In this document: piece by piece, positions 1 to 64,000 of the stretch | Layout of the letters: each line of letters begins with the position of its first letter | How positions within the stretch are numbered: the stretch's first letter is position 1 | Assembly: GCF_026712205.1 (NCBI RefSeq) | Contig: NZ_JAPPUW010000011.1 | Location: forward strand, 1-64,000 | Length of the DNA: 64,000 bases | From: Pelomonas aquatica | GTDB taxonomy: Bacteria; Pseudomonadota; Gammaproteobacteria; Burkholderiales; Burkholderiaceae_C | Direction: 5' to 3' | Position numbers and translations under genes: made by a program | Notes under the pieces: generated by a model | Seen by the model: only the letters and a program-made list of their open reading frames with translations | Told to the model about the DNA's origin: nothing | Databases searched by the model: none

Positions 1-112
1 CTTCCTTCAGACCCACAGTCACCCGCGGAACCCTTGCCATTGGCTAACCATTCCCCTTGCCGGGCTGATAGAGGACTCTCACCTCCGAGTAGGTGCACCC
101 TGCCGGGCGCAC
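1..112 (-). mobile_element. Group II intron (class C), 5' end only
   Basis: Read on the minus strand, the sequence from base 112 leftwards begins GTGCGCCCGGCAGGGTGCAC and continues with GGTGAGAGTCC, GGTTAGCC, GGCAAGGGT and GGTCTGAAGGAAG. These are the conserved 5' and domain I blocks that I recognise from bacterial class C group II introns. The intron begins one base after the nine-T tail of an intrinsic terminator at 114-142, which is the known insertion habit of class C introns. Only about 112 bases lie in the window. The rest, including any reverse transcriptase gene, would lie to the left, so whether it is full length is unknown. Confidence 0.85.
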
Positions 113-113
113 C

Positions 114-142
114 AAAAAAAAAGCCCCGGTCAGGACCGGGGC
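114..142 (-). terminator. Intrinsic terminator of the minus-strand small RNA
   Basis: Arms 123-131 and 134-142 form a perfect 9-bp GC-rich stem with a 2-base loop. On the minus strand it is followed by nine T residues (114-122). It ends a transcript coming from the right and is the landing site of the group II intron. Confidence 0.9.
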
Positions 143-254
143 CGAGAAAGCCTTATCGCTGTCATCACGCTAAGGCTCCTGCTCAGGGAGGAAAAGCAGG
201 GAATGACCACCTTGCGGCTATCATTCGAGAACGAGTTTAGCGCGCCTGAGCGGC

Positions 255-256
<2 letters not shown>
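114..256 (-). ncRNA. Candidate structured small RNA upstream of hemB
   Basis: The minus strand here has no convincing reading frame but holds four hairpins placed end to end: arms 201-206/221-226, 178-183/195-200, 149-155/171-177, and the terminator 123-131/134-142. The loop of the second hairpin reads TTTCCTCCCTG, a pyrimidine-rich anti-Shine-Dalgarno type loop common in regulatory RNAs. A TTGACA -35 box lies at 283-288, with a weak -10 (TATTCG, 262-267) 15 bases downstream, so transcription would start near 255. I do not recognise the family. The start point and length are inferred. Confidence 0.5.
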
Positions 257-1361
<1,105 letters not shown>

Positions 1362-1365
1362 ACGC

Positions 1366-2472
1366 GTGCGGGTCTTCCACATCGAGCCGGACGGCTTCAG
1401 GGAGCTGGCGGCCCTGCCCGAGGCCCTGCCCGAACGCGGCTTCCTGTGGCTGGGCTATGGCCGGCGCGTGTTCGAGGTGGGCGAGCCGGTGCTGCAGCAT
1501 GCGCTGGCGCGCTGGGGCTGCGGCAACATCGTCGACCTGCACGTGTCGGACCTGATCAACAACCAGTTGCCCTCGCACTTCGACTACACGTCCTGGTACG
1601 ACATGCTGGTGTTCCGTCGCCTGGCCGCGGCGCCGGGCAGCCAGGATCTGTTCGTCGACGACGAGCACGGCACGCTGGCCTCGGCCCAGCGCGCGCTGCG
1701 CGCCATCGACACCAGCCCCGTCGGCTTCGCCGTGTTCGACCGCGTGCTCGTCACGGTTCACCCCACCGACTGCCAGGTGCGCGAGTTCTTCGCGCACAAG
1801 CTCGACCGCCTGACCGAGGGCCGCGACAAGCGCGACGCGCGCGGCGGCGCCCGCCTGCCGGCCAGCCCGGCCGACCTGATGCTGCGCATGGTCAACCACA
1901 TGGTGGACAGCTATCTGGAGCTGCGCCGGCTGCTGACCCGCCAGCTCGGCACGCTGCAGCGCGTGCTGCTGGACCAGAACAGCGAGTTCAACGACTGGCC
2001 GCTGCTGCTGGAAAGCCGCGACGCGCTGCACCGGCTGGAGGACACCTGCGAGGACCAGCGCAGCGCCGTCCAGGAGTGGATCGACGCGCTGGACGAATGG
2101 CCGGCCGACGGCGACCCGCACGTCGCGCGCGAGCGCGAGCTGCTGCGCGTGCGCTCGCGCGACGTGCTGGAGCATGTGGAGCGCGTGCTGACCCATGTGC
2201 GGCGGCTGGAGTCCTCGGCCGAGTCGGCCGTGCAGATGCACTTCAGCGCGCTGGGCCACCGCACCAACAGCATCATGCGCACGCTGACGGTGCTGACGGC
2301 CATCTTCCTGCCGCTGAACCTCATCACCGGCATCTTCGGCATGAACTTCGAGTGGATGCCGCTGATCCACAGCGCCGGCGGCTTCTGGGATGCCGCGATG
2401 CTGATGTGCGCCGTGGCCTTCGGGCTGTGGTTCTTCTTCCGCCGCAAGCGCTACCTGGGCAGCGGGCGCTGA
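1366..2472 (+). CDS. corA: CorA-type magnesium/divalent cation transporter
   Basis: This is an inner-membrane divalent cation channel. The large N-terminal cytoplasmic domain is followed by a long helix and two C-terminal membrane segments (about residues 305-325 and 343-362). The signature GMN motif is at residues 325-327, in the context FGMNFEWMP, at the end of the first membrane segment as the family requires. The start is GTG, 4 bases after hemB, so the two are probably co-transcribed. Its 3' end overlaps the convergent ybeY by 22 bases. Length 368 aa is normal. Substrate choice between Mg, Co, Ni and Zn cannot be told from sequence. Confidence 0.93.
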
Positions 2473-2906
2473 TAGGGGTCGGCCACGCCGAGCCCGGCCA
2501 GGATCTCGCTCTCGCGCGCCTCCATGCACTCGGCCTCGGCGTCTTGCTCGTGGTCGTAGCCCTGGGCATGCAGCGTGCCGTGGACCAGCATGTGGGCATA
2601 GTGGTCCAGCAGCGGGATGCCCATCGCGGCGGCCTCGCGTTCGACGACCTCGGCGCAGATGACGAGGTCGGCGCCGACGACGGGCTCGTGGCTGTAGTCG
2701 AAGGTCAGCACATTGGTCGCGTAGTCCTTGCCACGGTAGTCGCGGTTCAGCGCGCGCCCTTCCTCGGCATCGACGATGCGCACGGCGATCTCGCCCGGCA
2801 GCTCCAGCGCCGCGCGGATGAAGCGCTGCACCTTGTGGCGCGGCAGCAGCGCACGGTGGCGCGGGTCGGCGAACTGCAGGGACAGGCTCAGTTCCGGTTG
2901 ACTCAT
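2451..2906 (-). CDS. ybeY: Endoribonuclease YbeY (16S rRNA maturation factor)
   Basis: YbeY is a single-strand-specific metallo-endoribonuclease that takes part in 16S rRNA 3' end maturation and ribosome quality control. The diagnostic zinc motif [11 protein letters not shown] lies at residues 109-119 of 151. Its ATG shares ATGA with the stop of phoH, the usual ybeZ-ybeY arrangement, so the two are translated from one mRNA. The frame runs open far upstream, but that part is the antisense shadow of neighbouring genes. Confidence 0.96.
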
Positions 2907-3871
2907 GCTTCCCTCGCTTCGCGCTTGGCGCGCGCCTCGTAGGCCTCGACGATGCGGGCCACCAGCGGGTGGCGCACGACGTCGGCGCTGGTGAAGCGCG
3001 TCATCGCGATGCCCTTGACCCGGGCCAGCACATGCTCGGCGTCGATGAGGCCGGACTGCACGCCGCGCGGCAGGTCGATCTGGCTGGTGTCGCCGGTGAC
3101 GACGCAGCGGCTGCCGAAGCCGATGCGGGTCAGGAACATCTTCATCTGCTCGGGCGTGGTGTTCTGCGCCTCGTCGAGGATGACGAAGGCGTGGTTGAGC
3201 GTGCGGCCGCGCATGAAGGCCAGCGGCGCGACCTCGAGCTGACCTTTCTCGAAGGCCTTGGTCACGCGGTCGAAGCCGAGCAGGTCGTAGAGCGCGTCGT
3301 AGAGCGGGCGCAGATAGGGGTCGACCTTCTGCGTCAGGTCCCCGGGCAGGAAGCCCAGGCGCTCGCCGGCCTCCACGGCCGGGCGGGTCAGGATGATGCG
3401 CTGCACGCCGGCGCGCTCCAGCGCGTCCACCGCGCAGGCCACCGCCAGGAAGGTCTTGCCGGTGCCGGCCGGGCCGAGGCCGAAGGTGATGTCGTGCGAC
3501 AGGATCTGCTGCAGATACTGGTGCTGGCGCGGCGTGCGGGCCGACAGGTCGGCGCGGCGCGTGCGCAGCACGAGCGGCCCGTCGTCGCCGGGCCGGGGCG
3601 CGGGCCTGTCGGACGGCGCCTTGGCCTCGACGAGGGCGAGCTGCAGCGTCTCGGCCGACAGCGGGCGGCGGGCGCGTTCGTAGAGGCCCTCCAGCAGCGC
3701 CTGGGCGCGCTCGGCGGCGGCCTTGGCGCCGTTGATGCGGAACTCGGCGTCGCGGCGCGAGATCTTCACGCCGAGCGCCGCCTCGATCTCGCGCAGATGG
3801 GCGTCCAGGCTGCCGCAGACGCGGGCCAGGCGGGTGTTGTCGACGGGCTCGAACTGGAAGCGCAGGATCAC
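2903..3871 (-). CDS. ybeZ: PhoH-like ATPase (YbeZ)
   Basis: This is a cytoplasmic P-loop ATPase of the PhoH family that works with YbeY in RNA processing. It has an N-terminal KH-like region, Walker A GPAGTGKT and Walker B VILDEAQN, and the family blocks [19 protein letters not shown] and [15 protein letters not shown] place the start at GTG 3871 because [15 protein letters not shown] matches the typical family N-terminus, giving 322 aa. A GTG at 3949 in the same frame would add 26 residues of poor quality. No clear ribosome site is visible at either. It is divergent from the sensor kinase at 3961. Confidence 0.93.
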
Positions 3872-3960
3872 GATGGGCGCGGGAAACTCGGGACGCGGAT
3901 TGTCGCCGCTGGTGCATTCCCCGGCACGGCGGGCCCGGGCCTCCCTCACAATGCCGCCCC

Positions 3961-5379
3961 ATGATTGCCTCGACCGCGCCGGGGGCCCCGATGGCCCGGC
4001 GACTCCCCCTCGTCCTGCTGCCGGCCACGGTGCTGTGCTGCCCGGCCGTCGCCCAGGCGCAAGCCCAGATGCCGGCCAGCCTGTACTGGGCCGCCACGCT
4101 GCATGGCTGGGTGGCCGCCATGCTGGCGCTGATGGCGACCGTCATCGGCCTGGTCTCCGGCCGACACCCGCGCGAGCGGCCGGCCAACTTCCTCGTCGGC
4201 ATGATGCTGAGCTGGGTCGTGCTGCGTGCGGCGGCCGCGCCCGGTGCCGCCGGGCTCAAGCCGCTGCTGATGACGCTGCTGGTGCTGTGCGCCGTGCAAT
4301 ATCTGCTGCGCCAGATGAGCTGGCAGCGCGGCTGGCTCGACCATGCGCTGCTGATCCAGTGCCTGGTCGTGCCGGCCAGCCTGCTGCTGCCCGGCGGCCA
4401 GGTCGGCTTGCTGGGCGTGGCCTGGTATGTCGTGCTGGAGCTGGAGCTGATCGCGGCGATGGGCTGGGCGCTGTGGCTGCGCCGTCGGCACTTGCGGGCC
4501 GACCCCGACGCGGCCCAGGCCCGCGAGTTCCGGCTGATGGCCCTGCTGCTGCTGCCCGCCATGGCGGCCTTGCTGGCCGAGATGCTGCTCGCGGCCGTCA
4601 GCGAGTCGCTGTGGCTGACGGCATCGCCCTGGCTCACGCTGGCCCTGCCGCTGTTGACGCTGGCCCTGGGCCTGCAATTGGTGAGCGGCGTGGCCCACGC
4701 CCGCGTGGACGCCGAGCGGCGCGTCGCGGCCACCGAGCAGCGCATGGCCGACCGCGTCGCCGAGGTGGAGCGCGTGCATGGCCAGCTGGCCGAGCAGAAG
4801 CTGGAGCAGGTCACCGAGCGCGAGCGCAAGCGCATCGCGGCCGACCTGCACGACGACCTCGGCGCCAAGCTGCTGACCATCGTGCACACCAGCGAGTCCG
4901 ACCGCATCTCGACGCTGGCCCGCGAGGCGCTGGAGGAGATGCGCCTGTCGGTGCGCGGCCTGACCGGCAGGCCGGTGCACCTGATCGACGCCTTGGGCGA
5001 CTGGCGCGCCGAGGTCGTGTCGCGGCTGGGCCAGGCCAACATCCTGGCCGAGTGGAAGTCGCCGGCCGAGGACGTCGAGCACACGCTGCAGGCGCGCTCC
5101 TATGTGCAGACGACGCGCATCCTGCGCGAGTCGGTGTCCAACATCATCAAGCACAGCGGCGCGACGCACGCCACCATTTCCAGCGCCGTGCAGGCCGGCG
5201 ATTTCATCCTGACCATCCAGGACAACGGCCAGGGCATCCCGGCCGAACTGGACGGCCGGCTGGACAGAGGCCACGGCATGGCGAGCATGAAATCACGCGC
5301 CAAGCAGATGCATGGCCAATGCCTGGTTGAATCCGGCCCCGGCTGGGGTACTGTCATCCGCCTGACGATTCCGCTCTGA
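3961..5379 (+). CDS. NarX/DegS-type sensor histidine kinase
   Basis: This is an inner-membrane sensor of a two-component system. An N-terminal hydrophobic leader (residues 11-37, possibly from an alternative ATG at 3991) and about six further hydrophobic segments up to residue 245 suggest a membrane-embedded sensor. A coiled-coil stretch follows, then a HisKA_3 dimerisation box [14 protein letters not shown] with the phosphorylated His at about 297. The HATPase region has [11 protein letters not shown] and DNGQGIP, and a short C-terminal GWGTVIRL. It pairs with the NarL-type regulator 16 bases downstream. The signal sensed is unknown. Confidence 0.88.
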
Positions 5380-5395
5380 TCCTGTCGAGGTTTCC

Positions 5396-6049
5396 ATGAA
5401 CCACATCCTGCTGCTCGAAGACATCCCGGAGATCCGTGCCTGGCTCAAGGCCCTGGTCAAGCAGGTGTTCGCCAACGCCCAGATCACCGAATGCTCGCGC
5501 GTGCAGGACGCGCTGTCCCTGGTCAACGGCCAGCGCTTCACGCTCGCGCTGCTGGACCTGGGCCTGCCCGACGGCTCGGGCGTCGAGGTCATCGCCGCGC
5601 TGCGCGAGAAGCAGCCCGAGGTGCAGTCGGTCATCGTCACCATCCACGACGACGACGAACACCTCTTCCCGGCGCTGCAGGCCGGCGCCTTCGGCTACCT
5701 GCTGAAGGAGCAGTCGCGCGAGCTGCTGGTGGAGCAGCTGCAGCGCATGAGCCAGGGCGAACCGCCGCTGTCCCCGTCCATCGCGCGCAAGGTCATCGCC
5801 TATTTCGCGGCCCATGCCAAGCCCAGCTCGCAGGCGCTGCTGCACGAGGTGTCGCTGACCGACCGCGAGACCGAGGTGCTGCTGCGCGTGGCCAAGGGCT
5901 TCACGCTGCCCGAGATCGGCGTGCAGCTGGGCCTGTCCCGCCACACCATCGCCGACTATGTGAAGCAGATCTACCGCAAGCTCAACGTGAGCTCGCGTGC
6001 CGAGGCCGCGCTGGAGGCTCAGCGCCTGGGTTTGTTCGGCCGAAACTAA
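5396..6049 (+). CDS. NarL/FixJ-family response regulator
   Basis: This is the DNA-binding partner of the preceding kinase. The receiver domain (residues 1-120) has the acidic pair ED at 8-9 and the phospho-acceptor Asp54 in ALLDLGLPDGSG, with the switch lysine in YLLKEQ. The C-terminal LuxR-type helix-turn-helix is around residues 150-210 (SLTDRETEVLLRVAKG, SRHTIADYVKQIYRKLNV). Length 217 aa is normal. The target genes are not apparent from the neighbourhood. Confidence 0.92.
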   Translation: MNHILLLEDIPEIRAWLKALVKQVFANAQITECSRVQDALSLVNGQRFTLALLDLGLPDGSGVEVIAALREKQPEVQSVIVTIHDDDEHLFPALQAGAFGYLLKEQSRELLVEQLQRMSQGEPPLSPSIARKVIAYFAAHAKPSSQALLHEVSLTDRETEVLLRVAKGFTLPEIGVQLGLSRHTIADYVKQIYRKLNVSSRAEAALEAQRLGLFGRN

Positions 6050-6114
6050 TGGCTTGGGGATGGACCTGTGCGCGCAGCGCGCAGCTCCGTCCTCAACTGA
6101 CTTAGGTCGGCCCG

Positions 6115-6126
6115 GATAATGGGCCG
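6115..6126 (+). promoter_or_regulatory. -10-like box directly before ruvA (possible leaderless start)
   Basis: GATAAT at 6115-6120 ends 6 bases before the ruvA ATG and no Shine-Dalgarno sequence is visible. If this is a working -10 box, transcription would begin at or next to the start codon and give a leaderless mRNA. The -35 region at correct spacing is poor. Confidence 0.3.
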
Positions 6127-6692
6127 ATGATTGGAAGACTGACTGGCGTCATCGCCGAGAAATCGCCCCCACAGGTCGTCATCGACGTGGCTGGCGTGGG
6201 CTACGAGGTGGACGTGCCGATGAGCACCTTCTTCAACCTCGGCGGCCTGGGCGAGCGGGCGGTGCTGCTGACCCATCTGACGGTACGCGAGGACGCGCAT
6301 CAGCTGTTCGGCTTCCTTACACACGAAGAGCGCGCCACCTTCCGCCAACTCATCAAGATCAGCGGTGTCGGCCCCAAGATGGCACTGGGCCTGCTGTCGG
6401 GCCTGTCCGTCGCCGAACTCGCCCAGGCCGTGTCGCGCCAGGAAGCCGGCCGGCTGACCAAGGTGCCCGGCATCGGCAAGAAGACCGCCGAGCGCCTGCT
6501 GCTGGAACTGAAGGGCAAGCTCGGCCCCGACCTTGCGCTGCCGGCCGCCGTGGCCAACGACGCGCAGGCCGACATCCTGCAAGCCCTGGTCGCGCTGGGC
6601 TACAGCGAGAAGGATGCCGCCGCGACCCTGAAGGCGCTGCCGCCGGACGTGGGCGTCAGCGAAGGCATCAAGCTGGCCCTCAAGAGACTTTC

Positions 6693-6696
<4 letters not shown>
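6127..6696 (+). CDS. ruvA: Holliday junction branch migration protein RuvA
   Basis: RuvA binds Holliday junctions as a tetramer and loads the RuvB motor in recombinational repair. Length 189 aa is normal. The sequence opens [20 protein letters not shown], followed by the helix-hairpin-helix motifs [15 protein letters not shown] and [16 protein letters not shown], and a C-terminal RuvB-contacting three-helix domain with [11 protein letters not shown]. Its stop overlaps the ruvB start by 4 bases (ATGA). No ruvC is adjacent. Confidence 0.97.
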
Positions 6697-7751
<1,055 letters not shown>

Positions 7752-7785
7752 GAAGCAGCACCTGACGCCAGGTGCCGCCCATGAA

Positions 7786-7809
7786 AAAAGCGCTCCGGGG
7801 AGCGCTTTT
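7786..7809. terminator. Bidirectional intrinsic terminator between ruvB and the porin
   Basis: Arms 7786-7796 and 7799-7809 form a perfect 11-bp stem (AAAAGCGCTCC / GGAGCGCTTTT) with A and T runs on either side. It can end ruvAB on the plus strand and the porin transcript on the minus strand. Confidence 0.9.
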
Positions 7810-7830
7810 CTGTTTCCGGACCCTGAGGGA

Positions 7831-8817
7831 TCAGAAGTTGTGGCGGATACCGACGGCCAGCGACGACTTGAAGTTATCCGAGCTGGCGTTCTGCACCGGA
7901 TCCTTGTAGTCGATGCTGGTGTAGAAGCCGTAGACCTTGGTGCGCTTGCTCAGGTTGTAGTTGTAACCCAGCGTCCACTGCGAGGCACCGCCGTTCTTGA
8001 AGGTGCCGTCGCTGCCGGAGCGGGTGCCGCCGACGTTGACGTGGAATTCCGATTGGCCCAGCGTGTACATGGCCGACAGACGACCGATGTCGCGGGACTT
8101 AAAGCCATCCACTTGCTCGCGCTGGTAGTAGCCGGTCACCAGGAAGGGGCCAAAGGCGTAGTCGGACTCCAGGCCAAAGGCCTTGTGCTTGGCCCAGGCG
8201 CCGACCGCGTCGGCCTGCGCATAGGTGGCAGCCACGTGCAGACCGGCAACCTCATAGTTGGCCGACAGATCAAAGGCGCGGCTGTCGTTCGCGGCGCCTT
8301 CGCCGGCATGCGCGGAGACGATGAAGCTGAAGCCTTCGAAGGTCGGCGAGAAATAGCCGACCTTGTTGGTGCGGCGAGCGAATGCAAAGTCCGAGAACAA
8401 GGCATCCGACGAGGTACCGGTGTCGTGGTTGTGGTTGCTGGTGCGGTCAACCGTGGAGAAGTAGGAATCCGGGAACCAGGTGCCCAGACGAACCGTGCCG
8501 AAATCGCCGGACAGTTCGACATTGGCCTGACGCGACCAGAACGTGTTCGACGGGCCGCCGAAAGTCTGGAGGGTACCCGTGTCGGACTTGAAGCCATGCT
8601 CCAGGTTGAAGCTGGCCTTCAGGCCGCCGCCGAGGTCTTCGGTGCCACGGAAGCCCAGGCGCGAAGAGTTGTTCTGCACCGCAACCATGCGGTCGTTGTT
8701 GCCGAACTTCTGGCTTTCAACCGAAGTGTTCAGGCGACCCCACAGGGTGACGGAGCTTTGAGCGAAAGCCGGGGCGGCAACAGCGGCCAGCGCGGCGACG
8801 AGTGCAATCTTCTTCAT
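7831..8817 (-). CDS. Gram-negative general porin (Omp32/OmpC-like)
   Basis: This is an outer-membrane beta-barrel channel. A clear signal peptide covers residues 1-19 (MKKIALVAALAAVAAPAFA, cleavage before QSS). Typical porin blocks follow: SSVTLWGRLNTSVE, SSRLGFRGTEDLGGGLKA, FWSRQANVELSG and RLGTW. The chain ends in a terminal Phe (GIRHNF), as needed for outer-membrane insertion. At 328 aa it is slightly short for the family. Its lower-GC, biased codon use suggests high expression. It is monocistronic between its own promoter and the shared terminator. Confidence 0.95.
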   Translation of the reverse strand: MKKIALVAALAAVAAPAFAQSSVTLWGRLNTSVESQKFGNNDRMVAVQNNSSRLGFRGTEDLGGGLKASFNLEHGFKSDTGTLQTFGGPSNTFWSRQANVELSGDFGTVRLGTWFPDSYFSTVDRTSNHNHDTGTSSDALFSDFAFARRTNKVGYFSPTFEGFSFIVSAHAGEGAANDSRAFDLSANYEVAGLHVAATYAQADAVGAWAKHKAFGLESDYAFGPFLVTGYYQREQVDGFKSRDIGRLSAMYTLGQSEFHVNVGGTRSGSDGTFKNGGASQWTLGYNYNLSKRTKVYGFYTSIDYKDPVQNASSDNFKSSLAVGIRHNF

Positions 8818-8882
8818 TGGGTGCCTTTGCAGATGGGTTGCGGCGGGGTTGACGACCCTGCCATGAAGGACAAGTGATGATC

Positions 8883-8888
8883 AGTATA
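8883..8888 (-). promoter_or_regulatory. Putative -10 box of the porin gene
   Basis: The minus strand reads TATACT here, about 65 bases before the porin ATG, in an otherwise GC-rich stretch. No good -35 box is seen at 16-18 bases, so an activator may be needed or the assignment may be wrong. Confidence 0.35.
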
Positions 8889-8981
8889 GAAGCGGGCCTC
8901 CCCGGATCGGGCCAGAGCGACGCGTGGATGCAACAGTGAGCCTAGGGGCCTTGAAAAGCGCCGGCCCCGGCTGGTCGCCAT

Positions 8982-9626
8982 TCAGGCACTGACGTCGTCG
9001 GCGCCGAGTCCGGCCAGATGCTGGTCGTCGTTCCAGCCGACGAGGGTGAAGCCGTCGGCCGTTGCGAGCAGGCGGTTGATGGTCGCATTGCCCAGTTGCC
9101 AGCTGCGCGGCGCGTCCAGCGCCACCTGGGTCGCGGCCCGGTAGAGGCAGTCGAGCACGCCGCCGTGGGCGACGACGGCGATGCCCTGGCCCGGATGGGC
9201 GGCGGCCGCGCGCCGGACGGCCGCCAGACAGCGGGCGCTGAAGTCATCCAGGCTCTCGCCGCCGCCGACCGCGAAACCCGGCTCGCGGCGGCGCCAGCGC
9301 TCCGCGTCCTCGGGGTGGCCCTCGGTGATCTGCGCCCAGTCCAGGCCCTCGAAGCGGCCGAAGGCGCGTTCGCGCAGGCCGGGGTCGAGCCGAACGGCCA
9401 GGCCGCGGCGACGGGCCAGCGCCTCGGCGGTCTGGCGGGCGCGGCTCAGGTCGCTGGCATAGAGGGCCGCCAGCGGCTCGTCGGCCAGCGCTTCGGCCAG
9501 GCGCTCGGCCTGGAGCAGGCCCAGCGGGCTGAGCGGGATGTCGGTGTGGCCCTGGATGCGCGTCGCGCGGTTCCAGGCGGTCTCGCCGTGGCGGATCAGG
9601 ATCAGTCGGGTGGCCTGGTCCAGCAC
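8982..9626 (-). CDS. Histidine phosphatase family protein (phosphoglycerate mutase-like)
   Basis: This is a cytoplasmic phosphatase of the GpmB/CobC branch. The catalytic RHGET motif is at residues 12-16 (phospho-His13), followed by the substrate motif SDLSRARQTAEAL, the acid region LRERAFGRFEG, and the second His in VVAHGGVLDCL. Length 214 aa is normal. The substrate is not predictable. Its start overlaps by one base the stop of the upstream DUF1840 gene, so the two form an operon. Confidence 0.9.
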   Translation of the reverse strand: MLDQATRLILIRHGETAWNRATRIQGHTDIPLSPLGLLQAERLAEALADEPLAALYASDLSRARQTAEALARRRGLAVRLDPGLRERAFGRFEGLDWAQITEGHPEDAERWRRREPGFAVGGGESLDDFSARCLAAVRRAAAAHPGQGIAVVAHGGVLDCLYRAATQVALDAPRSWQLGNATINRLLATADGFTLVGWNDDQHLAGLGADDVSA

Positions 9627-9949
9627 TAGACGCCCCAGACGACGTCGGCGTCTTCCTTGCGGGCCCGCTGCATCAGCTCGTGCAGCGGCCAGGCGCGCTG
9701 GCGCAGCGTCACGCCCTGGCGGCGCGGCACGGGCTCGCCGGCGCCCCTGGCCGCGTCGACGGCCTGCTGGAACCGGGCTTCGTCGGCCGCGACGCCGGCC
9801 TCCAGCGCCTGCATCAGCCCCGGCAGCGCCGCGGCTTCGAGGATGCCCTGGGGGGCGGGTTCGCGGCCGAGCAGGCGCAGCACGGCGTCACCGGACTCGG
9901 CCAGCATGACGACGTCGGCACCAGCCTTGGATTTGAAGCGGTAGAGCAT
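9626..9949 (-). CDS. DUF1840 domain-containing protein
   Basis: This small (107 aa) cytoplasmic protein of unknown function is found mainly in betaproteobacteria. The family opening MLYRFKSKAGADVVML and the C-terminal WPLHELMQRA segment, ending in VVWGV, are recognisable. It is translationally coupled to the downstream phosphatase gene. No catalytic motif is visible. Confidence 0.85.
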   Translation of the reverse strand: MLYRFKSKAGADVVMLAESGDAVLRLLGREPAPQGILEAAALPGLMQALEAGVAADEARFQQAVDAARGAGEPVPRRQGVTLRQRAWPLHELMQRARKEDADVVWGV

Positions 9950-9982
9950 GGCCGCATTGTGTCGCGCGGCCGGCGCCGTGGC

Positions 9983-12118
9983 TCAGCCGCTGGCCAGGCC
10001 CAGCCAGCCGGAAACGGCCGCGTCGACGACATGGCGGCGCGGGCGCACGCGGCGCTCGAACTCCTCGGGCGGCAAGGCCGGCGCATAGAGATAGCCCTGG
10101 AATTCATGGCAGCCCGCCTGGGCCAGGAAATCGCGCTGGGCCTCGCTCTCGACGCCCTCGGCGATGACCTGCAGGCCGAGGGCCCGGCCCATCTGCACGA
10201 TGGCATTGGCGATGCCGACGTCGCTGGCGTCGCTGGGCAGGCCCTGCACGAAGCTGCGGTCGATCTTCAGGCGCTGGATGGGGAAGCGCTTCAGATAGGC
10301 CAGCGAGGAATAGCCGGTGCCGAAGTCGTCGATGGACAGCGTGACGCCCAGGCCCGCCAGCGCGCGCATGCGCTTCAGGCCCTCGTCGGCGTCGCCGAGC
10401 AGCACGCCCTCGGTCAGCTCCAGCTCCAGCAGGCTGGCCGGCAGCGCGGCCTCGTGCAGCGCCTCGGCAACCTGCTCGACGAAGCCGGCCTGCTGGAACT
10501 GCAGCGCCGACACGTTGACGGCAATCGGCATGCGCAGGCCGCGGCCCAGCCAGTAGGCGGCCTGGGCGATGGCTTCGCGCAGCACCCAGTCGCCGATGGC
10601 GACGACGAAGCCGCTTTCCTCGGCCAGCGGGATGAATTCGGCCGGCGAGATGTCGCCGCGCTGCGGGTCGCGCCAGCGGATCAGCGCCTCGGCACCGATG
10701 ACGCGGTCGCTGCCGAGCTCGACCTGGGGCTGGTAGTGCAGGCGGAAGCGCCCCTCGGCCAGGGCCTGGCGCATCGCGTGGTCCAGGCGCATGCGCGACA
10801 GCAGGTCGACCTCCTTGCGCGGCACATGGAAGCGGAAGCCGGCGCGGCCGCCTTCCTTGACCCAGTGCATCGCCCGCTCGGCGCTGGCCATCAGCTCGTC
10901 GGGCGTGCCGCCGTCGCCCGGATAGAGGGCGATGCCGCAGCTGGCGGTCACCGTGAAGCTCAGCGTGTTGAAGCTGAAGGGCTGGGCCAGCAGCTGCTGC
11001 ACATGGCGGGCCGCGGCTTCGGCCTCGAAGACCTGGGCGCCGTCGATCAGCAGCGCGAACTCGTCGCCGCCCAGCCGTGCCAGCGTGTCGTTGGCGCCGA
11101 CGGCGCCGCGCAGGCGCTCGACGATCTCGCGCAGCACGCGGTCGCCGTAGCTGTGGCCCAGCGTGTCGTTGATCTGCTTGAAGCGGTCCAGGTCCAGGTG
11201 CAGCAGCGCGAAGACGGGCGGCGGGTCGCCGGTGTCGACGGCGGCCATCTGCTGCACGATGCGGTCGGCCAGCGCGCGGCGGTTGGGGGCGCCGGTCAGC
11301 ACGTCGGAGCGGCCCAGCTCCTCGATGCGCTGGTGGGCGGCCAGCTTCTCGGACAGGTCGCGGAAGGAGAACACCCGCCCGATGGGCTCGCCCCGGCTCA
11401 TCTGCGGCAGCGAGACCTGCTCCAGCACGCGGCCGTCGGCCAGGCGCAGCACGTCGCTGGAACGCATCAGCGGCGCGTCCAGCAGGGCCTCGATGCGCAG
11501 CCGGTACTGCTCGCCGTCGCGCATGACGCGCTGCAGGCTCAGCCACAGGCCGGCGTCGCCGGGCTCGTGCAGCAGGCCGCCGGGCAGGCCCCAGAGCTTG
11601 GCGAAGCGGCGGTTGAAGCTGCGCACGCGGCCGGCCAGGTCGACGACGAGGATGCCGTCGGCGGTGGACTCCAGCGTCGCGCGCAGCTCGGCCAGCAGGG
11701 TCTCGCGCTCGGCCTCGGCGCGGCGGCGGCGCGTCTGGTCGTGCAGCAGCACCAGCCAGTGGCGGCTGCCGTCGGGCGTGTGGATGGGGCTGATGCTGCG
11801 GCTGACCCAGCGCGGCTGGCCGTCGGTGTGGGTCAGCACGGTGTCGGAGCGGATGCGCGCGAAGGGGTCGCGCGCGGCACCCTGCCAGAAGGCCTCGTCC
11901 TCCAGCGAGCAGCACAGCGCGGTCGGCGGCTGCCCGATGGCGCGCTCCGGCTTGAGGCCGAGCAGGCGCAGCGCCGCGCGGTTGACGGCGCTGACCGTGA
12001 GGCTGTCGCCATCCACCAGCCAGGCGGGCTCGGGCAGGCCTTCAAGCACGGCGCCAATCAGGGGCGGCGCCTCGGAGACGCGAAGCTGGTGGGGACTTGC
12101 CTCGCGGCTGGCGCTCAC
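9983..12118 (-). CDS. PAS-GGDEF-EAL bifunctional c-di-GMP enzyme
   Basis: This protein probably both makes and breaks cyclic di-GMP. Two PAS domains (about residues 15-115 and 150-260, with MPDG-like HTPDGSRHWLV and LESTADGILVVDL) precede a GGDEF domain with the intact motif RLGGDEF near residue 350. An EAL domain follows with GAEALIRW (Glu477), NVSALQF, DDFGTGYSSL and KIDRSFV. Both catalytic motifs are intact. The GTG start shares GTGA with the stop of the HD-GYP gene, so it is the second gene of a c-di-GMP operon. There are no membrane segments, so it is cytoplasmic. Length 711 aa. Confidence 0.93.
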   Translation of the reverse strand: MSASREASPHQLRVSEAPPLIGAVLEGLPEPAWLVDGDSLTVSAVNRAALRLLGLKPERAIGQPPTALCCSLEDEAFWQGAARDPFARIRSDTVLTHTDGQPRWVSRSISPIHTPDGSRHWLVLLHDQTRRRRAEAERETLLAELRATLESTADGILVVDLAGRVRSFNRRFAKLWGLPGGLLHEPGDAGLWLSLQRVMRDGEQYRLRIEALLDAPLMRSSDVLRLADGRVLEQVSLPQMSRGEPIGRVFSFRDLSEKLAAHQRIEELGRSDVLTGAPNRRALADRIVQQMAAVDTGDPPPVFALLHLDLDRFKQINDTLGHSYGDRVLREIVERLRGAVGANDTLARLGGDEFALLIDGAQVFEAEAAARHVQQLLAQPFSFNTLSFTVTASCGIALYPGDGGTPDELMASAERAMHWVKEGGRAGFRFHVPRKEVDLLSRMRLDHAMRQALAEGRFRLHYQPQVELGSDRVIGAEALIRWRDPQRGDISPAEFIPLAEESGFVVAIGDWVLREAIAQAAYWLGRGLRMPIAVNVSALQFQQAGFVEQVAEALHEAALPASLLELELTEGVLLGDADEGLKRMRALAGLGVTLSIDDFGTGYSSLAYLKRFPIQRLKIDRSFVQGLPSDASDVGIANAIVQMGRALGLQVIAEGVESEAQRDFLAQAGCHEFQGYLYAPALPPEEFERRVRPRRHVVDAAVSGWLGLASG

Positions 12119-13416
12119 GCCGCCAACTCCCCTGGGCCCGTGCTGACCGAGTCGAAGAAATAGGCGATGCGCGCCCTCGGGCTGAGGTAGTCCAGCGACG
12201 CCCGCGGCAGGAACTGGGGCTTGAGGCTGCGGCGGATGCCGAGGTCGGGCATTTCCTCGAGATTGAGGATGAGGGCCTCTTCCTTGGCCACCCTGGGGTC
12301 GTGGACCATGACGCGGGGCTTCAGCGGCCGCGCCGAGTTGACCGACACGACGAGGGCGTAGCGGTCGTCGGTCAGCTGCACGGTGGAACCCGGCGGGTAG
12401 ACGCCCATCATGCGGATGAAGGCGTTCAGCATGGTCGCGTCGAAGCGGTTGCGGCCCTGGGCGAACATCAGCGACAGCGCCTCGTGGGGCGTCATCGCCT
12501 TGGAGCTGATCAGCGGGTTGCACAGGCCGTCGAAGCGGTTGACCAGCGCGACGATGCGCGCGCCGGTGCTCATGCGGTCCATGTTGATGCGCTGCGGGAA
12601 GCCGCTGCCGTCGGCGTGCTCGTGGTGCTGGGCAATGATGAGCAGCGGCGCGGGCGCCAGGCCCATGGCCTGGGCGATGGCCACGCCCTTGGCGACGTGC
12701 TGCTGGTAGGCCTGGGTCTCGGCGGCCGTGAAGCTCTCGTCGCGGTGGCGCAGGCGCGCGGCGATCTCGAGCTTGCCGACGTCGTGCAGCAGCGAGCCGA
12801 CGCCCAGGTCCATCATTTCCTCGCGACCGAGGCCGAAGGCACGGCCCAGCAGCAGCGCGATGATGCAGACGTTGAGCGCATGCGCGGTGCTGCGGTCGCC
12901 CGCGGCCTCGTTGAGCAGGCGCATGTTCAGGTCGCCCTCGACCAGCATCTTGTCGAGCAGCGCGGCGGTCAGGCTTTCGGCCTGGGCCCGGGCCTGGTGG
13001 GGGTCGCCCCGCACCAGGTCGACGACGATGCGAAAGCCGTCGGCGGCCTCGCCGTACTGGGCCTCGCACAGGCGCAGCGCCTGGCGCTGGGCGGCCAGCG
13101 CGTGGCGATGGGCCTCGCGCGCCAGCACCTCGGGCGTGGGCTCGTCGGTCGCCGCGGCGGCGGATGTCTCGGGTGTCGCGGGCGCGACGGCCTGCAGCGC
13201 GACGGCGTCGACCGGCTCGGCCAGATCGCTCTTGGCCGGGCTCCAGCGCACCTGGGTCAGGCCGAGGCGGCGCAGGATCAGCAGTTGGTCGCTGGACGCG
13301 ATCTTGAAGCTCGACAGCGGAAAGGGGTGCGACATCCAGCCCAGGTCGAGATGAATGAACATCCCGACGGCCAGTTGGCTGACATCGATCAGCGGATCGC
13401 TTGTTCTGTCCTGCAT
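12115..13416 (-). CDS. HD-GYP domain c-di-GMP phosphodiesterase
   Basis: This likely hydrolyses cyclic di-GMP. An N-terminal DUF3391 region (LIDVSQLAVGMFIHLDL, PFPLSSFKI) is followed by an HD-GYP domain with LLHDVGK at about residues 209-215 and HHEHADGSGFP, where GFP stands in place of the usual GYP. The length of 433 aa assumes the ATG at 13416, which begins the recognisable DUF3391 domain. The frame is open to 13551, but the extra residues look non-coding. It is co-transcribed and translationally coupled with the GGDEF-EAL gene. Confidence 0.92.
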   Translation of the reverse strand: MQDRTSDPLIDVSQLAVGMFIHLDLGWMSHPFPLSSFKIASSDQLLILRRLGLTQVRWSPAKSDLAEPVDAVALQAVAPATPETSAAAATDEPTPEVLAREAHRHALAAQRQALRLCEAQYGEAADGFRIVVDLVRGDPHQARAQAESLTAALLDKMLVEGDLNMRLLNEAAGDRSTAHALNVCIIALLLGRAFGLGREEMMDLGVGSLLHDVGKLEIAARLRHRDESFTAAETQAYQQHVAKGVAIAQAMGLAPAPLLIIAQHHEHADGSGFPQRINMDRMSTGARIVALVNRFDGLCNPLISSKAMTPHEALSLMFAQGRNRFDATMLNAFIRMMGVYPPGSTVQLTDDRYALVVSVNSARPLKPRVMVHDPRVAKEEALILNLEEMPDLGIRRSLKPQFLPRASLDYLSPRARIAYFFDSVSTGPGELAA

Positions 13417-13736
13417 TCGCTCATGAAACCCGTGATGCACCGGGCTCTCCTTGACTCGTCGCCGGCACGACCTTGTGCCGGTGACTTGAGACAGCCTGGA
13501 GCTGTACGTCAATTCGGCCCGTTGCGCCCACGGACTTGAGGGAAAAATCACGTCCGTCGCGCAATGCGGAGCTTAGCGCCTGATCGTGACCGAAATCCCG
13601 TCACTTTGTCGGGGCAAACGCGAAGGATTGCATGCTCGGCCCCCCGGGCCGCCATCTGCGGCACCCGTCCGGCGGGTCGTTCGGCAGCAACGCCACGGCC
13701 CGACGGGCCGGCGCCCCGCCGGGATGGGCTGCAGGC
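13417..13736. other. Intergenic region without a gene
   Basis: This 320-base stretch lies between the HD-GYP start and the end of the beta-glucosidase gene, both on the minus strand. It holds a 7-bp hairpin (13462-13468 / 13475-13481, CCGGCAC...GTGCCGG) in the presumed leader of the HD-GYP mRNA, and GC-rich inverted repeats near 13696-13711. No T-tailed terminator, RNA gene or convincing reading frame was found. Confidence 0.5.
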
Positions 13737-15095
13737 TCAGCGCGCCGCGCGGTGCCGGGCGATGAAGTCGCGATACCAGTGCGCGCTGTCCTTGGGCAGG
13801 CGCTCCAGCGTGGCGTAGTCCACGTGGACCAGGCCGAAGCGCTTGTCGTAGCCCGAGTTCCATTCGAAGTTGTCGAGCAGGCTCCAGTAGAAATAGCCGC
13901 GCACGTCGGCGCCCAGGCTCATGGCCGCGGCCAGGGCCTGCAGATGGGCGGACAGGTAGGCGATGCGTTCGGCGTCCGGCACGCGGCCGTCGACGATGCG
14001 GTCGGCGTTGGCCATGCCGTTCTCAGTGATGAACAGCGGCGGCGGGTTGTACTCGCGGGCCAGGCGCACCAGGTGCTGGGCCAAGACCTCGGGCACGATC
14101 TCCCAGCCCATGTCGGTGAAGCCGCGCCGGCCCGGGCCCTTGACCGGCCTGCCGTCCGCGCCGAAGAGGCTTCGCGTGTAGAAGTTGATGCCGAGGAAGT
14201 CCAGCGGCTGGCGGATGCGTTCCAGGTCGCCGTCCTCGATGCGGGGCGCGTCGGCGCCGACGAACTCGAGGGCGTCGGCCGGGTAGGCGCCGCGGAAGAT
14301 CGGGTCCATGTACCAGCGCACGTTCAGCCCGTCGTCGATGCGGGCGGCGCGGCGGTCGGCCTCGGCGGGCGTGGCGGGGAAGGACGGCGTGTGGTTGAGG
14401 ACAATGCCGAGCGGGGATTTCGTCTCGGCACGCATCGCCCTGACCGCGTCGCCGTGGGACAGCATCAGGTGGTGGGCCACCTGCAGGCTCTCGGCGCGGC
14501 TCTTGTGGCCGGGTGCGAACTGGGCCGTCTCGTAGCCCAGCGTGGCCGTGCACCAGGGCTCGTTGTGCGTCGCGATGCCGGCCAGGCGGCTGCCGAAGCG
14601 GCGCGCGATCTCGGCGGCGTAGTCGGCGAAGCGGGCGACGACATCGCGCGACAGCCAGCCGCCGAGGGTCTCGTCCAGCGCCTGCGGCAGATCCCAGTGG
14701 TAGAGCGTCGCATGGGGCTGCAGGCCGGCCTGCAGCAGTTCGTCGATGAGGCGGTCGTAGAAGCCGAAGCCGGCCTCGTTCCAGGCGCCCTGCCCGAGCG
14801 GCTGCACGCGCGGCCAGGAGAAGCTGAAGCGGTAGCAGTCCAGGCCCAGGCCCTGCATCAGCGCGACGTCGTCGCGGTAGCGGTGGTAGTGGTCGCAGGC
14901 GATGTCGATGTTGGAGGCGTCGTTGATGCGGCCGGGCTGGCGGCAGAACCGGTCCCAGATGGACGCGCCCTTGCCGTCCTCGAAGGCGGCCCCCTCGATC
15001 TGCGCGGCGCTGGTGGCCGCGCCCCACAGGAAGCCGGGCGGGAAGGATTTGGCGAGGGTGGCGGGGTCGAGGCGGTCGAGGTCGAGCAGGTTCAT
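13737..15095 (-). CDS. GH1 family beta-glucosidase
   Basis: This enzyme cleaves beta-glucosides such as cellobiose. The glycoside hydrolase family 1 signatures are complete: N-terminal FPPGFLWGAATSAAQIEGA, the acid/base Glu179 in THNEPW, the nucleophile Glu358 in FITENG, and the C-terminal WSLLDNFEW. Length 452 aa is normal and there is no signal peptide, so it acts in the cytoplasm. A LacI-family regulator lies upstream in the same direction, and a LacI-type operator lies between the two, so induction by its sugar is likely. No transporter gene is adjacent. Confidence 0.95.
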   Translation of the reverse strand: MNLLDLDRLDPATLAKSFPPGFLWGAATSAAQIEGAAFEDGKGASIWDRFCRQPGRINDASNIDIACDHYHRYRDDVALMQGLGLDCYRFSFSWPRVQPLGQGAWNEAGFGFYDRLIDELLQAGLQPHATLYHWDLPQALDETLGGWLSRDVVARFADYAAEIARRFGSRLAGIATHNEPWCTATLGYETAQFAPGHKSRAESLQVAHHLMLSHGDAVRAMRAETKSPLGIVLNHTPSFPATPAEADRRAARIDDGLNVRWYMDPIFRGAYPADALEFVGADAPRIEDGDLERIRQPLDFLGINFYTRSLFGADGRPVKGPGRRGFTDMGWEIVPEVLAQHLVRLAREYNPPPLFITENGMANADRIVDGRVPDAERIAYLSAHLQALAAAMSLGADVRGYFYWSLLDNFEWNSGYDKRFGLVHVDYATLERLPKDSAHWYRDFIARHRAAR

Positions 15096-15135
15096 GGTCT
15101 TGGATGGGCTTGGCGGCGCGCATCTTGCCGATGTC

Positions 15136-15169
15136 TGACAACGCTGTCAATCAAATGACATCGATATCT
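15136..15169. promoter_or_regulatory. Paired LacI-type operators upstream of the beta-glucosidase
   Basis: TGACAACGCTGTCA at 15136-15149 is a near-perfect palindrome with a central CG, the classic LacI/GalR operator form. A second, weaker copy TGACATCGATATCT lies at 15156-15169. Their centres are exactly 20 bases apart, close to two helical turns. They sit 41-74 bases before the beta-glucosidase start and after the end of the lacI-type gene, so the expected binder is that regulator. Confidence 0.7.
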
Positions 15170-15232
15170 GGTTGCGCAATCAATCCGGCGGCCAGCCGCG
15201 AAGGCGGTGCCGCGTGGAAAAGGAGCGAAGGC

Positions 15233-16270
15233 TCAGCGAGCCCGGGTCGAATCGCGCACGACGAGTTCGTGCGGCAGCACCTGGTGCAGGCCGGCGGCGG
15301 CGGTCGGGGCGGCCATGTCGGGCCGCTGCACCGCCACCAGCATCTCGACCGCGGCGCGCGCCATCTCGGCGACCGGCTGGCGCACGGTCGTCAGCGGCGG
15401 CCAGACGAGGGCGGCGGTGGGCGAATCGTCGAAACCCACCACCGACAGCTCGCCGGGCACGCTCAGGCCCAGCCGGTGCGCGGCGGCGAGCACGCCCAGC
15501 GCCATGTCGTCGTTGCTGGCGAACACGGCCGTCGGGCGCCGGCGGCCGCTGAGCAGCTTGTGGGCGGCGTCGCGCCCGCTGGCGAAGGTGAAGGCGCCCG
15601 GCTGGACCAGCTCGGGGTCGGGCTCGATGTCATGCGCGCGCAGCGCATTGACGAAGCCCTGGTAGCGCGCGGCGCTGGCGGACTGGTCCGGCGGGCCCTT
15701 GATGATGGCGATGCGCCGGTGGCCGAGGCTGAGCAGCAGATTGGTGATCTCCTCGGCCGCATGCACATCGTCCATGCGCACCGAGGGCACGCCGCGGATG
15801 TCGCGCTCCGGGGACATCAGCACGCAGGGCGTGCCGCTCTCGCGCAGGGCCGCGAGCACCTCGGGGTTGTCGCACAGCGGCGGCGTCAGGATCATGCCGT
15901 CGGGCCGCAGCGCCAGCACCATGCGGTCGATCTGCTGGCGCAGGTCGGGCGCGTCGTTGTGCAGGGACTCGACGACGAGGTGATAGCCCAGCTCGCGGCA
16001 GCGCAGCGTGGCGCCCTGCTGCACGCTGCCGACGAAGATCGCGCTGGGGTCGTAATAGAGCAGGCCGATCAGGAAGGAGCGACCGCCTGCGAGGCTGCGC
16101 GCCGACTGCTTGGGCCGGTAGCGCAGCGCCTCCACCACCTTGAGCACCTGATCCCGGGTGCTTTGATGCACGCCGGGTTCATGGTTGAGCACGCGTGACA
16201 CCGTCTTGATCGACACGCCTGCCTCGCGGGCGACGTCGACGATGGTGGGGCTGGCGCCTCGCGTGCTCAT
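15233..16270 (-). CDS. LacI-family transcriptional regulator
   Basis: This is a sugar-responsive repressor. The N-terminal helix-turn-helix is TIVDVAREAGVSIKTVSRVLN (residues 9-29), with a hinge helix containing ARSLAGGRS. A periplasmic-binding-protein-like effector domain follows, with FASNDDMALGVLAAAHRLG and VVGFDDSP. Length 345 aa is normal. It lies just upstream of the GH1 gene in the same direction and most likely controls it. Only 12 bases without a terminator separate it from the HU gene upstream, so read-through from the HU promoter is possible. Confidence 0.93.
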   Translation of the reverse strand: MSTRGASPTIVDVAREAGVSIKTVSRVLNHEPGVHQSTRDQVLKVVEALRYRPKQSARSLAGGRSFLIGLLYYDPSAIFVGSVQQGATLRCRELGYHLVVESLHNDAPDLRQQIDRMVLALRPDGMILTPPLCDNPEVLAALRESGTPCVLMSPERDIRGVPSVRMDDVHAAEEITNLLLSLGHRRIAIIKGPPDQSASAARYQGFVNALRAHDIEPDPELVQPGAFTFASGRDAAHKLLSGRRRPTAVFASNDDMALGVLAAAHRLGLSVPGELSVVGFDDSPTAALVWPPLTTVRQPVAEMARAAVEMLVAVQRPDMAAPTAAAGLHQVLPHELVVRDSTRAR

Positions 16271-16282
16271 CGGCTCAAAGAA

Positions 16283-16624
16283 TTACTTCTTCTTGGCCTT
16301 GGCGGCCGGCTTTGCGGCCGGCTTGGCAGCGGCCTTCTTGGCGGCGGCCTTGGGATCGACGGCGGCCTTGAAGCCGGCGCCCGGGGTGAACTTGGGCAGC
16401 TTGGCGGCGGCGATCTTGATCTTCGCGCCGGTGCTGGGGTTCACGCCGTTGCGGGCGGCACGGGCGTGCTGCTTGAAGGAGCCGAAGCCCGGGATCGACA
16501 CGGCGCCACCCTTCTTGACGGTGGTGACGACGGCGTCCAGCAGGGTCTCGAGGATGCGGCCGGCTTCGGCCTTGCTCAGCTCATGCTTGGCGGCCAGGTG
16601 TTCGATCAGATCGGTCTTGTTCAT
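16283..16624 (-). CDS. HU/IHF-family DNA-binding protein with an alanine/lysine-rich tail
   Basis: This is a nucleoid-associated protein that bends DNA. Residues 1-90 form the HU fold: MNKTDLIEHLAAKHELSKAE, the GFGSFKQHARAARNGVNP region with the DNA-intercalating arm, and KIAAAKLPKFTPGAGFK. The last 25 residues are a lysine/alanine/proline tail resembling histone H1 repeats, an extension of the normal 90-residue HU that is seen in several betaproteobacteria. I chose ATG 16624, which begins the family N-terminus. The open frame continues to 16933 but is not HU-like. Confidence 0.93.
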   Translation of the reverse strand: MNKTDLIEHLAAKHELSKAEAGRILETLLDAVVTTVKKGGAVSIPGFGSFKQHARAARNGVNPSTGAKIKIAAAKLPKFTPGAGFKAAVDPKAAAKKAAAKPAAKPAAKAKKK

Positions 16625-16955
16625 GCGGGGGGTCTCGTCCAAAAACGCGCCCGAACGGCTCGGGCGGGCGCGATTGTGGCGCATGCCGAGGGCGCTGCCG
16701 CGCGGCGGGAGGTCCGAATTCATCGGGGTTGGCGAGCAGGGGTGCCAACTTTGACGCGATGGATGCTCGCTGCAGCGCAGGAAGGCTCGCCGAAGGCCCC
16801 ATCGAGAGGCCCTCGGCGGGGACTCGGTCACGTGCCGCGACCCCGGCTTGGAGCGCAGCTCCAAGCCTTTCTCGTCCTCCCGCGATGACCACTGGACATC
16901 GCTTCCTGGTCCCCAAACGGCGAAGGCCAGCACTTTCGTGCTGGCCTTCTTCGTT
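16625..16955. other. Intergenic region between HU and tRNA-Leu
   Basis: No gene is seen. It carries a GC-rich imperfect inverted repeat near 16644-16672 in the presumed HU leader, a 7-bp hairpin near 16838-16865 (GCTTGGA...TCCAAGC), and the tRNA-distal hairpin at 16922-16949 listed separately. The short open frames here are low-quality shadows. Confidence 0.5.
16922..16949 (-). terminator. Hairpin downstream of tRNA-Leu
   Basis: A perfect 12-bp stem (16922-16933 / 16938-16949) with a 4-base loop begins 7 bases after the tRNA 3' end on the minus strand. It is followed by only a short T run, so it may act as a terminator or as a 3' processing boundary. Confidence 0.6.
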
Positions 16956-17040
<85 letters not shown>

Positions 17041-17094
17041 TTTCAGGGAGGCCGGACTATAGCCCAGTTTTCAGCCCTCCCCGGCGAAGTCGAC

Positions 17095-18606
17095 TCAGAT
17101 GTCGAACTTCACGCCCTGGGCCAGCGGCAGCTCGCTGGAATAGTTCACGGTGTTGGTCGTGCGGCGCATATAGGCCTTCCACGCGTCCGAGCCGCTCTCG
17201 CGGCCGCCGCCGGTCTCCTTCTCGCCGCCGAAGGCGCCGCCGATCTCCGCGCCCGAGGTGCCGATGTTGACGTTGGCGATGCCGCAGTCGCTGCCGGCCG
17301 CGCTCATGAAGGCCTCGGCTTCGCGGATGTCGGTCGTGAAGATGGCCGACGACAGGCCCTGCGGCACGCCGTTCTGCAGCGCGACGGCCTCGTCCAGCGT
17401 GCGGTACTTCAGCGTGTACAGGATGGGCGCGAAGGTCTCGTGGCGGACCACCTCGGTCTGCGCCGGCATGCGCACCAGCGCCGGCACGGCGTAGAAGGCC
17501 TCGGGGAAGCGCTCGGCCAGCGCGCGCTCGCCGCCTGACACAGCGCCGCCCTGCTCGCGCGCCGCGTTCAGCGCGGACTGCATCGCATCGAAGGCCTGCG
17601 CGTCGATCAGCGGGCCGATCAGCGTGCCGGCTTCCACGGGCGAACCGATGGGCAGCTGGGCGCGGGCGCGGTCCAGGCGCTCGACCAGCGCGTCGTGGAT
17701 GCTCTCGTGCACGATGACGCGGCGCGTCGTCGTGCAGCGCTGGCCGGCCGTGCCGTAGGCGCCGAACAGGATGCCGCGCACGGCCAGGTCCAGGTCGGCG
17801 CTGGGCGTCACGATGATGGCGTTGTTGCCGCCCAGCTCCAGCAGGCAGCGGCCGAAGCGCGCCGCGACGCGCGGGCCCACGGCCCGGCCCATGCGGGTCG
17901 AGCCGGTCGCGGAAACCAGCGCCACGCGGGCGTCGTCCACCAGGGCCTCGCCCGCGTCGGCGCGGCCGATGATCAGCTCGGACAGGCCGTCGGGCGCGGC
18001 ATGGCCGGCGGCACGGTAGGCCTGCAGCGCGCGCTCGAACAGCGCCTGCGTGGCCAGCGCGGTCAGCGGCGTCTTCTCGGACGGCTTCCACACGCAGGCA
18101 TCGCCGGCCACCAGGGCCAGCGCCGAGTTCCAGGCCCAGACGGCCACGGGGAAGTTGAAGGCCGAGATGATGCCGACGACGCCGAGCGGCAGCCACTGCT
18201 CCATCATGCGGTGGCCGGGGCGCTCGCTGGCGATGGTCAGGCCATGCAGCTGGCGGCTCAGACCGACGGCGAACTCGCAGATGTCGATCATTTCCTGGAC
18301 TTCGCCCAGGCCTTCGCTGATGACCTTGCCGGCCTCGATCGACACCAGCTGCGCCAGTTCAGACTTGTGCGCGCGCAGCTCTTCGCCGAACAGGCGAATC
18401 AGCTCGCCGCGCTTCGGGGCCGGCACGACGCGCCAGGCCTTGAAGGCCTCGTGAGCGCGGCCCACGGCGGCCTTCATGTCGGCGGCGCCGGCCGTCGGGA
18501 ACTGGGCCAGCACGCCGCCGTCGATGGGCGAGCGCACGGTCAGGTCGCCCGAGGCCGGCAGGTGGACGCCCAGGGCGTCGAGGAGGGAAAGGGTCTGTTG
18601 CTTCAT
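17095..18606 (-). CDS. amaB: Aldehyde dehydrogenase, ALDH7 type (piperideine-6-carboxylate / aminoadipate semialdehyde)
   Basis: It probably oxidises alpha-aminoadipate semialdehyde (in equilibrium with piperideine-6-carboxylate) to alpha-aminoadipate in lysine breakdown. The catalytic Cys is at about 291 in GTAGQRCTTTRR, a pattern typical of the ALDH7/antiquitin branch. LELGGNNAIIV carries the general base and NFPVAVWAWN lies in the cofactor site. Length 503 aa is normal. It follows a saccharopine dehydrogenase family gene by 19 bases, with a divergent Lrp-type regulator beyond, which supports a lysine role. The gene symbol follows the family and has not been tested. Confidence 0.8.
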   Translation of the reverse strand: MKQQTLSLLDALGVHLPASGDLTVRSPIDGGVLAQFPTAGAADMKAAVGRAHEAFKAWRVVPAPKRGELIRLFGEELRAHKSELAQLVSIEAGKVISEGLGEVQEMIDICEFAVGLSRQLHGLTIASERPGHRMMEQWLPLGVVGIISAFNFPVAVWAWNSALALVAGDACVWKPSEKTPLTALATQALFERALQAYRAAGHAAPDGLSELIIGRADAGEALVDDARVALVSATGSTRMGRAVGPRVAARFGRCLLELGGNNAIIVTPSADLDLAVRGILFGAYGTAGQRCTTTRRVIVHESIHDALVERLDRARAQLPIGSPVEAGTLIGPLIDAQAFDAMQSALNAAREQGGAVSGGERALAERFPEAFYAVPALVRMPAQTEVVRHETFAPILYTLKYRTLDEAVALQNGVPQGLSSAIFTTDIREAEAFMSAAGSDCGIANVNIGTSGAEIGGAFGGEKETGGGRESGSDAWKAYMRRTTNTVNYSSELPLAQGVKFDI

Positions 18607-18625
18607 GGCGAACATTGTCCCGCGA

Positions 18626-19720
18626 TCAGGAAATGGACTCGACCTGACGGCTTTGTTGATAGGCCGAACCAAAGCGGTTGGCCAGGAAGTCGGGCAGCCT
18701 GACCTCTTCCTGACGGATGAAGCCGGTCTGCGGCAGCTTGCCCTCGCGGAACAGGTCCACCGCGGCGCAGATGCCGGCGGCGGTCGTGATCTGGATGGCC
18801 GACAGCGGCTGGGCGCCGTCGCGCGTGGCGAAGATCTTGCGGGCGAAGACTTCCTGCAGCAGCACGCCGCCCTTCATGCCCGACACCGTGACGAAGACGA
18901 GCACGACGTCCTGCATCGTCGCCGGCATGCTCCTGCGCATGATGTCCTTCAGATTGCCCTGGTCGCCCTTCAGGCCCAGGTCGCCGAGCAGGAACTGCAT
19001 CAGGTCGCGGTGGCCGGGGTAGCGCACGGTCTTGTAGTCGAGGTTGCGCACCTTGCCCGCCCAGGTCTCGCACAGCGTGCCCAGGCCGCCGGAGGTGTTG
19101 AAGGCCTCGTACTCGGTGCCGTCCAGGCTGAAGTGCTCCAGGCCCTCCAGCGGCAGCGCGGCGATGGTCTCGCCGTCGTGGATGGCCTCGCAGGGGTGGC
19201 AGTATTCATTGATCAGGCCGTCGACCGACCAGGTCAGGTTGTACTTGAGCTTGTTGGTGGGGAAGGCCGGCAGCGCGCCGACGCGCATCTGCACGTCGCG
19301 CACCTCGTCGAACTGAGTGGCCAGGTGATGGGCGACGATGCCGATGAAGCCCGGCGCCAGGCCGCACTGGGGCATGAAGGCGGTCTTGGAGCCTTCCGCC
19401 ATCTTCATGATGGCCTTGGTGGCGGCCACGTCCTCGGTCAGGTCGAAGTAATGGCAGCCGCATTCCAGCGCCAGTTCCGCGGCCGTGATGGCCAGGTGGT
19501 AGGGCAGCGCATTGACGACGGCGTCCTTGCCGCGCAGCTGGGCCGCCAGCGCGGCGCGGTGGTCGCTGTCGACCTCGGCCGTCGCGATGCCCTCGGCGGC
19601 CAGCACCTTCAGGTAGGCAGCGTTCCTGTCGAGCACGGTCACCTGGTAGTCGCCGGTGGCGTGCAGCAGGCGGGCGATGGTCTGGCCGATATGGCCGGCG
19701 CCGAGCAGGGCGATCTTCAT
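18626..19720 (-). CDS. Saccharopine dehydrogenase-family oxidoreductase (lysine catabolism)
   Basis: This is an NAD(P)-dependent enzyme with a Rossmann fold (ALLGAGHIGQTIARLL, residues 4-19) and the family blocks VVNALPYHLAITAAELALEC, YFDLTEDV and CGLAPGFIGI. It may release the epsilon-amino group of lysine, as a lysine 6-dehydrogenase, or act on saccharopine; the sequence alone does not decide. At 364 aa it is close to lysine 6-dehydrogenases. It is the first gene of the pair with the ALDH7 gene, and the Lrp-type operator region lies just upstream. Confidence 0.8.
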   Translation of the reverse strand: MKIALLGAGHIGQTIARLLHATGDYQVTVLDRNAAYLKVLAAEGIATAEVDSDHRAALAAQLRGKDAVVNALPYHLAITAAELALECGCHYFDLTEDVAATKAIMKMAEGSKTAFMPQCGLAPGFIGIVAHHLATQFDEVRDVQMRVGALPAFPTNKLKYNLTWSVDGLINEYCHPCEAIHDGETIAALPLEGLEHFSLDGTEYEAFNTSGGLGTLCETWAGKVRNLDYKTVRYPGHRDLMQFLLGDLGLKGDQGNLKDIMRRSMPATMQDVVLVFVTVSGMKGGVLLQEVFARKIFATRDGAQPLSAIQITTAAGICAAVDLFREGKLPQTGFIRQEEVRLPDFLANRFGSAYQQSRQVESIS

Positions 19721-19792
19721 GGGGAGCTCCGTCGAGGGGTTGTCGTTGGCGCGGACTCTAGGCAGGGCCGCCGACGAAAGAAAGCACTACTC

Positions 19793-19840
19793 CGACGAAA
19801 TCAATTGCTGATTCGACGAATCGTCGCGATGATTCGTCGA
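19793..19840. promoter_or_regulatory. Lrp-type operator array between the lysine operon and lrp-like gene
   Basis: TCGACGAATC (19813-19822) and GATTCGTCGA (19831-19840) form a perfect 10-bp inverted repeat with an 8-base spacer. A further copy CGACGAAATC lies at 19793-19802, and CCGACGAAAG at 19771-19780. The repeated CGACGAA word spaced at about two helical turns fits cooperative binding by an Lrp/AsnC octamer. The array covers the region before both divergent genes. Confidence 0.65.
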
Positions 19841-19841
19841 T

Positions 19842-20306
19842 ATGGATGATTCACGGGTAAACACGGCCCCGCCGCCCGACGACCTCGACCGCCGGCTGAT
19901 CCTGCTGCTGCAGGCCAACGCGCGCGCGAGCACGGCCACGCTGGCGCGCAAGCTGGGCGTGGCACGCACGACCGTCGTCGCGCGGCTGGCGCGGCTGGAG
20001 GCCAGCGGGCGCATCGTCGGCTACACCGCGCGGCTGGGCGGCGACGAGGCGGGCCGCAGCGTGCAGGCCTTCGTCGGCATCAGCGTCAGCCCCAAGGCCG
20101 GGCGCGAGGTCGTCAAGCGCCTATCAGAACTGCCCGAGCTGCGCCAGCTCGCCAGCGTCAGCGGTGAATTCGACTACATGGCCCTGCTGCGGGCCGACAC
20201 TACGGCCCGGCTCGACGCGCTGCTCGACGAGATCGGCGAGATCGACGGCGTGCTGCGCACCAACAGCTCGGTCGTGCTCGCGCTGCGGGTGGACAGGCAG
20301 ACCTGA
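19842..20306 (+). CDS. Lrp/AsnC-family transcriptional regulator
   Basis: This is an amino-acid-responsive regulator. It has an N-terminal winged helix (LDRRLILLLQANARASTATL, VARTTVVARLARLEASGRI) and a C-terminal RAM effector domain (AFVGISVSP, VSGEFDYMALLRA). Length 154 aa is normal. It is divergent from the lysine catabolic pair and very likely controls it. The operator half-site ends one base before the ATG, so there is no room for a ribosome binding site, and the mRNA may be leaderless and autorepressed. Confidence 0.92.
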   Translation: MDDSRVNTAPPPDDLDRRLILLLQANARASTATLARKLGVARTTVVARLARLEASGRIVGYTARLGGDEAGRSVQAFVGISVSPKAGREVVKRLSELPELRQLASVSGEFDYMALLRADTTARLDALLDEIGEIDGVLRTNSSVVLALRVDRQT

Positions 20307-20307
20307 A

Positions 20308-22134
20308 TCAGGCCGAGGCCAGCGCAACGCCGCCAGCCAGCCGTGCGGCGAACGCGCCCTGCCCACTCAACGTGATGATCAGCGACCGGGTCGATCGCGT
20401 GGCGGCGACGTAGAAGAGACGCGCCTCGTCGGCCTCCGACTCGCCCGGCTCCGGCATCTGCCCCACACCAGGCAACGCGACCAGCGGGAACTCCAGACCC
20501 TTGCTGGCGTGCATGGTCATGATGCTGATCCCGTCGGCGGACGGATCCCAGCGCCCCGAACCCTTTCGCATCTGATGCGGCAGCCTGCGCCGTCCCAAAG
20601 CGGCAGCGCATTCCTCCATCACCGCATAGCGCCGGCAAATGATGGCCATGTCGCCCCAGGACGTACCTTGCTCATGCGCTGCTGCCAGCAGTTCGGCGAG
20701 CTTGTTCGCCTCGTCGCGCAGCCCGGGCAGCGTGACGATGAGCGGCGCATGGCCCTCCCGGCCGCAACTGATGGGTTGCAGCATCGGGATGCCGTCGTCG
20801 CCGCTGTCCTCTGGCTTGAGCAGGTCAGCCGCGATCATGTTGGCCGTCTGAAGCACCTGGCGGGTGTTGCGGTAGTTGATCTTCAGCACGGTCGTGCGCC
20901 CCTGCGCCTGTATGCCTACGCTCTTGAAGCTGAACTGCCGCGTCCGCTGGCGCTCGTAGATGCTCTGGGCATCGTCGTAGAGCAGCAGCAGACTGTTGGT
21001 GCTCGGGTCGACCATCTGCGACACCAACTTCAACCACTCGGGCCGGAAGTCGTGCCCCTCGTCGACCAGCACCGCCATGTATTGGCCAGAAGGAATCTGC
21101 CGCCGGTCCACGCCACGGATGACGTTGTCGACCATCTCGTCGAACATCGCCCGCCCCTGAACAGGGATGGGTTGGCCGTAAGCCACCAGTTGCTGCCGGC
21201 ACCACTTGTGAAAGTTGCGCACGACCACGCGGTCGCCCAGCCCCTTCGCGCCCATGACAGCTGCCAGCTTCACGGCCAGCGGCTCGTTGAAGCACAACAC
21301 CAGTACCGGCTTCTGGGCCGTTGCAGCCTTGGCGAGTTGCTCAGCCCGATAGCTCAGGATCATGGTCTTGCCCGAGCCTGCAACGCCATGAATGACCCGA
21401 TGCCCATCGCCCAGGCTGCGCGCCAGTTGCTCCTGCTGCAGGTCCATCACGCGCAGCAGGTCCGGCACCACGGCTTCAGCCCCATCATCGAACAACGCCG
21501 GCTGGGCATTCACTCGCACTTCGGGAAAGAGGATCCAGCGCACGCGGTCGATCTGCGGCAGCGACAGCACGCCGCGCATCAATAGCGGGAACATGTCCCA
21601 CAGCCGGCTCTGGAACGCTTCGGCGTCGACTCCCTCCGTCATTTCGTCGGCGCAGATGACACGGTGCGGTTCGATGGCCTGGCTCAGCCCGGCACCCTCG
21701 AACTGGCGCCGCGTGATGTGGGTGAAGACCACACCGTAGCTCCAGGGGAAAGACAGTCCGCCCTTGTGGCTGCCCTCCTGTAAAACCAGTTGCCGGTCAC
21801 GCGCCAGCGCGTCCACCACCTGATGGGTGTAATGCCGCGCCTGCTCGATGGGATTGATGACGTTCTTCGGACCACTGTGACCGAGGATTTCCCAGGTCTG
21901 CCGGCTGGCCTGCCGGATGGTGTCGAGCCGCCAGTCCTTGACCTCCAGAATCAGAAGGCCGCGCCGCGGATGCAGGATCACGAAATCCGGATGTGCCTGG
22001 CGCGGGCCGACCGGCACGTCGTACCAGGCGAGGTAGTCGTCATCGAGCTTCTGCTCCAAACGCTCTGCGAGCCGGCGTTCGCCCGTGGTCATGCGCGACA
22101 CGCAGGTACTGATCGAAGGGATGAGTGTTGCCAC
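20308..22134 (-). CDS. NERD nuclease domain fused to UvrD-like helicase
   Basis: An N-terminal NERD domain (about residues 15-130: HPDFVILHPRRGLLILEVKDW, the acidic EVK-type nuclease core) is fused to a superfamily 1 helicase. The helicase has HGVAGSGKTMIL (Walker A), LVDEGHDF (motif II), KINYRNTRQV, MTMHASKGLEFP (motif V) and YVAATRS (motif VI). It should unwind and possibly cut DNA or RNA. Length 608 aa. Codon use looks less GC-biased than its neighbours, suggesting acquisition. Such NERD helicases are often linked to DNA repair or phage defence, but no partner gene is adjacent. It is tail-to-tail with the lrp-like gene, one base apart. Confidence 0.85.
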   Translation of the reverse strand: MATLIPSISTCVSRMTTGERRLAERLEQKLDDDYLAWYDVPVGPRQAHPDFVILHPRRGLLILEVKDWRLDTIRQASRQTWEILGHSGPKNVINPIEQARHYTHQVVDALARDRQLVLQEGSHKGGLSFPWSYGVVFTHITRRQFEGAGLSQAIEPHRVICADEMTEGVDAEAFQSRLWDMFPLLMRGVLSLPQIDRVRWILFPEVRVNAQPALFDDGAEAVVPDLLRVMDLQQEQLARSLGDGHRVIHGVAGSGKTMILSYRAEQLAKAATAQKPVLVLCFNEPLAVKLAAVMGAKGLGDRVVVRNFHKWCRQQLVAYGQPIPVQGRAMFDEMVDNVIRGVDRRQIPSGQYMAVLVDEGHDFRPEWLKLVSQMVDPSTNSLLLLYDDAQSIYERQRTRQFSFKSVGIQAQGRTTVLKINYRNTRQVLQTANMIAADLLKPEDSGDDGIPMLQPISCGREGHAPLIVTLPGLRDEANKLAELLAAAHEQGTSWGDMAIICRRYAVMEECAAALGRRRLPHQMRKGSGRWDPSADGISIMTMHASKGLEFPLVALPGVGQMPEPGESEADEARLFYVAATRSTRSLIITLSGQGAFAARLAGGVALASA

Positions 22135-22276
22135 GCCAATTCACCGGCCGGAAAGTTAGTCCGAATGTAGCGGGGCATCCAGGAGCCGTCTCCGCGCGCG
22201 CCAGCGCCGTGACGGGGTCGGCCGATTCGCGCGCCGCAAAAAGGCGGCATCATCCGCCCGCACAAGGAGTCCACCC

Positions 22277-22849
22277 ATGACCTGGCTTGCCCTCGGCCTC
22301 GCCCTCTTCCTCGGCATGCACATGACCCGCGCGCTGGCGCCGAACTGGCGCGACGCCCAGATCGCCCGCCTCGGCGACAAGGCCTGGAAGGGGATCTACA
22401 CCCTCGTGTCCCTGGTTGGCTTCGGCCTCATCCTGTGGGGCTTCTCGCAGGCGCGGCAGCAGCCCATCGTGCTGTGGCCGCGCATCCCCGGCATCAGCCA
22501 CGCGACGGCCGCGTTGATGCTCGTCGCCACCATCCTGCTGGCCGCGGCCTATGTGCCGCGCAACCACCTCAAGGCCAGGCTGCAGCACCCGATGACGCTG
22601 TCGGTCAAGGTCTGGGCCCTTGCCCACCTGATCGCCAACAACACACTGGCCGACGTGATGCTGTTCGGCAGCTTCCTGGTCTGGTCCGTCCTCGTCTTCC
22701 GCGCGGCGCGCCGCCGCGCCGCGCCCGTCATCGCGGCACCGACCGCCGCCGGCACGGTGGCGGCCATCGTCGCCGGCGTCGCGCTGTGGGCGGTCATTGC
22801 GCTCTGGCTGCACGCGGTGTGGCTGGGGGTGGCGCCGCTGGGGCGGTGA
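22277..22849 (+). CDS. NnrU family membrane protein
   Basis: This small inner-membrane protein (190 aa) has about five hydrophobic helices and opens MTWLALGLALFLGMHMTRAL, with the family segments RNHLKARLQHPMTLSVKVWA and AHLIANNTLADVMLFGSFL. NnrU proteins were first linked to nitric oxide/nitrite respiration in alphaproteobacteria, and related proteins act in carotenoid isomerisation. No denitrification gene is adjacent here, so the role is open. A good AAGGAG ribosome site precedes the ATG. Confidence 0.85.
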   Translation: MTWLALGLALFLGMHMTRALAPNWRDAQIARLGDKAWKGIYTLVSLVGFGLILWGFSQARQQPIVLWPRIPGISHATAALMLVATILLAAAYVPRNHLKARLQHPMTLSVKVWALAHLIANNTLADVMLFGSFLVWSVLVFRAARRRAAPVIAAPTAAGTVAAIVAGVALWAVIALWLHAVWLGVAPLGR

Positions 22850-22866
22850 TCAGTTGCAGGCCCCGG

Positions 22867-23775
22867 TCACACCGGGTCGGCCGCGCCGGACGGCAGCGGG
22901 TGCCCGAAGGCCTGCAGGCGGGCGAGGACCACATCGCGCTCGATGAAGCCTTGATGCTTGCCGAGCAACGAGCGCTTGAGGAAGGGGAAGCCGCAGTCGA
23001 GCAGTTCCATCGGGCGGACGAGCGTGGGGTCGTTCACCTCCCGCACGTCGCCGAACCACAGCGCCCCGACCGACATCGAGCGCGCGGCGACGCGGGCGAA
23101 GCGGAGTTCCTGCAGGTCGACGATGTGGCGGAATTGGTCGAACGCGATGCCGGGCAGCAGCACCGGCGCCAGCCGCGCCATCGTCGACGGCCGCAGGTCG
23201 CGCAGCAAAAAGGCATAGGACTGGATGTGCGGCGCGCGCTGGTTGGACGCGGTGAAGCCGGTCAGCGCCCAGGGCACGGTGTCGAACACCTCGCGAAGGT
23301 CCGAGAACGGGCCGTACACCGAGTCGTTCATCACCAGCACGTCGGCGCCCGGTGAGTGCGCCGCCAGGTGCGACAGCGCGAGCCGGTAGGCGGAGAAGTC
23401 GTAGCCCGGCAGGTCCTTCCACAACAGGGCATCGCAAAGCCCCCGCAGCGCCTGGAGCACGGCGGCGTCGCGCCGGCAGGCGCACACCACCAGCAGCGGC
23501 AGCGCCGATGCCTTCAGGCGTTCCAGCGTGAAGCGCTGGCCGGCCGTCAATTCGCCGTCGGGCACGTAGACGAAGTAGGCCACCCAGCGTGCGGCGGGCG
23601 ACGCCGGCTTCAGCACGGCCGATGCCGGCGCGCGCCTGGCATGCCGCAGCACCCGGCTGACCGTGCGCACGCTCTCCCCCCAGCGCACCGGCGACGGCTG
23701 AAAGGTCCAGTTGCGAATCAGGCCCGGGATGGCAGGGGATGACACGGGCTCGTCCAATGGCTGCATGGCGGCCAT
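22867..23775 (-). CDS. Rhamnan synthesis F (RgpF)-like protein
   Basis: The protein resembles the RgpF family associated with cell-surface polysaccharide and O-antigen synthesis: WVAYFVYVPDGELTAGQRFTL, the central KDLPGYDFSAYRLALSHL, and VLVMNDSVYGPFSDLREVF. The DSVYGPF block and the GYDFSAY block are the features I recognise. No signal peptide or membrane segment is visible, so it is probably cytoplasmic or peripheral. It stands alone, with no glycosyltransferase cluster nearby. Length 302 aa; an alternative ATG lies 3 codons in. Confidence 0.7.
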   Translation of the reverse strand: MAAMQPLDEPVSSPAIPGLIRNWTFQPSPVRWGESVRTVSRVLRHARRAPASAVLKPASPAARWVAYFVYVPDGELTAGQRFTLERLKASALPLLVVCACRRDAAVLQALRGLCDALLWKDLPGYDFSAYRLALSHLAAHSPGADVLVMNDSVYGPFSDLREVFDTVPWALTGFTASNQRAPHIQSYAFLLRDLRPSTMARLAPVLLPGIAFDQFRHIVDLQELRFARVAARSMSVGALWFGDVREVNDPTLVRPMELLDCGFPFLKRSLLGKHQGFIERDVVLARLQAFGHPLPSGAADPV

Positions 23776-23903
23776 GCTAAAGGCGCAGCGAGTGGCCGAT
23801 GGCCCCCAGGCCGACCTTAAACATGAGGATCAGTCTCGCGCGCGCCCTTGTCCCGGCGCGGGCCTGCGGCCATGATGCGGCGCCCATCAGGAGAGAGACA
23901 CCC

Positions 23904-26135
23904 ATGGCCACCTCGGCGAAGAAGAGCAAGGCCGCGGCAGCGGCGCCGAAAATCCACGACACCGCGCCCAGGCCCACGCTGGACGCCCGCCCCGACCGCC
24001 TCGACCTGCGCGACCTGCCCTATCGCGCGCCGCTGCGCTCGCTGCCCGCGCGCTGGCCGCTCGACGCCGACCTGAAGCGGCTGCTGCCCGCCTATGTGAA
24101 GGCCGGCCGCATCCTGAACCAGGGCGACGAAGGCGCCTGCACCGGCTTCGGCCTGGCCTGCGTGACCAACTATCTGTACTGGCTGCGCCACCTCGGCACG
24201 CCGCGCAGCAAGGCGCCGCCGCTGGTCAGCGCGCGCATGTTCTACGAGCTGGCCAAGCTCTACGACGAATGGCCGGGCCAGGACTACGAGGGCTCGTCCT
24301 GCCGCGGCGCGCTCAAGGGCTGGCACAAGCACGGCGTCTGCAGCTGGGATCTCTGGCCCCTGCCGCTGGACAAGGCCGGCCACGGCCTCTTCGTGCGGCC
24401 CTCGCCCGGCTGGGACCAGGACGCGCCCAGCCGGCCGCTGGGCGTCTACTACCGCGTCGACAGGAAGAGCGTCGTCGACATGCAGGCCGCCATCTACGAG
24501 ATCGGCGCCGTCTACGTGTCCGGCAGCGTGCACGACGGCTGGGGCCTGGACGCCACGCCCCTGCCGTCCAGCCATGCCCAGCTGCCGCGCATCAAGCGCA
24601 TGAGCAAGAAGACCGGCGGCCACGCCTTCGCGCTGGTCGGCTTCAACGAGCATGGCTTCGTCGTGCAGAACAGCTGGGGCACCGGCTGGGGCGCGAGCGG
24701 CTTCGCCGTGCTCGGCTACGAGGACTGGGTGAGCAACGGCACCGACTGCTGGGCCGTGGCCCTGGGCGTGCCGCAGGACCTGTCCGACCTCCGCGCCGAC
24801 CAGCCCCAGGCCAAGGTCGCCGGCAAGACGGCGCGCGCGGCCAGCGGCTTTCGCGCGGCGGCCGGGCATGGCCTGGCCGCCGTCGGCGCCACGCTGGGCG
24901 TGCCGGACAACCCGCGCGACGACCCCTGGCCCTTCAACCACGCCTTCGCGCACCCGCCCTACCAGCCGCTGCGCACGGCCGAGGCCTACACCCACACCCT
25001 GGTCTCAGGCAACGACGGCCAGCTGATGACGACCGACTTCACCCGCGCGCGCAGCGACCGCGAGGGCCTGGCGCGCGAGATCGTCGTCGAGCGGCCGCTG
25101 CGCTGGCTCAAGGCCGGCAAGGCGGGCAAGACGCTGAAGCTCGCCGTCTACGCCCACGGCGGCCTGAACTCCGAGAACGACGCCGTCCAGCGCATCCGCG
25201 TGCTGGCGCCCTACTTCCTCGCCAACGGCATCTACCCGCTGTTCTTCGCCTGGAGGACCGGTGCCGGCGAGACCCTGGCCGACATGCTCGAAGACCTGGG
25301 CCGCCGCGTCGTCGGCGGCACCGACGACCGCAGCGAAGGCATGCTGGACCGGCTCCACGACGCCGCCGCCGAGGCCAAGGACCGCGCCATCGAGGCCCTG
25401 GCCCGCCAGTTCGCGCGCGGCATCTGGAGCGAGATGCGCGAGAACGCCGAGGGCGGCGCCGTGGCCGGCCATGTGCTGGACCTCGCCGCGGGCATGCTGC
25501 GCGAACTGCGCGACGCGCTCGCCAAGGGCGGCAAGGCGCTGGAGGTCCACCTCATCGGCCACTCGGCCGGCGCCATCCTGCTCGGCCACCTGCTGGACCG
25601 CCTGGCCGGCGCCGACGCCGTCAAGGTCGCCAGCTGCGAGCTGCATGCCGCCGCCTGCTCCAGCGGCTTCTCCGTGCAGCACTACGGCGCGGCCGACAGG
25701 GCCGGCGTGCTGCCGCTGCAGGCCCTGCGCCTGAACGTGCTGACCGACGCCAACGAGCGTGCCGACGGCCTGCCCAGCGCCGAGCGCGAGCTCTACGGCA
25801 AGAGCCTGCTCTACCTCGTTTCGCGCGCGCTGGACGACATCCGCAAGCAGCCGCTGCTGGGCATGGAGCGCGCACAGATGCAGCCCGACCCGGCCTGGGC
25901 CGACGACCAGTGGGCCGCGCCCCCCAACGCCGACGTCGCCGCCTGGCTCAAGCTCTGGCCGGGCGGCGCGCTGCTGAACAAGGTCGCCACGCCCCAGGTC
26001 CGCACGACCAAGGCCGGCGACCGGATCCCCGCCAGCCACGGCAGCTTCGACAACAACATCGAGCTGATGACGGCCACGCTGGAGCGCATCCGCGGCCAAG
26101 CCCTGGTTTCGCCCATGGAATGGCTGGACTACTGA
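23904..26135 (+). CDS. Papain-like C1 peptidase fused to an alpha/beta hydrolase
   Basis: The 743-residue protein has two catalytic modules. Residues about 25-300 are a papain-type peptidase: Gln73 and Cys79 in [12 protein letters not shown], His240 in [10 protein letters not shown], and Asn256 in [10 protein letters not shown], a complete catalytic set. Residues about 400-740 are a serine alpha/beta hydrolase: the oxyanion region YAHGGLNSE and nucleophile Ser554 in [12 protein letters not shown]. No signal peptide is seen; the first 15 residues are Lys/Ala-rich. The ATG at 23904 has an AGGAGAGAG ribosome site, and the frame's earlier start at 23799 is not needed. The gene is alone and its substrate unknown. 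Confidence 0.85.
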
Positions 26136-26145
26136 CAATGGCACC

Positions 26146-26580
26146 ATGAAATACCTGCACACCATGGTCCGCGTCCATGACCTGGACGCGTCGATCCGCT
26201 TCTACCGCGACGCCCTCGGCCTGCACGAGGTCAGGCGCTCCGAGCACGAGGCCGGCCGCTTCACGCTGGTCTATCTGGCCGCCGCCGGCGACGCGGACGC
26301 CCAGATCGAGCTGACCTACAACTGGCCGGACGCCAACGGCCAGGCCGAGGTTTACACCGGCGGCCGCAACTTCGGCCATGTGGCCTACGCAGTGGACGAC
26401 ATCTACGCCGCCTGCCAGCGGCTGGCCGACCACGGCGTGACCATCAACCGCCCGCCGCGCGACGGCCACATGGCCTTCGTGCGCTCGCCTGACGGCATCT
26501 CGGTGGAACTGCTGCAGGCCGGCCCTGCGCTCGCGCCGGCCGAGCCCTGGGCGTCGATGCCCAACACGGGCAGCTGGTGA
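26146..26580 (+). CDS. VOC family protein / lactoylglutathione lyase (glyoxalase I-like)
   Basis: This is a vicinal-oxygen-chelate fold metalloenzyme of 144 aa. It has both beta-alpha-beta repeats: [20 protein letters not shown] and [18 protein letters not shown]. Metal ligands fit glyoxalase I (His near the start, Glu in QIELTYNW, His in FGHVAY, Glu in ISVELLQ). It probably detoxifies methylglyoxal with glutathione. It starts 10 bases after the peptidase-hydrolase gene, so it may be co-transcribed. Confidence 0.85.
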
Positions 26581-26587
26581 GCAGCCG

Positions 26588-26830
26588 CTAGAAAACCACC
26601 CCGGCCCTGAGCCCGCCTTCGGGCCGATTCCCCAGCACCAGCAGCGCACCCTGGCGGCGTACCAGCTGCTGCGCGATGTACAGGCCCAGGCCCGTGCCGC
26701 CGGCGGCAGGGTTGCGCGAGCCCTCGACGCGGCGGAAGGGCTGACGCACGCGCTCCAGCTTGGCCTCGGGGATGCCCGGGCCGTCGTCCTCGACGACGAA
26801 GCGGGTGACGCCGGCCGACAACGCCCGCAT
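26588..26830 (-). pseudogene. Truncated histidine kinase (C-terminal ATPase fragment)
   Basis: The 80-residue frame is only the end of a HATPase domain: the G1 box VEDDGPGIPEAKLERV, an F-box-like RQPFRRVEGSR, and the G2 box GGTGLGLYIAQQLV. The N box, the dimerisation helix with its histidine, and any sensor domain are missing. A stop lies 4 codons before the first ATG, and repeat-like hairpins occupy the sequence where the rest of the gene should be. It is a remnant and cannot bind ATP or act as a kinase. Confidence 0.8.
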
Positions 26831-26839
26831 GAAACGGGT

Positions 26840-26956
26840 TCAGTAAAGGCGCCTCTCCTTTGGTGACTTTTCTCTGGCGCGACAAAGAAAGGTTACCCAC
26901 CCTCGAGGGGCTGAGCCAGGCACAAGGCAGCCCACTGCGGGCTACCTTGTGCCTGG
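26840..26956. repeat. Palindromic repeat cluster at the breakpoint of the kinase remnant
   Basis: Two inverted repeats lie next to each other. The first, about 26870-26896, pairs GGTGACTTTTCT with AAGAAAGGTTACC imperfectly, a pattern common in extragenic repeats of Burkholderiales. The second pairs 26916-26933 with 26939-26956 over 18 bases with one mismatch and a 5-base loop. The block separates the kinase remnant from the end of the ANTAR gene. Confidence 0.65.
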
Positions 26957-26961
26957 CCAAC

Positions 26962-28209
26962 CTACCCCAAGATCAACTGCAACGACCCCTGCAACGCCTG
27001 AATCAACACCTCCAGCGCCTGCAACAGCCTCTCGCTGCCCTGATGCATGCGCTGCACCGCATCCCCCTGCTCCACGCGCAGCCCGCGCAGCAGCAGCAGC
27101 CAGGCCTCGTCGACCGCCGCGAACGCCGGCTGCAGGGCCGGGCCGGCCAGCGGCGCGGCGCGAACCTCGTCGTAGGCCTTGATGAATTCGTCCAGCCCGC
27201 CCGCCAGGCCGCTCACGTCGTGCCCGGGCAGCAGCTGGGCGAGCAGCCCTTGCTTCGCCAGGCGCTGGCTCAGCAGACGCAGCCGCGTGACCTGGGCCAG
27301 CAGGCCCACCGGCCGCTGGCCAGCGCGTTCGGAGAGGCGCGTGACCAGCGCCTCGCTGCTCTCCAGCAGGCGCTGGGCCGCGCGGTCGCTGCGGGCCAGG
27401 TCGACCTGGCGGCTGCCCAGCGCCTCGTCGAGCTGGGCCCAGGCGCCCGACACCTCCGCCAGTTCCTCCGCCAGGTCGTGGCGCAACAGCTCGGCCAGCC
27501 GCGCCAGATTGGCCGCCACGCGCTCGGCCGAGGCATCCAGCAGGGCTTGCGCCTCGCGCTTCTCGGGCGGGGCCAGCCGCGGCCACTGGCGCAGGGCCTG
27601 CAGCTTGACCAGGCGCTGGCTCAGCATGCGCTGCGCGCCGGCCCGCTCCAGCGCCTCGGCCAGCTCGGAGGTGTGCACGACGCCGCGCGCCACCTCGGGC
27701 AGCTTGGACTGCGTCTGCATCGCGGTGTTGCGCAGCAGCGCGAAGGCGGCGGCCTCGTCGATGCCGCGCGCCTGCATCAGCAGGCCCTTGGCGCGCTCCG
27801 TCCACTTGCGCTCGTCCAGCCTGGCCTGGGCCGCGCTGTCGCGCGCCTGCAGCTGCGCGGCGAGGTCCTGGGCCCACAGCAGCGTGTCGGCCAGCAGGCC
27901 GGCCTCGGCGTCGGCCGGTAGCCAGGCCAGCGCGCCGCGGGCCTGCAGCGCGCGGCGCTCGGCGGCGTCGGGCGGCGGCGCCAGCAGCACCACCGGGAGG
28001 CCGAAGGCCCGCTCGCAGTGCAGCTGCTGCGCCAACGCGGTGCGGTCCGGGCACCACAGCAGGCCCAGGGCCGGCCCGTCGGCGGGCGGCGCGAGTTCCG
28101 CAACGGCGCGCAGCGACCAGCCCATGGCCTGCAGCGCGACCGCCTGGGGCGGCATCTCGGGGCAGCAGAGCAGGGTAGTCACAGAGGGGGCGGAGGCGGT
28201 ATCGGGCAT
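26962..28209 (-). CDS. ANTAR antiterminator with NarX-type P-box sensor motifs (nitrate regulator)
   Basis: This is a probable RNA-binding antiterminator of nitrate assimilation. Residues 1-120 are receiver-like but lack the phosphorylation motif. An ANTAR domain follows at about 128-185 (KWTERAKGLLMQARGIDEA), then a long four-helix region with two P-box motifs, GAQRMLSQR (about 190) and TRLRLLSQR (about 305), of the kind that binds nitrate in NarX/PilJ sensors. This would put sensing and RNA binding in one cytoplasmic chain, like NasR but with a different sensor. It is divergent from narK, whose leader contains an ANTAR-type hairpin. Length 415 aa from ATG 28209. Confidence 0.85.
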   Translation of the reverse strand: MPDTASAPSVTTLLCCPEMPPQAVALQAMGWSLRAVAELAPPADGPALGLLWCPDRTALAQQLHCERAFGLPVVLLAPPPDAAERRALQARGALAWLPADAEAGLLADTLLWAQDLAAQLQARDSAAQARLDERKWTERAKGLLMQARGIDEAAAFALLRNTAMQTQSKLPEVARGVVHTSELAEALERAGAQRMLSQRLVKLQALRQWPRLAPPEKREAQALLDASAERVAANLARLAELLRHDLAEELAEVSGAWAQLDEALGSRQVDLARSDRAAQRLLESSEALVTRLSERAGQRPVGLLAQVTRLRLLSQRLAKQGLLAQLLPGHDVSGLAGGLDEFIKAYDEVRAAPLAGPALQPAFAAVDEAWLLLLRGLRVEQGDAVQRMHQGSERLLQALEVLIQALQGSLQLILG

Positions 28210-28300
28210 GGCTTCGTTCTTCACGCCCCAAAACGGCGCAAGAAGCAGGCCAGCGGGCGCCGGCCCCGGGCGGGCATGGGGCTTGCGAGTATCGGCGCGT

Positions 28301-28325
28301 GGCGCCCGCAATGGTGCGGACCGCC
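28301..28325 (+). promoter_or_regulatory. ANTAR-type hairpin in the narK leader
   Basis: GGCG (28301-28304) and CCGC (28306-28309) pair with GCGG (28316-28319) and CGCC (28322-28325) around a six-base loop AATGGT. ANTAR proteins bind hairpins with a hexaloop having A at position 1 and G at position 4, as here. It lies about 85 bases before the narK ATG. The second hairpin usually found in such targets and a T-tailed terminator were not identified. Confidence 0.4.
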
Positions 28326-28410
28326 TCCCCGCTGCGATGTCCGAGCCAGCCCTGGCACGCGACCGGCGGGCAGGCGTGGGCAGGCGGCAAACAGCCCTAG
28401 CGAGCTCGAG

Positions 28411-29688
28411 ATGTCTGCACTGCAAAACTTCAAACGCGCCGGCCACAGCCCCACGCTGTTCGCCGCCTTCCTGTATTTCGCGTTCTCCTGCTGCATCTGG
28501 GTGCTCAACGGCGCGCTGGCCCCCTTCATCAGCGAGACCTACCACCTGACGCCGGCCCAGAAGGGGCTGATGCTGTCCATCCCGATCATGGCCGGCGCGC
28601 TGATGCGCTTCCCGCTCGGCGTGCTGTCGCAATACATCGGCCGCAAGAACGCGACGCTGGTGGAGATGAGCCTGATCGCCGTGGCCATGCTCTACGGCTT
28701 CTTCATGGTCAAGAGCTACGACGACCTGCTGGCCATGGGCGTGCTGCTGGGCATCGCGGGCGCGAGCTTCGGCGTGGCGCTGAGCCTGGGCTCGGGCTGG
28801 TTCCCGCCGCAGTACAAGGGCCTGGCCATGGGCCTCGTCGGCGCGGGCAATGTCGGCACGGCCGTCTCCGTGCTCGTCGCGCCGCCGCTGGCCCAGGCCT
28901 ATGGCTGGCAGACGGTCTATGCCTGCGCGGCCGGCGCCATCCTGCTGCCGATGATCGTGATGATCGTCTTCGCCAAGGAACCACCCGACGTCGACGCCCA
29001 CGCGTCGCTGCGCGAGCACGCGGCCTGCCTGTTCGAGAAGGACGGCTGGGCCTTCAGCCTGATCTACGGCGTGACCTTCGGCGGCTTCATCGGCCTGACG
29101 ACCTTTTTGCCGACCTACTACTACGACCAGTTCGGCGTCTCCAAGGTGCAGGCCGGCCAGCTGACGATGCTGGCGGCCTTCATGGGCGCGGCGGTGCGCG
29201 TCGTCGGCGGCTGGCTGTCGGACCGCTGGGGCGGCGTCAACATGCTGACCGGCGTGCTGGTCGTCGTCGCGCTCAGCCTGGCCGCCGTGGGCTTGAGCAG
29301 CGGCTCGCTGGCGCTGACGACGCTGCTGCTCATCGTCTGCTTCGCGGCACTCGGCGCCGGCAACGGCGCGCTGTTCCAGCTCGTGCCGCTGCGCTGGCCC
29401 GCGGCCACGGCCGTGGCCGGCTCGATGATCGGCGAGGTCGGTGCGCTGGGCGGCGGCCTCGTGCCCAATCTGATGGGCCTGTCCAGGCAGCATGCCGGCA
29501 CCTATGCCTGGGGCTTCGTCGTGTTCGCCGTGCTGGCCGTGTTGATGCTCGGCGTCATGCGCGTCATGCAGATCCGCTGGACGCGGACCTGGGCCGAAAA
29601 GGGAGGCAAGGCCAGAGGCCATGCCTCCCTTTCGGCGAAGGCTAACTTGGCGCCAGCCAAGTTAAGCCCGCTCCGCGGGCGGCCGTAG
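28411..29688 (+). CDS. narK: Nitrate/nitrite transporter NarK/NasA (MFS), C-terminus altered by an insertion
   Basis: This inner-membrane major facilitator with 12 predicted helices imports nitrate for assimilation. The nitrate-porter signatures GSGWFPPQYKGLAMGLVGAG and GALFQLVPLRWP are present. The last 30 residues of the 425-aa product are coded by a palindromic insertion. Removing 94 bases between two AAAAGGG copies (29597-29603 and 29691-29697) restores a frame ending WAEKGGRARRAAAQADEPVH...QRA with a stop at 29756-29758, giving 417 aa, exactly abutting the convergent kinase gene. All membrane helices lie before the insertion, so the protein is probably still functional. Confidence 0.92.
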   Translation: MSALQNFKRAGHSPTLFAAFLYFAFSCCIWVLNGALAPFISETYHLTPAQKGLMLSIPIMAGALMRFPLGVLSQYIGRKNATLVEMSLIAVAMLYGFFMVKSYDDLLAMGVLLGIAGASFGVALSLGSGWFPPQYKGLAMGLVGAGNVGTAVSVLVAPPLAQAYGWQTVYACAAGAILLPMIVMIVFAKEPPDVDAHASLREHAACLFEKDGWAFSLIYGVTFGGFIGLTTFLPTYYYDQFGVSKVQAGQLTMLAAFMGAAVRVVGGWLSDRWGGVNMLTGVLVVVALSLAAVGLSSGSLALTTLLLIVCFAALGAGNGALFQLVPLRWPAATAVAGSMIGEVGALGGGLVPNLMGLSRQHAGTYAWGFVVFAVLAVLMLGVMRVMQIRWTRTWAEKGGKARGHASLSAKANLAPAKLSPLRGRP

Positions 29689-29697
29689 CCAAAAGGG
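29598..29697. repeat. 94-bp palindromic element inserted in the 3' end of narK
   Basis: It lies between direct repeats AAAAGGG at 29597-29603 and 29691-29697. Inside are three hairpins: 29598-29608 with 29622-29632 (11 bp), 29643-29651 with 29656-29664 (9 bp), and CCCGC/GCGGG near 29667-29679. Its length of 94 is one more than a multiple of 3, which explains the shifted narK frame. The 7-base direct repeat looks like a target duplication. Confidence 0.75.
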
Positions 29698-29758
29698 CGG
29701 CCGCGCGCGCCGCGCCGCGGCCCAGGCCGACGAGCCGGTGCACTACCAGCGCGCCTGA

Positions 29759-31513
29759 TCAGCGCGGCAGGAACAGCAGCCAGGCCACAAGCAAGAGATT
29801 GAGCAGCAGCGACAGGCCGAAGGCGATCTGCCAGCCAAGCACCGGGTCGCCGCCATTGCGCGGCGGCCGCGCTGGCGCAGGCTGGTCGCGCGCCGCGCAG
29901 CGCTCCAGCGCCAGCAACAGCTCATCGGCCGTCTCGAAGCGGGCCCTGGCCTCGCGCGCGACGGCGCGCATGACGACGCGGTCCAGCGGCATCGGCACGC
30001 TGGGCTGCAGGCGGCTGACGCCCTGCGGCTCGCGGCGGTAGCGGGCCAGCTGCCAGGGCTCGATCTCGCCATAGGGCAGGCGCCCGGTCAGCGCCCGGTA
30101 GAGGGTGACGCCCAGCGCGAACAGGTCGGAGCCGGCATCGGGCGGCGCCGGCGGGTTCTGCCACTGCTCGGGGTTGATGTAGCTGGGCGTGCCGGCATGC
30201 AGCTCGCGCGCGGCGGCCGACGAGCGGCGGCTGAGCGCGACGCCGAGGTCCAGCACCCGCCACTGGCCGTCGTCGCCCAGGTGCAGGTTGGTGGGCTTGA
30301 GGTCACGGTGCACGACGCCGGCCGCGTGCAGCAGGCTCAAGGACCGCGCCACCGCCTGGCCCAGGGCCAGCGCCTGCGCCGCGTCGAGTGGCCCCTTGGC
30401 CAGCAGCTGCTCCAGCGTCTGGCCGCCATGCCAGTCGAAGACGGCATAGAAATGCGTCGCGCCGTCGGCCGGCGCATGCACGCGGACGAAGCCGCTGCCG
30501 CCGGCCGCGGCACCACGGCGATGGCGCGGCGCCTCGGCGAGGTGCAGGCCCAGCCAGATCTCGTGGGCCAGCATGGCGCGCTCCTCGGGGTCGTCGGCGC
30601 GGCCCGGGCGCAGCATCTTCAGCGCCACCAGCCGGCCGCTGGCCGCCTCGCGCGCCTGCAGCAGGCGGTGCACGCCGTTGTCGGCGACGAGGGCGGTGAC
30701 CTGGTAGCCGTCCAGCACCGCGCCCACGCCCAGCGGGCCGGGGCTGGGCAGCGTGCGGCCCAGCGCGGCGAGGTCGTTCAGGCCGGGGTCGGCCAGGTCC
30801 TTCACGTCCAGCACCAGCGCGGTCGCGTTGTCGTGGCTGCCGGCGGCCAGGGCCGCGGCGGTCAGCGCGTCGGCCGCGGCCTGGGCGCCGGGCGTGGCGC
30901 GCAGCAGGTCGGCGATCTGGCGGCTGCGCAGCGCGCCGTGCACGCCGTCGCTGGTCAGCAGCAGGCGGTCGCCCACGCGCAGCTCGCCCTGGCTGTGGTC
31001 CAGGCGCAGCGCGTCGTCCAGGCCCAGCGCACGCGTGAGGCCGGCGAAGTCGCGGCGCTCCAGGCGGTGGTCCTGCGTCAGCAGCAGGCAGTCGCCGTCG
31101 CGCAGCAGCCAGGCGCGGCTGTCGCCGACATGGGCGATGGCATAGCGGCGCCCGCGCAGCGCCACGGCCGTCAGCGTCGTCAGCGCCTCGCGGGGCTCGC
31201 CCTGCGGGCCGGGGCGGCGGTTGTGCGCGGCCAGCCAGGCGTTCTGGTGGCCGAGCAGGCGGTCCAGCGCCACGCTGCTGTCCCAGTCGGCCGGCACCGC
31301 GTGGAAGTCGCGCAGCAGGCTCATCACCGAGGTCTGCGCGGCCATCAGCCCCTCACTGCCCGATCCACCGCCGCCGCTGACGCCGTCGGCCAGCGCCGCG
31401 ACCCAGCCGCGCTCGGCCTCGTGCGGCTGCGGCGCCTGCACGCCGGCGAAGTCTTCGTTGCGCGGGCGCTTGCCTTGCAGGCTGGACAGGCCGGTGTCGA
31501 GTTCGAAGCGCAT
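29759..31513 (-). CDS. PP2C protein phosphatase fused to a serine/threonine kinase
   Basis: The N-terminal half (about residues 1-240) is a PP2C-type phosphatase with RPRNEDFAGV, ADGVSGG, HVGDSRAWLL, LTSDGVHG and SHDNATALV, covering the metal-binding aspartates. The C-terminal half is a kinase with the catalytic loop HRDLKPTNLHL (Asp404), a DLG in place of DFG, and the activation segment GTPSYINPEQW. A single membrane helix ends the chain (about residues 562-582), so it is anchored with its catalytic parts in the cytoplasm. Length 584 aa from ATG 31513. It sits between narK and nirB, so it may tune nitrate assimilation. Confidence 0.9.
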   Translation of the reverse strand: MRFELDTGLSSLQGKRPRNEDFAGVQAPQPHEAERGWVAALADGVSGGGGSGSEGLMAAQTSVMSLLRDFHAVPADWDSSVALDRLLGHQNAWLAAHNRRPGPQGEPREALTTLTAVALRGRRYAIAHVGDSRAWLLRDGDCLLLTQDHRLERRDFAGLTRALGLDDALRLDHSQGELRVGDRLLLTSDGVHGALRSRQIADLLRATPGAQAAADALTAAALAAGSHDNATALVLDVKDLADPGLNDLAALGRTLPSPGPLGVGAVLDGYQVTALVADNGVHRLLQAREAASGRLVALKMLRPGRADDPEERAMLAHEIWLGLHLAEAPRHRRGAAAGGSGFVRVHAPADGATHFYAVFDWHGGQTLEQLLAKGPLDAAQALALGQAVARSLSLLHAAGVVHRDLKPTNLHLGDDGQWRVLDLGVALSRRSSAAARELHAGTPSYINPEQWQNPPAPPDAGSDLFALGVTLYRALTGRLPYGEIEPWQLARYRREPQGVSRLQPSVPMPLDRVVMRAVAREARARFETADELLLALERCAARDQPAPARPPRNGGDPVLGWQIAFGLSLLLNLLLVAWLLFLPR

Positions 31514-31530
31514 GGGAGTGGGAAGTCGGG

Positions 31531-31610
31531 AATGCAACCACAGAGGCACAGAGACACAGAGGAAAGCAGTCCTGAATTTCTCTGTGTCTCCGTGCCTCAG
31601 TGGTTGCATT
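31531..31610. repeat. 31-bp inverted repeat between the kinase gene and nirB
   Basis: Arms 31531-31561 and 31580-31610 match in inverted orientation at 29 of 31 positions, with an 18-base loop, and contain the repeated words CACAGAG and CTCTGTG. A T-run follows the right arm on the plus strand. Such CACAGAG hairpins recur between genes in many bacteria. It lies in the shared upstream region of the two divergent genes and could end or attenuate transcription. Confidence 0.75.
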
Positions 31611-31791
31611 TTTATGGGCGGGCCGATGCCCGCACTTGGTGCAAGTTTCGAGACGAGTGCACCCGCACCGGGCCAAAAACCGCTTCGGCGTGGGGCGCCG
31701 CTGGCTGCGGCAGGGTGGAAAGGCCAGCTTCATCGCTGGCACATGCCTTGCAAAGCAAAGGGCAGACCAGCTCTGTTGTTTGAGGTGTGGC

Positions 31792-34386
31792 ATGAAGAAG
31801 GACCTGGGTACGGTAGTGGAGCGCGACCGAGGGGCGGGCGAGGCGGGTCGCGAGCAAGGCGCGACGACGCAGTGGGCTCTTGCCCACAAGGAGGAGCAAC
31901 GCAGCCCGCGGCCCGAAGCGCCAGCCCAGCGGGTGCGCTCGACTGCCGTACCCAGGTTAAAGCTCGTGATGGTGGGCAACGGCATGGCCGGCGTGCGCAC
32001 GCTGGAGGAACTGCTGAAGATCGCGCCGGACCTCTACGAGATCACGGTCTTCGGCGCCGAGCCCCACCCCAACTACAACCGCATCCTGCTGTCGCCGGTG
32101 CTGGCCGGCGAGCAGACGCTGGACGAGATCATCCTGAACCCGCTCTCCTGGTACGAGGAGAACGGCATCACGCTGCACCTGGGCAAGACCGTCACGCAGA
32201 TCGACCGCGTGCGCCGCCGCGTCGTCGCCGCCGACGGCACAACGGCCGACTACGACCGGCTCTTGATCGCCACCGGCTCCAACCCCTTCGTGCTGCCGGT
32301 GCCGGGCAAGGAACTGGAAGGCGTCATCGCCTACCGCGACATCGCCGACACCAACGCGATGATCGACGCGGCCGCCAAGTACAAGCACGCCGTCGTCATC
32401 GGCGGCGGCCTGCTGGGGCTGGAGGCCGCCAACGGGCTGATGCTGCGCGGCATGCGGGTCACCGTCGTGCACCTGACCGACACGCTGATGGAGCGCCAGC
32501 TCGACACCGTGGCCGGCGACCTGCTGCGCAAGTCCCTGGTCGAGCGCGGCCTGGACTTCCGCCTCGGCGCGCAGACGCAGGCGCTGCTGGGCAACGAGGC
32601 CGGCCGCGTGCGCGCCTTGCAACTCAAGGACGGCACCGAGCTGCCGGCCGACCTCGTCGTCATGGCCGCCGGCATCCGCCCGAACACGGTGCTGGCCGAG
32701 AGCGCCGGCCTGCACTGCCACCGCGGCATCGTCGTCACCGACACGATGCAGACCGTCACCGACCCGCGCGTCTACTCGGTCGGCGAATGCGCGGCCCACC
32801 GCGGCATCGCCTACGGCCTCGTCGCGCCGCTGTTCGAGCAGGGCAAGGTCTGCGCGACGCATCTGGCGCAGTTCGGCATCGGCCGCTACCTGGGCTCGTC
32901 GGTCAGCACCAAGCTCAAGGTCACGGGCATCGACCTCTTCAGCGCCGGCAACTTCAGCGGCGGCGCGGGCACGGAGGAGATCGTCATGAGCGACCCCTTC
33001 GCCGGCGTCTACAAGAAGCTCGTCATCCAGAACGACCAGCTCGTCGGCGCCTGCCTGTATGGCGACACGGTGGACGGTGGCTGGTATTTCAAGCTGCTGC
33101 GCGAGGGCCGCAAGATCGCCGACATCCGCGACAAGCTGATGTTCGGCGAGGCCGGCGCCAACATCGGCGACGTGGGCCACCAGGGCGTCAGCCGCGCGGC
33201 CGCGATGGCCGACACCGACGAGGTCTGCGGCTGCAACGGCGTCGCCAAGGGCAGCATCTGCAAGGCCATCCGCGACAAGGGCCTGTTCACGCTGGACGAG
33301 GTGCGCAAGCACACCAAGGCGAGCGCGAGCTGCGGCTCGTGCACCGGCCTCGTCGAGCAGCTCATCATGTTCACGGCCGGCGGCGACTACTCGGCCGCAC
33401 CCAAGAAGAAGGCCATCTGCGCCTGCACCGAGGCCAGCCACCAGGACACGCGCGACGCCATCGTCAAGGGCCATCTGCTGACCTCGGCCGAGGTCTTCAA
33501 GGCGCTGGACTGGCGCACACCCAATGGCTGCGCGACCTGCCGCCCGGCCATCAACTACTACCTGATCAGCACCTGGCCCAAGGAGGCGGTGGACGACCCG
33601 CAGAGCCGCTTCATCAACGAGCGCTCGCACGCCAACATCCAGAAGGACGGCCGCTACTCCGTCATCCCGCGCATGTGGGGCGGCGAGACGACTTCGACCG
33701 AGCTGCGCCGCATCGCGGACGCGGTGGACAAGTACAAGATCCCCACCGTCAAGGTCACCGGCGGCCAGCGCATCGACCTGCTGGGCGTGAAGAAGGAAGA
33801 CCTCGTCAACGTCTGGCAAGACATCGGCATGCCCTCCGGCCATGCCTATGCCAAGGCGCTGCGCACGGTGAAGACCTGCGTCGGCAGCGAGTGGTGCCGC
33901 TTCGGCACGCAGGACAGCACGCAGATGGGCAAGGACCTGGAGCGGGCGCTGTGGCGCATGTATGCGCCGCACAAGGTCAAGATCGCCGTGTCGGGCTGCC
34001 CGCGCAACTGCGCGGAGGCCGGCATCAAGGACGTCGGCGTCATCGGCGTCGACTCGGGCTGGGAGATCTATGTCGCCGGCAACGGCGGCATCAAGACCGA
34101 GGTGGCCGAGTTCCTCTGCAAGGTCAGGACGCCCGAGGAGGTGCTGGAGGTCAGCGGCGCCTTCCTGCAGCTCTACCGGCTGGAGGGCTGGTACCTGGAG
34201 CGCACGGTGCATTACGTGGCCCGGGTCGGCCTCGACCATGTGAAGAAGAAGATCCTCGACGACGCCGTGAACCGCCAGGCGCTGTGGTCCCAGCTGCAGT
34301 TCAGCCTGGCCGGCGAGCCCGACCCGTGGTTCGAGTTCGACACGGCCGGCGTGGATTTGCGGCAATTCGAAAAGGTCGGTGCGTGA
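31792..34386 (+). CDS. nirB: Assimilatory nitrite reductase large subunit, with an in-frame insertion near its start
   Basis: NirB with NirD reduces nitrite to ammonium using NAD(P)H, FAD, a 4Fe-4S cluster and sirohaem in the cytoplasm. It has the flavin segment LVMVGNGMAGVRTLEEL, the NAD site VVIGGGLLGLEAANGL, BFD-like 2Fe-2S cysteines (VCGCNGV...CGSC), and sirohaem/4Fe-4S cysteines in CVGSEWC and SGCPRNC. ATG 31792 has a GAGG ribosome site 6 bases upstream and codes Met-Lys-Lys. Residues 4-57 come from an inserted hairpin element, after which the typical sequence resumes as LVMVGNGMAG. Without it the N-terminus would read MKKLVMVGNGMAG. GTG 31966 or ATG 31969 inside could be alternative starts but lack good ribosome sites. 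Product 864 aa. Confidence 0.93.
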   Translation: MKKDLGTVVERDRGAGEAGREQGATTQWALAHKEEQRSPRPEAPAQRVRSTAVPRLKLVMVGNGMAGVRTLEELLKIAPDLYEITVFGAEPHPNYNRILLSPVLAGEQTLDEIILNPLSWYEENGITLHLGKTVTQIDRVRRRVVAADGTTADYDRLLIATGSNPFVLPVPGKELEGVIAYRDIADTNAMIDAAAKYKHAVVIGGGLLGLEAANGLMLRGMRVTVVHLTDTLMERQLDTVAGDLLRKSLVERGLDFRLGAQTQALLGNEAGRVRALQLKDGTELPADLVVMAAGIRPNTVLAESAGLHCHRGIVVTDTMQTVTDPRVYSVGECAAHRGIAYGLVAPLFEQGKVCATHLAQFGIGRYLGSSVSTKLKVTGIDLFSAGNFSGGAGTEEIVMSDPFAGVYKKLVIQNDQLVGACLYGDTVDGGWYFKLLREGRKIADIRDKLMFGEAGANIGDVGHQGVSRAAAMADTDEVCGCNGVAKGSICKAIRDKGLFTLDEVRKHTKASASCGSCTGLVEQLIMFTAGGDYSAAPKKKAICACTEASHQDTRDAIVKGHLLTSAEVFKALDWRTPNGCATCRPAINYYLISTWPKEAVDDPQSRFINERSHANIQKDGRYSVIPRMWGGETTSTELRRIADAVDKYKIPTVKVTGGQRIDLLGVKKEDLVNVWQDIGMPSGHAYAKALRTVKTCVGSEWCRFGTQDSTQMGKDLERALWRMYAPHKVKIAVSGCPRNCAEAGIKDVGVIGVDSGWEIYVAGNGGIKTEVAEFLCKVRTPEEVLEVSGAFLQLYRLEGWYLERTVHYVARVGLDHVKKKILDDAVNRQALWSQLQFSLAGEPDPWFEFDTAGVDLRQFEKVGA
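31801..31962. repeat. Long hairpin element inserted in frame in nirB
   Basis: Terminal arms 31801-31824 and 31935-31958 are inverted repeats matching at 21 of 24 bases. A central hairpin 31872-31877 / 31882-31887 with a 4-base loop lies exactly at the element's midpoint, and the inner sequence is also partly self-complementary. The flanks share AAG (31798-31800 and 31960-31962). Removal of 162 bases restores Met-Lys-Lys-Leu-Val. The element has no stop codon in the nirB frame. Confidence 0.8.
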
Positions 34387-35168
34387 TGCTGACCCGCCGC
34401 AGCACCCTCTTCGCCGGCCTCGCCTCGGCCGGCCTGCCCACGCTCGCCCAGGGCGGCCACATCAGCCAGCTCGGCGAGGCCATCGACATGGCCGGCGCCC
34501 AGCGCATGCTGAGCCAGCGCATGGGCAAGGCCTGGCTGGGCCAGCTGCGCCCCGAGCTGGCCGAGCGCGCCCGCGCCGTGCTGAAGGCCAGCGAGGCCCG
34601 CTTCGAGCGCCAGCTCGGCGAGCTGCTGGCCTATGCGCCCACGGCCGAGATCGCCGGCAGCTACAGGGCCATGCGGCACCGCTTCGACGACTACCGCGCG
34701 CTGCTGCAATGCGCGCCCTGCCGCGAGCGCGTCGACGAGCTGCTGCAGTGCTCGGGCGAGATGCTCAGCATCGCGCAGAGGGCCACCGGCCAGCTGCAGC
34801 AGCGCTCGCTCGCGGACTCGGCCCGCCTCGTCAACCTGTCGGGCCGCCAGCGCATGCTGTCGCAGCGCCTGGCGCTGTACTTCCTGGCCGGCCAGCAGGG
34901 CGCGCGGCCCGAGCTGGTCGGCGCCGAAACGGCCCGCGCCCGCGCGGAGTTCGAGGTCGCGCTGGAGACGCTGTCCGCCGCGGCCGAGGCCTCGCCCGCC
35001 ATCCGCGCCAACCTCGGCCTGGCGCGCAACCAGTGGGTCTTCCTGCAGGCCGCGCTGGCCGGCCAGAGCCAGGGCCCGCAGGCGGCCAGCGATGTCTTCG
35101 TCGCCAGCGAGAACCTGCTGGCCGTGATGGAGACCGTGACCGGGCAGTTCGCCCGCCAGCTGGGTTGA
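34386..35168 (+). CDS. Exported P-box (NarX/PilJ-type sensor) protein
   Basis: This 260-residue protein has an N-terminal export signal with twin arginines (MLTRRSTLFAGLASAGLPTLA). The rest is helical with two nitrate-sensor P-box motifs, MAGAQRMLSQRMGK (about residue 35) and SGRQRMLSQRLAL (about 151). No output domain follows, so it is probably a free periplasmic nitrate/nitrite-binding protein. It lies between nirB and nirD; its ATG overlaps the nirB stop by one base and nirD starts 6 bases after its end. Its motifs resemble those of the ANTAR regulator at 26962-28209. Confidence 0.8.
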   Translation: MLTRRSTLFAGLASAGLPTLAQGGHISQLGEAIDMAGAQRMLSQRMGKAWLGQLRPELAERARAVLKASEARFERQLGELLAYAPTAEIAGSYRAMRHRFDDYRALLQCAPCRERVDELLQCSGEMLSIAQRATGQLQQRSLADSARLVNLSGRQRMLSQRLALYFLAGQQGARPELVGAETARARAEFEVALETLSAAAEASPAIRANLGLARNQWVFLQAALAGQSQGPQAASDVFVASENLLAVMETVTGQFARQLG

Positions 35169-35174
35169 CGAGGG

Positions 35175-35567
35175 ATGACGACGATGAACGACTGGACCCG
35201 CATCTGCCGCCTGCAGGACATCCCCGTGCTCGGCTCGCGCCGCGTGCAGCGCCCGGCCGGCATGGACGTGGCCCTGTTCCGCAACGCCGAGGACGAGGTC
35301 TTCGCGCTGCTGGACCGCTGCCCGCACAAGGGCGGCCCGCTGAGCCAAGGCATCGTCTTCGGCAACAGCGTGGCCTGCCCGCTGCACAACTGGACGATAG
35401 GCCTGGGCAACGGCTGCGCCCGGGAGCCGGATGAAGGCTGCACGCCGGCCTTCCAGGTGAAGCTGGACGGCGGCGAGGTCTTCCTGCTGAGGGCCGAGCT
35501 CGAAACCCTGGCCGTGGACCTCGTCGCACCCGTGGCGGGACCGAAGATTCCGATTGCGGCGGCGTGA
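35175..35567 (+). CDS. nirD: Nitrite reductase small subunit NirD (Rieske-type)
   Basis: This is the partner of NirB in assimilatory nitrite reduction. It has a Rieske fold with the two 2Fe-2S ligand motifs CPHKGGPLS and CPLHNW intact. Length 130 aa is slightly longer than the usual 105-115. It starts 6 bases after the P-box gene, and its stop overlaps the nasA ATG by one base, so it belongs to the nirB-nirD-nasA-cobA operon. Confidence 0.95.
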   Translation: MTTMNDWTRICRLQDIPVLGSRRVQRPAGMDVALFRNAEDEVFALLDRCPHKGGPLSQGIVFGNSVACPLHNWTIGLGNGCAREPDEGCTPAFQVKLDGGEVFLLRAELETLAVDLVAPVAGPKIPIAAA

Positions 35568-38308
35568 TGGCTGAAACCAAATCCACCTGCCCGTATTGCG
35601 GCGTCGGCTGCGGTGTCGTCATCGAGCATGAGGACGGACAGATCACCGGTGTGCGCGGCGACCCGGACCACCCGGCCAACTTCGGGCGGCTCTGCACCAA
35701 GGGCAGCAATCTGCACCTGACGGCCACGCCCGTCGTCATCCAGCACCAGCGCCTGCGCCAACCGCAAAAGCGCGCGACGCGCAGCGCCCGGCCCGAGGTC
35801 GTGAGCTGGGACCAGGCCAACCGCGAGATCGCCGACCGGCTGCTGGCCATCCGCGCCGCCCACGGCCCGGAATCCATCGGCGTCTACATCTCCGGCCAGC
35901 TGCTGACCGAGGACTACCACGCCTTCAACAAGCTGGCCCGCGCCGTCATCGGCACGCCCCACATCGACTCCAACTCGCGGCTGTGCATGAGCTCGGCCGT
36001 CGTCGGCTACAAGCAGTCCCTGGGCGCCGACGCGCCGCCCTGCAGCTACGAAGACATCGAGCTGGCCGACTGCGTGCTCGTCAGCGGCGCCAACCCGGCC
36101 TGGGCCCACCCCATCCTGTTCCGCCGCCTCGAAGCGGCGCGCGCCGCCAAGACGGGCCACAAGCTCATCGTCATCGACCCGCGCCGCACCGAGACGGCCG
36201 AGCTCGCCGACCTGCATCTGCAGCTGCGCCCCGGCACCGACGTGGCCCTGTGCCACGGCCTGCTGCATGCCGTCATCTGGCAGGGCTGGACGGCGCCCGG
36301 CTTCATCGCCGAGTCGACCGAAGGCTTCGACGAACTGAAGGAACTGGTGCGCGACTGGACGCCGGCGCGCGCCGCCCAGGTCTGCGGCCTGGACGAGGCC
36401 GACATCTGGCGCGCCGCCGAATGGTTCGCCACGTCGCCTTCGTCCTTGAGCCTCTATTGCCAGGGCCTGAACCAGAGCAGCAGCGGCACGGCCAAGAACA
36501 CCGCCCTCATCAACCTGCACCTGGCCACCGGCCAGATCGGCAAGCCCGGCGCCGGCCCCTTCTCGCTGACCGGCCAGCCCAATGCGATGGGCGGCCGGGA
36601 GAGCGGCGGCATGGCGACGCTGCTGCCCGGCCACCGCGACCCGGGCAGGCCCGAGGACTGGGCCGAGGTCGCCACGCTGTGGAACGTGCCCGATCTGCCC
36701 GACAGGCGCGGCCACACCGCCGTCGAGATGTTCGAGGCCGCCGCGCGCGGCTCAATCCGGGCGCTGTGGATAGTCTGCACCAACCCGGCCCAGTCCATGC
36801 CCGACCAGGCCGTCGTGCGCCGCGCACTGGATCGCTGCGAGCTGGTCATCTTGCAGGAGGCCTTTGCCCACACGGCCACGGCCAAGTACGCCGACTACCT
36901 GCTGCCCGCCGCGACCTGGGGCGAGAAGGAAGGCACCGTGACGAACAGCGAGCGCCGCATCAGCCGCGTGCGCCCGGCCGTGCCGCCGGCCGGCGAGGCG
37001 CGTGCCGACTGGCGCATCGCGCGCGACATCGCCGCGCTGATCGACGCCGGTCTGGGCCGCCCGCCGCGCCTGGCCGCCGCCACGCCCGAGGCCCTTTGGC
37101 TGGAGCACCGCGCCGCCACGCGGGGCCGCGACCTCGACATCACCGGCCTGAGCTGGGCCAAGCTCGACGCCGACGGCCCGCAGCAATGGCCCTTCGTGAA
37201 CGCCGCCACGCCGCGCCTCTACACCGACGGCCGCTTCGCCACCGCCGACGGCCGCGCCCGCTTCGTCGCCAAGCCCTACCAGCCGCCGGCCGAGGAGCCC
37301 AGCCCCGGGCTGCCCTTCGCGTTGACGACCGGCCGGCTGCGCGACCAGTGGCATGGCATGAGCCGCAGCGGCAGCGTGCCCGGCCTGTTCGCCCACGAGG
37401 GCCGCCCGGCCGTGCGCATGCACCCTGCCAATGCCGCGCGCCGCAAGCTGGCCGAGGGCGAGCTCGTCACGGTGCGCTCGCGCCGCGGCGAGCTCGTGCT
37501 GCCGCTGAAGCTGGATGAGAACCTGCCGCCCGCCGGTGCCGATATCGCGATGCACTGGGGCGACGAATTCATCGGCGCGCAGGACGGCATCAACGCCGTC
37601 ACGCAGGGCGCCTTCTGCCCCGACTCCAAGCAGCCCGAGCTGAAGTTCAGCGCCGTCGCCATCGAGCCCGCCGCCCTGCCCTGGCGGCTGAGCGCCTGCG
37701 CCTGGGTCGCCCCCGAGCGCGGTGCCGCGCTGCGCGAGCAGCTGCGCGCGCTGATGCCGCGCTTCGGCTATGCCCACTGCCTGCCCGAGCCGACCCGCAC
37801 CGGCCTCATCGGCTGGGCCTTCGAGGCCGCCAGCGCCGACGCGCCCGCGCCTGAACTGATCGACGAGCTGGCCGCCGCCCTCGGCCTGAATGGCGCCCAT
37901 GTGCTGCGTTATGCCGATGCCCAGCGCGGCCGGCTGCGCCTGCTCAATCTCGACGGCGACGACCTGCAGGCCGCGCCGCTGCAGGCCCTGCTGCGCGTCG
38001 GCCAGCACGACGAAGGCGCCTGGCTCGTCGACCTGTGGCGCGAGCGCACCGCCGCATCCACGGTCGGCCGCTGGCTGCTGTCGCCCGGCGCGCCGCCGAC
38101 GAACACCGCCGCCGCCAGCGCGCAGGTCTGCAACTGCTTCGACGTGCGCGAGGACGTCATCCGCCTGACGCTGTCGCATTGCAGCGGCAGCCCCGCCGAG
38201 CGCCTCGCCCAGCTGCAGGCCGAGAAGCGCTGCGGCACGCAATGCGGCTCCTGCCTGCCGGCCTTGCGCCGCCTTGTTGCTGCGACTCCCGAAGAGGTGC
38301 CCGCATGA
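35567..38308 (+). CDS. nasA: Assimilatory nitrate reductase catalytic subunit (molybdopterin)
   Basis: It reduces nitrate to nitrite in the cytoplasm with a bis-MGD molybdenum cofactor. The N-terminal 4Fe-4S cysteines are Cys8, Cys11 and Cys15 (CPYCGVGC) plus the one in LCTKGSN. The molybdenum-ligand Cys is about 140 in SNSRLCMSSAVVGYK. The usual molybdopterin segments follow (CNPAQSMPDQ-like CTNPAQSMPD, NSERRISRVRPAV). The C-terminus carries a BFD-like 2Fe-2S domain (CNCFDVRED...CGTQCGSC), as in long NasA proteins. Length 913 aa. Its stop overlaps the cobA start (ATGA). Confidence 0.95.
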   Translation: MAETKSTCPYCGVGCGVVIEHEDGQITGVRGDPDHPANFGRLCTKGSNLHLTATPVVIQHQRLRQPQKRATRSARPEVVSWDQANREIADRLLAIRAAHGPESIGVYISGQLLTEDYHAFNKLARAVIGTPHIDSNSRLCMSSAVVGYKQSLGADAPPCSYEDIELADCVLVSGANPAWAHPILFRRLEAARAAKTGHKLIVIDPRRTETAELADLHLQLRPGTDVALCHGLLHAVIWQGWTAPGFIAESTEGFDELKELVRDWTPARAAQVCGLDEADIWRAAEWFATSPSSLSLYCQGLNQSSSGTAKNTALINLHLATGQIGKPGAGPFSLTGQPNAMGGRESGGMATLLPGHRDPGRPEDWAEVATLWNVPDLPDRRGHTAVEMFEAAARGSIRALWIVCTNPAQSMPDQAVVRRALDRCELVILQEAFAHTATAKYADYLLPAATWGEKEGTVTNSERRISRVRPAVPPAGEARADWRIARDIAALIDAGLGRPPRLAAATPEALWLEHRAATRGRDLDITGLSWAKLDADGPQQWPFVNAATPRLYTDGRFATADGRARFVAKPYQPPAEEPSPGLPFALTTGRLRDQWHGMSRSGSVPGLFAHEGRPAVRMHPANAARRKLAEGELVTVRSRRGELVLPLKLDENLPPAGADIAMHWGDEFIGAQDGINAVTQGAFCPDSKQPELKFSAVAIEPAALPWRLSACAWVAPERGAALREQLRALMPRFGYAHCLPEPTRTGLIGWAFEAASADAPAPELIDELAAALGLNGAHVLRYADAQRGRLRLLNLDGDDLQAAPLQALLRVGQHDEGAWLVDLWRERTAASTVGRWLLSPGAPPTNTAAASAQVCNCFDVREDVIRLTLSHCSGSPAERLAQLQAEKRCGTQCGSCLPALRRLVAATPEEVPA

Positions 38309-39057
38309 ACGCACATCCCGTCTACCTCGTCGGCGCCGGCCCCGGCGACCCGGAGCTGCTGACCGTCCGCGCACTGAAGCGCATCGAGGCTGCCGATGTC
38401 GTGCTGGCCGACGACCTCATCGACCCGCGCGTGCTGGCCCTCGTGAAAGGCCGGCTGCTGCGCGTCGGCAAGCGCGGCGGCTGCATCTCGACGGACCAGC
38501 ACTTCATCCACGCGCTGATGATCCGCGAGGCCCGCGCCGGCCACCGCGTCGTGAGGCTCAAGGGCGGCGACCCCTTCGTCTTCGGCCGCGGCGGCGAGGA
38601 GGTCGACGCGCTGCGCGAAGCCGGCCTCGACGTGGAGGTCGTGTCGGGCCTGACCAGCGGCATCGCCGGCCCGGCCGCCGTCGGCATCCCGGTGACCGAC
38701 CGCCGCGCGTCGCCCGGCGTCATTCTCGTGACCGGCCACCCGGGCGAAGGCCGCGCCGAGCCCGACTGGGCGGCCCTGGCCCGCACCGGCCTGACCCTGG
38801 TCATCTACATGGGCGTGGCCCGTGCGGCGGACATAACTTCTCAGCTGCTCGCCGCCGGCCTGCGCGCCGACCTGCCCGCGGCGGTCGTCAGCGCCGCGCA
38901 CACGGCCCGGCAGCGCCACGCGGTGACGACGCTGACCGGACTGCCGGACTGCATCGAGCGCGAAGGGCTGCAAAGCCCGGCGCTGCTGGTGGTGGGCGAG
39001 GTGGCCGCCATGGCGGCGCTCGACGCGTTGCCGCTGGGCCGACAACAGGCGGGCTGA
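38305..39057 (+). CDS. cobA: Uroporphyrinogen-III C-methyltransferase (sirohaem synthesis)
   Basis: This enzyme uses two SAM molecules to make precorrin-2 on the way to sirohaem, the NirB cofactor. It has the SUMT signatures YLVGAGPGDPELLTVRAL, VVLADDLI, RLKGGDPFVFGRGGEE, SGIAGPAAVGIPVTDR and TLVIYMGV. Length 250 aa matches the single-domain enzyme; the CysG oxidase/ferrochelatase part is absent. It is the last gene of the nirB operon and overlaps nasA by 4 bases, which fits sirohaem supply for nitrite reduction. Confidence 0.95.
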   Translation: MNAHPVYLVGAGPGDPELLTVRALKRIEAADVVLADDLIDPRVLALVKGRLLRVGKRGGCISTDQHFIHALMIREARAGHRVVRLKGGDPFVFGRGGEEVDALREAGLDVEVVSGLTSGIAGPAAVGIPVTDRRASPGVILVTGHPGEGRAEPDWAALARTGLTLVIYMGVARAADITSQLLAAGLRADLPAAVVSAAHTARQRHAVTTLTGLPDCIEREGLQSPALLVVGEVAAMAALDALPLGRQQAG

Positions 39058-39126
39058 GGCGCGTCTTCGGACACGGACCGGCCGGCGGCGACCCCAGATC
39101 CGGCAGGCACCGGGCTCACCATTCGG

Positions 39127-39675
39127 CTATGCGGTCGCCGCGCCCAGCAGTTCCAGCAGCAGCCCTCTGCCGGCGGCCCAATCGCCAATGCCCGACTGCT
39201 CGTTCATGTGGCCGGCGTCCTCGACGGTGACGAAGCGACTGCCCCAGCATGCGGCAAAGAACCCCGCACGCTGGAGGTCGACACGCGGGTCATTCGTGCT
39301 GGCCACCACGATGCTCCGGAAGGGAAAGCTCACCAGGGGCATAGGGCCGAATCAACGCACCTCCGGCGGCGTATGCGCGGCCGATTCGACGTCAGATGGG
39401 CACACGAGCAATGCGGCACTCGCACCCTGCCCAAACTTCCCGACCCAATGCGCGACGAGGGCGCAGGCCAGGCTGTGCGCGACCAGTACCGGAGGCGATG
39501 CGCACGAAGCGATGCAGCGCTGCAATGTGTCGAGCCACTCCGCGAGGTCGGGCCGGTCCCAGTCGCGTTGCATCACGCGCGAGCACGACGAGTCGGCGGC
39601 TTCCCACCGGCTCTGCCAGTGGCCCGGCCCCGAGCCGTGCAGCCCCGGGACGATGAGGATGGGCGGGGTCGACAT
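39127..39675 (-). pseudogene. Alpha/beta hydrolase (RBBP9/YdeN family) with an in-frame stop
   Basis: The first part (MSTPPILIVPGLHGSGPGHW, nucleophile Ser in VAHSLACALVAHW) and the second part (SIVVASTNDPRVDLQRA, catalytic Asp; DAGHMNEQSGIGDW, catalytic His) are the two halves of one RBBP9-like serine hydrolase. They are in the same frame and separated by a TGA at 39352-39354 in the context CCG GAG GTG CGT TGA TTC GGC. A CGA to TGA change would explain it. As written, the short product lacks Asp and His and cannot be active, unless read through or reinitiated at ATG 39342. GC is lower than nearby genes. Confidence 0.8.
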
Positions 39676-39756
39676 GCTGCCTCGGGTTGCTGCGCAGGGC
39701 TGATGATGCTCCCGCTCTGCCGCCTTCGTCAGCGTCGGCGCAACGCCGTGGCCGCC

Positions 39757-41307
39757 TCAGCTCAGCTTGAAGCTGCTCACCAACCCCGCCAGCCGCACCG
39801 CCTGCTCCTTCAGCGACTGGGCCGCCGCGGCGGATTCCTCCACCAGCGCGGCGTTCTGCTGGGTCATCCGGTCCAGCTCGGTCACGGTGCCGTTGACCTG
39901 ATGCAGGCCCGCGCTCTGCTCGGCGGCCGCGGCGCTGATCTCGCCGATGATGTCGGTCACGCGCTGAACGGAGCCGACGATGTCGGTCATCGTCGTGCCG
40001 GCGTCGTTGACGAGATGGGTGCCGGCCTCGACGCGCTCGACGCTGGCGCCGATCAGCGCCTTGATCTCGCGCGCGGCCTCGGCGGCCCGCTGGGCCAGCG
40101 AGCGCACCTCGCCCGCGACGACGGCGAAGCCGCGGCCCTGCTCGCCCGCGCGGGCAGCTTCCACCGCGGCGTTCAGCGCCAGGATGTTGGTCTGGAAGGC
40201 GATGCCGTCGATGGTGCCGATGATGTCGCCGATCTTGCGGCTGGCTGCGTTGATCTCGCCCATCGTGCTGACGACGCGCGCCACCACCTCGCCGCCGCGG
40301 CCGGCCGTCTCGGCGGCGGCGCCGGCCAGCTGCTTGGCCGTCATGGCCGAGTCGGCGCTCTGGCCGACGGTACCGGTCAGCTCGGTCATCGAGCTGGAGG
40401 CCTGCTGCAGGCTGGAGGCCGTCTGCTCGGTGCGGTGGGACAGGTCCATATTGCCGCTGGCCACCTCGGCCGACGCGACCTGGATGCTCTCGGCGGACTC
40501 GCGCACCTGGCCGACGATCTCGGACAGCGAGCGCTGCATGGCGGCCAGGGCCTGCATCATCTCGGCGGATTCGTCGGTGCCGCTCACCTCCGGCGCGCGC
40601 GACAGGTCGCCCTCGGCCATGCGCTCGGCGAAACGCTTGGCCGCCGTCAGCGGGCCGATGATGGAGCGCGAGATCTGCACGGCCAGCATGCCGCCGACGG
40701 CGACGCAGGCCAGGAAGGCGACGATCAGGCCGACGAAGAGGCTGCTGACCAGGCCGTCGACCTTGGCGAACACCTCGTCGCCGCGCTTCCTCAGGTCGCC
40801 CTCGATGCTGGTGAGCATGGCCAGCGCGGGGTCGAAGGCGCCGTCGGCCGCCTTCATGTCCTCGAAGGCGGCCTGGGCGTCGGGGTAGCCGTCGGCCACC
40901 AGCTTTTCGGCCGCGGGCCTGACGGCCTTGCGGTAGTCGGCGATCAGGCCGCGGAACCTGGCCAGCGCCTCGCGCCCCTTGTCCTCGGTCGTGACGGCGC
41001 CGAAGTCGTCCATGGCCTTGTCCAGGCCCGCCTGGGCCGCGTCCCATTCCTTGCGGGCGCGGGCCGTGCCTTCCTTGTTGAAGATGGACGCCACCAGCGT
41101 GGACGTGGCCGTCTTGCTCTGCAGCAACTGGCTGCGCGCGGCGACGGTGATGTTGGACGTCGGGATGAGCTTCTGCGTGATGCCCTGGATGGCCTTCTGC
41201 GACACGTTCAGGCCGAAGCCCCCCACGGCCACCAGCAGCGCCGTCATCGCCAGGATGATGCCGAAGGCCAGCCACAGGCGGGCTTGGATGTGCAGGCGTC
41301 TGAGCAT
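39757..41307 (-). CDS. Methyl-accepting chemotaxis protein
   Basis: This is a membrane chemoreceptor. It has a first membrane helix (residues 8-32), a periplasmic four-helix sensor region to about 185, a second helix (about 188-212, [20 protein letters not shown]), then HAMP (residues 212-265) and the signalling domain. The conserved hairpin tip is recognisable as [20 protein letters not shown], with glutamine/glutamate methylation regions on both sides. No C-terminal receptor-docking pentapeptide is seen. Length 516 aa from ATG 41307 with a GGGAGAA ribosome site. The ligand is unknown. Confidence 0.93.
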
Positions 41308-41422
41308 GAGGTTCTCCCGGTCGACGAAGAGCGAGGCAGGCCTGCGATTGAAGCAGAAACCCGCGGCCGGACGCGCAAGACCTGCTGGTAGGCTCGCGCC
41401 ATCCTTCACGGCACGGCCCACC

Positions 41423-42187
41423 ATGAGCTTTCTGGCCATCGACATCGGCAACACCCGGCTCAAGTGGGCCGTCTACGCAGACGGCGCCGAGCCGGGCAGC
41501 GCGCCGTTGCAGCATGGCGCCGTCTTCCTCGAGAACATCGACCGCCTCGCCGACGAGGACTGGCAGGGCCTGGCGCCGCCGACGCGCATGCTGGGCAGCA
41601 ATGTGGCCGGCGACGCGGTGCGCCGCCGCGTCGAGGAGCAGATGGAGCACTGGGACCTCAATGCTCGCTGGGTCGTGCCCGCGGCCGAGGCGGCCGGCGT
41701 GCGCAACGGCTACGACCACCCGACCCGGCTGGGCGCCGACCGCTGGGTGGCCGTCATCGGCGCCCACGCCCATGCGAGGAAGCGCGGCTTCGACGGCCCG
41801 GTGCTGACCGTGATGATCGGCACCGCGGTGACGGTGGACGCCCTCTCCGGCGACGGCCAGTTCCTCGGCGGCCTGATCCTGCCGGGCCACGGCATCATGC
41901 TGCGCGCGCTGGAAGGCGGCACGGCCGGCCTGCGCGTGCCCACCGGCGAGGTGCGCGACTTCCCCACCAACACCAGCGACGCGCTGACGACCGGCGGCAC
42001 CTTCGCCATCACCGGCGCCATCGAGCGCATGCAGCGGCTGCTGACCCAGCGCGAGGGCCGCGAGCCCCTGCTGCTGATGACGGGCGGCGCGGGCTGGAAG
42101 GTGGCGCCGGCACTGGATGCGCCACACGAGCTCATCGAAGGGCTGATCTTCGACGGCCTGCTGGCGATGGACGCGCACCGGGCCTGA
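41423..42187 (+). CDS. coaX: Type III pantothenate kinase
   Basis: It phosphorylates pantothenate, the first step of coenzyme A synthesis, in the cytoplasm. It has the ASKHA phosphate motif [18 protein letters not shown], the segment [18 protein letters not shown], and the second motif [21 protein letters not shown]. Length 254 aa is normal. Many Burkholderiales carry birA just upstream of coaX; here the upstream neighbour is a divergent chemoreceptor, so the gene has its own promoter. Confidence 0.95.
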
Positions 42188-42246
42188 CGCCCGGCCCCGC
42201 CGCCTCATCAATTCAGACGAGGACGCGCGGCGGGCCGCTTCCTAGA

Positions 42247-42268
42247 GTTCGGTCCCGAACGTCCGAAC
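42247..42268. promoter_or_regulatory. Inverted repeat upstream of the peroxidase-P450 gene
   Basis: GTTCGG (42247-42252) and CCGAAC (42255-42260) form a 6-bp inverted repeat, and CCGAAC occurs again at 42263-42268. It lies about 180 bases before the start of the fusion gene in the gap after coaX and may be an operator. A 10-bp palindrome GTACCGGTAC at 42380-42389 is also present. No clear -35/-10 pair was found. Confidence 0.3.
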
Positions 42269-42444
42269 GCTCGACCGCAACCGCAGGCATCGCAGCGCCT
42301 CGACGCGCCGATGCACGGCGGGCCCGGCTTTCGGCGGCCGTTGCAAATGACTACATTCGCCGGGTCGTGGGCCGAACCCGTACCGGTACAGGGCCGCTGC
42401 GGCGCCCCGGCACGGCCGCCGGCCCGCGCAGGACGGGAGGGATC

Positions 42445-45400
42445 GTGGACAAGTTTCCTGACTGGGCCGAAGGCCTGATCGCCGGCACCAGCCCCGGCCA
42501 GCACCCGCATGCGCTGAACCTGGTGCTCAAGCTGGCCGACCCGGCCAGGCTGCCGCTGATGCTGCTGGACGTGGCGACCTCGCAGCCCATCATCCAGCGC
42601 GCGCTGAACGATCTGTCCTTCCTGCACTTCGCCCGCTTCCTGCCCTCCTGGGACGGTTCGGCCCTGGTCGTCGTCACCGAGTTCGACGGCCCGCTGAAGC
42701 CCTATGTGATGGACTTCGTCATCGCGCTGGGCGAGGTGTTCAACAAGCTGCTGTCCTATGTCGAGGAGCCGCCCCCGCTGCCCGTGCAGCAATACCCGGA
42801 CGAGTTCTGGACCTATGTCGAGAAATGGAACCGCGTGCCCTATGCGCCGCGCAGCGGCAACAGCACCGGCAATGTGTTCCCGCCGGATTTCGACTACCCC
42901 GTCTACTCGGCCTACCCGACCCGGACCGTCGTCGACATCGCCGGGCCGCGCGACCCGGCCACCGATGGCCTGCGCCCCGCGCCGGACCGCCGCGCCGCCA
43001 AGGTCCACCTGGCCGACGTGCAGGGGAACATCCTGCGCGGCTTCCATGCCTGGAAGGCCACCCATCTGATGCTGCAGGTGACCGATGCGGCGACGGCGCG
43101 GGTCTGGCTGGCCGGCCTGCCCGTGCAGGACAGCCGGCCTTGGGGCGACACCAAACCCAAGCACGCCCTGCTCAACGTGGCCTTCACCTTTGAGGGCCTG
43201 CAGGCCCTGCTGCCGACGCGCTCGGAGGATCTCGCGCGCTTTCCCCAGGCCTTCCGCGAAGGCCCGGCGCAGCGCGCGGCGGGCAACGGCGACGCCGCCG
43301 ACAGCGCGCCGGCGCTGTGGCGCTTCGGCGGCTCCGTCACGCGGCCTGTGCATGTGCTGCTGTCGCTGTACGGGCTGAAGCCGCCGGCCTCGGCGGACTA
43401 CGCCGCGGACGTCGCGCGGCTGACGGCCGGGGCCGCCGCGAACGGCCTGGCCCTGGTGCACAGCGAGAACGCCCAGGCCCTGGAGGACGACCGCATCTAC
43501 TTCGACTACCGCGATGGCATCACCGACCCGCGCATCGCCGGCCAGCGCCTCCCGGCCGGCCGGCGCCTGTCCATGCAGCCGGCATCCAGCCCGGGCGAGT
43601 TCCTGCTGGGCCCGGGCTACGACAGCATCTATGGCGGCGAGTCCCTGCCCCGCCACATGCCGCCCGACCTCGCTCGCAATGGCTGCTTCGGCGCGCTGCG
43701 GCTGATCGAGCAGGATGTGGCCCGGTTCGAGCAGGTCACCGCCGGGCTGGCGGCGCAATTCGGCGGCCGCCCGAGCGACGCGGCCGCCCGGCTGCTGGGC
43801 CGCTGGCCCGACGGCCAGCCGCTGAGCCAGCATCGCAGCGACCCGGGGCCGCTCCCGCCGGGCATCATGCCGCGCAACGACTTCGACTACGCGCCCAACT
43901 GGGAGTACCCGGGCGAGCCGCTGGACCACGACGGCCGGCGCTGCCCGCTGGACGCCCACATCCGCCGCACCAATGCGCGCTCCCACCGCGCGCCGGGCGT
44001 GCGCCACACGCGCCGGCTGCTGCGCCGCGGCATGCCGGCGCAGTGGAAGGACGGCGAGGCAGACCGCAAGGGGCTGATGGGGCTCTTCCTGTGCGCCGAC
44101 CTGGAACGCCAGTTCGAGTTCATCCAGCGCCAATGGGTGCAGGGCGGCGAAAGCGGCCTTTCGGACCCCATCGCCGGCCTGCGCAGCGGGACGGCGCCCT
44201 TCCGCTGGTCGCCCACCCAGAGCGCCGACATCCCGCCGCTGGTTCGCACGCGGGGCAGCCTCTACCTGTTCTTTCCCGGCATTTCCATGCTGCGCGGCTT
44301 GCCGGCTCTCGACCGCCCCGGCCCCGAACTGCCGCCCGTCGCGACCTGGCCCGAGCCGCAGGGCCTGGAGCGCGTGCTGCGCGTGCGGGCGCAGGCCATC
44401 CGGGGCCTGCCGCCGCGGATCAGCGAGTTCGCGATCGAATGGCTGGTGCGCCATGTGCTGTCCAGCGGATGGGTGGCCGAGAAGCTGAAGGGCCGGGCGC
44501 CGACAGCGCCGCCCGACCTCGGCGACCTGACCACGGCGCGGGCCCACGACCTCCACGCGTTGTCGACGCATTTCATTGCCGACCCCTGCACACGCTACCG
44601 CTGCCTGCGGGCGCGCGGCATCGATTTCTTCTGGGAGCCCTCCCACCAGGCCTTCCTGGCGCTGCGGCGCGCCGAGGTGGAGCGCATCCTGACCGACGTG
44701 GGCGACTTCGTGCAGGCGCCCTCGACGGCCGGGCTGCGCGGCATCATCACGCTGGACGGCGAGGACCACGACCGGGTCCGCCAGGCCTTCCGGGACAGCA
44801 TGGAGGCGCCTTTCGCCGCCGTCTCCGCCAGGCTCAACGCGGCCCTGCAGGAACACTGGGGAAAACTCGGCGAGCTGCCGCAGTTCGACATCGTGCGCGA
44901 CCTCGGCGTCCCGGTGCTGAGCGAGGTCTACTGGCAGTTCTTCGGCCTGCCCGAGGAAGACCGCAAGACCTGCAGCGATCACGCGGCACTGGCCATGCGG
45001 CAGTTCTGCCAGCCGGTGCCCCGCCGCGGCGCGGCGCAACTGGCCGCCGGCAATGCCCTCGCGAGGCTCTGGGGCCATCTGGCCGTGCAACTGGCGCTGG
45101 CCATGCTGTGGGATCTCGCGCCGCTGGGCGGGAGCCCCTATGCCGGCACGCTGCTGGGCGGCATCGCCGCGCGCACGCGCCTGCCGATCCCCGGCCTTGC
45201 CGCGCGGTCGGGCCCGCAGCGGACGCTGGATTTCAAGACCGCCGCGACCTCGCTGCTGCAGTTCGTGCTGGCGGGCCAACTGGCGCCGCAGCTGCTGTTC
45301 AGCTCCGCGACGTACAACTTCCTGGCCCACGAGGCTGCGCCGGGCCTCTCCGTCTGGGCGCATCTGGCGGCGCTGCAGCCGGCCGCCGCCCGCGCCGCGC

Positions 45401-45795
45401 CGCTCGCGACCGCCCTCGACGAGTCGCGCCGCTTCGACCCGCCGGTCACCATCATCCAGCGCTACACGGCGCGCCGGGTCCGCATCGGCGGCGTGACCCT
45501 GCCGCCGGACACGCCGGTGTTCGCCGTCGCCGCCTCGGCCAACCGCGACGGCGGCCCGCATGCGCGGCTGGATGACTTCCTCTGGAACCGCGGGCTCGCC
45601 CCGCCGCATTTCTCGCTGGGCGCCGGCCCCCACCACTGCATAGGCGCGGCGCTTCAGCAGCTCATGCTGCCGCAGTTGCTCGGCGGCATCATGGACAGGG
45701 CACCGGGGATGCGCCTCGTCGACCCGCACGCCGTGCCCGCCTGGATCGACAACATCTACTTCCGCGGCCTGGAGTCGCTGCCCGTGGCGATCTGA
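42445..45795 (+). CDS. Dyp-type peroxidase fused to a cytochrome P450
   Basis: This 1116-residue protein joins two haem enzymes. After an N-terminal region (1-180) comes a Dyp-type peroxidase (about 186-600): VHLADVQGNILRGFHAWKA, the catalytic Asp357 in YFDYRDGITDPRIAG (first Gly of GxxDG replaced by Asp), the proximal His505 in CPLDAHIRRTNAR, Arg527/528 in LLRRGMP, and GLFLCADLERQFEFIQRQW. A linker leads to a P450 (about 700-1116): ExxR at 993-996 (ESRR) and the haem Cys1065 in FSLGAGPHHCIGAAL. The I-helix reads LAGQLAPQ and lacks the usual Asp/Glu-Thr pair. The GTG start has a GGGAGGGA ribosome site. There is no signal peptide. It lies 6 bases before a STAND regulator. The substrate is unknown. 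Confidence 0.88.
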   Translation: MDKFPDWAEGLIAGTSPGQHPHALNLVLKLADPARLPLMLLDVATSQPIIQRALNDLSFLHFARFLPSWDGSALVVVTEFDGPLKPYVMDFVIALGEVFNKLLSYVEEPPPLPVQQYPDEFWTYVEKWNRVPYAPRSGNSTGNVFPPDFDYPVYSAYPTRTVVDIAGPRDPATDGLRPAPDRRAAKVHLADVQGNILRGFHAWKATHLMLQVTDAATARVWLAGLPVQDSRPWGDTKPKHALLNVAFTFEGLQALLPTRSEDLARFPQAFREGPAQRAAGNGDAADSAPALWRFGGSVTRPVHVLLSLYGLKPPASADYAADVARLTAGAAANGLALVHSENAQALEDDRIYFDYRDGITDPRIAGQRLPAGRRLSMQPASSPGEFLLGPGYDSIYGGESLPRHMPPDLARNGCFGALRLIEQDVARFEQVTAGLAAQFGGRPSDAAARLLGRWPDGQPLSQHRSDPGPLPPGIMPRNDFDYAPNWEYPGEPLDHDGRRCPLDAHIRRTNARSHRAPGVRHTRRLLRRGMPAQWKDGEADRKGLMGLFLCADLERQFEFIQRQWVQGGESGLSDPIAGLRSGTAPFRWSPTQSADIPPLVRTRGSLYLFFPGISMLRGLPALDRPGPELPPVATWPEPQGLERVLRVRAQAIRGLPPRISEFAIEWLVRHVLSSGWVAEKLKGRAPTAPPDLGDLTTARAHDLHALSTHFIADPCTRYRCLRARGIDFFWEPSHQAFLALRRAEVERILTDVGDFVQAPSTAGLRGIITLDGEDHDRVRQAFRDSMEAPFAAVSARLNAALQEHWGKLGELPQFDIVRDLGVPVLSEVYWQFFGLPEEDRKTCSDHAALAMRQFCQPVPRRGAAQLAAGNALARLWGHLAVQLALAMLWDLAPLGGSPYAGTLLGGIAARTRLPIPGLAARSGPQRTLDFKTAATSLLQFVLAGQLAPQLLFSSATYNFLAHEAAPGLSVWAHLAALQPAAARAAPLATALDESRRFDPPVTIIQRYTARRVRIGGVTLPPDTPVFAVAASANRDGGPHARLDDFLWNRGLAPPHFSLGAGPHHCIGAALQQLMLPQLLGGIMDRAPGMRLVDPHAVPAWIDNIYFRGLESLPVAI

Positions 45796-45801
45796 GCGCC
45801 C

Positions 45802-48354
45802 ATGAACGCGAACGCCCACGACGCCCCGGCCGCGCTGAAGTACGAGCACTTCGAGATCCACCCGCGCCTGCGCCAAGTATGGGTGCGCGGCAGTGCCGTG
45901 GCGCTGGGCGGGCGCGCCTTCGACCTGCTGCTGCTGCTCGCCCGCCGGCACGAGCGCGTCGTCACCAAGGACGAGATCTTCCAGCAGGTCTGGCCCGGGC
46001 TGGTGGTGGAGGACAACAACCTCAGCGTGCAGATCTCGGCGCTGCGCAAGGCGCTCGGCGCCGACGTCATCAAGACGGTCAGCGGGCGCGGCTACCAGTT
46101 CACCGCGCCGCTGCCGGACGCGGCGGCCGCCGATGCCGGCGAAGCCCCGCCCGGCAACCTGCCGGTGCGCCCGCCCGCGCTGTACGGCCGCGAGGCCGAG
46201 CTCGCGCAGCTGCTGGCCGAGTTCGCGCAGGCCGACTGTGTCACCGTCTGCGGCCTGGCCGGCATCGGCAAGACGACGCTGGCCCAGGTCGCCGCGCGCC
46301 GGCTCTATGGCCGCAAGCGCCATGCCCAGGGCGCCTGGTGCATCGACCTGACCCAGGTGCGCGAGCCCGGGCAGCTCGGCCTGGCCATCTGCCACACCAT
46401 CGGCCTGGAGCCGGGCGACGAGCGCGAGGCCCTGGCCGCCTGCCTGGCCCAGCTGCAGCACCGCGAGCTGCTGCTGGTGCTGGACAACTGCGAGCATGTC
46501 GTCGATGCGGCGGCCGCCTTCGTCGACGCGCTGCTGGCCCGCGCCGAGCGCGTGCAGGTGCTGGCCACCAGCCAGGAGCCGCTGCACGTGCGCGGCGAGC
46601 ATCTGCTGCGCCTGGCCCCGCTGGCCGTGCCGGACTCGGTGGACTGCCCCGACGTCCAGAGCTACGGCGCCGTGCGCATGCTGCTGGAGCGGGTGCGCGC
46701 GGCCATGGGCGGGCACTTCGAGCCCGACGCCGCCGACATCGTCCACCTGGTCGAGATCTGCCGCCAGCTCGACGGCATTCCGCTCGCGCTGGAGTTCGCG
46801 GCCAGCCGCATCCCGCTGCTCGGCCCGGCCGGCGTGCGCAGCCGCCTGCACGACCGCCTGCGCCTGCTCACGGGCGGGCAGCGCAGCGCGCCGCCCCGGC
46901 ACCGCAGCCTGCAGGCCGCGCTCGAATGGAGCCACCAACTGCTCAGCCGGCGCACGCGGCACGTGCTGCACCGGCTGGCGGTCTTCCCCAGCGGCTTCAG
47001 CCTGGAGGGCGCGGCCCTGCTGCTGACGGCCGAGTCGGACTCGGACCTCGTCGAGCACCTGAACCTGCTGGTGGACCGTTCCCTCGTGACCCTGCAGGCC
47101 GAGGGGCGGCGCCGCTACCGGATGCTGGAGACCACGCGCGCCTTCGCGCTGGACTGCCTGGGCCAGGAGCAGGACGGCATCGACTGGCACAGCCGCCTGG
47201 CGCGGGCGATGGCCGCGCTGTGCCTGCTGGGCGCCCGCGAGCGGGACACGGTCTGGCTGCACCAGGAGATGCCCAATATGCGCGCCGCGCTGGCCTGGAG
47301 CCTGGCCCACCCCGGCCACGGCGAGGTCGCGGCCACGATCGCCACCTACACCTCGGTCGTGCTGGGCGCGACCGGCGCCATCGGCGAGGCCATCGACAAC
47401 CTGCTGCGGGTGCAGCACCTGATCTCCGACGAGCTGCCCGAAGCGCTGCGCGCCCGCTACTGGCACTGGCTGGGCCGGCTCGGCGTCGAGGGCCGCCTGC
47501 CGGGCTCGCTGTGCATCGACTACCTGCAGAAGGCCGACGCGATGTTCCAGGACCAGGGCGAGCCCCTGCACCGCCACGGCTGCCAGCGCCACCTGGCCGA
47601 GGCCCAGCTGCTGGCCGGGCGGCTGGACCTGGCCGAAGCCCATCTGCAGACCGCGCGCGCGCTCGAAGGGCCCCGGCCGCGCGCCTCCGACCGCGTGCGC
47701 CGGCTGCGCGTGGAGGTGCTGCTCGCCGCGGCCCGGGGCGACCACCGCATGGCGCTGCTGCACGCGCAGACGGCCCTGCCGCTGGCCGAGGCCCACGAGT
47801 TCGAGCACTACCGCATGCTGCTGATCGCCGACATGGCCTGGAGCCATCTGCAGGTCGGGCATGCCAACGCGGCCGTGGCCAGCTGCCAGGACCTGCTGGT
47901 GCACCTGCAGGGCGCCAACCTCAGGTTCGGCCTGGCCCGGGCGCGCGCGATGACGGGGCTGACGGCGGCCCTGGTCGCCGCCGGCCGCGTCGACGAGGCG
48001 GCCGGCGCCGTCATCCGCACCGCGCAGGCGCTGCGGCAGGAAAACCTGCTGCGCTCGCGCTGCGACATCTTTGCCTGGGTCGCCGCCGCCGCGGGCGCGC
48101 TGCCGGCCGCCGCGCAGTTCCTCGGGGCCGGCGACGAGTTCGCGGCCAGCAGCGGCATGGAGCGCGACCCCATCTCCTGCATGGCCCGCGAGCGCGCGCT
48201 GGCGCTGATCGAGCCCCGGCTCGCGGCCGACGACCTGCAGCACTGGCGCCACCAGGGCGCCATCGCCGACGAGGCCGAGCTGATGGCCCTCGTCCGCGCC
48301 CAGTTCGCGCCGGCGCCCGCCGCGCTCCACGACGCCCCGGAGACCGCCCCATGA
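45802..48354 (+). CDS. STAND-type regulator: winged helix, NTPase and TPR-like repeats
   Basis: The N-terminus (residues 1-105) is an OmpR/PhoB-type winged helix (FDLLLLLARRHERVVTKDEI, EDNNLSVQISALRKALG, KTVSGRGYQFTAP), as in CadC and SARP regulators. An NB-ARC-like ATPase follows with Walker A VCGLAGIGKTTLAQV and Walker B LLLVLDNCEHV. The C-terminal half is a set of helical TPR-like repeats that would bind a ligand or partner. Length 850 aa. It begins 6 bases after the peroxidase-P450 gene, so both are made from one mRNA and it probably senses a related signal. Confidence 0.85.
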   Translation: MNANAHDAPAALKYEHFEIHPRLRQVWVRGSAVALGGRAFDLLLLLARRHERVVTKDEIFQQVWPGLVVEDNNLSVQISALRKALGADVIKTVSGRGYQFTAPLPDAAAADAGEAPPGNLPVRPPALYGREAELAQLLAEFAQADCVTVCGLAGIGKTTLAQVAARRLYGRKRHAQGAWCIDLTQVREPGQLGLAICHTIGLEPGDEREALAACLAQLQHRELLLVLDNCEHVVDAAAAFVDALLARAERVQVLATSQEPLHVRGEHLLRLAPLAVPDSVDCPDVQSYGAVRMLLERVRAAMGGHFEPDAADIVHLVEICRQLDGIPLALEFAASRIPLLGPAGVRSRLHDRLRLLTGGQRSAPPRHRSLQAALEWSHQLLSRRTRHVLHRLAVFPSGFSLEGAALLLTAESDSDLVEHLNLLVDRSLVTLQAEGRRRYRMLETTRAFALDCLGQEQDGIDWHSRLARAMAALCLLGARERDTVWLHQEMPNMRAALAWSLAHPGHGEVAATIATYTSVVLGATGAIGEAIDNLLRVQHLISDELPEALRARYWHWLGRLGVEGRLPGSLCIDYLQKADAMFQDQGEPLHRHGCQRHLAEAQLLAGRLDLAEAHLQTARALEGPRPRASDRVRRLRVEVLLAAARGDHRMALLHAQTALPLAEAHEFEHYRMLLIADMAWSHLQVGHANAAVASCQDLLVHLQGANLRFGLARARAMTGLTAALVAAGRVDEAAGAVIRTAQALRQENLLRSRCDIFAWVAAAAGALPAAAQFLGAGDEFAASSGMERDPISCMARERALALIEPRLAADDLQHWRHQGAIADEAELMALVRAQFAPAPAALHDAPETAP

Positions 48355-48488
48355 AGCCCCGACAGCAGCGCCTGGCCCGGATTAGCAATTTTTAGGAAGG
48401 CGCCCCCGCAGCTTTAGTACGGATTCAGGACGCCCGCCGCGGACATGGCAAGACTCCGGAGCCTGGCCCCAGCCGCAAAGGAGTTGCC

Positions 48489-49157
48489 ATGAGTGCCCTG
48501 GCCACCGCGCCCGCCCTGCCCCGCTTCGACGCGCCGAGCTTCGACGGCAGCGCCGTCCCCGCCGTGCGGCGCACCAGCGCCTGGACCATGCTGGAGCTGC
48601 TGCCCCAGGCCGTGCTCGTCGTGGCCCGCGACCGCATGGTGCTGGTGCGCAACCAGCGCGCCCAGCGCCTGCTCCAGGATCAATGCCTGCAGATCGCCGA
48701 CGGCCGGCTGGCGTCCCTGGGCCAGCTGGGCACGCTGCAGATCGCGCAGATGCTGCGCAATGCCGACGCCAGCGGCGGCTGCGACTGCGGCATCTGGTTC
48801 GAGAAGAACCTGTCCACCGGCTGGCTGCGCGCGCTGGCGACGCCCTGCCCGGAGTTCGCCGACGGGCTGCACGGCCCGCAGGGCACGGTGCTGCTGGTCC
48901 TGCAGATCGACCAGCCGGCGCTGACCCAGTGCGCCCGCATCGACGTGCTGGCGCAGACCTGCCGCCTCAGCCCCACGGAGCGCCATGTGCTGATGCTGCT
49001 GGCCGACGGCATGACGGTCGAGCTCGCGGCCCGGCACCTGTGCCTGCAGCTGTCCACGCTGCGCAGCCATGTGCGCAACCTGCTGGGCAAGACCCAGGCG
49101 CCGTCGCTGATGCAGCTGCTGCGCTGGACCGGCAGCGCACGGACGCTGCTGAACTGA
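48489..49157 (+). CDS. LuxR-family helix-turn-helix regulator with a PAS-like N-terminus
   Basis: The 222-residue protein ends in a LuxR-type helix-turn-helix (CRLSPTERHVLMLLADGM, ELAARHLCLQLSTLRSHVRNLL). The first 130 residues include LELLPQAVLVVARDRMVLVRN, which resembles a PAS sensor domain. A strong AAAGGAG ribosome site precedes the ATG. It lies 134 bases after the STAND regulator and may belong to the same control circuit; the gap contains no obvious terminator. Confidence 0.8.
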   Translation: MSALATAPALPRFDAPSFDGSAVPAVRRTSAWTMLELLPQAVLVVARDRMVLVRNQRAQRLLQDQCLQIADGRLASLGQLGTLQIAQMLRNADASGGCDCGIWFEKNLSTGWLRALATPCPEFADGLHGPQGTVLLVLQIDQPALTQCARIDVLAQTCRLSPTERHVLMLLADGMTVELAARHLCLQLSTLRSHVRNLLGKTQAPSLMQLLRWTGSARTLLN

Positions 49158-49172
49158 CCCGGGGCCGCGCCG

Positions 49173-51902
49173 TCAGCCCGGCGGCGGCCGGCCTTGCTCC
49201 AGCGCCGACCTGACGCGCGCCAGCCACAGGCCGCCGGCCTGCGCGGGCTGGCTTTCGCGCCAGCGCAGCGCCGCCGCCAGCGCCTGCCTGGCGGCCTCGC
49301 GCTCGCCGCGGGCCCGAAGGCTGCGGCCCAGGGCTTCGTCCAGCAGCGCGGCGGCCTCGCCGGTGCCGGCGGGCAACGCGGCGCGCTCGGACTTCAGCGC
49401 CCTCTCGTCCACCGCCTGCGGCGCAGCCAGGCTCAGGGCCAGCCAGGCGTCGGCGCGCAGCAGCCAGTCGGTGTGCGGCGCGCCGCGCAGCAGCGCCTGC
49501 AATGCGTCGCGCGCGGCGGCCGTCTCGCCGCGTGCGGCCCGCCATTCGGCGCGGCGGAGTTCGGCATAGCCCGGCGCCGGCGGGCGCGGCAGGCCTTCGG
49601 CCTGGGTCAGCAGCGCATCGGCCGCGGGGAGGTCCCCCGCCGCCAGCGCACGTTGCGCGCAGCGTTGCCACCAGTTCAGGCGCAGCGAATCCTCGGCCGG
49701 CGTCACGCCGGGCCGGCAATCCGGCTCGTCGGGCGGCCAGCGGCCCAGAACGCCCTGCACCATCAGCTCGCCCAGCCGCAGGCGCTGCTGCTGGCGCTGG
49801 CCGCCGCTGCTGCCCCGGCTGACGCTCCGGCCCACCAGCTCGCGGGCCTCGGCCAGCAGGCGCACGGCGCGGCCCTGGTCGCGTCCCAGCACCAGCAGCC
49901 GCGCCAGCAGCGCGCGGTCGCGCACCTGCCAGGGGTGGCCCTGCGGCCATACGCGGTCCTGGATCGCCAGCGCGTCCTGCTGCCAGGCCAGGGCCTCGTC
50001 CAGCCGGCCCGCGGCCAGCGCGGCGCTGCTGGCCTGGCCCATCAGCTCGGCGGTGTGCCAGTTGTCGCGCCCCAGCCAGCGCAGGTTGAAGGCGACGCCC
50101 TCGCGGGCCGCCGCGAGGGCGTCGTCGGGGCGGCCATCGGCGCGGTACATCTCGGCCAGCAGCGCCAGCGCGTCGTTGGCGAGGCTTTTCGTCTCGGGGT
50201 GCTCGCGCAGCAGCGCGGCGGCGTGCTCGGTGCGCGCCAGGTCTTCGGCCCCCACGCGCCCCCGCGCCCGCCAGCCGTAATAACCCACCAGGGCCTCGCT
50301 GCCGCCCAGCCATTCGGCGTCGTCGAGGCCCGCATCGCGGAAGTCGCGCCAGGCCTGGTGAACCATGTCGTAGGCACAGCGGAAGTCGTCGCGCGCCTCG
50401 CATTGCAGCTGTGCCAGCACGAGCAGCGGCTTGGCCGCCTCGACGCCGTGCTCGCCATGGCTGCGCCGGGCCTGCGCGCGCTGGGTCTGCAGCAGCTGGA
50501 TGGCGGCGGCGCCTTCGCCGAGGCCGTCGAGCATCGGGGCGAGGTCGCGCATCAGCTGATAGCGGGCCTCGGGCGCGTCCTGCAGCGCGGCGGGCAGCTC
50601 CCTGGCCGCCTGGCGCAGCACGTCCTCGACGCGCGCATCGCGGTGCGCGACGTCGGACATTTCGGACTCGTCGTGCACCAGCAGGCGGCGGAAGAAGTCG
50701 TACTGGGCCTCTGCCCGGCGCGCCGAGCGGGCCTGCGCCTGCGCGCTGTGCAGGGCCCAGGCCGCGGCGCCGACCAGGGTCAGCGCCGCCAGCGCGCCGG
50801 CGGCGACCGCGACGTGGTGGCGCCTGAGCCAGCGGCCCGCCACATAGGCCAGCCGCGCGGGGCGGGCCTGCACGGGTTCGCCCCGCAAATGGCGGCGCAG
50901 ATCGTCGGCGAGCGCCTGCGCGCTGGCGTAGCGGGCCTCGGGCTCCAGCGCGGCCGCGCGCAGCAGGATGGCGTCGAGGTCGCCGCGCAGCCCGCGGCCT
51001 GCGTCGCCCGCGGCATTCGACGGCCGGGCGATGCGGCCCTGCAGGATGGCCGCCATCAGGCTGGCGCTGTCGCCGCGCCGGGCCGCGAAGGGGCTGGCGC
51101 CGGCCAGCATCACGAAGCCCAGCAGGCCCAGGCCGTAGACGTCGCAGGCCACGCCGACACGTTCGCCGCGCAGCTGCTCGGGCGCGGCGAACTCCAGCGT
51201 CAGCGGCGACGCGCCCAGCCGCGTCAGGTCGACGCTGCCGTCCAGCAGCCGCGCGATGCCGAAGTCCAGCAGCCGGGGCTGGCCCGCCGCGTCCAGCATC
51301 ACATTGCCGGGCTTGATGTCGCGGTGCACGACGAGGCGGGCGTGCGCGTGCTGCACGGCCTCGGCGAGCCGCGCCAGCACCTCGACGCGCTCGTGCAGCG
51401 TCAGCCGGGCCGCTGCCGCCGGCAGCAGCTCGCCGGCCACGAACTCCATCGCGATCCAGGCCTGGCCGTCGCTGACGCCGGCGTCGTAGAGCCGCGCGAT
51501 GCAGGGGTGGGTCAGCGCGGCCATCACGTCGCGCTCGCGCTCGAAGCGCCGTGCCTGCCCGGCCGACGCGCGGGCCAGCTTCAGCGCGACCTGGCGTTCG
51601 TAGTCGCCCGCCGCGCGCTCGGCCAGCCAGACCTCGGCCATGCCGCCCCGCCCCAGCGGCCGCAGCAGCCGCCAGGGGCCGACGAGGGCGCCCTCGGTCG
51701 CGGCGGCGGCATCGCCCGCCGACAGCTGGGCCGGGGTGTCCAGGAAGCCGGCCTCGTCGGCCTGCCTCAGCCCCTCCCAGAGGCGGCGCAGCCGCGCGGC
51801 CAGCTCGGGATGCTCCCGCGCCAGCGCCCGCAGCCAGCCGTCCCTGGCGGCGGTAGGTTGATCGAGCAGCCGGTCGAGCTGGGCGCCGAGATCCTGCGTC
51901 AC
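49173..51902 (-). CDS. Membrane serine/threonine protein kinase with TPR-like region
   Basis: The N-terminal 70 residues are helical, followed by a kinase domain (about 80-350) with [21 protein letters not shown], the catalytic [11 protein letters not shown] (Asp195), DFGIARLL and the activation/APE segment FAAPEQL. A single membrane helix follows (about 362-383), then a 500-residue tetratricopeptide-like region outside the membrane. Length 909 aa. The GTG start shares GTGA with the hslU stop, so it may be translated by coupling. The large C-terminal part is Ala/Arg-rich and of unknown function. Confidence 0.87.
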
Positions 51903-53212
51903 AGGATGAAGCGCGACAGATCCTCGTTGGCGGCCAGCGCGCCGAGCTTGGCATCGACGGCGGCCGCGTCCAGCACCACGGCCTGGCCGGCATGGCGCGG
52001 CGCGTCGAAGCTGATCTCGTCGAGCAGCCTCTCCATCACCGTCGCGAGGCGCCGCGCGCCGATGTTCTCGGTGCGTTCGTTGACCTCGTAGGCGATCTGC
52101 GCGATGCGCCGCACGGCGTCGGGCTGCAGTTCCAGCATGACGCCCTCGGTGGCCAGCAGGGCCTGGTATTGCTTCACGAGGCTGGCATGGGTGCTGGTCA
52201 GGATGGCCTCGAAATCGGCCACCGACAGCGAGTCCAGCTCGACGCGGATCGGCAGCCGGCCCTGCAGCTCGGGGATCAGGTCGCTGGGCTTGCTGAGGTG
52301 GAAGGCGCCGCTGGCGATGAAGAGGATGTGGTCGGTCCGCACGAGGCCGTACTTGGTGGACACGGTCGTGCCCTCCACCAGCGGCAGCAGGTCGCGCTGC
52401 ACGCCCTGGCGCGACACCTCCGCGCCGCCCTGCTCCTGGCGCGACGCGACCTTGTCGATCTCGTCGATGAAGACGATGCCCATCTCCTGCGCATTGGCCA
52501 GGGCCGCGGCGCGCATCTCTTCCTCGTTGACGAGCCTGGCGGCTTCCTCGTCCACCAGCAGCCGCAGGGCCTCGGCGATCTTCAGCTTGCGGGGCTTCTT
52601 CTGGCCGGCGCCGATCTGGCCGAACAGGCCCTTGAGCTGCTCGGCCATGTCTTCCATGCCAGGCTGGTTGCCGAAGGGCGTCAGCACCTCCAGGCTGGGC
52701 TTGGGCGCGGCGAGGTCGAGCTCGATGTCCTTGTCGTCGAGCTGGCCCTCGCGCAGCTTCTTGCGGAAGTTCTGGCGCGTCGCGTTGTCCGGCTCGGAGC
52801 CCGGCAGCAGCGCGTCCAGGATGCGCTCCTCGGCGGCGTCCTCGGCGCGCGTCTGGCAGCGGCGCAGCGCGGCCTCGCGCTCCTGCTTGACGGCGACCTC
52901 GACGAGGTCGCGCACGATGGAGTCGACGTCCTTGCCGACATAGCCGACCTCGGTGAACTTGGTCGCCTCGACCTTGACGAAGGGCGCGCCGGCCAGCCGC
53001 GCCAGGCGGCGCGCGATCTCGGTCTTGCCGACGCCGGTGGGCCCGATCATCAGGATGTTCTTGGGCGTGATCTCGGCGCGCAGCTTCTCGTCGACCTGCT
53101 GGCGGCGCCAGCGGTTGCGCATCGCGATGGCCACGGCGCGCTTGGCGGCCTGCTGGCCGACGATGTGGCGGTCCAGTTCGGAGACGATCTCCTGCGGGGT
53201 CATCGAACTCAT
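51899..53212 (-). CDS. hslU: ATP-dependent protease ATPase subunit HslU (ClpY)
   Basis: HslU is the AAA+ unfoldase that feeds substrates into HslV. It opens [20 protein letters not shown], has Walker [16 protein letters not shown] (about residues 60-74), the pore motif GYVGKDV, the large I-domain insertion, Walker [12 protein letters not shown], and ends in LSRFIL, the C-terminal peptide that docks into HslV. Length 437 aa is normal. It overlaps hslV by 4 bases (ATGA). Confidence 0.97.
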
Positions 53213-53775
53213 TCGAGCACCTCGAGGGTGTGGTTCTGGTTGGTGTAGATGCAGATCTCGCCGGCGATCTCCAGCGAGCGCTTGACGATGTCGGCCGCAC
53301 TCAGCTCGCTGTGGTTGAGCAGCGCCTTGGCGGCGGCCTGCGCGAAGGGGCCACCGGAGCCGATGGCGACGATGCCCTGCTCGGGCTCCAGCACGTCGCC
53401 GTTGCCGGTGATGATGAGGGAGGCCGAGCGGTCGGCCACGGCCAGCATGGCCTCCAGGCGGCGCAGCACGCGGTCGGTGCGCCAGTCGCGCGTCAGCTCG
53501 ACGGCGGCGCGCACCAGATGGCCCTGGTGCTTCTCCAGCTTGGCCTCGAAGCGCTCGAACAGCGTGAAGGCATCGGCCGTCGCGCCGGCGAAGCCCGCCA
53601 GCACCTGCTCGCGGTAGAGCTTGCGCACCTTGCGCGCGCTGGCCTTGACGATGGTGTTGCCCAGCGTGACCTGGCCGTCGCCGCCGATGGCGACCTGCCA
53701 GCCGGCGGGCGTCTGCCGGCGCACCGAGACGATGGTGGTGCCGTGGTAGACGGCGGAAGAGGAATCAGAGGACAT
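53209..53775 (-). CDS. hslV: ATP-dependent protease proteolytic subunit HslV (ClpQ)
   Basis: HslV is the proteasome-like threonine peptidase of the HslVU complex. The catalytic Thr is in [10 protein letters not shown] and becomes the N-terminus after removal of about 12 residues, a propeptide longer than in many relatives. [21 protein letters not shown] and [14 protein letters not shown] are conserved family blocks. I chose ATG 53775 (188 aa); the frame is open to 53811. It heads the hslVU operon. Confidence 0.96.
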
Positions 53776-53815
53776 GGCCGTTCCAGTTGTGGTCCGGCCC
53801 GAGTTTCGCAAGGCC

Positions 53816-53868
53816 AGGGTCTGTTAGCGCTACGGAAGCGGGCCGCTGCCGTAGCGCTAACAGACCCT
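53816..53868. repeat. Perfect 20-bp inverted repeat between hslV and the STAS gene
   Basis: Arms 53816-53835 and 53849-53868 are perfectly complementary over 20 bases with a 13-base loop. The right arm overlaps the stop codon of the minus-strand STAS gene, and the left end lies 41 bases upstream of the hslV ATG. There is no T-run, so it is not a standard terminator. It may be a mobile palindrome or an mRNA-stabilising hairpin. Confidence 0.85.
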
Positions 53869-55627
53869 AGTTGATTCTGACCTTGACCTTGGCATGCTCG
53901 TTGATGCCCATCGCGCCGAAGAACAGCGCGACGAGGCGGTGGGCGTCGGTGAAGACGACCATGCGGTTCTCGCTGCGGCGCGACAGCACCCAGTTCAGCA
54001 GGTCGCCCGCGGCCATGAAGTCCAGGCGGATCAGCTTGGTGCAGGAGATGTTGATGAGGCTGGCCTCGCCGACCTCGCCGGACATCGCGCGCAGGTGGTC
54101 CGAGATGTCGCCGCTGAGCTGGCCCATCAGCTCCAGCTGGGCGGCCCGGTGGGCCGCGTCGTGCGCGTCGGTGTCGAGGAAAGTCGACTGCCCATCGGCC
54201 TGCATCGAGCTCGTCGCGGGGCTGTTGGTCGAGCTGCCGTTGCCGCCGACGCGCACGCGGCACTTGGCGCGCTCCCAGGACGGCGGCGAGACCTCGTAGG
54301 TCACGCAGTAATCGATGGCGGTCTCGTCGAACTGGTCGGGCCGGTTGGCCAGGCGCAACGCCTCCAGGCGCAGCATCCACAGCGCCGGATCGGTGTCGCG
54401 CTCGCCGACCGGGGCCAGTTCCTTCAGCTGGTTCAGGAAGCGGTCGCCGCCGACCCAGCGCTGGTCGACCTGCTGCTGGGCCCATTGGCGGAACAGCTGG
54501 CGCATCTGGATGGCGGCGTCGATCTCGACCTCGTCCAGCGAGTTCCAGTCGAAGACCCAGGGCATGGGCAGGGTCTCGGCGCGCTTCTGCAGCAGGGCCA
54601 CGTCGTCGGCGGTCAGCGTGGGCGGCGCCGTCCAGCTGACCTGGCTGGCCTTGGCCATCGGCGAGCGGCCGGCCTGGCGGGCCGATTCGGCGACCAGCTT
54701 GGGCATGGAGAACCACTGCGGCGCCGACAGGCCGAACTGCTGGGCGTACTCGACGGCCAAGGCCTCGAACCTGCCCTGGGCGCCGGTGGCGCGGTAGTGG
54801 TCGAACAGCACCAGCCAGGTCTCGCCGTGCAGGTTGCGGCTGCCGCCCGGGCGCACCAGCTCGGTCAGCGCGCGCTCGCTGGTGTCGTAGTCGGCATTGG
54901 CGAAGGCGATGACGGCCTCGTCGAGCTCGGGGTCGTGCACGACCTCCTGCACCTCGACGGGCGCCGAGGCATCCGCCAGCGCGAAGGACAGCGGCATGTC
55001 CAGCGGCGGCAGCTCGGGCAGCATGCTGGGCGGCGCGTCGGACAGCGGCGGGATGGCCGCCCCCATCGTGACGGCGGCGGGCGGCGGCGGCGTGGACAGG
55101 CGCTCGACCTCCTGGGGGCTGGAGAACTCGCTGACTCGCCCGCCGGCCTCCATGCCCGGCGGCACGGTCACGGTGGGCGCAAAGGCCGCGGGCCGCGTGC
55201 TGGTCTCGAAGAAGCCGGGCTGGTGCTTGGGCACGGCCTGCGTCGTCGCAAAGCTCTCGCCCACCATCTGCTGCTCGATCTCGTCGATCTTGGCCTTCAC
55301 GCCGAGGTCGATCTTGGAGTTGGGCTCGCTGAGGCGCTCGTCGTCGCCCAGCCGCGACGGCGACGAGGCCAGCGCGGCCAGCTGCTCCGGCGTCAGGCCT
55401 TCGCGGCGGATGCGGCGCAGCATGTCGAGCTCGCGCTTGCGCACGAAGTCGTTGCGCCGCTTGCGCTCGACCATCGCGCGCAGCTCGGCCTTGGCGAGGT
55501 CGCCCTCGGGGTCGTCCTGGCGCGAGTTGATCTCCGCCCAGTCCGTCGTCGGGTTGGCGACGAAGCGCGCCACCTTGCGGAAGAAGCTGTCGCCTTCCTT
55601 GGGGTCTGCGGGCTTGGAGTCGGACAT
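53867..55627 (-). CDS. STAS domain-containing protein
   Basis: The 586-residue cytoplasmic protein begins with a charged helical region (GDSFFRKVARFVANPTTDW, MVERKRRNDFVRKRELDMLR), has a proline-rich linker (about 180-250), a helical middle part, and a C-terminal domain resembling STAS (LINISCTKLIRLDFMAAGDL, FTDAHRLVALFFGAMGI). STAS domains mediate regulation by protein contact, as in anti-sigma antagonists. Its function is not known. It lies 13 bases after dksA and upstream of hslVU, an arrangement I associate with Burkholderiales. Confidence 0.75.
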   Translation of the reverse strand: MSDSKPADPKEGDSFFRKVARFVANPTTDWAEINSRQDDPEGDLAKAELRAMVERKRRNDFVRKRELDMLRRIRREGLTPEQLAALASSPSRLGDDERLSEPNSKIDLGVKAKIDEIEQQMVGESFATTQAVPKHQPGFFETSTRPAAFAPTVTVPPGMEAGGRVSEFSSPQEVERLSTPPPPAAVTMGAAIPPLSDAPPSMLPELPPLDMPLSFALADASAPVEVQEVVHDPELDEAVIAFANADYDTSERALTELVRPGGSRNLHGETWLVLFDHYRATGAQGRFEALAVEYAQQFGLSAPQWFSMPKLVAESARQAGRSPMAKASQVSWTAPPTLTADDVALLQKRAETLPMPWVFDWNSLDEVEIDAAIQMRQLFRQWAQQQVDQRWVGGDRFLNQLKELAPVGERDTDPALWMLRLEALRLANRPDQFDETAIDYCVTYEVSPPSWERAKCRVRVGGNGSSTNSPATSSMQADGQSTFLDTDAHDAAHRAAQLELMGQLSGDISDHLRAMSGEVGEASLINISCTKLIRLDFMAAGDLLNWVLSRRSENRMVVFTDAHRLVALFFGAMGINEHAKVKVRIN

Positions 55628-55640
55628 GGGCGGCGTGGTT

Positions 55641-56288
55641 TTAATCGCCGAACATCTTCTGCTTGAGCTCGCGGCGCTGCTGCGCTTCGAGCGACAGCGT
55701 CGCGGTCGGGCGGGCGATCAGGCGGCCGAGGCCGATGGGCTCGCCGGTCTCGTCGCAGAAGCCATAGTCGCCGCTGTCCAGGCGGGCGATGGACTGCACG
55801 ATCTTCTTCAGCAGCTTGCGCTCGCGGTCGCGGGTGCGCAGCTCCAGCGCATGCTCTTCCTCGATGGTGGCGCGGTCGGCCGGGTCGGGGACGATGGTGG
55901 TGTCCTCACGCAGATGCTCGGTCGTCTCGCCGGCGTTGGACAGCACGCCGTCCTTCAGCTCGGTGAGCTTGGCGCGGAAGAACTCGATCTGCTTGGCATT
56001 CATGTACTCCGAGTCCGGCATGGCCAGCACTTCGGCGTCGGTCAGCTCGGCGCCCGCCTTGGTCTTCCAGGCATTGGCCAGCTTGGGATCGCCCTTGGCG
56101 GCCACGCGCGGGGCCTCGTCGGCCACGGCCGCGCCGCGCACCGGGGGTTTGGGCGGAGCAAAGCGGTCGGCAAAGCGGTTGCTCGGCGCCGGAGCGTCGA
56201 GCGTTGCCACGCCCGCGTCGGGCTTGGCGGCCGTCTTCGCGCCCTTGGCGGGTGCGGCGGCGGATTTGGGGGCCGGGGTCTTGCTCAC
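55641..56288 (-). CDS. dksA: RNA polymerase-binding transcription factor DksA
   Basis: DksA enters the RNA polymerase secondary channel and works with ppGpp to adjust transcription. The coiled-coil has the tip Asp region (IVPDPADRATIEEEHALELRTR) and the C-terminal YGFCDETGEPIGLGRLIARP. Only one of the four zinc-finger cysteines remains, as is common in betaproteobacterial DksA. The N-terminal 90 residues are an Ala/Pro/Lys-rich extension. I prefer GTG 56288, which has AGGAG six bases upstream; ATG 56294 overlaps that site directly and would add two residues. Confidence 0.92.
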   Translation of the reverse strand: MSKTPAPKSAAAPAKGAKTAAKPDAGVATLDAPAPSNRFADRFAPPKPPVRGAAVADEAPRVAAKGDPKLANAWKTKAGAELTDAEVLAMPDSEYMNAKQIEFFRAKLTELKDGVLSNAGETTEHLREDTTIVPDPADRATIEEEHALELRTRDRERKLLKKIVQSIARLDSGDYGFCDETGEPIGLGRLIARPTATLSLEAQQRRELKQKMFGD

Positions 56289-56379
56289 AGTCATCTCCTC
56301 GCTCTGGGTGGGCATCGGCGCGGTGTCAGACCTTGATCCCACTGCTTTTCAGCCGGCTGCCCGATTTTGAGCGCGGCGG

Positions 56380-56385
56380 ATTGTA
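56380..56385 (-). promoter_or_regulatory. Putative -10 box of the dksA transcript
   Basis: The minus strand reads TACAAT here, about 90 bases before the dksA start, in the gap after the CobW-type gene. The -35 region is weak. Confidence 0.35.
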
Positions 56386-56445
56386 GCCATGCGGATTCAT
56401 GCGTCTGCCGCCCCCTGAAAGCCCGGCTTGCAGCAGCCAAAAACA

Positions 56446-57498
56446 TCACGCCAGACAGCCTTCCAGACCTTGCATCAGCACTTCCTTCGGTAGATCGATG
56501 CCAATGAACACCATCTTGCTCTGCTTTTTCTCGCCCGGCATCCATTTCGGGCCGAGATCGGAACCCATCATCTGGTGCACGCCCTGGAAGATCACCTTCT
56601 TGTCGGTGCCCTTCATGTTCAGCACGCCCTTGTAGCGCAGCATCTTGGGTCCGTAGACCTGCACGATGGCGCCGAGGAAGTCCTCCAGCTTGGCCGGGTT
56701 GAAGGGCTTGTCGGAGCGGAAGACGAAGCTCTTCACGTCGTCGTCGTGATGATGGTGGTGCGGGTGGTCGCAATGCTCGCCATGCTCATGGTCGTGATCA
56801 TGGTGATGATGGTCGTGGCCATGATCGTCCGCTTTGAGGAAATCGGGGTCGATCTCCAGCTTGGCGTTCAGATTGAAGCCGCGCAGGTCGAACACCTGGC
56901 TCAGTGCCACCTCGCCGAAATGCGCGGTCTGGATGGGCGCGCGCGGGTTCATGTGCCTGATGCGGTGCACCAGCGCGTCGACGGCCGCCGGCTCGACCAG
57001 GTCGCTCTTGCTGATGAAGATCTGGTCGGCGAAGCCCACCTGCATGCGTGCTTCCTGGCGGGTGTCGAGCTGGCCGTCGGCGTGCTTGGCGTCGACCAGC
57101 GTCAGGATGGAGTCGAGCAGATAGGCCTCGGCGATCTCGTCGTCCATGAAGAAGGTCTGGGCGACCGGGCCGGGGTCGGCCAGGCCGGTGGTCTCGATGA
57201 CGACGCGTTCGAAGTCCAGCTCGCCCTTGCGGCGCTTGGCGGCCAGGTCGGACAGCGTCGTGCGCAGGTCTTCGCGGATCGTGCAGCAGACGCAGCCGTT
57301 GCTCATCTGGATGATCTGCTCGTTGGTGTCCGACACGAGGATGTCGGTGTCGATGTTCTCCTCGCCGAACTCGTTCTCGATGACGGCGATCTTCTGGCCG
57401 TGGGCCTCGGTCAGCACGCGCTTGAGCAGCGTGGTTTTGCCGGCGCCGAGGAAGCCCGTGAGGATGGTGGCGGGAATGAGACCGGGGGCAGTGGACAT
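56446..57498 (-). CDS. CobW/ZigA-family GTPase (metallochaperone)
   Basis: This is a G3E GTPase thought to deliver zinc or another metal to target proteins. It has Walker A TGFLGAGKTTLL, the metal-binding CxCC motif in NGCVCCTIREDL, the base-recognition SKSD, a histidine-rich loop at about residues 225-260 (many His and Asp), and a C-terminal CobW domain. Length 350 aa from ATG 57498. The CxCC motif and His-rich loop point to zinc. No Zur-type box was identified upstream. It lies near dksA; a zinc link between the two is plausible but unproven. Confidence 0.92.
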   Translation of the reverse strand: MSTAPGLIPATILTGFLGAGKTTLLKRVLTEAHGQKIAVIENEFGEENIDTDILVSDTNEQIIQMSNGCVCCTIREDLRTTLSDLAAKRRKGELDFERVVIETTGLADPGPVAQTFFMDDEIAEAYLLDSILTLVDAKHADGQLDTRQEARMQVGFADQIFISKSDLVEPAAVDALVHRIRHMNPRAPIQTAHFGEVALSQVFDLRGFNLNAKLEIDPDFLKADDHGHDHHHHDHDHEHGEHCDHPHHHHHDDDVKSFVFRSDKPFNPAKLEDFLGAIVQVYGPKMLRYKGVLNMKGTDKKVIFQGVHQMMGSDLGPKWMPGEKKQSKMVFIGIDLPKEVLMQGLEGCLA

Positions 57499-57611
57499 GA
57501 TGGGGGCCGTTTTCGTCGAAGGCAGCAGAGATGGGGGCGGGGCGCCCCGGGACAAGGTCTTGTCAAACCAATCGGCTATTCTGTCCTTTCCGCAAACCCC
57601 TGAAGCTCCCC

Positions 57612-58493
57612 TTGAGCGAACCGCATTCAGGTCGGCCCCCAGCTCGCGGGGCCGCCAAACAACCGCCCGAGGCGCGAGGCCTGCTGGAGCGCATGCTGGA
57701 GTTTTTACACCCCGGCCCCGACTCCAAGACCGAACTGATCGAAACCCTGGCCGACGCCGAGCAGCGCGAGCTGATCGAACCCGAGTCGCGCCAGATGCTG
57801 GAGGGCGTGCTGCGCATGGCCGAGCTGTCGGCCGGGGACGCGATGGTGGCCGCGCCGCGCATGGACCTGCTGGACATCGACGCGCCCTATGACGAGCTGC
57901 TGGGCATCGTCATCGACAGCGGCCATTCGCGCTTTCCCGTCTACGAGGGCGCGCGCGACAACATCATCGGCATCCTGCTCGCCAAGGACCTGCTGAAGAT
58001 GCAGCGCGCCCCCGAGCTGAACCTGCGCGCGCTGCTGCGCCCGACGGTCTTCGTGCCCGAGAGCAAGGGCCTGAACGAGCTGCTGCGCGACTTCCGCTCC
58101 AACCGCAGCCACCTGGCCATCGTCATCGACGAATTCGGCAACACGGCCGGCCTCATCACCATCGAGGACGTGCTGGAGGAGATCGTCGGCGAGATCGAGG
58201 ACGAGTTCGACGAGCAGAGCTCCGACACCGGCATCTACACGCTGGCCGACGGCAGCCAGCGCGTGGCCGGCGACGCCAGCATCGCCGCCGTCAACGGCGC
58301 CTTCCGGCTGGCGCTGCCGGACAACGACTTCGACACCATCGGCGGCCTCGTGGCCCATGAGCACGGCCGCGTGCCGCGCCGCGGCGAGGTCGTGCGCATC
58401 GCCGGCCTGAACTTCGCCGTCATGCTGACCCGCGGCGGCGCGGTGCGCTGGTTCAAGGTCACGCGCGCGCCCGACGACGCGGCCGAGGCGTGA
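57612..58493 (+). CDS. corC: HlyC/CorC family protein (CBS pair, transporter-associated domain)
   Basis: This cytoplasmic protein of 293 aa has two CBS domains ([58 protein letters not shown]) and a C-terminal CorC_HlyC domain. It is linked to Mg/Co efflux in enterobacteria. The start is unusual: TTG at 57612, chosen because SEPHSGRPP then matches the family N-terminus; the first in-frame ATG lies 35 codons further in. The frame is open upstream to 57531. Its stop overlaps the lnt start (GTGA), the usual corC-lnt pairing. Confidence 0.9.
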
Positions 58494-59932
58494 GCGGCGC
58501 GAAGGCCGCGGCCCTCGCGCTGGGCGCGGGCCTGCTGCACACGGCCGCCTTCGCCCCCACCGGGGCCTGGTGGCTGCAGATCCTCGCGCTGGCCCTGCTG
58601 TTCGCCATCGTCGAGCGCGCGACGCCCCGGGCCGCGGCGCTGGCCGGCGCGCTGTTCGGCTTGGCCTGGCTGGCTTCGGGCCTGTGGTGGCTGCACATCA
58701 GCATGCACCAGTTCGGCGGCATCCCCTGGCTGGCCGCCGCGCTCGCGGTCGCGCTGCTGGCCGCCTTCCTGAGCGGCTACTACGCGCTGGCCCTGGGGCT
58801 GACGGCCCGCTGGATCGCGCCCGGGCGCTGGCGCGTGCTGGCCCTGGTGCCGGCCTGGCTGCTGGCCGAGCTGGCGCGGGCCAGCTGCTTCAGCGGCTTC
58901 CCGTGGATCGCCTCGGGCTATGCGCACACGGTCGGCCCGCTGGCCGGCTGGGCGCCGTGGCTGGGCGTCTACGGCATCTGCGCGCTGGCCGCGCTGGCCG
59001 CCGCCGGCCTGGTCTGGCTGAAGCGCGGCGCCGTGGCCTGGGCCGCGCCCGCACTGCTGGTCCCGCTCGCCGGCCTGCTGCTGCCGCAGGACTTCACGAG
59101 CTCCACCGGCAAGCTGGCCGTGTCCCTCGTGCAGCCCAGCATCCCGCAGGACCAGAAGTTCGACGCCGCGCGCTTCTCGGCCAACCTGGAGACGCTGGCC
59201 AGCCTGATCGAATCGGCGCGCGGCCGGGCCGTCATCACGCCCGAGTCCGTCGTGCCGCTGCCGCTGGCCGAGCTGGACCCCGCGACGCTCGCGCGCCTGT
59301 CCCGCCCCGAGCGCCCGGCCCTGCTCGGCAGCTTCCTCGGCAACGAACACGACGGCTTCGTCAATTCCGTCGTGGCCCTGGGCGGCAGCTACCACTACGG
59401 CAAGCGCCATCTGCTGCCCTTCGGCGAATTCATCCCGCCGGGCTTCGGCTGGTTCGTGCATGCGATGAACATCCCGCTCGACGACCAGGCCCGCGGCGAC
59501 CACCAGCGGCCCTGGGCCGTGGCCGGCCAGCGGCTGCGGCCGCTGATCTGCTACGAGGATCTGTTCGGCGAGGACATCGTGCAGAGCGCCGTCGGGCCGG
59601 ATGCCGCCACCGTCTTCGTCAACGTCAGCAACCTGGCCTGGTTCGGCACCCTGATGATCCAGGACCAGCATCTGCAGTTCTCGCAGATGCGCGCCCTCGA
59701 ATTCCAGCGTCCCGTCGTGCGCTCGACCAACACCGGCGCGACCGCCGTCGTCGACCACCACGGCCTCGTCACCGCGCGCCTGCCGGCCCTGGTGCGCGGC
59801 GTGCTCGAAGCCGAGGTGGACGGCCGCGCCGGCAGCACGCCCTATGCGCGATGGCTGGCCGCCTGGGGACTGTGGCCGCTGTGGGCTGCCACCCTGCTGG
59901 CGCTGCTGGGGCTGCGCAGGGCCGCCCAATAG
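58490..59932 (+). CDS. lnt: Apolipoprotein N-acyltransferase
   Basis: Lnt adds the third acyl chain to lipoproteins in the inner membrane. The N-terminal half has about seven hydrophobic helices; the C-terminal nitrilase-type domain faces the periplasm. The catalytic triad is visible: Glu252 in [10 protein letters not shown], Lys305 in [14 protein letters not shown], Cys354 in [12 protein letters not shown]. Length 480 aa is a little shorter than E. coli Lnt. The GTG start overlaps the corC stop. Confidence 0.95.
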
Positions 59933-59961
59933 AATCGGCCACCCCTCATCTGCCTGATCCC

Positions 59962-60891
59962 ATGCTGACCTTCCAGCAAATCATCCTGACGCTTCAGGAC
60001 TATTGGTCCAAACAGGGCTGCGCGCTGCTCCAGCCCTACGACATGGAGGTCGGCGCCGGCACCAGCCACACGGCCACCTTCCTGCGCGCCCTCGGTCCCG
60101 AGCCCTGGAAGGCCGCCTATGTGCAGCCCAGCCGCCGCCCCAAGGACGGCCGCTACGGCGAGAACCCCAACCGCCTGCAGCACTACTACCAGTACCAGGT
60201 CGTGCTCAAGCCCGCGCCGGCCAACATCCTGGAGCTCTACCTGGGCTCGCTGGAAGCTCTCGGCTTCGACCTGAAGAAGAACGACGTCCGCTTCGTCGAG
60301 GACGACTGGGAGAACCCGACGCTGGGCTGCTGGGGCCTGGGCTGGGAGGTCTGGCTCAATGGCATGGAAGTCACGCAGTTCACCTACTTCCAGCAGGTCG
60401 GCGGCATCGACTGCAAGCCCATCACCGGCGAGATCACCTACGGCCTGGAGCGCCTGGCCATGTATCTGCAGGGCAAGGAGTCGGTCTACGACCTGGTCTA
60501 CACCGACGGCCTGACTTATGGCGACGTCTTCCACCAGAACGAGGTCGAGCAGAGCACCTACAACTTCGAGCACAGCGACGTGGACTTCCTGCTGTCGGCC
60601 TTTGCCGCTCACGAGAAGACGAGCCAGGCGCTGATGGCCGAAAAGCTGGCCCTGCCCGCCTACGAGCAGCTGCTGAAGGCCGGCCACAGCTTCAACCTGC
60701 TGGACGCCCGCGGCGCCATCTCGGTGACCGAGCGCGCCGCCTACATCGGCCGCATCCGCAACCTGGCGCGCGCCGTCGCGCAGAGCTATGTCGACAGCCG
60801 CGCGCGGCTGGGCTTCCCGATGGCGCCGAAGGCCTGGGCCGACGAAGTCGTCGCGCAGATCGAACTGAAGAACAAGAAGGCGGCCGCGTGA
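59962..60891 (+). CDS. glyQ: Glycine--tRNA ligase alpha subunit
   Basis: This is the catalytic core subunit of the bacterial alpha2beta2 glycyl-tRNA synthetase. It opens [20 protein letters not shown] and has the class II motifs [20 protein letters not shown] and [20 protein letters not shown]. Length 309 aa is normal. The stop TGA ends at 60891, where the glyS ATG begins, so the subunits are translationally coupled. Confidence 0.97.
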
Positions 60892-63041
60892 TGTCCAACC
60901 TGCTCGTTGAACTGTTTGTCGAAGAGCTGCCCCCGAAGGCGCTGAAGTCGCTGGGAACCGCATTTGCCGACGGCGTTGCTAACTGGCTAAATAAAGCTCA
61001 GTTGATCACCAACGCCTCAGCCCTGGCCAGCGGCGGGCGCCAAGACTTCGCGAGCCCACGCCGGCTGGCGGTTTTCATCCCGGACGTACTTGCAAAAGCA
61101 GCAGACAGGACCGAGCGAATCAAGCTGATGCCCGTCGCCGTCGCGCTGACCGCCGATGGCCAGGCCACGCCGGCGCTGCTGAAGAAGCTGGCCTCCGTCG
61201 GCGCCGGCCCCGAGGTCGTGCCCCAGCTCAAGCGCCAGCCCGACGGCAAGGCCGAGGCCCTGTTCTGGGACAGCGTGCAGCCCGGCGCCACGCTCGCCCA
61301 GGGCCTGCAGAAGGCGCTGGACGAGACGCTGGCCAAGCTGCCCATCCCCAAGGTCATGAGCTACCAGCTCGCCGACGGCTGGACCGACGTGAAGTTCGTG
61401 CGCCCGGCCCATGGCCTGATCGCGCTGCACGGCGGCGAGGTCGTGCCCGTGCAGGCCCTGGGCCTGACCTCCGGCCGCACGACGCAGGGCCACCGCTTCG
61501 AGGCGGCCCAACCCACCGTGAGCATTGAGTCGGCCGACAGCTATGCCTCGCAGTTGCTCGAACAGGGCGCCGTCATCGCCGGCTTCGCCGAGCGCCGCGC
61601 CGAGATCGCCCGCCAGCTCAGGGCCGCCGCCGACGCGCCGGGCCTGACGCCCATAGCCGACGACGCACTGCTGGACGAAGTCACCGCCCTGGTCGAGCGC
61701 CCCAATGTGCTGACCTGCGCCTTCGAGCCCGAGTTCCTGGCCGTGCCGCAGGAGTGCCTCATCCTGACGATGAAGGCCAACCAGAAATACTTCCCGCTGC
61801 TGGACGCCGCCGGCAAGCTGACGCGCCACTTCCTCGTCGTCAGCAACATCTCCCCGGCCGACGCCAGCGCCGTGACCGGCGGCAACGAGCGCGTCGTGCG
61901 CCCGCGCCTGGCCGACGCGAAGTTCTTCTTCGACCAGGACCGCAAGAAAAAGCTCGAAGACCGCCTGCCCGGACTGGCCAAGGTCGTCTACCACGGCAAG
62001 CTGGGCTCGCAGGGCGAGCGCGCCGAGCGCGTCACGGCCATCGCCCATGCCATCGTCAACCAGCTCAGCATGGCGACCCTGCCCTACACGGTCGACGCCG
62101 ACGACGAGTTCAAGGTGCTGGACAGCAAAGTCAGGCAGGCCGCCACGCTGGCCAAGTGCGACCTGCTGACCGACATGGTCGGCGAGTTCCCCGAGCTGCA
62201 GGGCATCATGGGCGGCTACTACGCCCGCCACGAGGGCCTGCGCGACGGCGTCGCCATCGCGATCGAGGACCACTACAAGCCCCGCTTCGCCGGCGACGCG
62301 CTGCCGCGCAACCACACCGGCACGGTCGTCGCGCTGGCCGACAAGCTGGAGACGCTGGTCGGCCTGTTCGGCATCGGCCAGCTGCCCACCGGCGACAAGG
62401 ACCCGTTCGCGCTGCGCCGCCATGCGCTGGGCGTCATCCGCATCCTGGTCGAGAAGAATCTGCCGCTGGAGCTGCCGGCGCTGATCGACACCGCCGTGCC
62501 GCCGTTCGGCGAGCTGATCACGAACCCGCGCGAGGCGCTGCTGTCGTTCTTCGCCGACCGCCTGGCCGTGAGCCTGCGCGACCAGGGCTACAGCGCCCAG
62601 GAGGTCGACGCCGTGCTGGCGCTGCAGCCCACGCGCCTGGGCGACGTGCCCAAGCGCCTGGAGGCCGTGCGCGCCTTCGCCGCGCTGCCCGAAGCCGCCT
62701 CGCTGGCCGCGGCCAACAAGCGCGTCGGCAACATCCTGAAGAAGGTCGAGGGCGAGCTGCCGACCGAGGTCAAGGCCGAGCTGCTGAAGGAAGCCGCCGA
62801 GCAGGCCCTGGCCGCGGCGATTGCCGCCGTGCAGCCGCAGGCCGACACCCTCTTCGAGCAGCACGACTACACCGGCTCGCTGCAACGCCTGGCCGCACTC
62901 AAGGGCCCGGTCGATGCCTTCTTCGACGGCGTGATGGTCAATGCCGAAGACCCGACCCTGCGCGCCAACCGCCTCGCGCTGCTGGGCCGCCTGCACACGG
63001 CCATGAACCGCGTGGCCGACCTGGCCAAGCTGGCCAGCTGA
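60891..63041 (+). CDS. glyS: Glycine--tRNA ligase beta subunit
   Basis: This is the tRNA-binding subunit of glycyl-tRNA synthetase. It opens [20 protein letters not shown] and has DFASPRRLAVFI, LTMKANQKYFPLLD, GNERVVRPRLADAKFFFDQD and the C-terminal anticodon-binding region. Length 716 aa is typical. Bases from about 60960 to 61120 have distinctly AT-richer codons (for example GCT, CTA, AAT, AAA, TTG in a row) than the rest of the gene, and the protein there is atypical, suggesting local exchange. Confidence 0.96.
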   Translation: MSNLLVELFVEELPPKALKSLGTAFADGVANWLNKAQLITNASALASGGRQDFASPRRLAVFIPDVLAKAADRTERIKLMPVAVALTADGQATPALLKKLASVGAGPEVVPQLKRQPDGKAEALFWDSVQPGATLAQGLQKALDETLAKLPIPKVMSYQLADGWTDVKFVRPAHGLIALHGGEVVPVQALGLTSGRTTQGHRFEAAQPTVSIESADSYASQLLEQGAVIAGFAERRAEIARQLRAAADAPGLTPIADDALLDEVTALVERPNVLTCAFEPEFLAVPQECLILTMKANQKYFPLLDAAGKLTRHFLVVSNISPADASAVTGGNERVVRPRLADAKFFFDQDRKKKLEDRLPGLAKVVYHGKLGSQGERAERVTAIAHAIVNQLSMATLPYTVDADDEFKVLDSKVRQAATLAKCDLLTDMVGEFPELQGIMGGYYARHEGLRDGVAIAIEDHYKPRFAGDALPRNHTGTVVALADKLETLVGLFGIGQLPTGDKDPFALRRHALGVIRILVEKNLPLELPALIDTAVPPFGELITNPREALLSFFADRLAVSLRDQGYSAQEVDAVLALQPTRLGDVPKRLEAVRAFAALPEAASLAAANKRVGNILKKVEGELPTEVKAELLKEAAEQALAAAIAAVQPQADTLFEQHDYTGSLQRLAALKGPVDAFFDGVMVNAEDPTLRANRLALLGRLHTAMNRVADLAKLAS

Positions 63042-63077
63042 ACCATGCCGATGCTGCGCGTCGACCACCCCCACGGC

Positions 63078-63698
63078 ATGAAGCTCGTCATCCTCGGGCG
63101 CGACGGCACGCTCAACCGCTACCGCGACGACCACGTCAAGGCGCCCGAGGAGCTGGACCCGCTGCCGGGCGCGATGGAGGCCGTCGCGCGGCTCAACCAC
63201 GCGGGCTGGCACACGGTGCTGGCCACCAACCAGGCCGGCATCGGCCGCGGCCTGCTCGACATGGCCTCGCTGAACGCGGTGCACCTGCGCCTGAACCAGC
63301 TGCTGGCCGAGAAGGGCGGGCGCCTGGACGCGGCCTTCTTCTGCCCGCACACGCCCGAGGAAGGCTGCGACTGCCGCAAGCCGCTGCCGGGCCTCGTCAA
63401 GCAGATCGGCGAGCGCTTCGACGTCGAGCTGAGCGCGGTGCACATGGTCGGCGCATCGCTGACCGACCTGCTGACGGCCCAGAACGCCGGCTGCATCCCC
63501 CACCTCGTGCTGACCGGCCCCCTGGGCAGCCTCAGCGCCGAGGAGCTCGCCAAGCTGCTCGTGCAGGCGCCCCAGGCCCGCGTGCACGACGACCTGGCGA
63601 GCTTTGCCGAAGCCATCGTCCAGGAAGAGCGCCGCCGCCTCGCCGAGGCCCGCGGCGAGGCCCTCACCCCCGACACCCAGGCCGGAGACCTGAACTGA
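63078..63698 (+). CDS. gmhB: GmhB-like HAD phosphatase homologue lacking the catalytic aspartate
   Basis: By position and overall sequence this is D-glycero-D-manno-heptose 1,7-bisphosphate phosphatase, which acts in LPS inner-core synthesis. The zinc cysteines are kept (FCPHTPEEGCDCRKP). The HAD motif I, normally DRDGT, reads GRDGT with Gly7 in place of the nucleophile Asp, and motif IV, normally VGDS, reads VGAS (Ala126). Both changes would abolish phosphatase activity. The frame is full length, so it may be a pseudoenzyme or an early pseudogene. ATG 63078 fits the family; ATG 63045 would add 11 residues. Its stop overlaps the plsC start. Confidence 0.85.
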   Translation: MKLVILGRDGTLNRYRDDHVKAPEELDPLPGAMEAVARLNHAGWHTVLATNQAGIGRGLLDMASLNAVHLRLNQLLAEKGGRLDAAFFCPHTPEEGCDCRKPLPGLVKQIGERFDVELSAVHMVGASLTDLLTAQNAGCIPHLVLTGPLGSLSAEELAKLLVQAPQARVHDDLASFAEAIVQEERRRLAEARGEALTPDTQAGDLN

Positions 63699-64000
63699 TG
63701 TCCACCTTGCTGAGCGCCATCCGCTCGCTGATCTTCGTCGTCGTGCTGATCGTGACGGTCATCCCCTGGGCGCTGGGCGTGCTGCTGCTGTCCGTCTTCC
63801 GCCGCGGCGACCCGGTCTACTGGGCCTGCGCCGGCTGGCTCAAGGTCGCGATCTGGAGCGCGCGCTTCATCTGCGGCATCCGCTGGCGCATCTCTGGGGC
63901 TGAGAACCTGCCCTCGGCCTCGGACCGCCGTGCCGGCGTCGTGCTGCTGTCCAAGCACCAGAGCACCTGGGAGACCTTCGCCTACCCGGCCCTGCTCAGC
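63698..64000 (+). CDS. plsC: 1-acyl-sn-glycerol-3-phosphate acyltransferase, N-terminal part
   Basis: PlsC makes phosphatidic acid in the inner membrane. The visible 101 residues contain an N-terminal membrane helix (LIFVVVLIVTVIPWALGVLL) and the acyltransferase motif I region VLLSKHQSTWETF, where the HX4D motif appears as HX4E, as is usual in betaproteobacterial members. The gene continues beyond the right edge of the window. It overlaps gmhB by one base. Confidence 0.9.
   Translation, partial: MSTLLSAIRSLIFVVVLIVTVIPWALGVLLLSVFRRGDPVYWACAGWLKVAIWSARFICGIRWRISGAENLPSASDRRAGVVLLSKHQSTWETFAYPALLS

Follow-up and report, generated by a model that had tools for sequence, protein, structure and literature searches.

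The window, a 64,000-nucleotide stretch of Pelomonas aquatica contig NZ_JAPPUW010000011.1, carries a genuine gene for a three-domain enzyme in which an N-terminal domain (hereafter Ndom), a DyP-type peroxidase and a cytochrome P450 follow one another in a single chain (Table 1). No report of a single-chain DyP-P450 architecture was found in the literature searched. The reading frame has no internal stop, and third-position GC stays at 0.88-1.00 along the whole gene (blocks of 300 bases or less), as expected of a gene that is coding over its full length. A survey for the same architecture found single-frame fusions in three other genomes (35-38% overall identity). The initial annotation, which described two haem enzymes in one unbroken frame, is thus borne out, with H505 in AHIRR and C1065 in FSLGAGPHHCIG. 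Because the three genomes share the single-frame architecture, the frameshift between two genes that the annotation had allowed for, or an assembly join, is excluded. The window protein falls below the Pfam cut-offs for both haem domains and one relative carries two genes, as a sequencing or assembly artefact might predict, but the three orthologues and the coding composition of the entire gene rule such an artefact out, and we regard its probability as negligible.

Table 1. Features of the fusion gene and its neighbour (positions in the window)
Feature	Position	Strand	Detail	Evidence
Likely ribosome-binding site, ggagg	42436..42440	+	4 bases 5' of GTG at 42445	Sequence
Ndom-DyP-P450 fusion gene	42445..45795	+	1116 aa, GTG start, stop codon included	Single open frame, coding composition, 3 single-frame orthologues
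Ndom	42445..43005	+	Residues 1-187	No Pfam match; homologues by tblastn
DyP-type peroxidase domain	43006..44364	+	Residues 188-~640	phmmer to 8re3; Foldseek of predicted model
Distal Asp357 codon	43513..43515	+	DYRDG	Asp in 31/32 aligned DyPs
Distal Arg453 codon	43801..43803	+	GRW	Arg in 32/32 aligned DyPs
Proximal His505 codon	43957..43959	+	AHIRR	His in 32/32 aligned DyPs
Cytochrome P450 domain	44365..45792	+	Residues ~641-1116	phmmer; groups with free-standing P450s in trees
I-helix AGQLAP	45271..45288	+		Alignments
K-helix ExxR	45421..45432	+	E993-S-R-R996	Alignments
Cys1065 codon, P450 haem thiolate ligand	45637..45639	+		Motif FSLGAGPHHCIG
Adjacent regulator, OmpR-type winged helix and STAND/NB-ARC-type ATPase	45802..48354	+	850 aa	6 bases downstream of fusion

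Neither haem domain of the 1116-aa protein rises above its curated Pfam cut-off (DyP_N, 13.7 against 27.5 bits; p450, 15.3 against 22.8 bits), and NCBIfam TIGR01413 (Dyp) likewise scores 55.4 bits, below 100.5. Both domains are nevertheless clear in phmmer searches against solved structures, where residues 188-621 match the Deinococcus DyP 8re3 (E = 5.5e-33) and residues 987-1114 match the P450 4wpz (E = 4e-17). With the P450 domain as query, 4wpz is again the top match (E = 2.2e-18) among the 199 distinct chains that reach E = 1e-6 or better, 60 of them listed. The p450 cut-off is passed by the fused orthologues G927, G974 and G957 (51.8, 40.0 and 23.1 bits) and by the P450 of the split relative G825, while the DyP_N scores of the three orthologues are also under the cut-off. 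No other peroxidase family is found among the three Pfam matches of the window protein up to E = 10. A predicted model, confident only in part (mean pLDDT 51.6, poor outside the DyP core; 24-row alignment with identities of 22-26%), matches DyPs in Foldseek (E = 9.1e-20).

The catalytic residues of the DyP domain, a putative active peroxidase, are intact. The GXXDG motif itself is not, its first Gly being replaced by Asp (DYRDG); the same replacement is reported in the active Dictyostelium enzyme DyPA (PMC8230527). D-type DyPs (Deinococcus 8re3, Auricularia, Bjerkandera) resemble the window domain in fold, distal Asp and Arg and proximal His. The solved ones, however, are chains of 440-490 aa, whereas the DyP of the window protein is flanked by Ndom and the P450. 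The initial annotation had recognised both of these halves correctly and overlooked the domain in front of them. Judged from profile searches, Ndom is an undescribed domain: Pfam gives no match in this region of the window protein or in five free-standing relatives, and an Ndom profile finds no credible match in the PDB (best E = 0.25). Elsewhere, Ndom occurs as a separate gene of about 200 aa beside a DyP or fused behind a P450, and at one locus (G204) it is duplicated ahead of a DyP.

The window gene, the three fused orthologues and G825, in which Ndom-DyP and P450 are two overlapping genes, form a family of five loci (family A). G825, which may be either a stage before the fusion or a product of later splitting, is sister to the four fusions in the DyP tree (90/82) and falls inside them in the P450 tree (99/96). 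The same HTH-STAND regulator adjoins all five loci, with 37-43% identity between the window copy and each of the other four; the best other copy in the own genome reaches 30% over residues 125-497. All of its Pfam domains score over their cut-offs (Trans_reg_C, 60.8; nSTAND1, 31.2; NB-ARC, 24.2 bits). Neighbouring genes for which no domain search is named were identified by eye, and among the ORFs listed neither a lipase gene nor a ferredoxin or reductase gene was seen in this way next to the window gene or any fused orthologue. A LuxR-type gene at 48489-49157 weakly resembles one near the G825 pair (E = 3e-5, single comparison) and is for that reason left out of the conserved neighbours.

A second Ndom-DyP-P450 fusion (P0002) is present in the same genome; the initial annotation had missed it, as well as the conserved regulator-type neighbours. 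P0002 has the identical domain order, and an ATPase-containing regulator-type gene lies next to both proteins; its P450, however, lacks the ExxR found in the window P450, and its neighbour bears a nucleotide cyclase where the window neighbour bears a DNA-binding domain. It belongs to a larger family (family B) of 44 loci in the own genus (inferred to be Roseateles) and other Burkholderiales, and a cyclase-ATPase gene lies near the fusion in 38 of these. The modules also occur in other arrangements: Ndom, DyP and P450 as consecutive separate genes (G050), P450-Ndom followed by DyP (G031, G024, G1011 and G1021), and, in a Methylorubrum operon, DyP and Ndom linked to a classical P450 (AGHETT) together with ferredoxin and reductase genes of its own. 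A catalase-family gene is present in some DyP/Ndom loci. Lipase-type genes are found in some relatives. A patatin gene is present in three of the four family-C operons and precedes one family-B fusion, a GDSL-like gene follows one family-B fusion (that of G210, slightly under both Pfam GDSL cut-offs), GDSL-like domains are fused to two, and phospholipase-D (PLD) genes flank the G419 pair on both sides. With three patatins, the GDSL-like gene and the two fused C-terminal extensions as queries, 40 of the 44 family-B loci, 6 of the 44 being cut by a contig end, gave no match.

Such neighbours raise the question of anti-phage or stress defence, in which a STAND-type sensor (joined by a cyclase in family B) would trigger a lipid-damaging peroxidase-P450-lipase effector. 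Besides the patatin and PLD genes in some loci, the family-B neighbour matches the PycC cyclase models of PADLOC (4.7e-15), and the neighbour of the window gene has a weak match to mad8 at residues 133-208 (6.8e-4). The cyclase matches, however, are confined to the catalytic domain; PADLOC has no model that matches either fusion (the window protein and P0002, up to E = 0.01) or the two patatins tested; and family B has a match in 15 of the 19 further genomes of the genus, unlike patchy defence genes. A defence role is thus improbable.

In monooxygenase P450s, the I-helix carries (A/G)Gx(D/E)T(T/S). The window P450 retains the FxxGxGxxxCxG motif with its Cys ligand, but has AGQLAP in place of the classical acid-alcohol pair (D/E)T, and in all five family-A members the acid residue is replaced by Leu. 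In fact, the pair for O2 activation is gone from 31 of the 32 DyP-linked P450s examined, namely all 5 of family A, all 21 aligned family-B domains, and G031, G024, G050, G1011 and G1021. Because one of nine generic P450s (L110, from the same genus) also lacks the pair, its loss is no proof of peroxide use. The CYP152 peroxygenases (BSbeta, SPalpha and OleT) lack it as well and have Arg-Pro instead (PMC5818669), whereas family A shows AGQLAP or (A/G)GYLS and family B GFxPT. Membership of the window P450 in CYP152 was rejected, the corresponding residues being Leu946-Ala947-Pro948 with no Arg.

ExxR is absent at the aligned position from all 21 family-B P450 domains, which thus lack both this motif and the acid-alcohol pair, and regulator-type neighbours are conserved in both families. 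These observations could be explained if the P450 domain were no longer an oxygenase and served for binding or sensing, through substrate docking or signal input to the regulator, leaving the DyP as the sole enzyme. All 38 uncut family-B genes, however, retain the Cys motif, as do all five family-A P450s, which also keep ExxR (5/5). We therefore consider a P450 limited to binding or sensing unlikely.

To explore whether the two families share one fused ancestor, we applied the AU test, after the first DyP tree had been seen, to a group of all fusions; some rows were left out to limit tree size. A single origin is rejected with P = 0.0014 for the DyP tree (6 of 38 rows left out, all family B) and P = 6.3e-5 for the P450 tree (9 of 41 rows left out, family B and one generic P450). 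Before the family-A relatives were added, it was not rejected for DyP (P = 0.113) and narrowly rejected for P450 (P = 0.038; 7 of 35 rows left out, again family B and one generic P450). The family-A P450 shares a clade (100/99) with ordinary free-standing P450s. From these trees, the DyP-P450 fusion appears to have had at least two independent origins, a recurrence suggesting that the DyP and the P450 function as a unit. The kinship with ordinary P450s and the retained ExxR would also fit mere co-regulation, with a DyP that serves to oxidise or scavenge H2O2 and small phenolics, a P450 that acts as a normal monooxygenase on redox partners supplied in trans, and a fusion that does no more than fix their stoichiometry; the Methylorubrum operon, with its classical P450 and redox genes, offers a precedent. 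On the other hand, no redox-partner gene was seen by eye among the ORFs listed beside the family-A fusions, the I-helix acid is lost throughout family A, and the two fusions are of separate origin, so co-regulation alone seems rather unlikely.

We tentatively favor, at a little under an even chance, a coupled peroxide-dependent oxidation in which both haem sites would belong to one pathway. H2O2 would activate the DyP half, and the P450 half would need no classical reductase/O2 cycle, its oxidant being H2O2 itself or an (organic) peroxide that the DyP half has produced or left over; the single chain would keep the reactive intermediate local. The substrate is perhaps lipid-like, a link drawn from the relatives and not from the window locus. 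The neighbouring regulator (HTH-STAND, or cyclase-ATPase in family B) is probably a signal sensor that governs expression or output. A possible hand-over of a peroxide product between the halves, which the initial annotation had raised, is compatible with the retained DyP residues, the lost P450 pair and the lipase-type genes of some relatives. A more specific scheme, in which a lipase-type enzyme (patatin, GDSL-like or PLD) frees a lipid, Ndom-DyP and a reductase-independent P450 convert it via channelled peroxide and a STAND-type regulator with HTH or cyclase output gates the system, is possible but somewhat doubtful. If true, this modular and repeatedly fused oxidation system would be new to bacteria and give them a counterpart to the oxylipin synthases of eukaryotes, one put together from unrelated parts on at least two occasions.

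To our knowledge, the haem peroxidase/dioxygenase-P450 fusions known so far are fungal and contain an unrelated peroxidase. In these DOX-CYP enzymes (Ppo/linoleate diol synthases), the N-terminal dioxygenase is of the animal haem peroxidase type. DOX-CYP, described as common fungal enzymes, perform dioxygenation followed by hydroperoxide isomerisation (PMC11719350). The window protein likewise joins a haem enzyme domain to a P450 in one chain, but it is bacterial, carries an extra N-terminal domain and has a DyP as its first haem domain; membership of the DOX-CYP group was rejected on the last ground. These results support the convergence on the fungal design that had been proposed, the first haem domain being a DyP by sequence and fold. 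By analogy, we infer that the fusion may work like the fungal oxylipin synthases, analogous and not homologous to them. Bacterial chains that combine two oxylipin enzymes are also reported, namely the cyanobacterial catalase-LOX and catalase-haem dioxygenase fusions (PMC11719350), which use different enzyme families; no lipoxygenase was seen at the DyP-P450 locus. The bacterial oxylipin pathway of Pseudomonas aeruginosa also employs haem proteins (PMC4496055, PMC5155153), but its oleate diol synthases are of the di-haem cytochrome c peroxidase type and are encoded by two separate genes, unlike the window fusion.

Clear physiological substrates of DyP peroxidases have long been missing, and we do not know of DyPs acting as fatty-acid dioxygenases; among the matches listed in a literature search, none was presented as such. 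A bacterial DyP version, seemingly of at least two origins and with its modules also in varied operons, supports the view that a single pathway can draw on both DyP and P450 chemistry, and gives DyP peroxidases a concrete partner for testing. The conserved regulator-type neighbours should make the system amenable to genetics in environmental bacteria.

The counts of relatives given here are lower bounds, since at most two candidates were scored per genome under strict E limits. A search of genome contigs with the window protein alone as query confirmed no relative. About a dozen DyP matches in other genomes sit in open frames about 1000-1370 aa long and some P450 matches lie in frames of more than 1000 aa; family-B members or further fusions may be among these. 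Long spurious antisense frames occur in the window, for example at 42208-48330 on the minus strand.

The frame of the window gene is open over 1116 residues, with third-position GC of 0.88-1.00 per block throughout, and the halves are joined without a break, which bears out the initial annotation of a single-frame fusion of a Dyp-type peroxidase (DyP) and a cytochrome P450; the iron ligands it had named, His505 and Cys1065, are confirmed. In the Pfam domain search neither haem domain reaches its curated cut-off (p450, 15.3 of 22.8 bits; DyP_N, 13.7 of 27.5 bits), and the NCBIfam Dyp score is likewise below its own, but both are matched in solved structures: residues 188-621 match the DyP 8re3 of Deinococcus radiodurans (5.5e-33) and residues 987-1114 match P450s (4wpz at 4e-17). 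Pfam used alone would mislead on the haem domains of this protein; three fused orthologues exceed the Pfam p450 cut-off. The DyP part is also predicted to take a DyP fold, with 8re3 as top match (E = 9.1e-20), in a model of mean pLDDT 51.6 of which only this part is interpretable. On the strand opposite the fusion and its neighbour gene, an open frame of 2040 aa probably arises spuriously from the high GC content.

A survey of genomes for the same architecture revealed other single-frame fusions of an N-terminal domain (Ndom, residues 1-187 of the window protein), DyP and P450. In a search of the window protein against 399 genomes of the same family, one-frame orthologues of about 1110 aa, 1050 aa and 1073 aa were found in G957, G974 and G927, respectively. 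In G825 the halves are separate, a 614-aa Ndom-DyP and a 399-aa P450 encoded by genes with a 4-base overlap; with at most two candidates scored per genome, the gene is fused in 4 of the 399 (own genome counted) and split in 1. This group (family A) was absent from all 19 other same-genus genomes examined, and no further fusion of it was found among 399 genomes searched at the order level (E up to 1e-30) or 359 at the phylum level (E up to 1e-60). Regulator-type counterparts of the winged-helix/STAND gene next to the window fusion, with 37-43% identity across most of the protein, adjoin the fusions in G957, G974 and G927 and follow the split pair in G825, which gives five of five family-A loci; within the own genome the next nearest copy shares 30% identity across a portion of the protein. 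Elsewhere in the window, a long frame holds a Ser/Thr-kinase-like stretch that resembles (44% over 377 aa) a gene in the vicinity of the G825 pair; such kinases are common, and any link suggested by this similarity is unproven.

The own genome bears a second, distant Ndom-DyP-P450 fusion, P0002 (longest frame 1202 aa), whose type (family B) is matched in 15 of the 19 other genomes of the genus; the frame is complete in 13 of these, and in 2 a contig end truncates it. A pattern scan of a named-species collection gave 44 family-B loci, mostly titled as Burkholderiales genera (including Roseateles, Pelomonas, Paucibacter, Variovorax, Rhizobacter, Xenophilus and Ideonella) or as MAGs, some of whose titles (Methylotenera, Vitreoscilla, Gammaproteobacteria) are uncertain. 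All 38 uncut genes among the 44 have the DyP Asp and His and the P450 Cys motifs in one frame of 1155-1699 aa, and a class-level draw of 369 genomes (E up to 1e-40) gave no full-length family-B match beyond the own genome. A cyclase-AAA ATPase protein is downstream in 38 of the 44 loci, convergent in 37 of these 38 and within 300 bases in 25; this neighbour has no other match in the own genome at 1e-10. A related large ATPase protein is encoded first in four operons with P450-Ndom followed by DyP (family C: G031, G024, G1011 and G1021); Pfam confirmed a cyclase domain in the G031 protein, and none was found in the G1011 one. The small nucleotide-cyclase gene (Guanylate_cyc, 50.2 bits) upstream of the family-A fusion in G957 hints at a connection with the family-B cyclase neighbours.

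By the trees, families A and B are fusions of separate origin. In the DyP tree, family A makes up five rows (98/97) and, together with the Ndom-DyP pair of G419 and the operons in which the modules are split (G031, G024, G1011 and G1021), ten rows (98/97); family B is a separate 15-row clade (100/100), and a tree forced to group all fusions is worse by 44.4 log units (AU p = 0.0014). In the P450 tree, family A groups with free-standing P450s of the ordinary kind, at a great distance from family B, and constraining both together costs 45.0 units (p = 6.3e-5). The constrained group was chosen for testing after sight of a first tree, and without the family-A relatives the results were far less decisive (p = 0.113 for DyP and 0.038 for P450).

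Table. Coordinates of the fusions, their neighbours and related loci
Feature	Location	Strand	Remark
Window fusion gene	42445-45795	+	family A
GTG start	42445	+	ggagg four bases ahead
OmpR-type winged helix + STAND/NB-ARC-type ATPase gene	45802-48354		6 bases past fusion stop; Pfam
Antisense frame	42208-48330	-	
Kinase-like frame	49173-53300	-	
G957 cyclase gene	L138 6725-7462		
G974 fusion	L139 7214-10366		
P0002 (L002/L025)	G000 (own genome) contig C1 276835-280374		convergent cyclase-ATPase neighbour; conserved in genus
Four-domain family-B fusions	L092 5535-10103; L094 5460-10154		GDSL-lipase-like C-terminus; 1522 aa; 1564 aa
Third module arrangement	L023, L142, L144, L024		large ATPase protein - P450-Ndom - DyP - patatin operon; no patatin found in L142
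Rhizobium leguminosarum plasmid	L028 923-7911		
Methylorubrum populi plasmid pMPPM03	L030 1731-7704		

In an alignment of 32 DyPs, 31 keep the distal Asp and all 32 the distal Arg and the proximal His; the sole exception, in G974, has Glu (GYVEG) and retains Arg and His. The window DyP has DYRDG where GXXDG is expected, and an excerpt of PMC8230527 reports this Gly-to-Asp replacement in Dictyostelium DyPA too. The P450 halves stand out as unusual: in place of the helix-I signature (A/G)Gx(D/E)T(T/S), the window P450 has AGQLAP, the four remaining family-A P450s have AGYLSV, GGYLST, GGYLSS and GGYLST, and all 21 aligned family-B domains have GFxPT strings. The signature is also missing from the P450s of G031, G024, G050, G1011 and G1021, and altogether from 31 of the 32 DyP-linked P450s examined, the only one with it being that of Methylorubrum, which is accompanied by ferredoxin and reductase genes of its own. 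Generic P450s of related genomes carry the signature in 8 of 9 cases; the exception, a free-standing P450 (L110, G010 contig C20), reads TGMVAP, with the acid-alcohol pair missing as in the window P450. ExxR is present in five of five family-A members and at the aligned position in none of the 21 family-B domains. In known peroxygenases the acid-alcohol pair is replaced by Arg-Pro (PMC5818669, in extract), a replacement not seen here.

Architecture, conservation, tree-separate fusions, residues and neighbours are established here; as to mechanism, the two haem halves would act in series, the P450 would be driven by peroxide rather than by O2 and a reductase, and the substrate may, least certainly, be a lipid. 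Fungal DOX-CYP enzymes show that such a design is viable (PMC11719350, in extract), and the likeness drawn by the initial annotation is one of analogy and not of membership, because the first part there belongs to another family than DyP. Judged from the trees, a haem peroxidase-P450 fusion with a different peroxidase would have been built at least twice in bacteria; we found no description of a DyP-P450 fusion in the literature searched, with subscription journals and preprints mostly outside its scope.

Against a lipid substrate, no lipase-type neighbour was seen beside the window gene or beside the fused orthologues, and the lipase-type queries used had no match in 40 of the 44 family-B loci. 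The link to lipids comes from related loci. Patatin genes are found in three of the four family-C operons (G031, G024 and G1021; not G1011) and directly upstream of the family-B fusion in G245, and a GDSL-like gene, slightly under Pfam cut-offs, is downstream of that in G210. Two family-B proteins have an extra C-terminal domain, which is above the Pfam GDSL cut-off in the Vitreoscilla MAG and in Ideonella alba has no Pfam match and resembles the former by tblastn. The Ndom-DyP pair of G419, the best match outside the own genome in the order-level search, has a PLD-family gene on each side, two in all.

The third part of the window protein, the Ndom, has no Pfam match there or in five free-standing homologues, and its profile gave nothing credible against PDB (best E 0.25). 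It is a recurring companion of DyP in several arrangements: as its own gene adjoining DyP (Methylorubrum and Bradyrhizobium plasmids, G091, G419 and G050), ahead of DyP within one chain (a Rhizobium plasmid, and G204 with two Ndom copies), and C-terminal to P450 in one chain (G031, G024, G1011 and G1021). The R. leguminosarum plasmid encodes a 976-aa Ndom-DyP protein with a second, diverged Ndom-like stretch, judged by eye, and a CHAT-domain gene two genes upstream. On the small, mobilizable plasmid pMPPM03, genes for a ferredoxin, an FAD-dependent oxidoreductase, a P450, a catalase-family protein, Ndom and DyP lie in a run.
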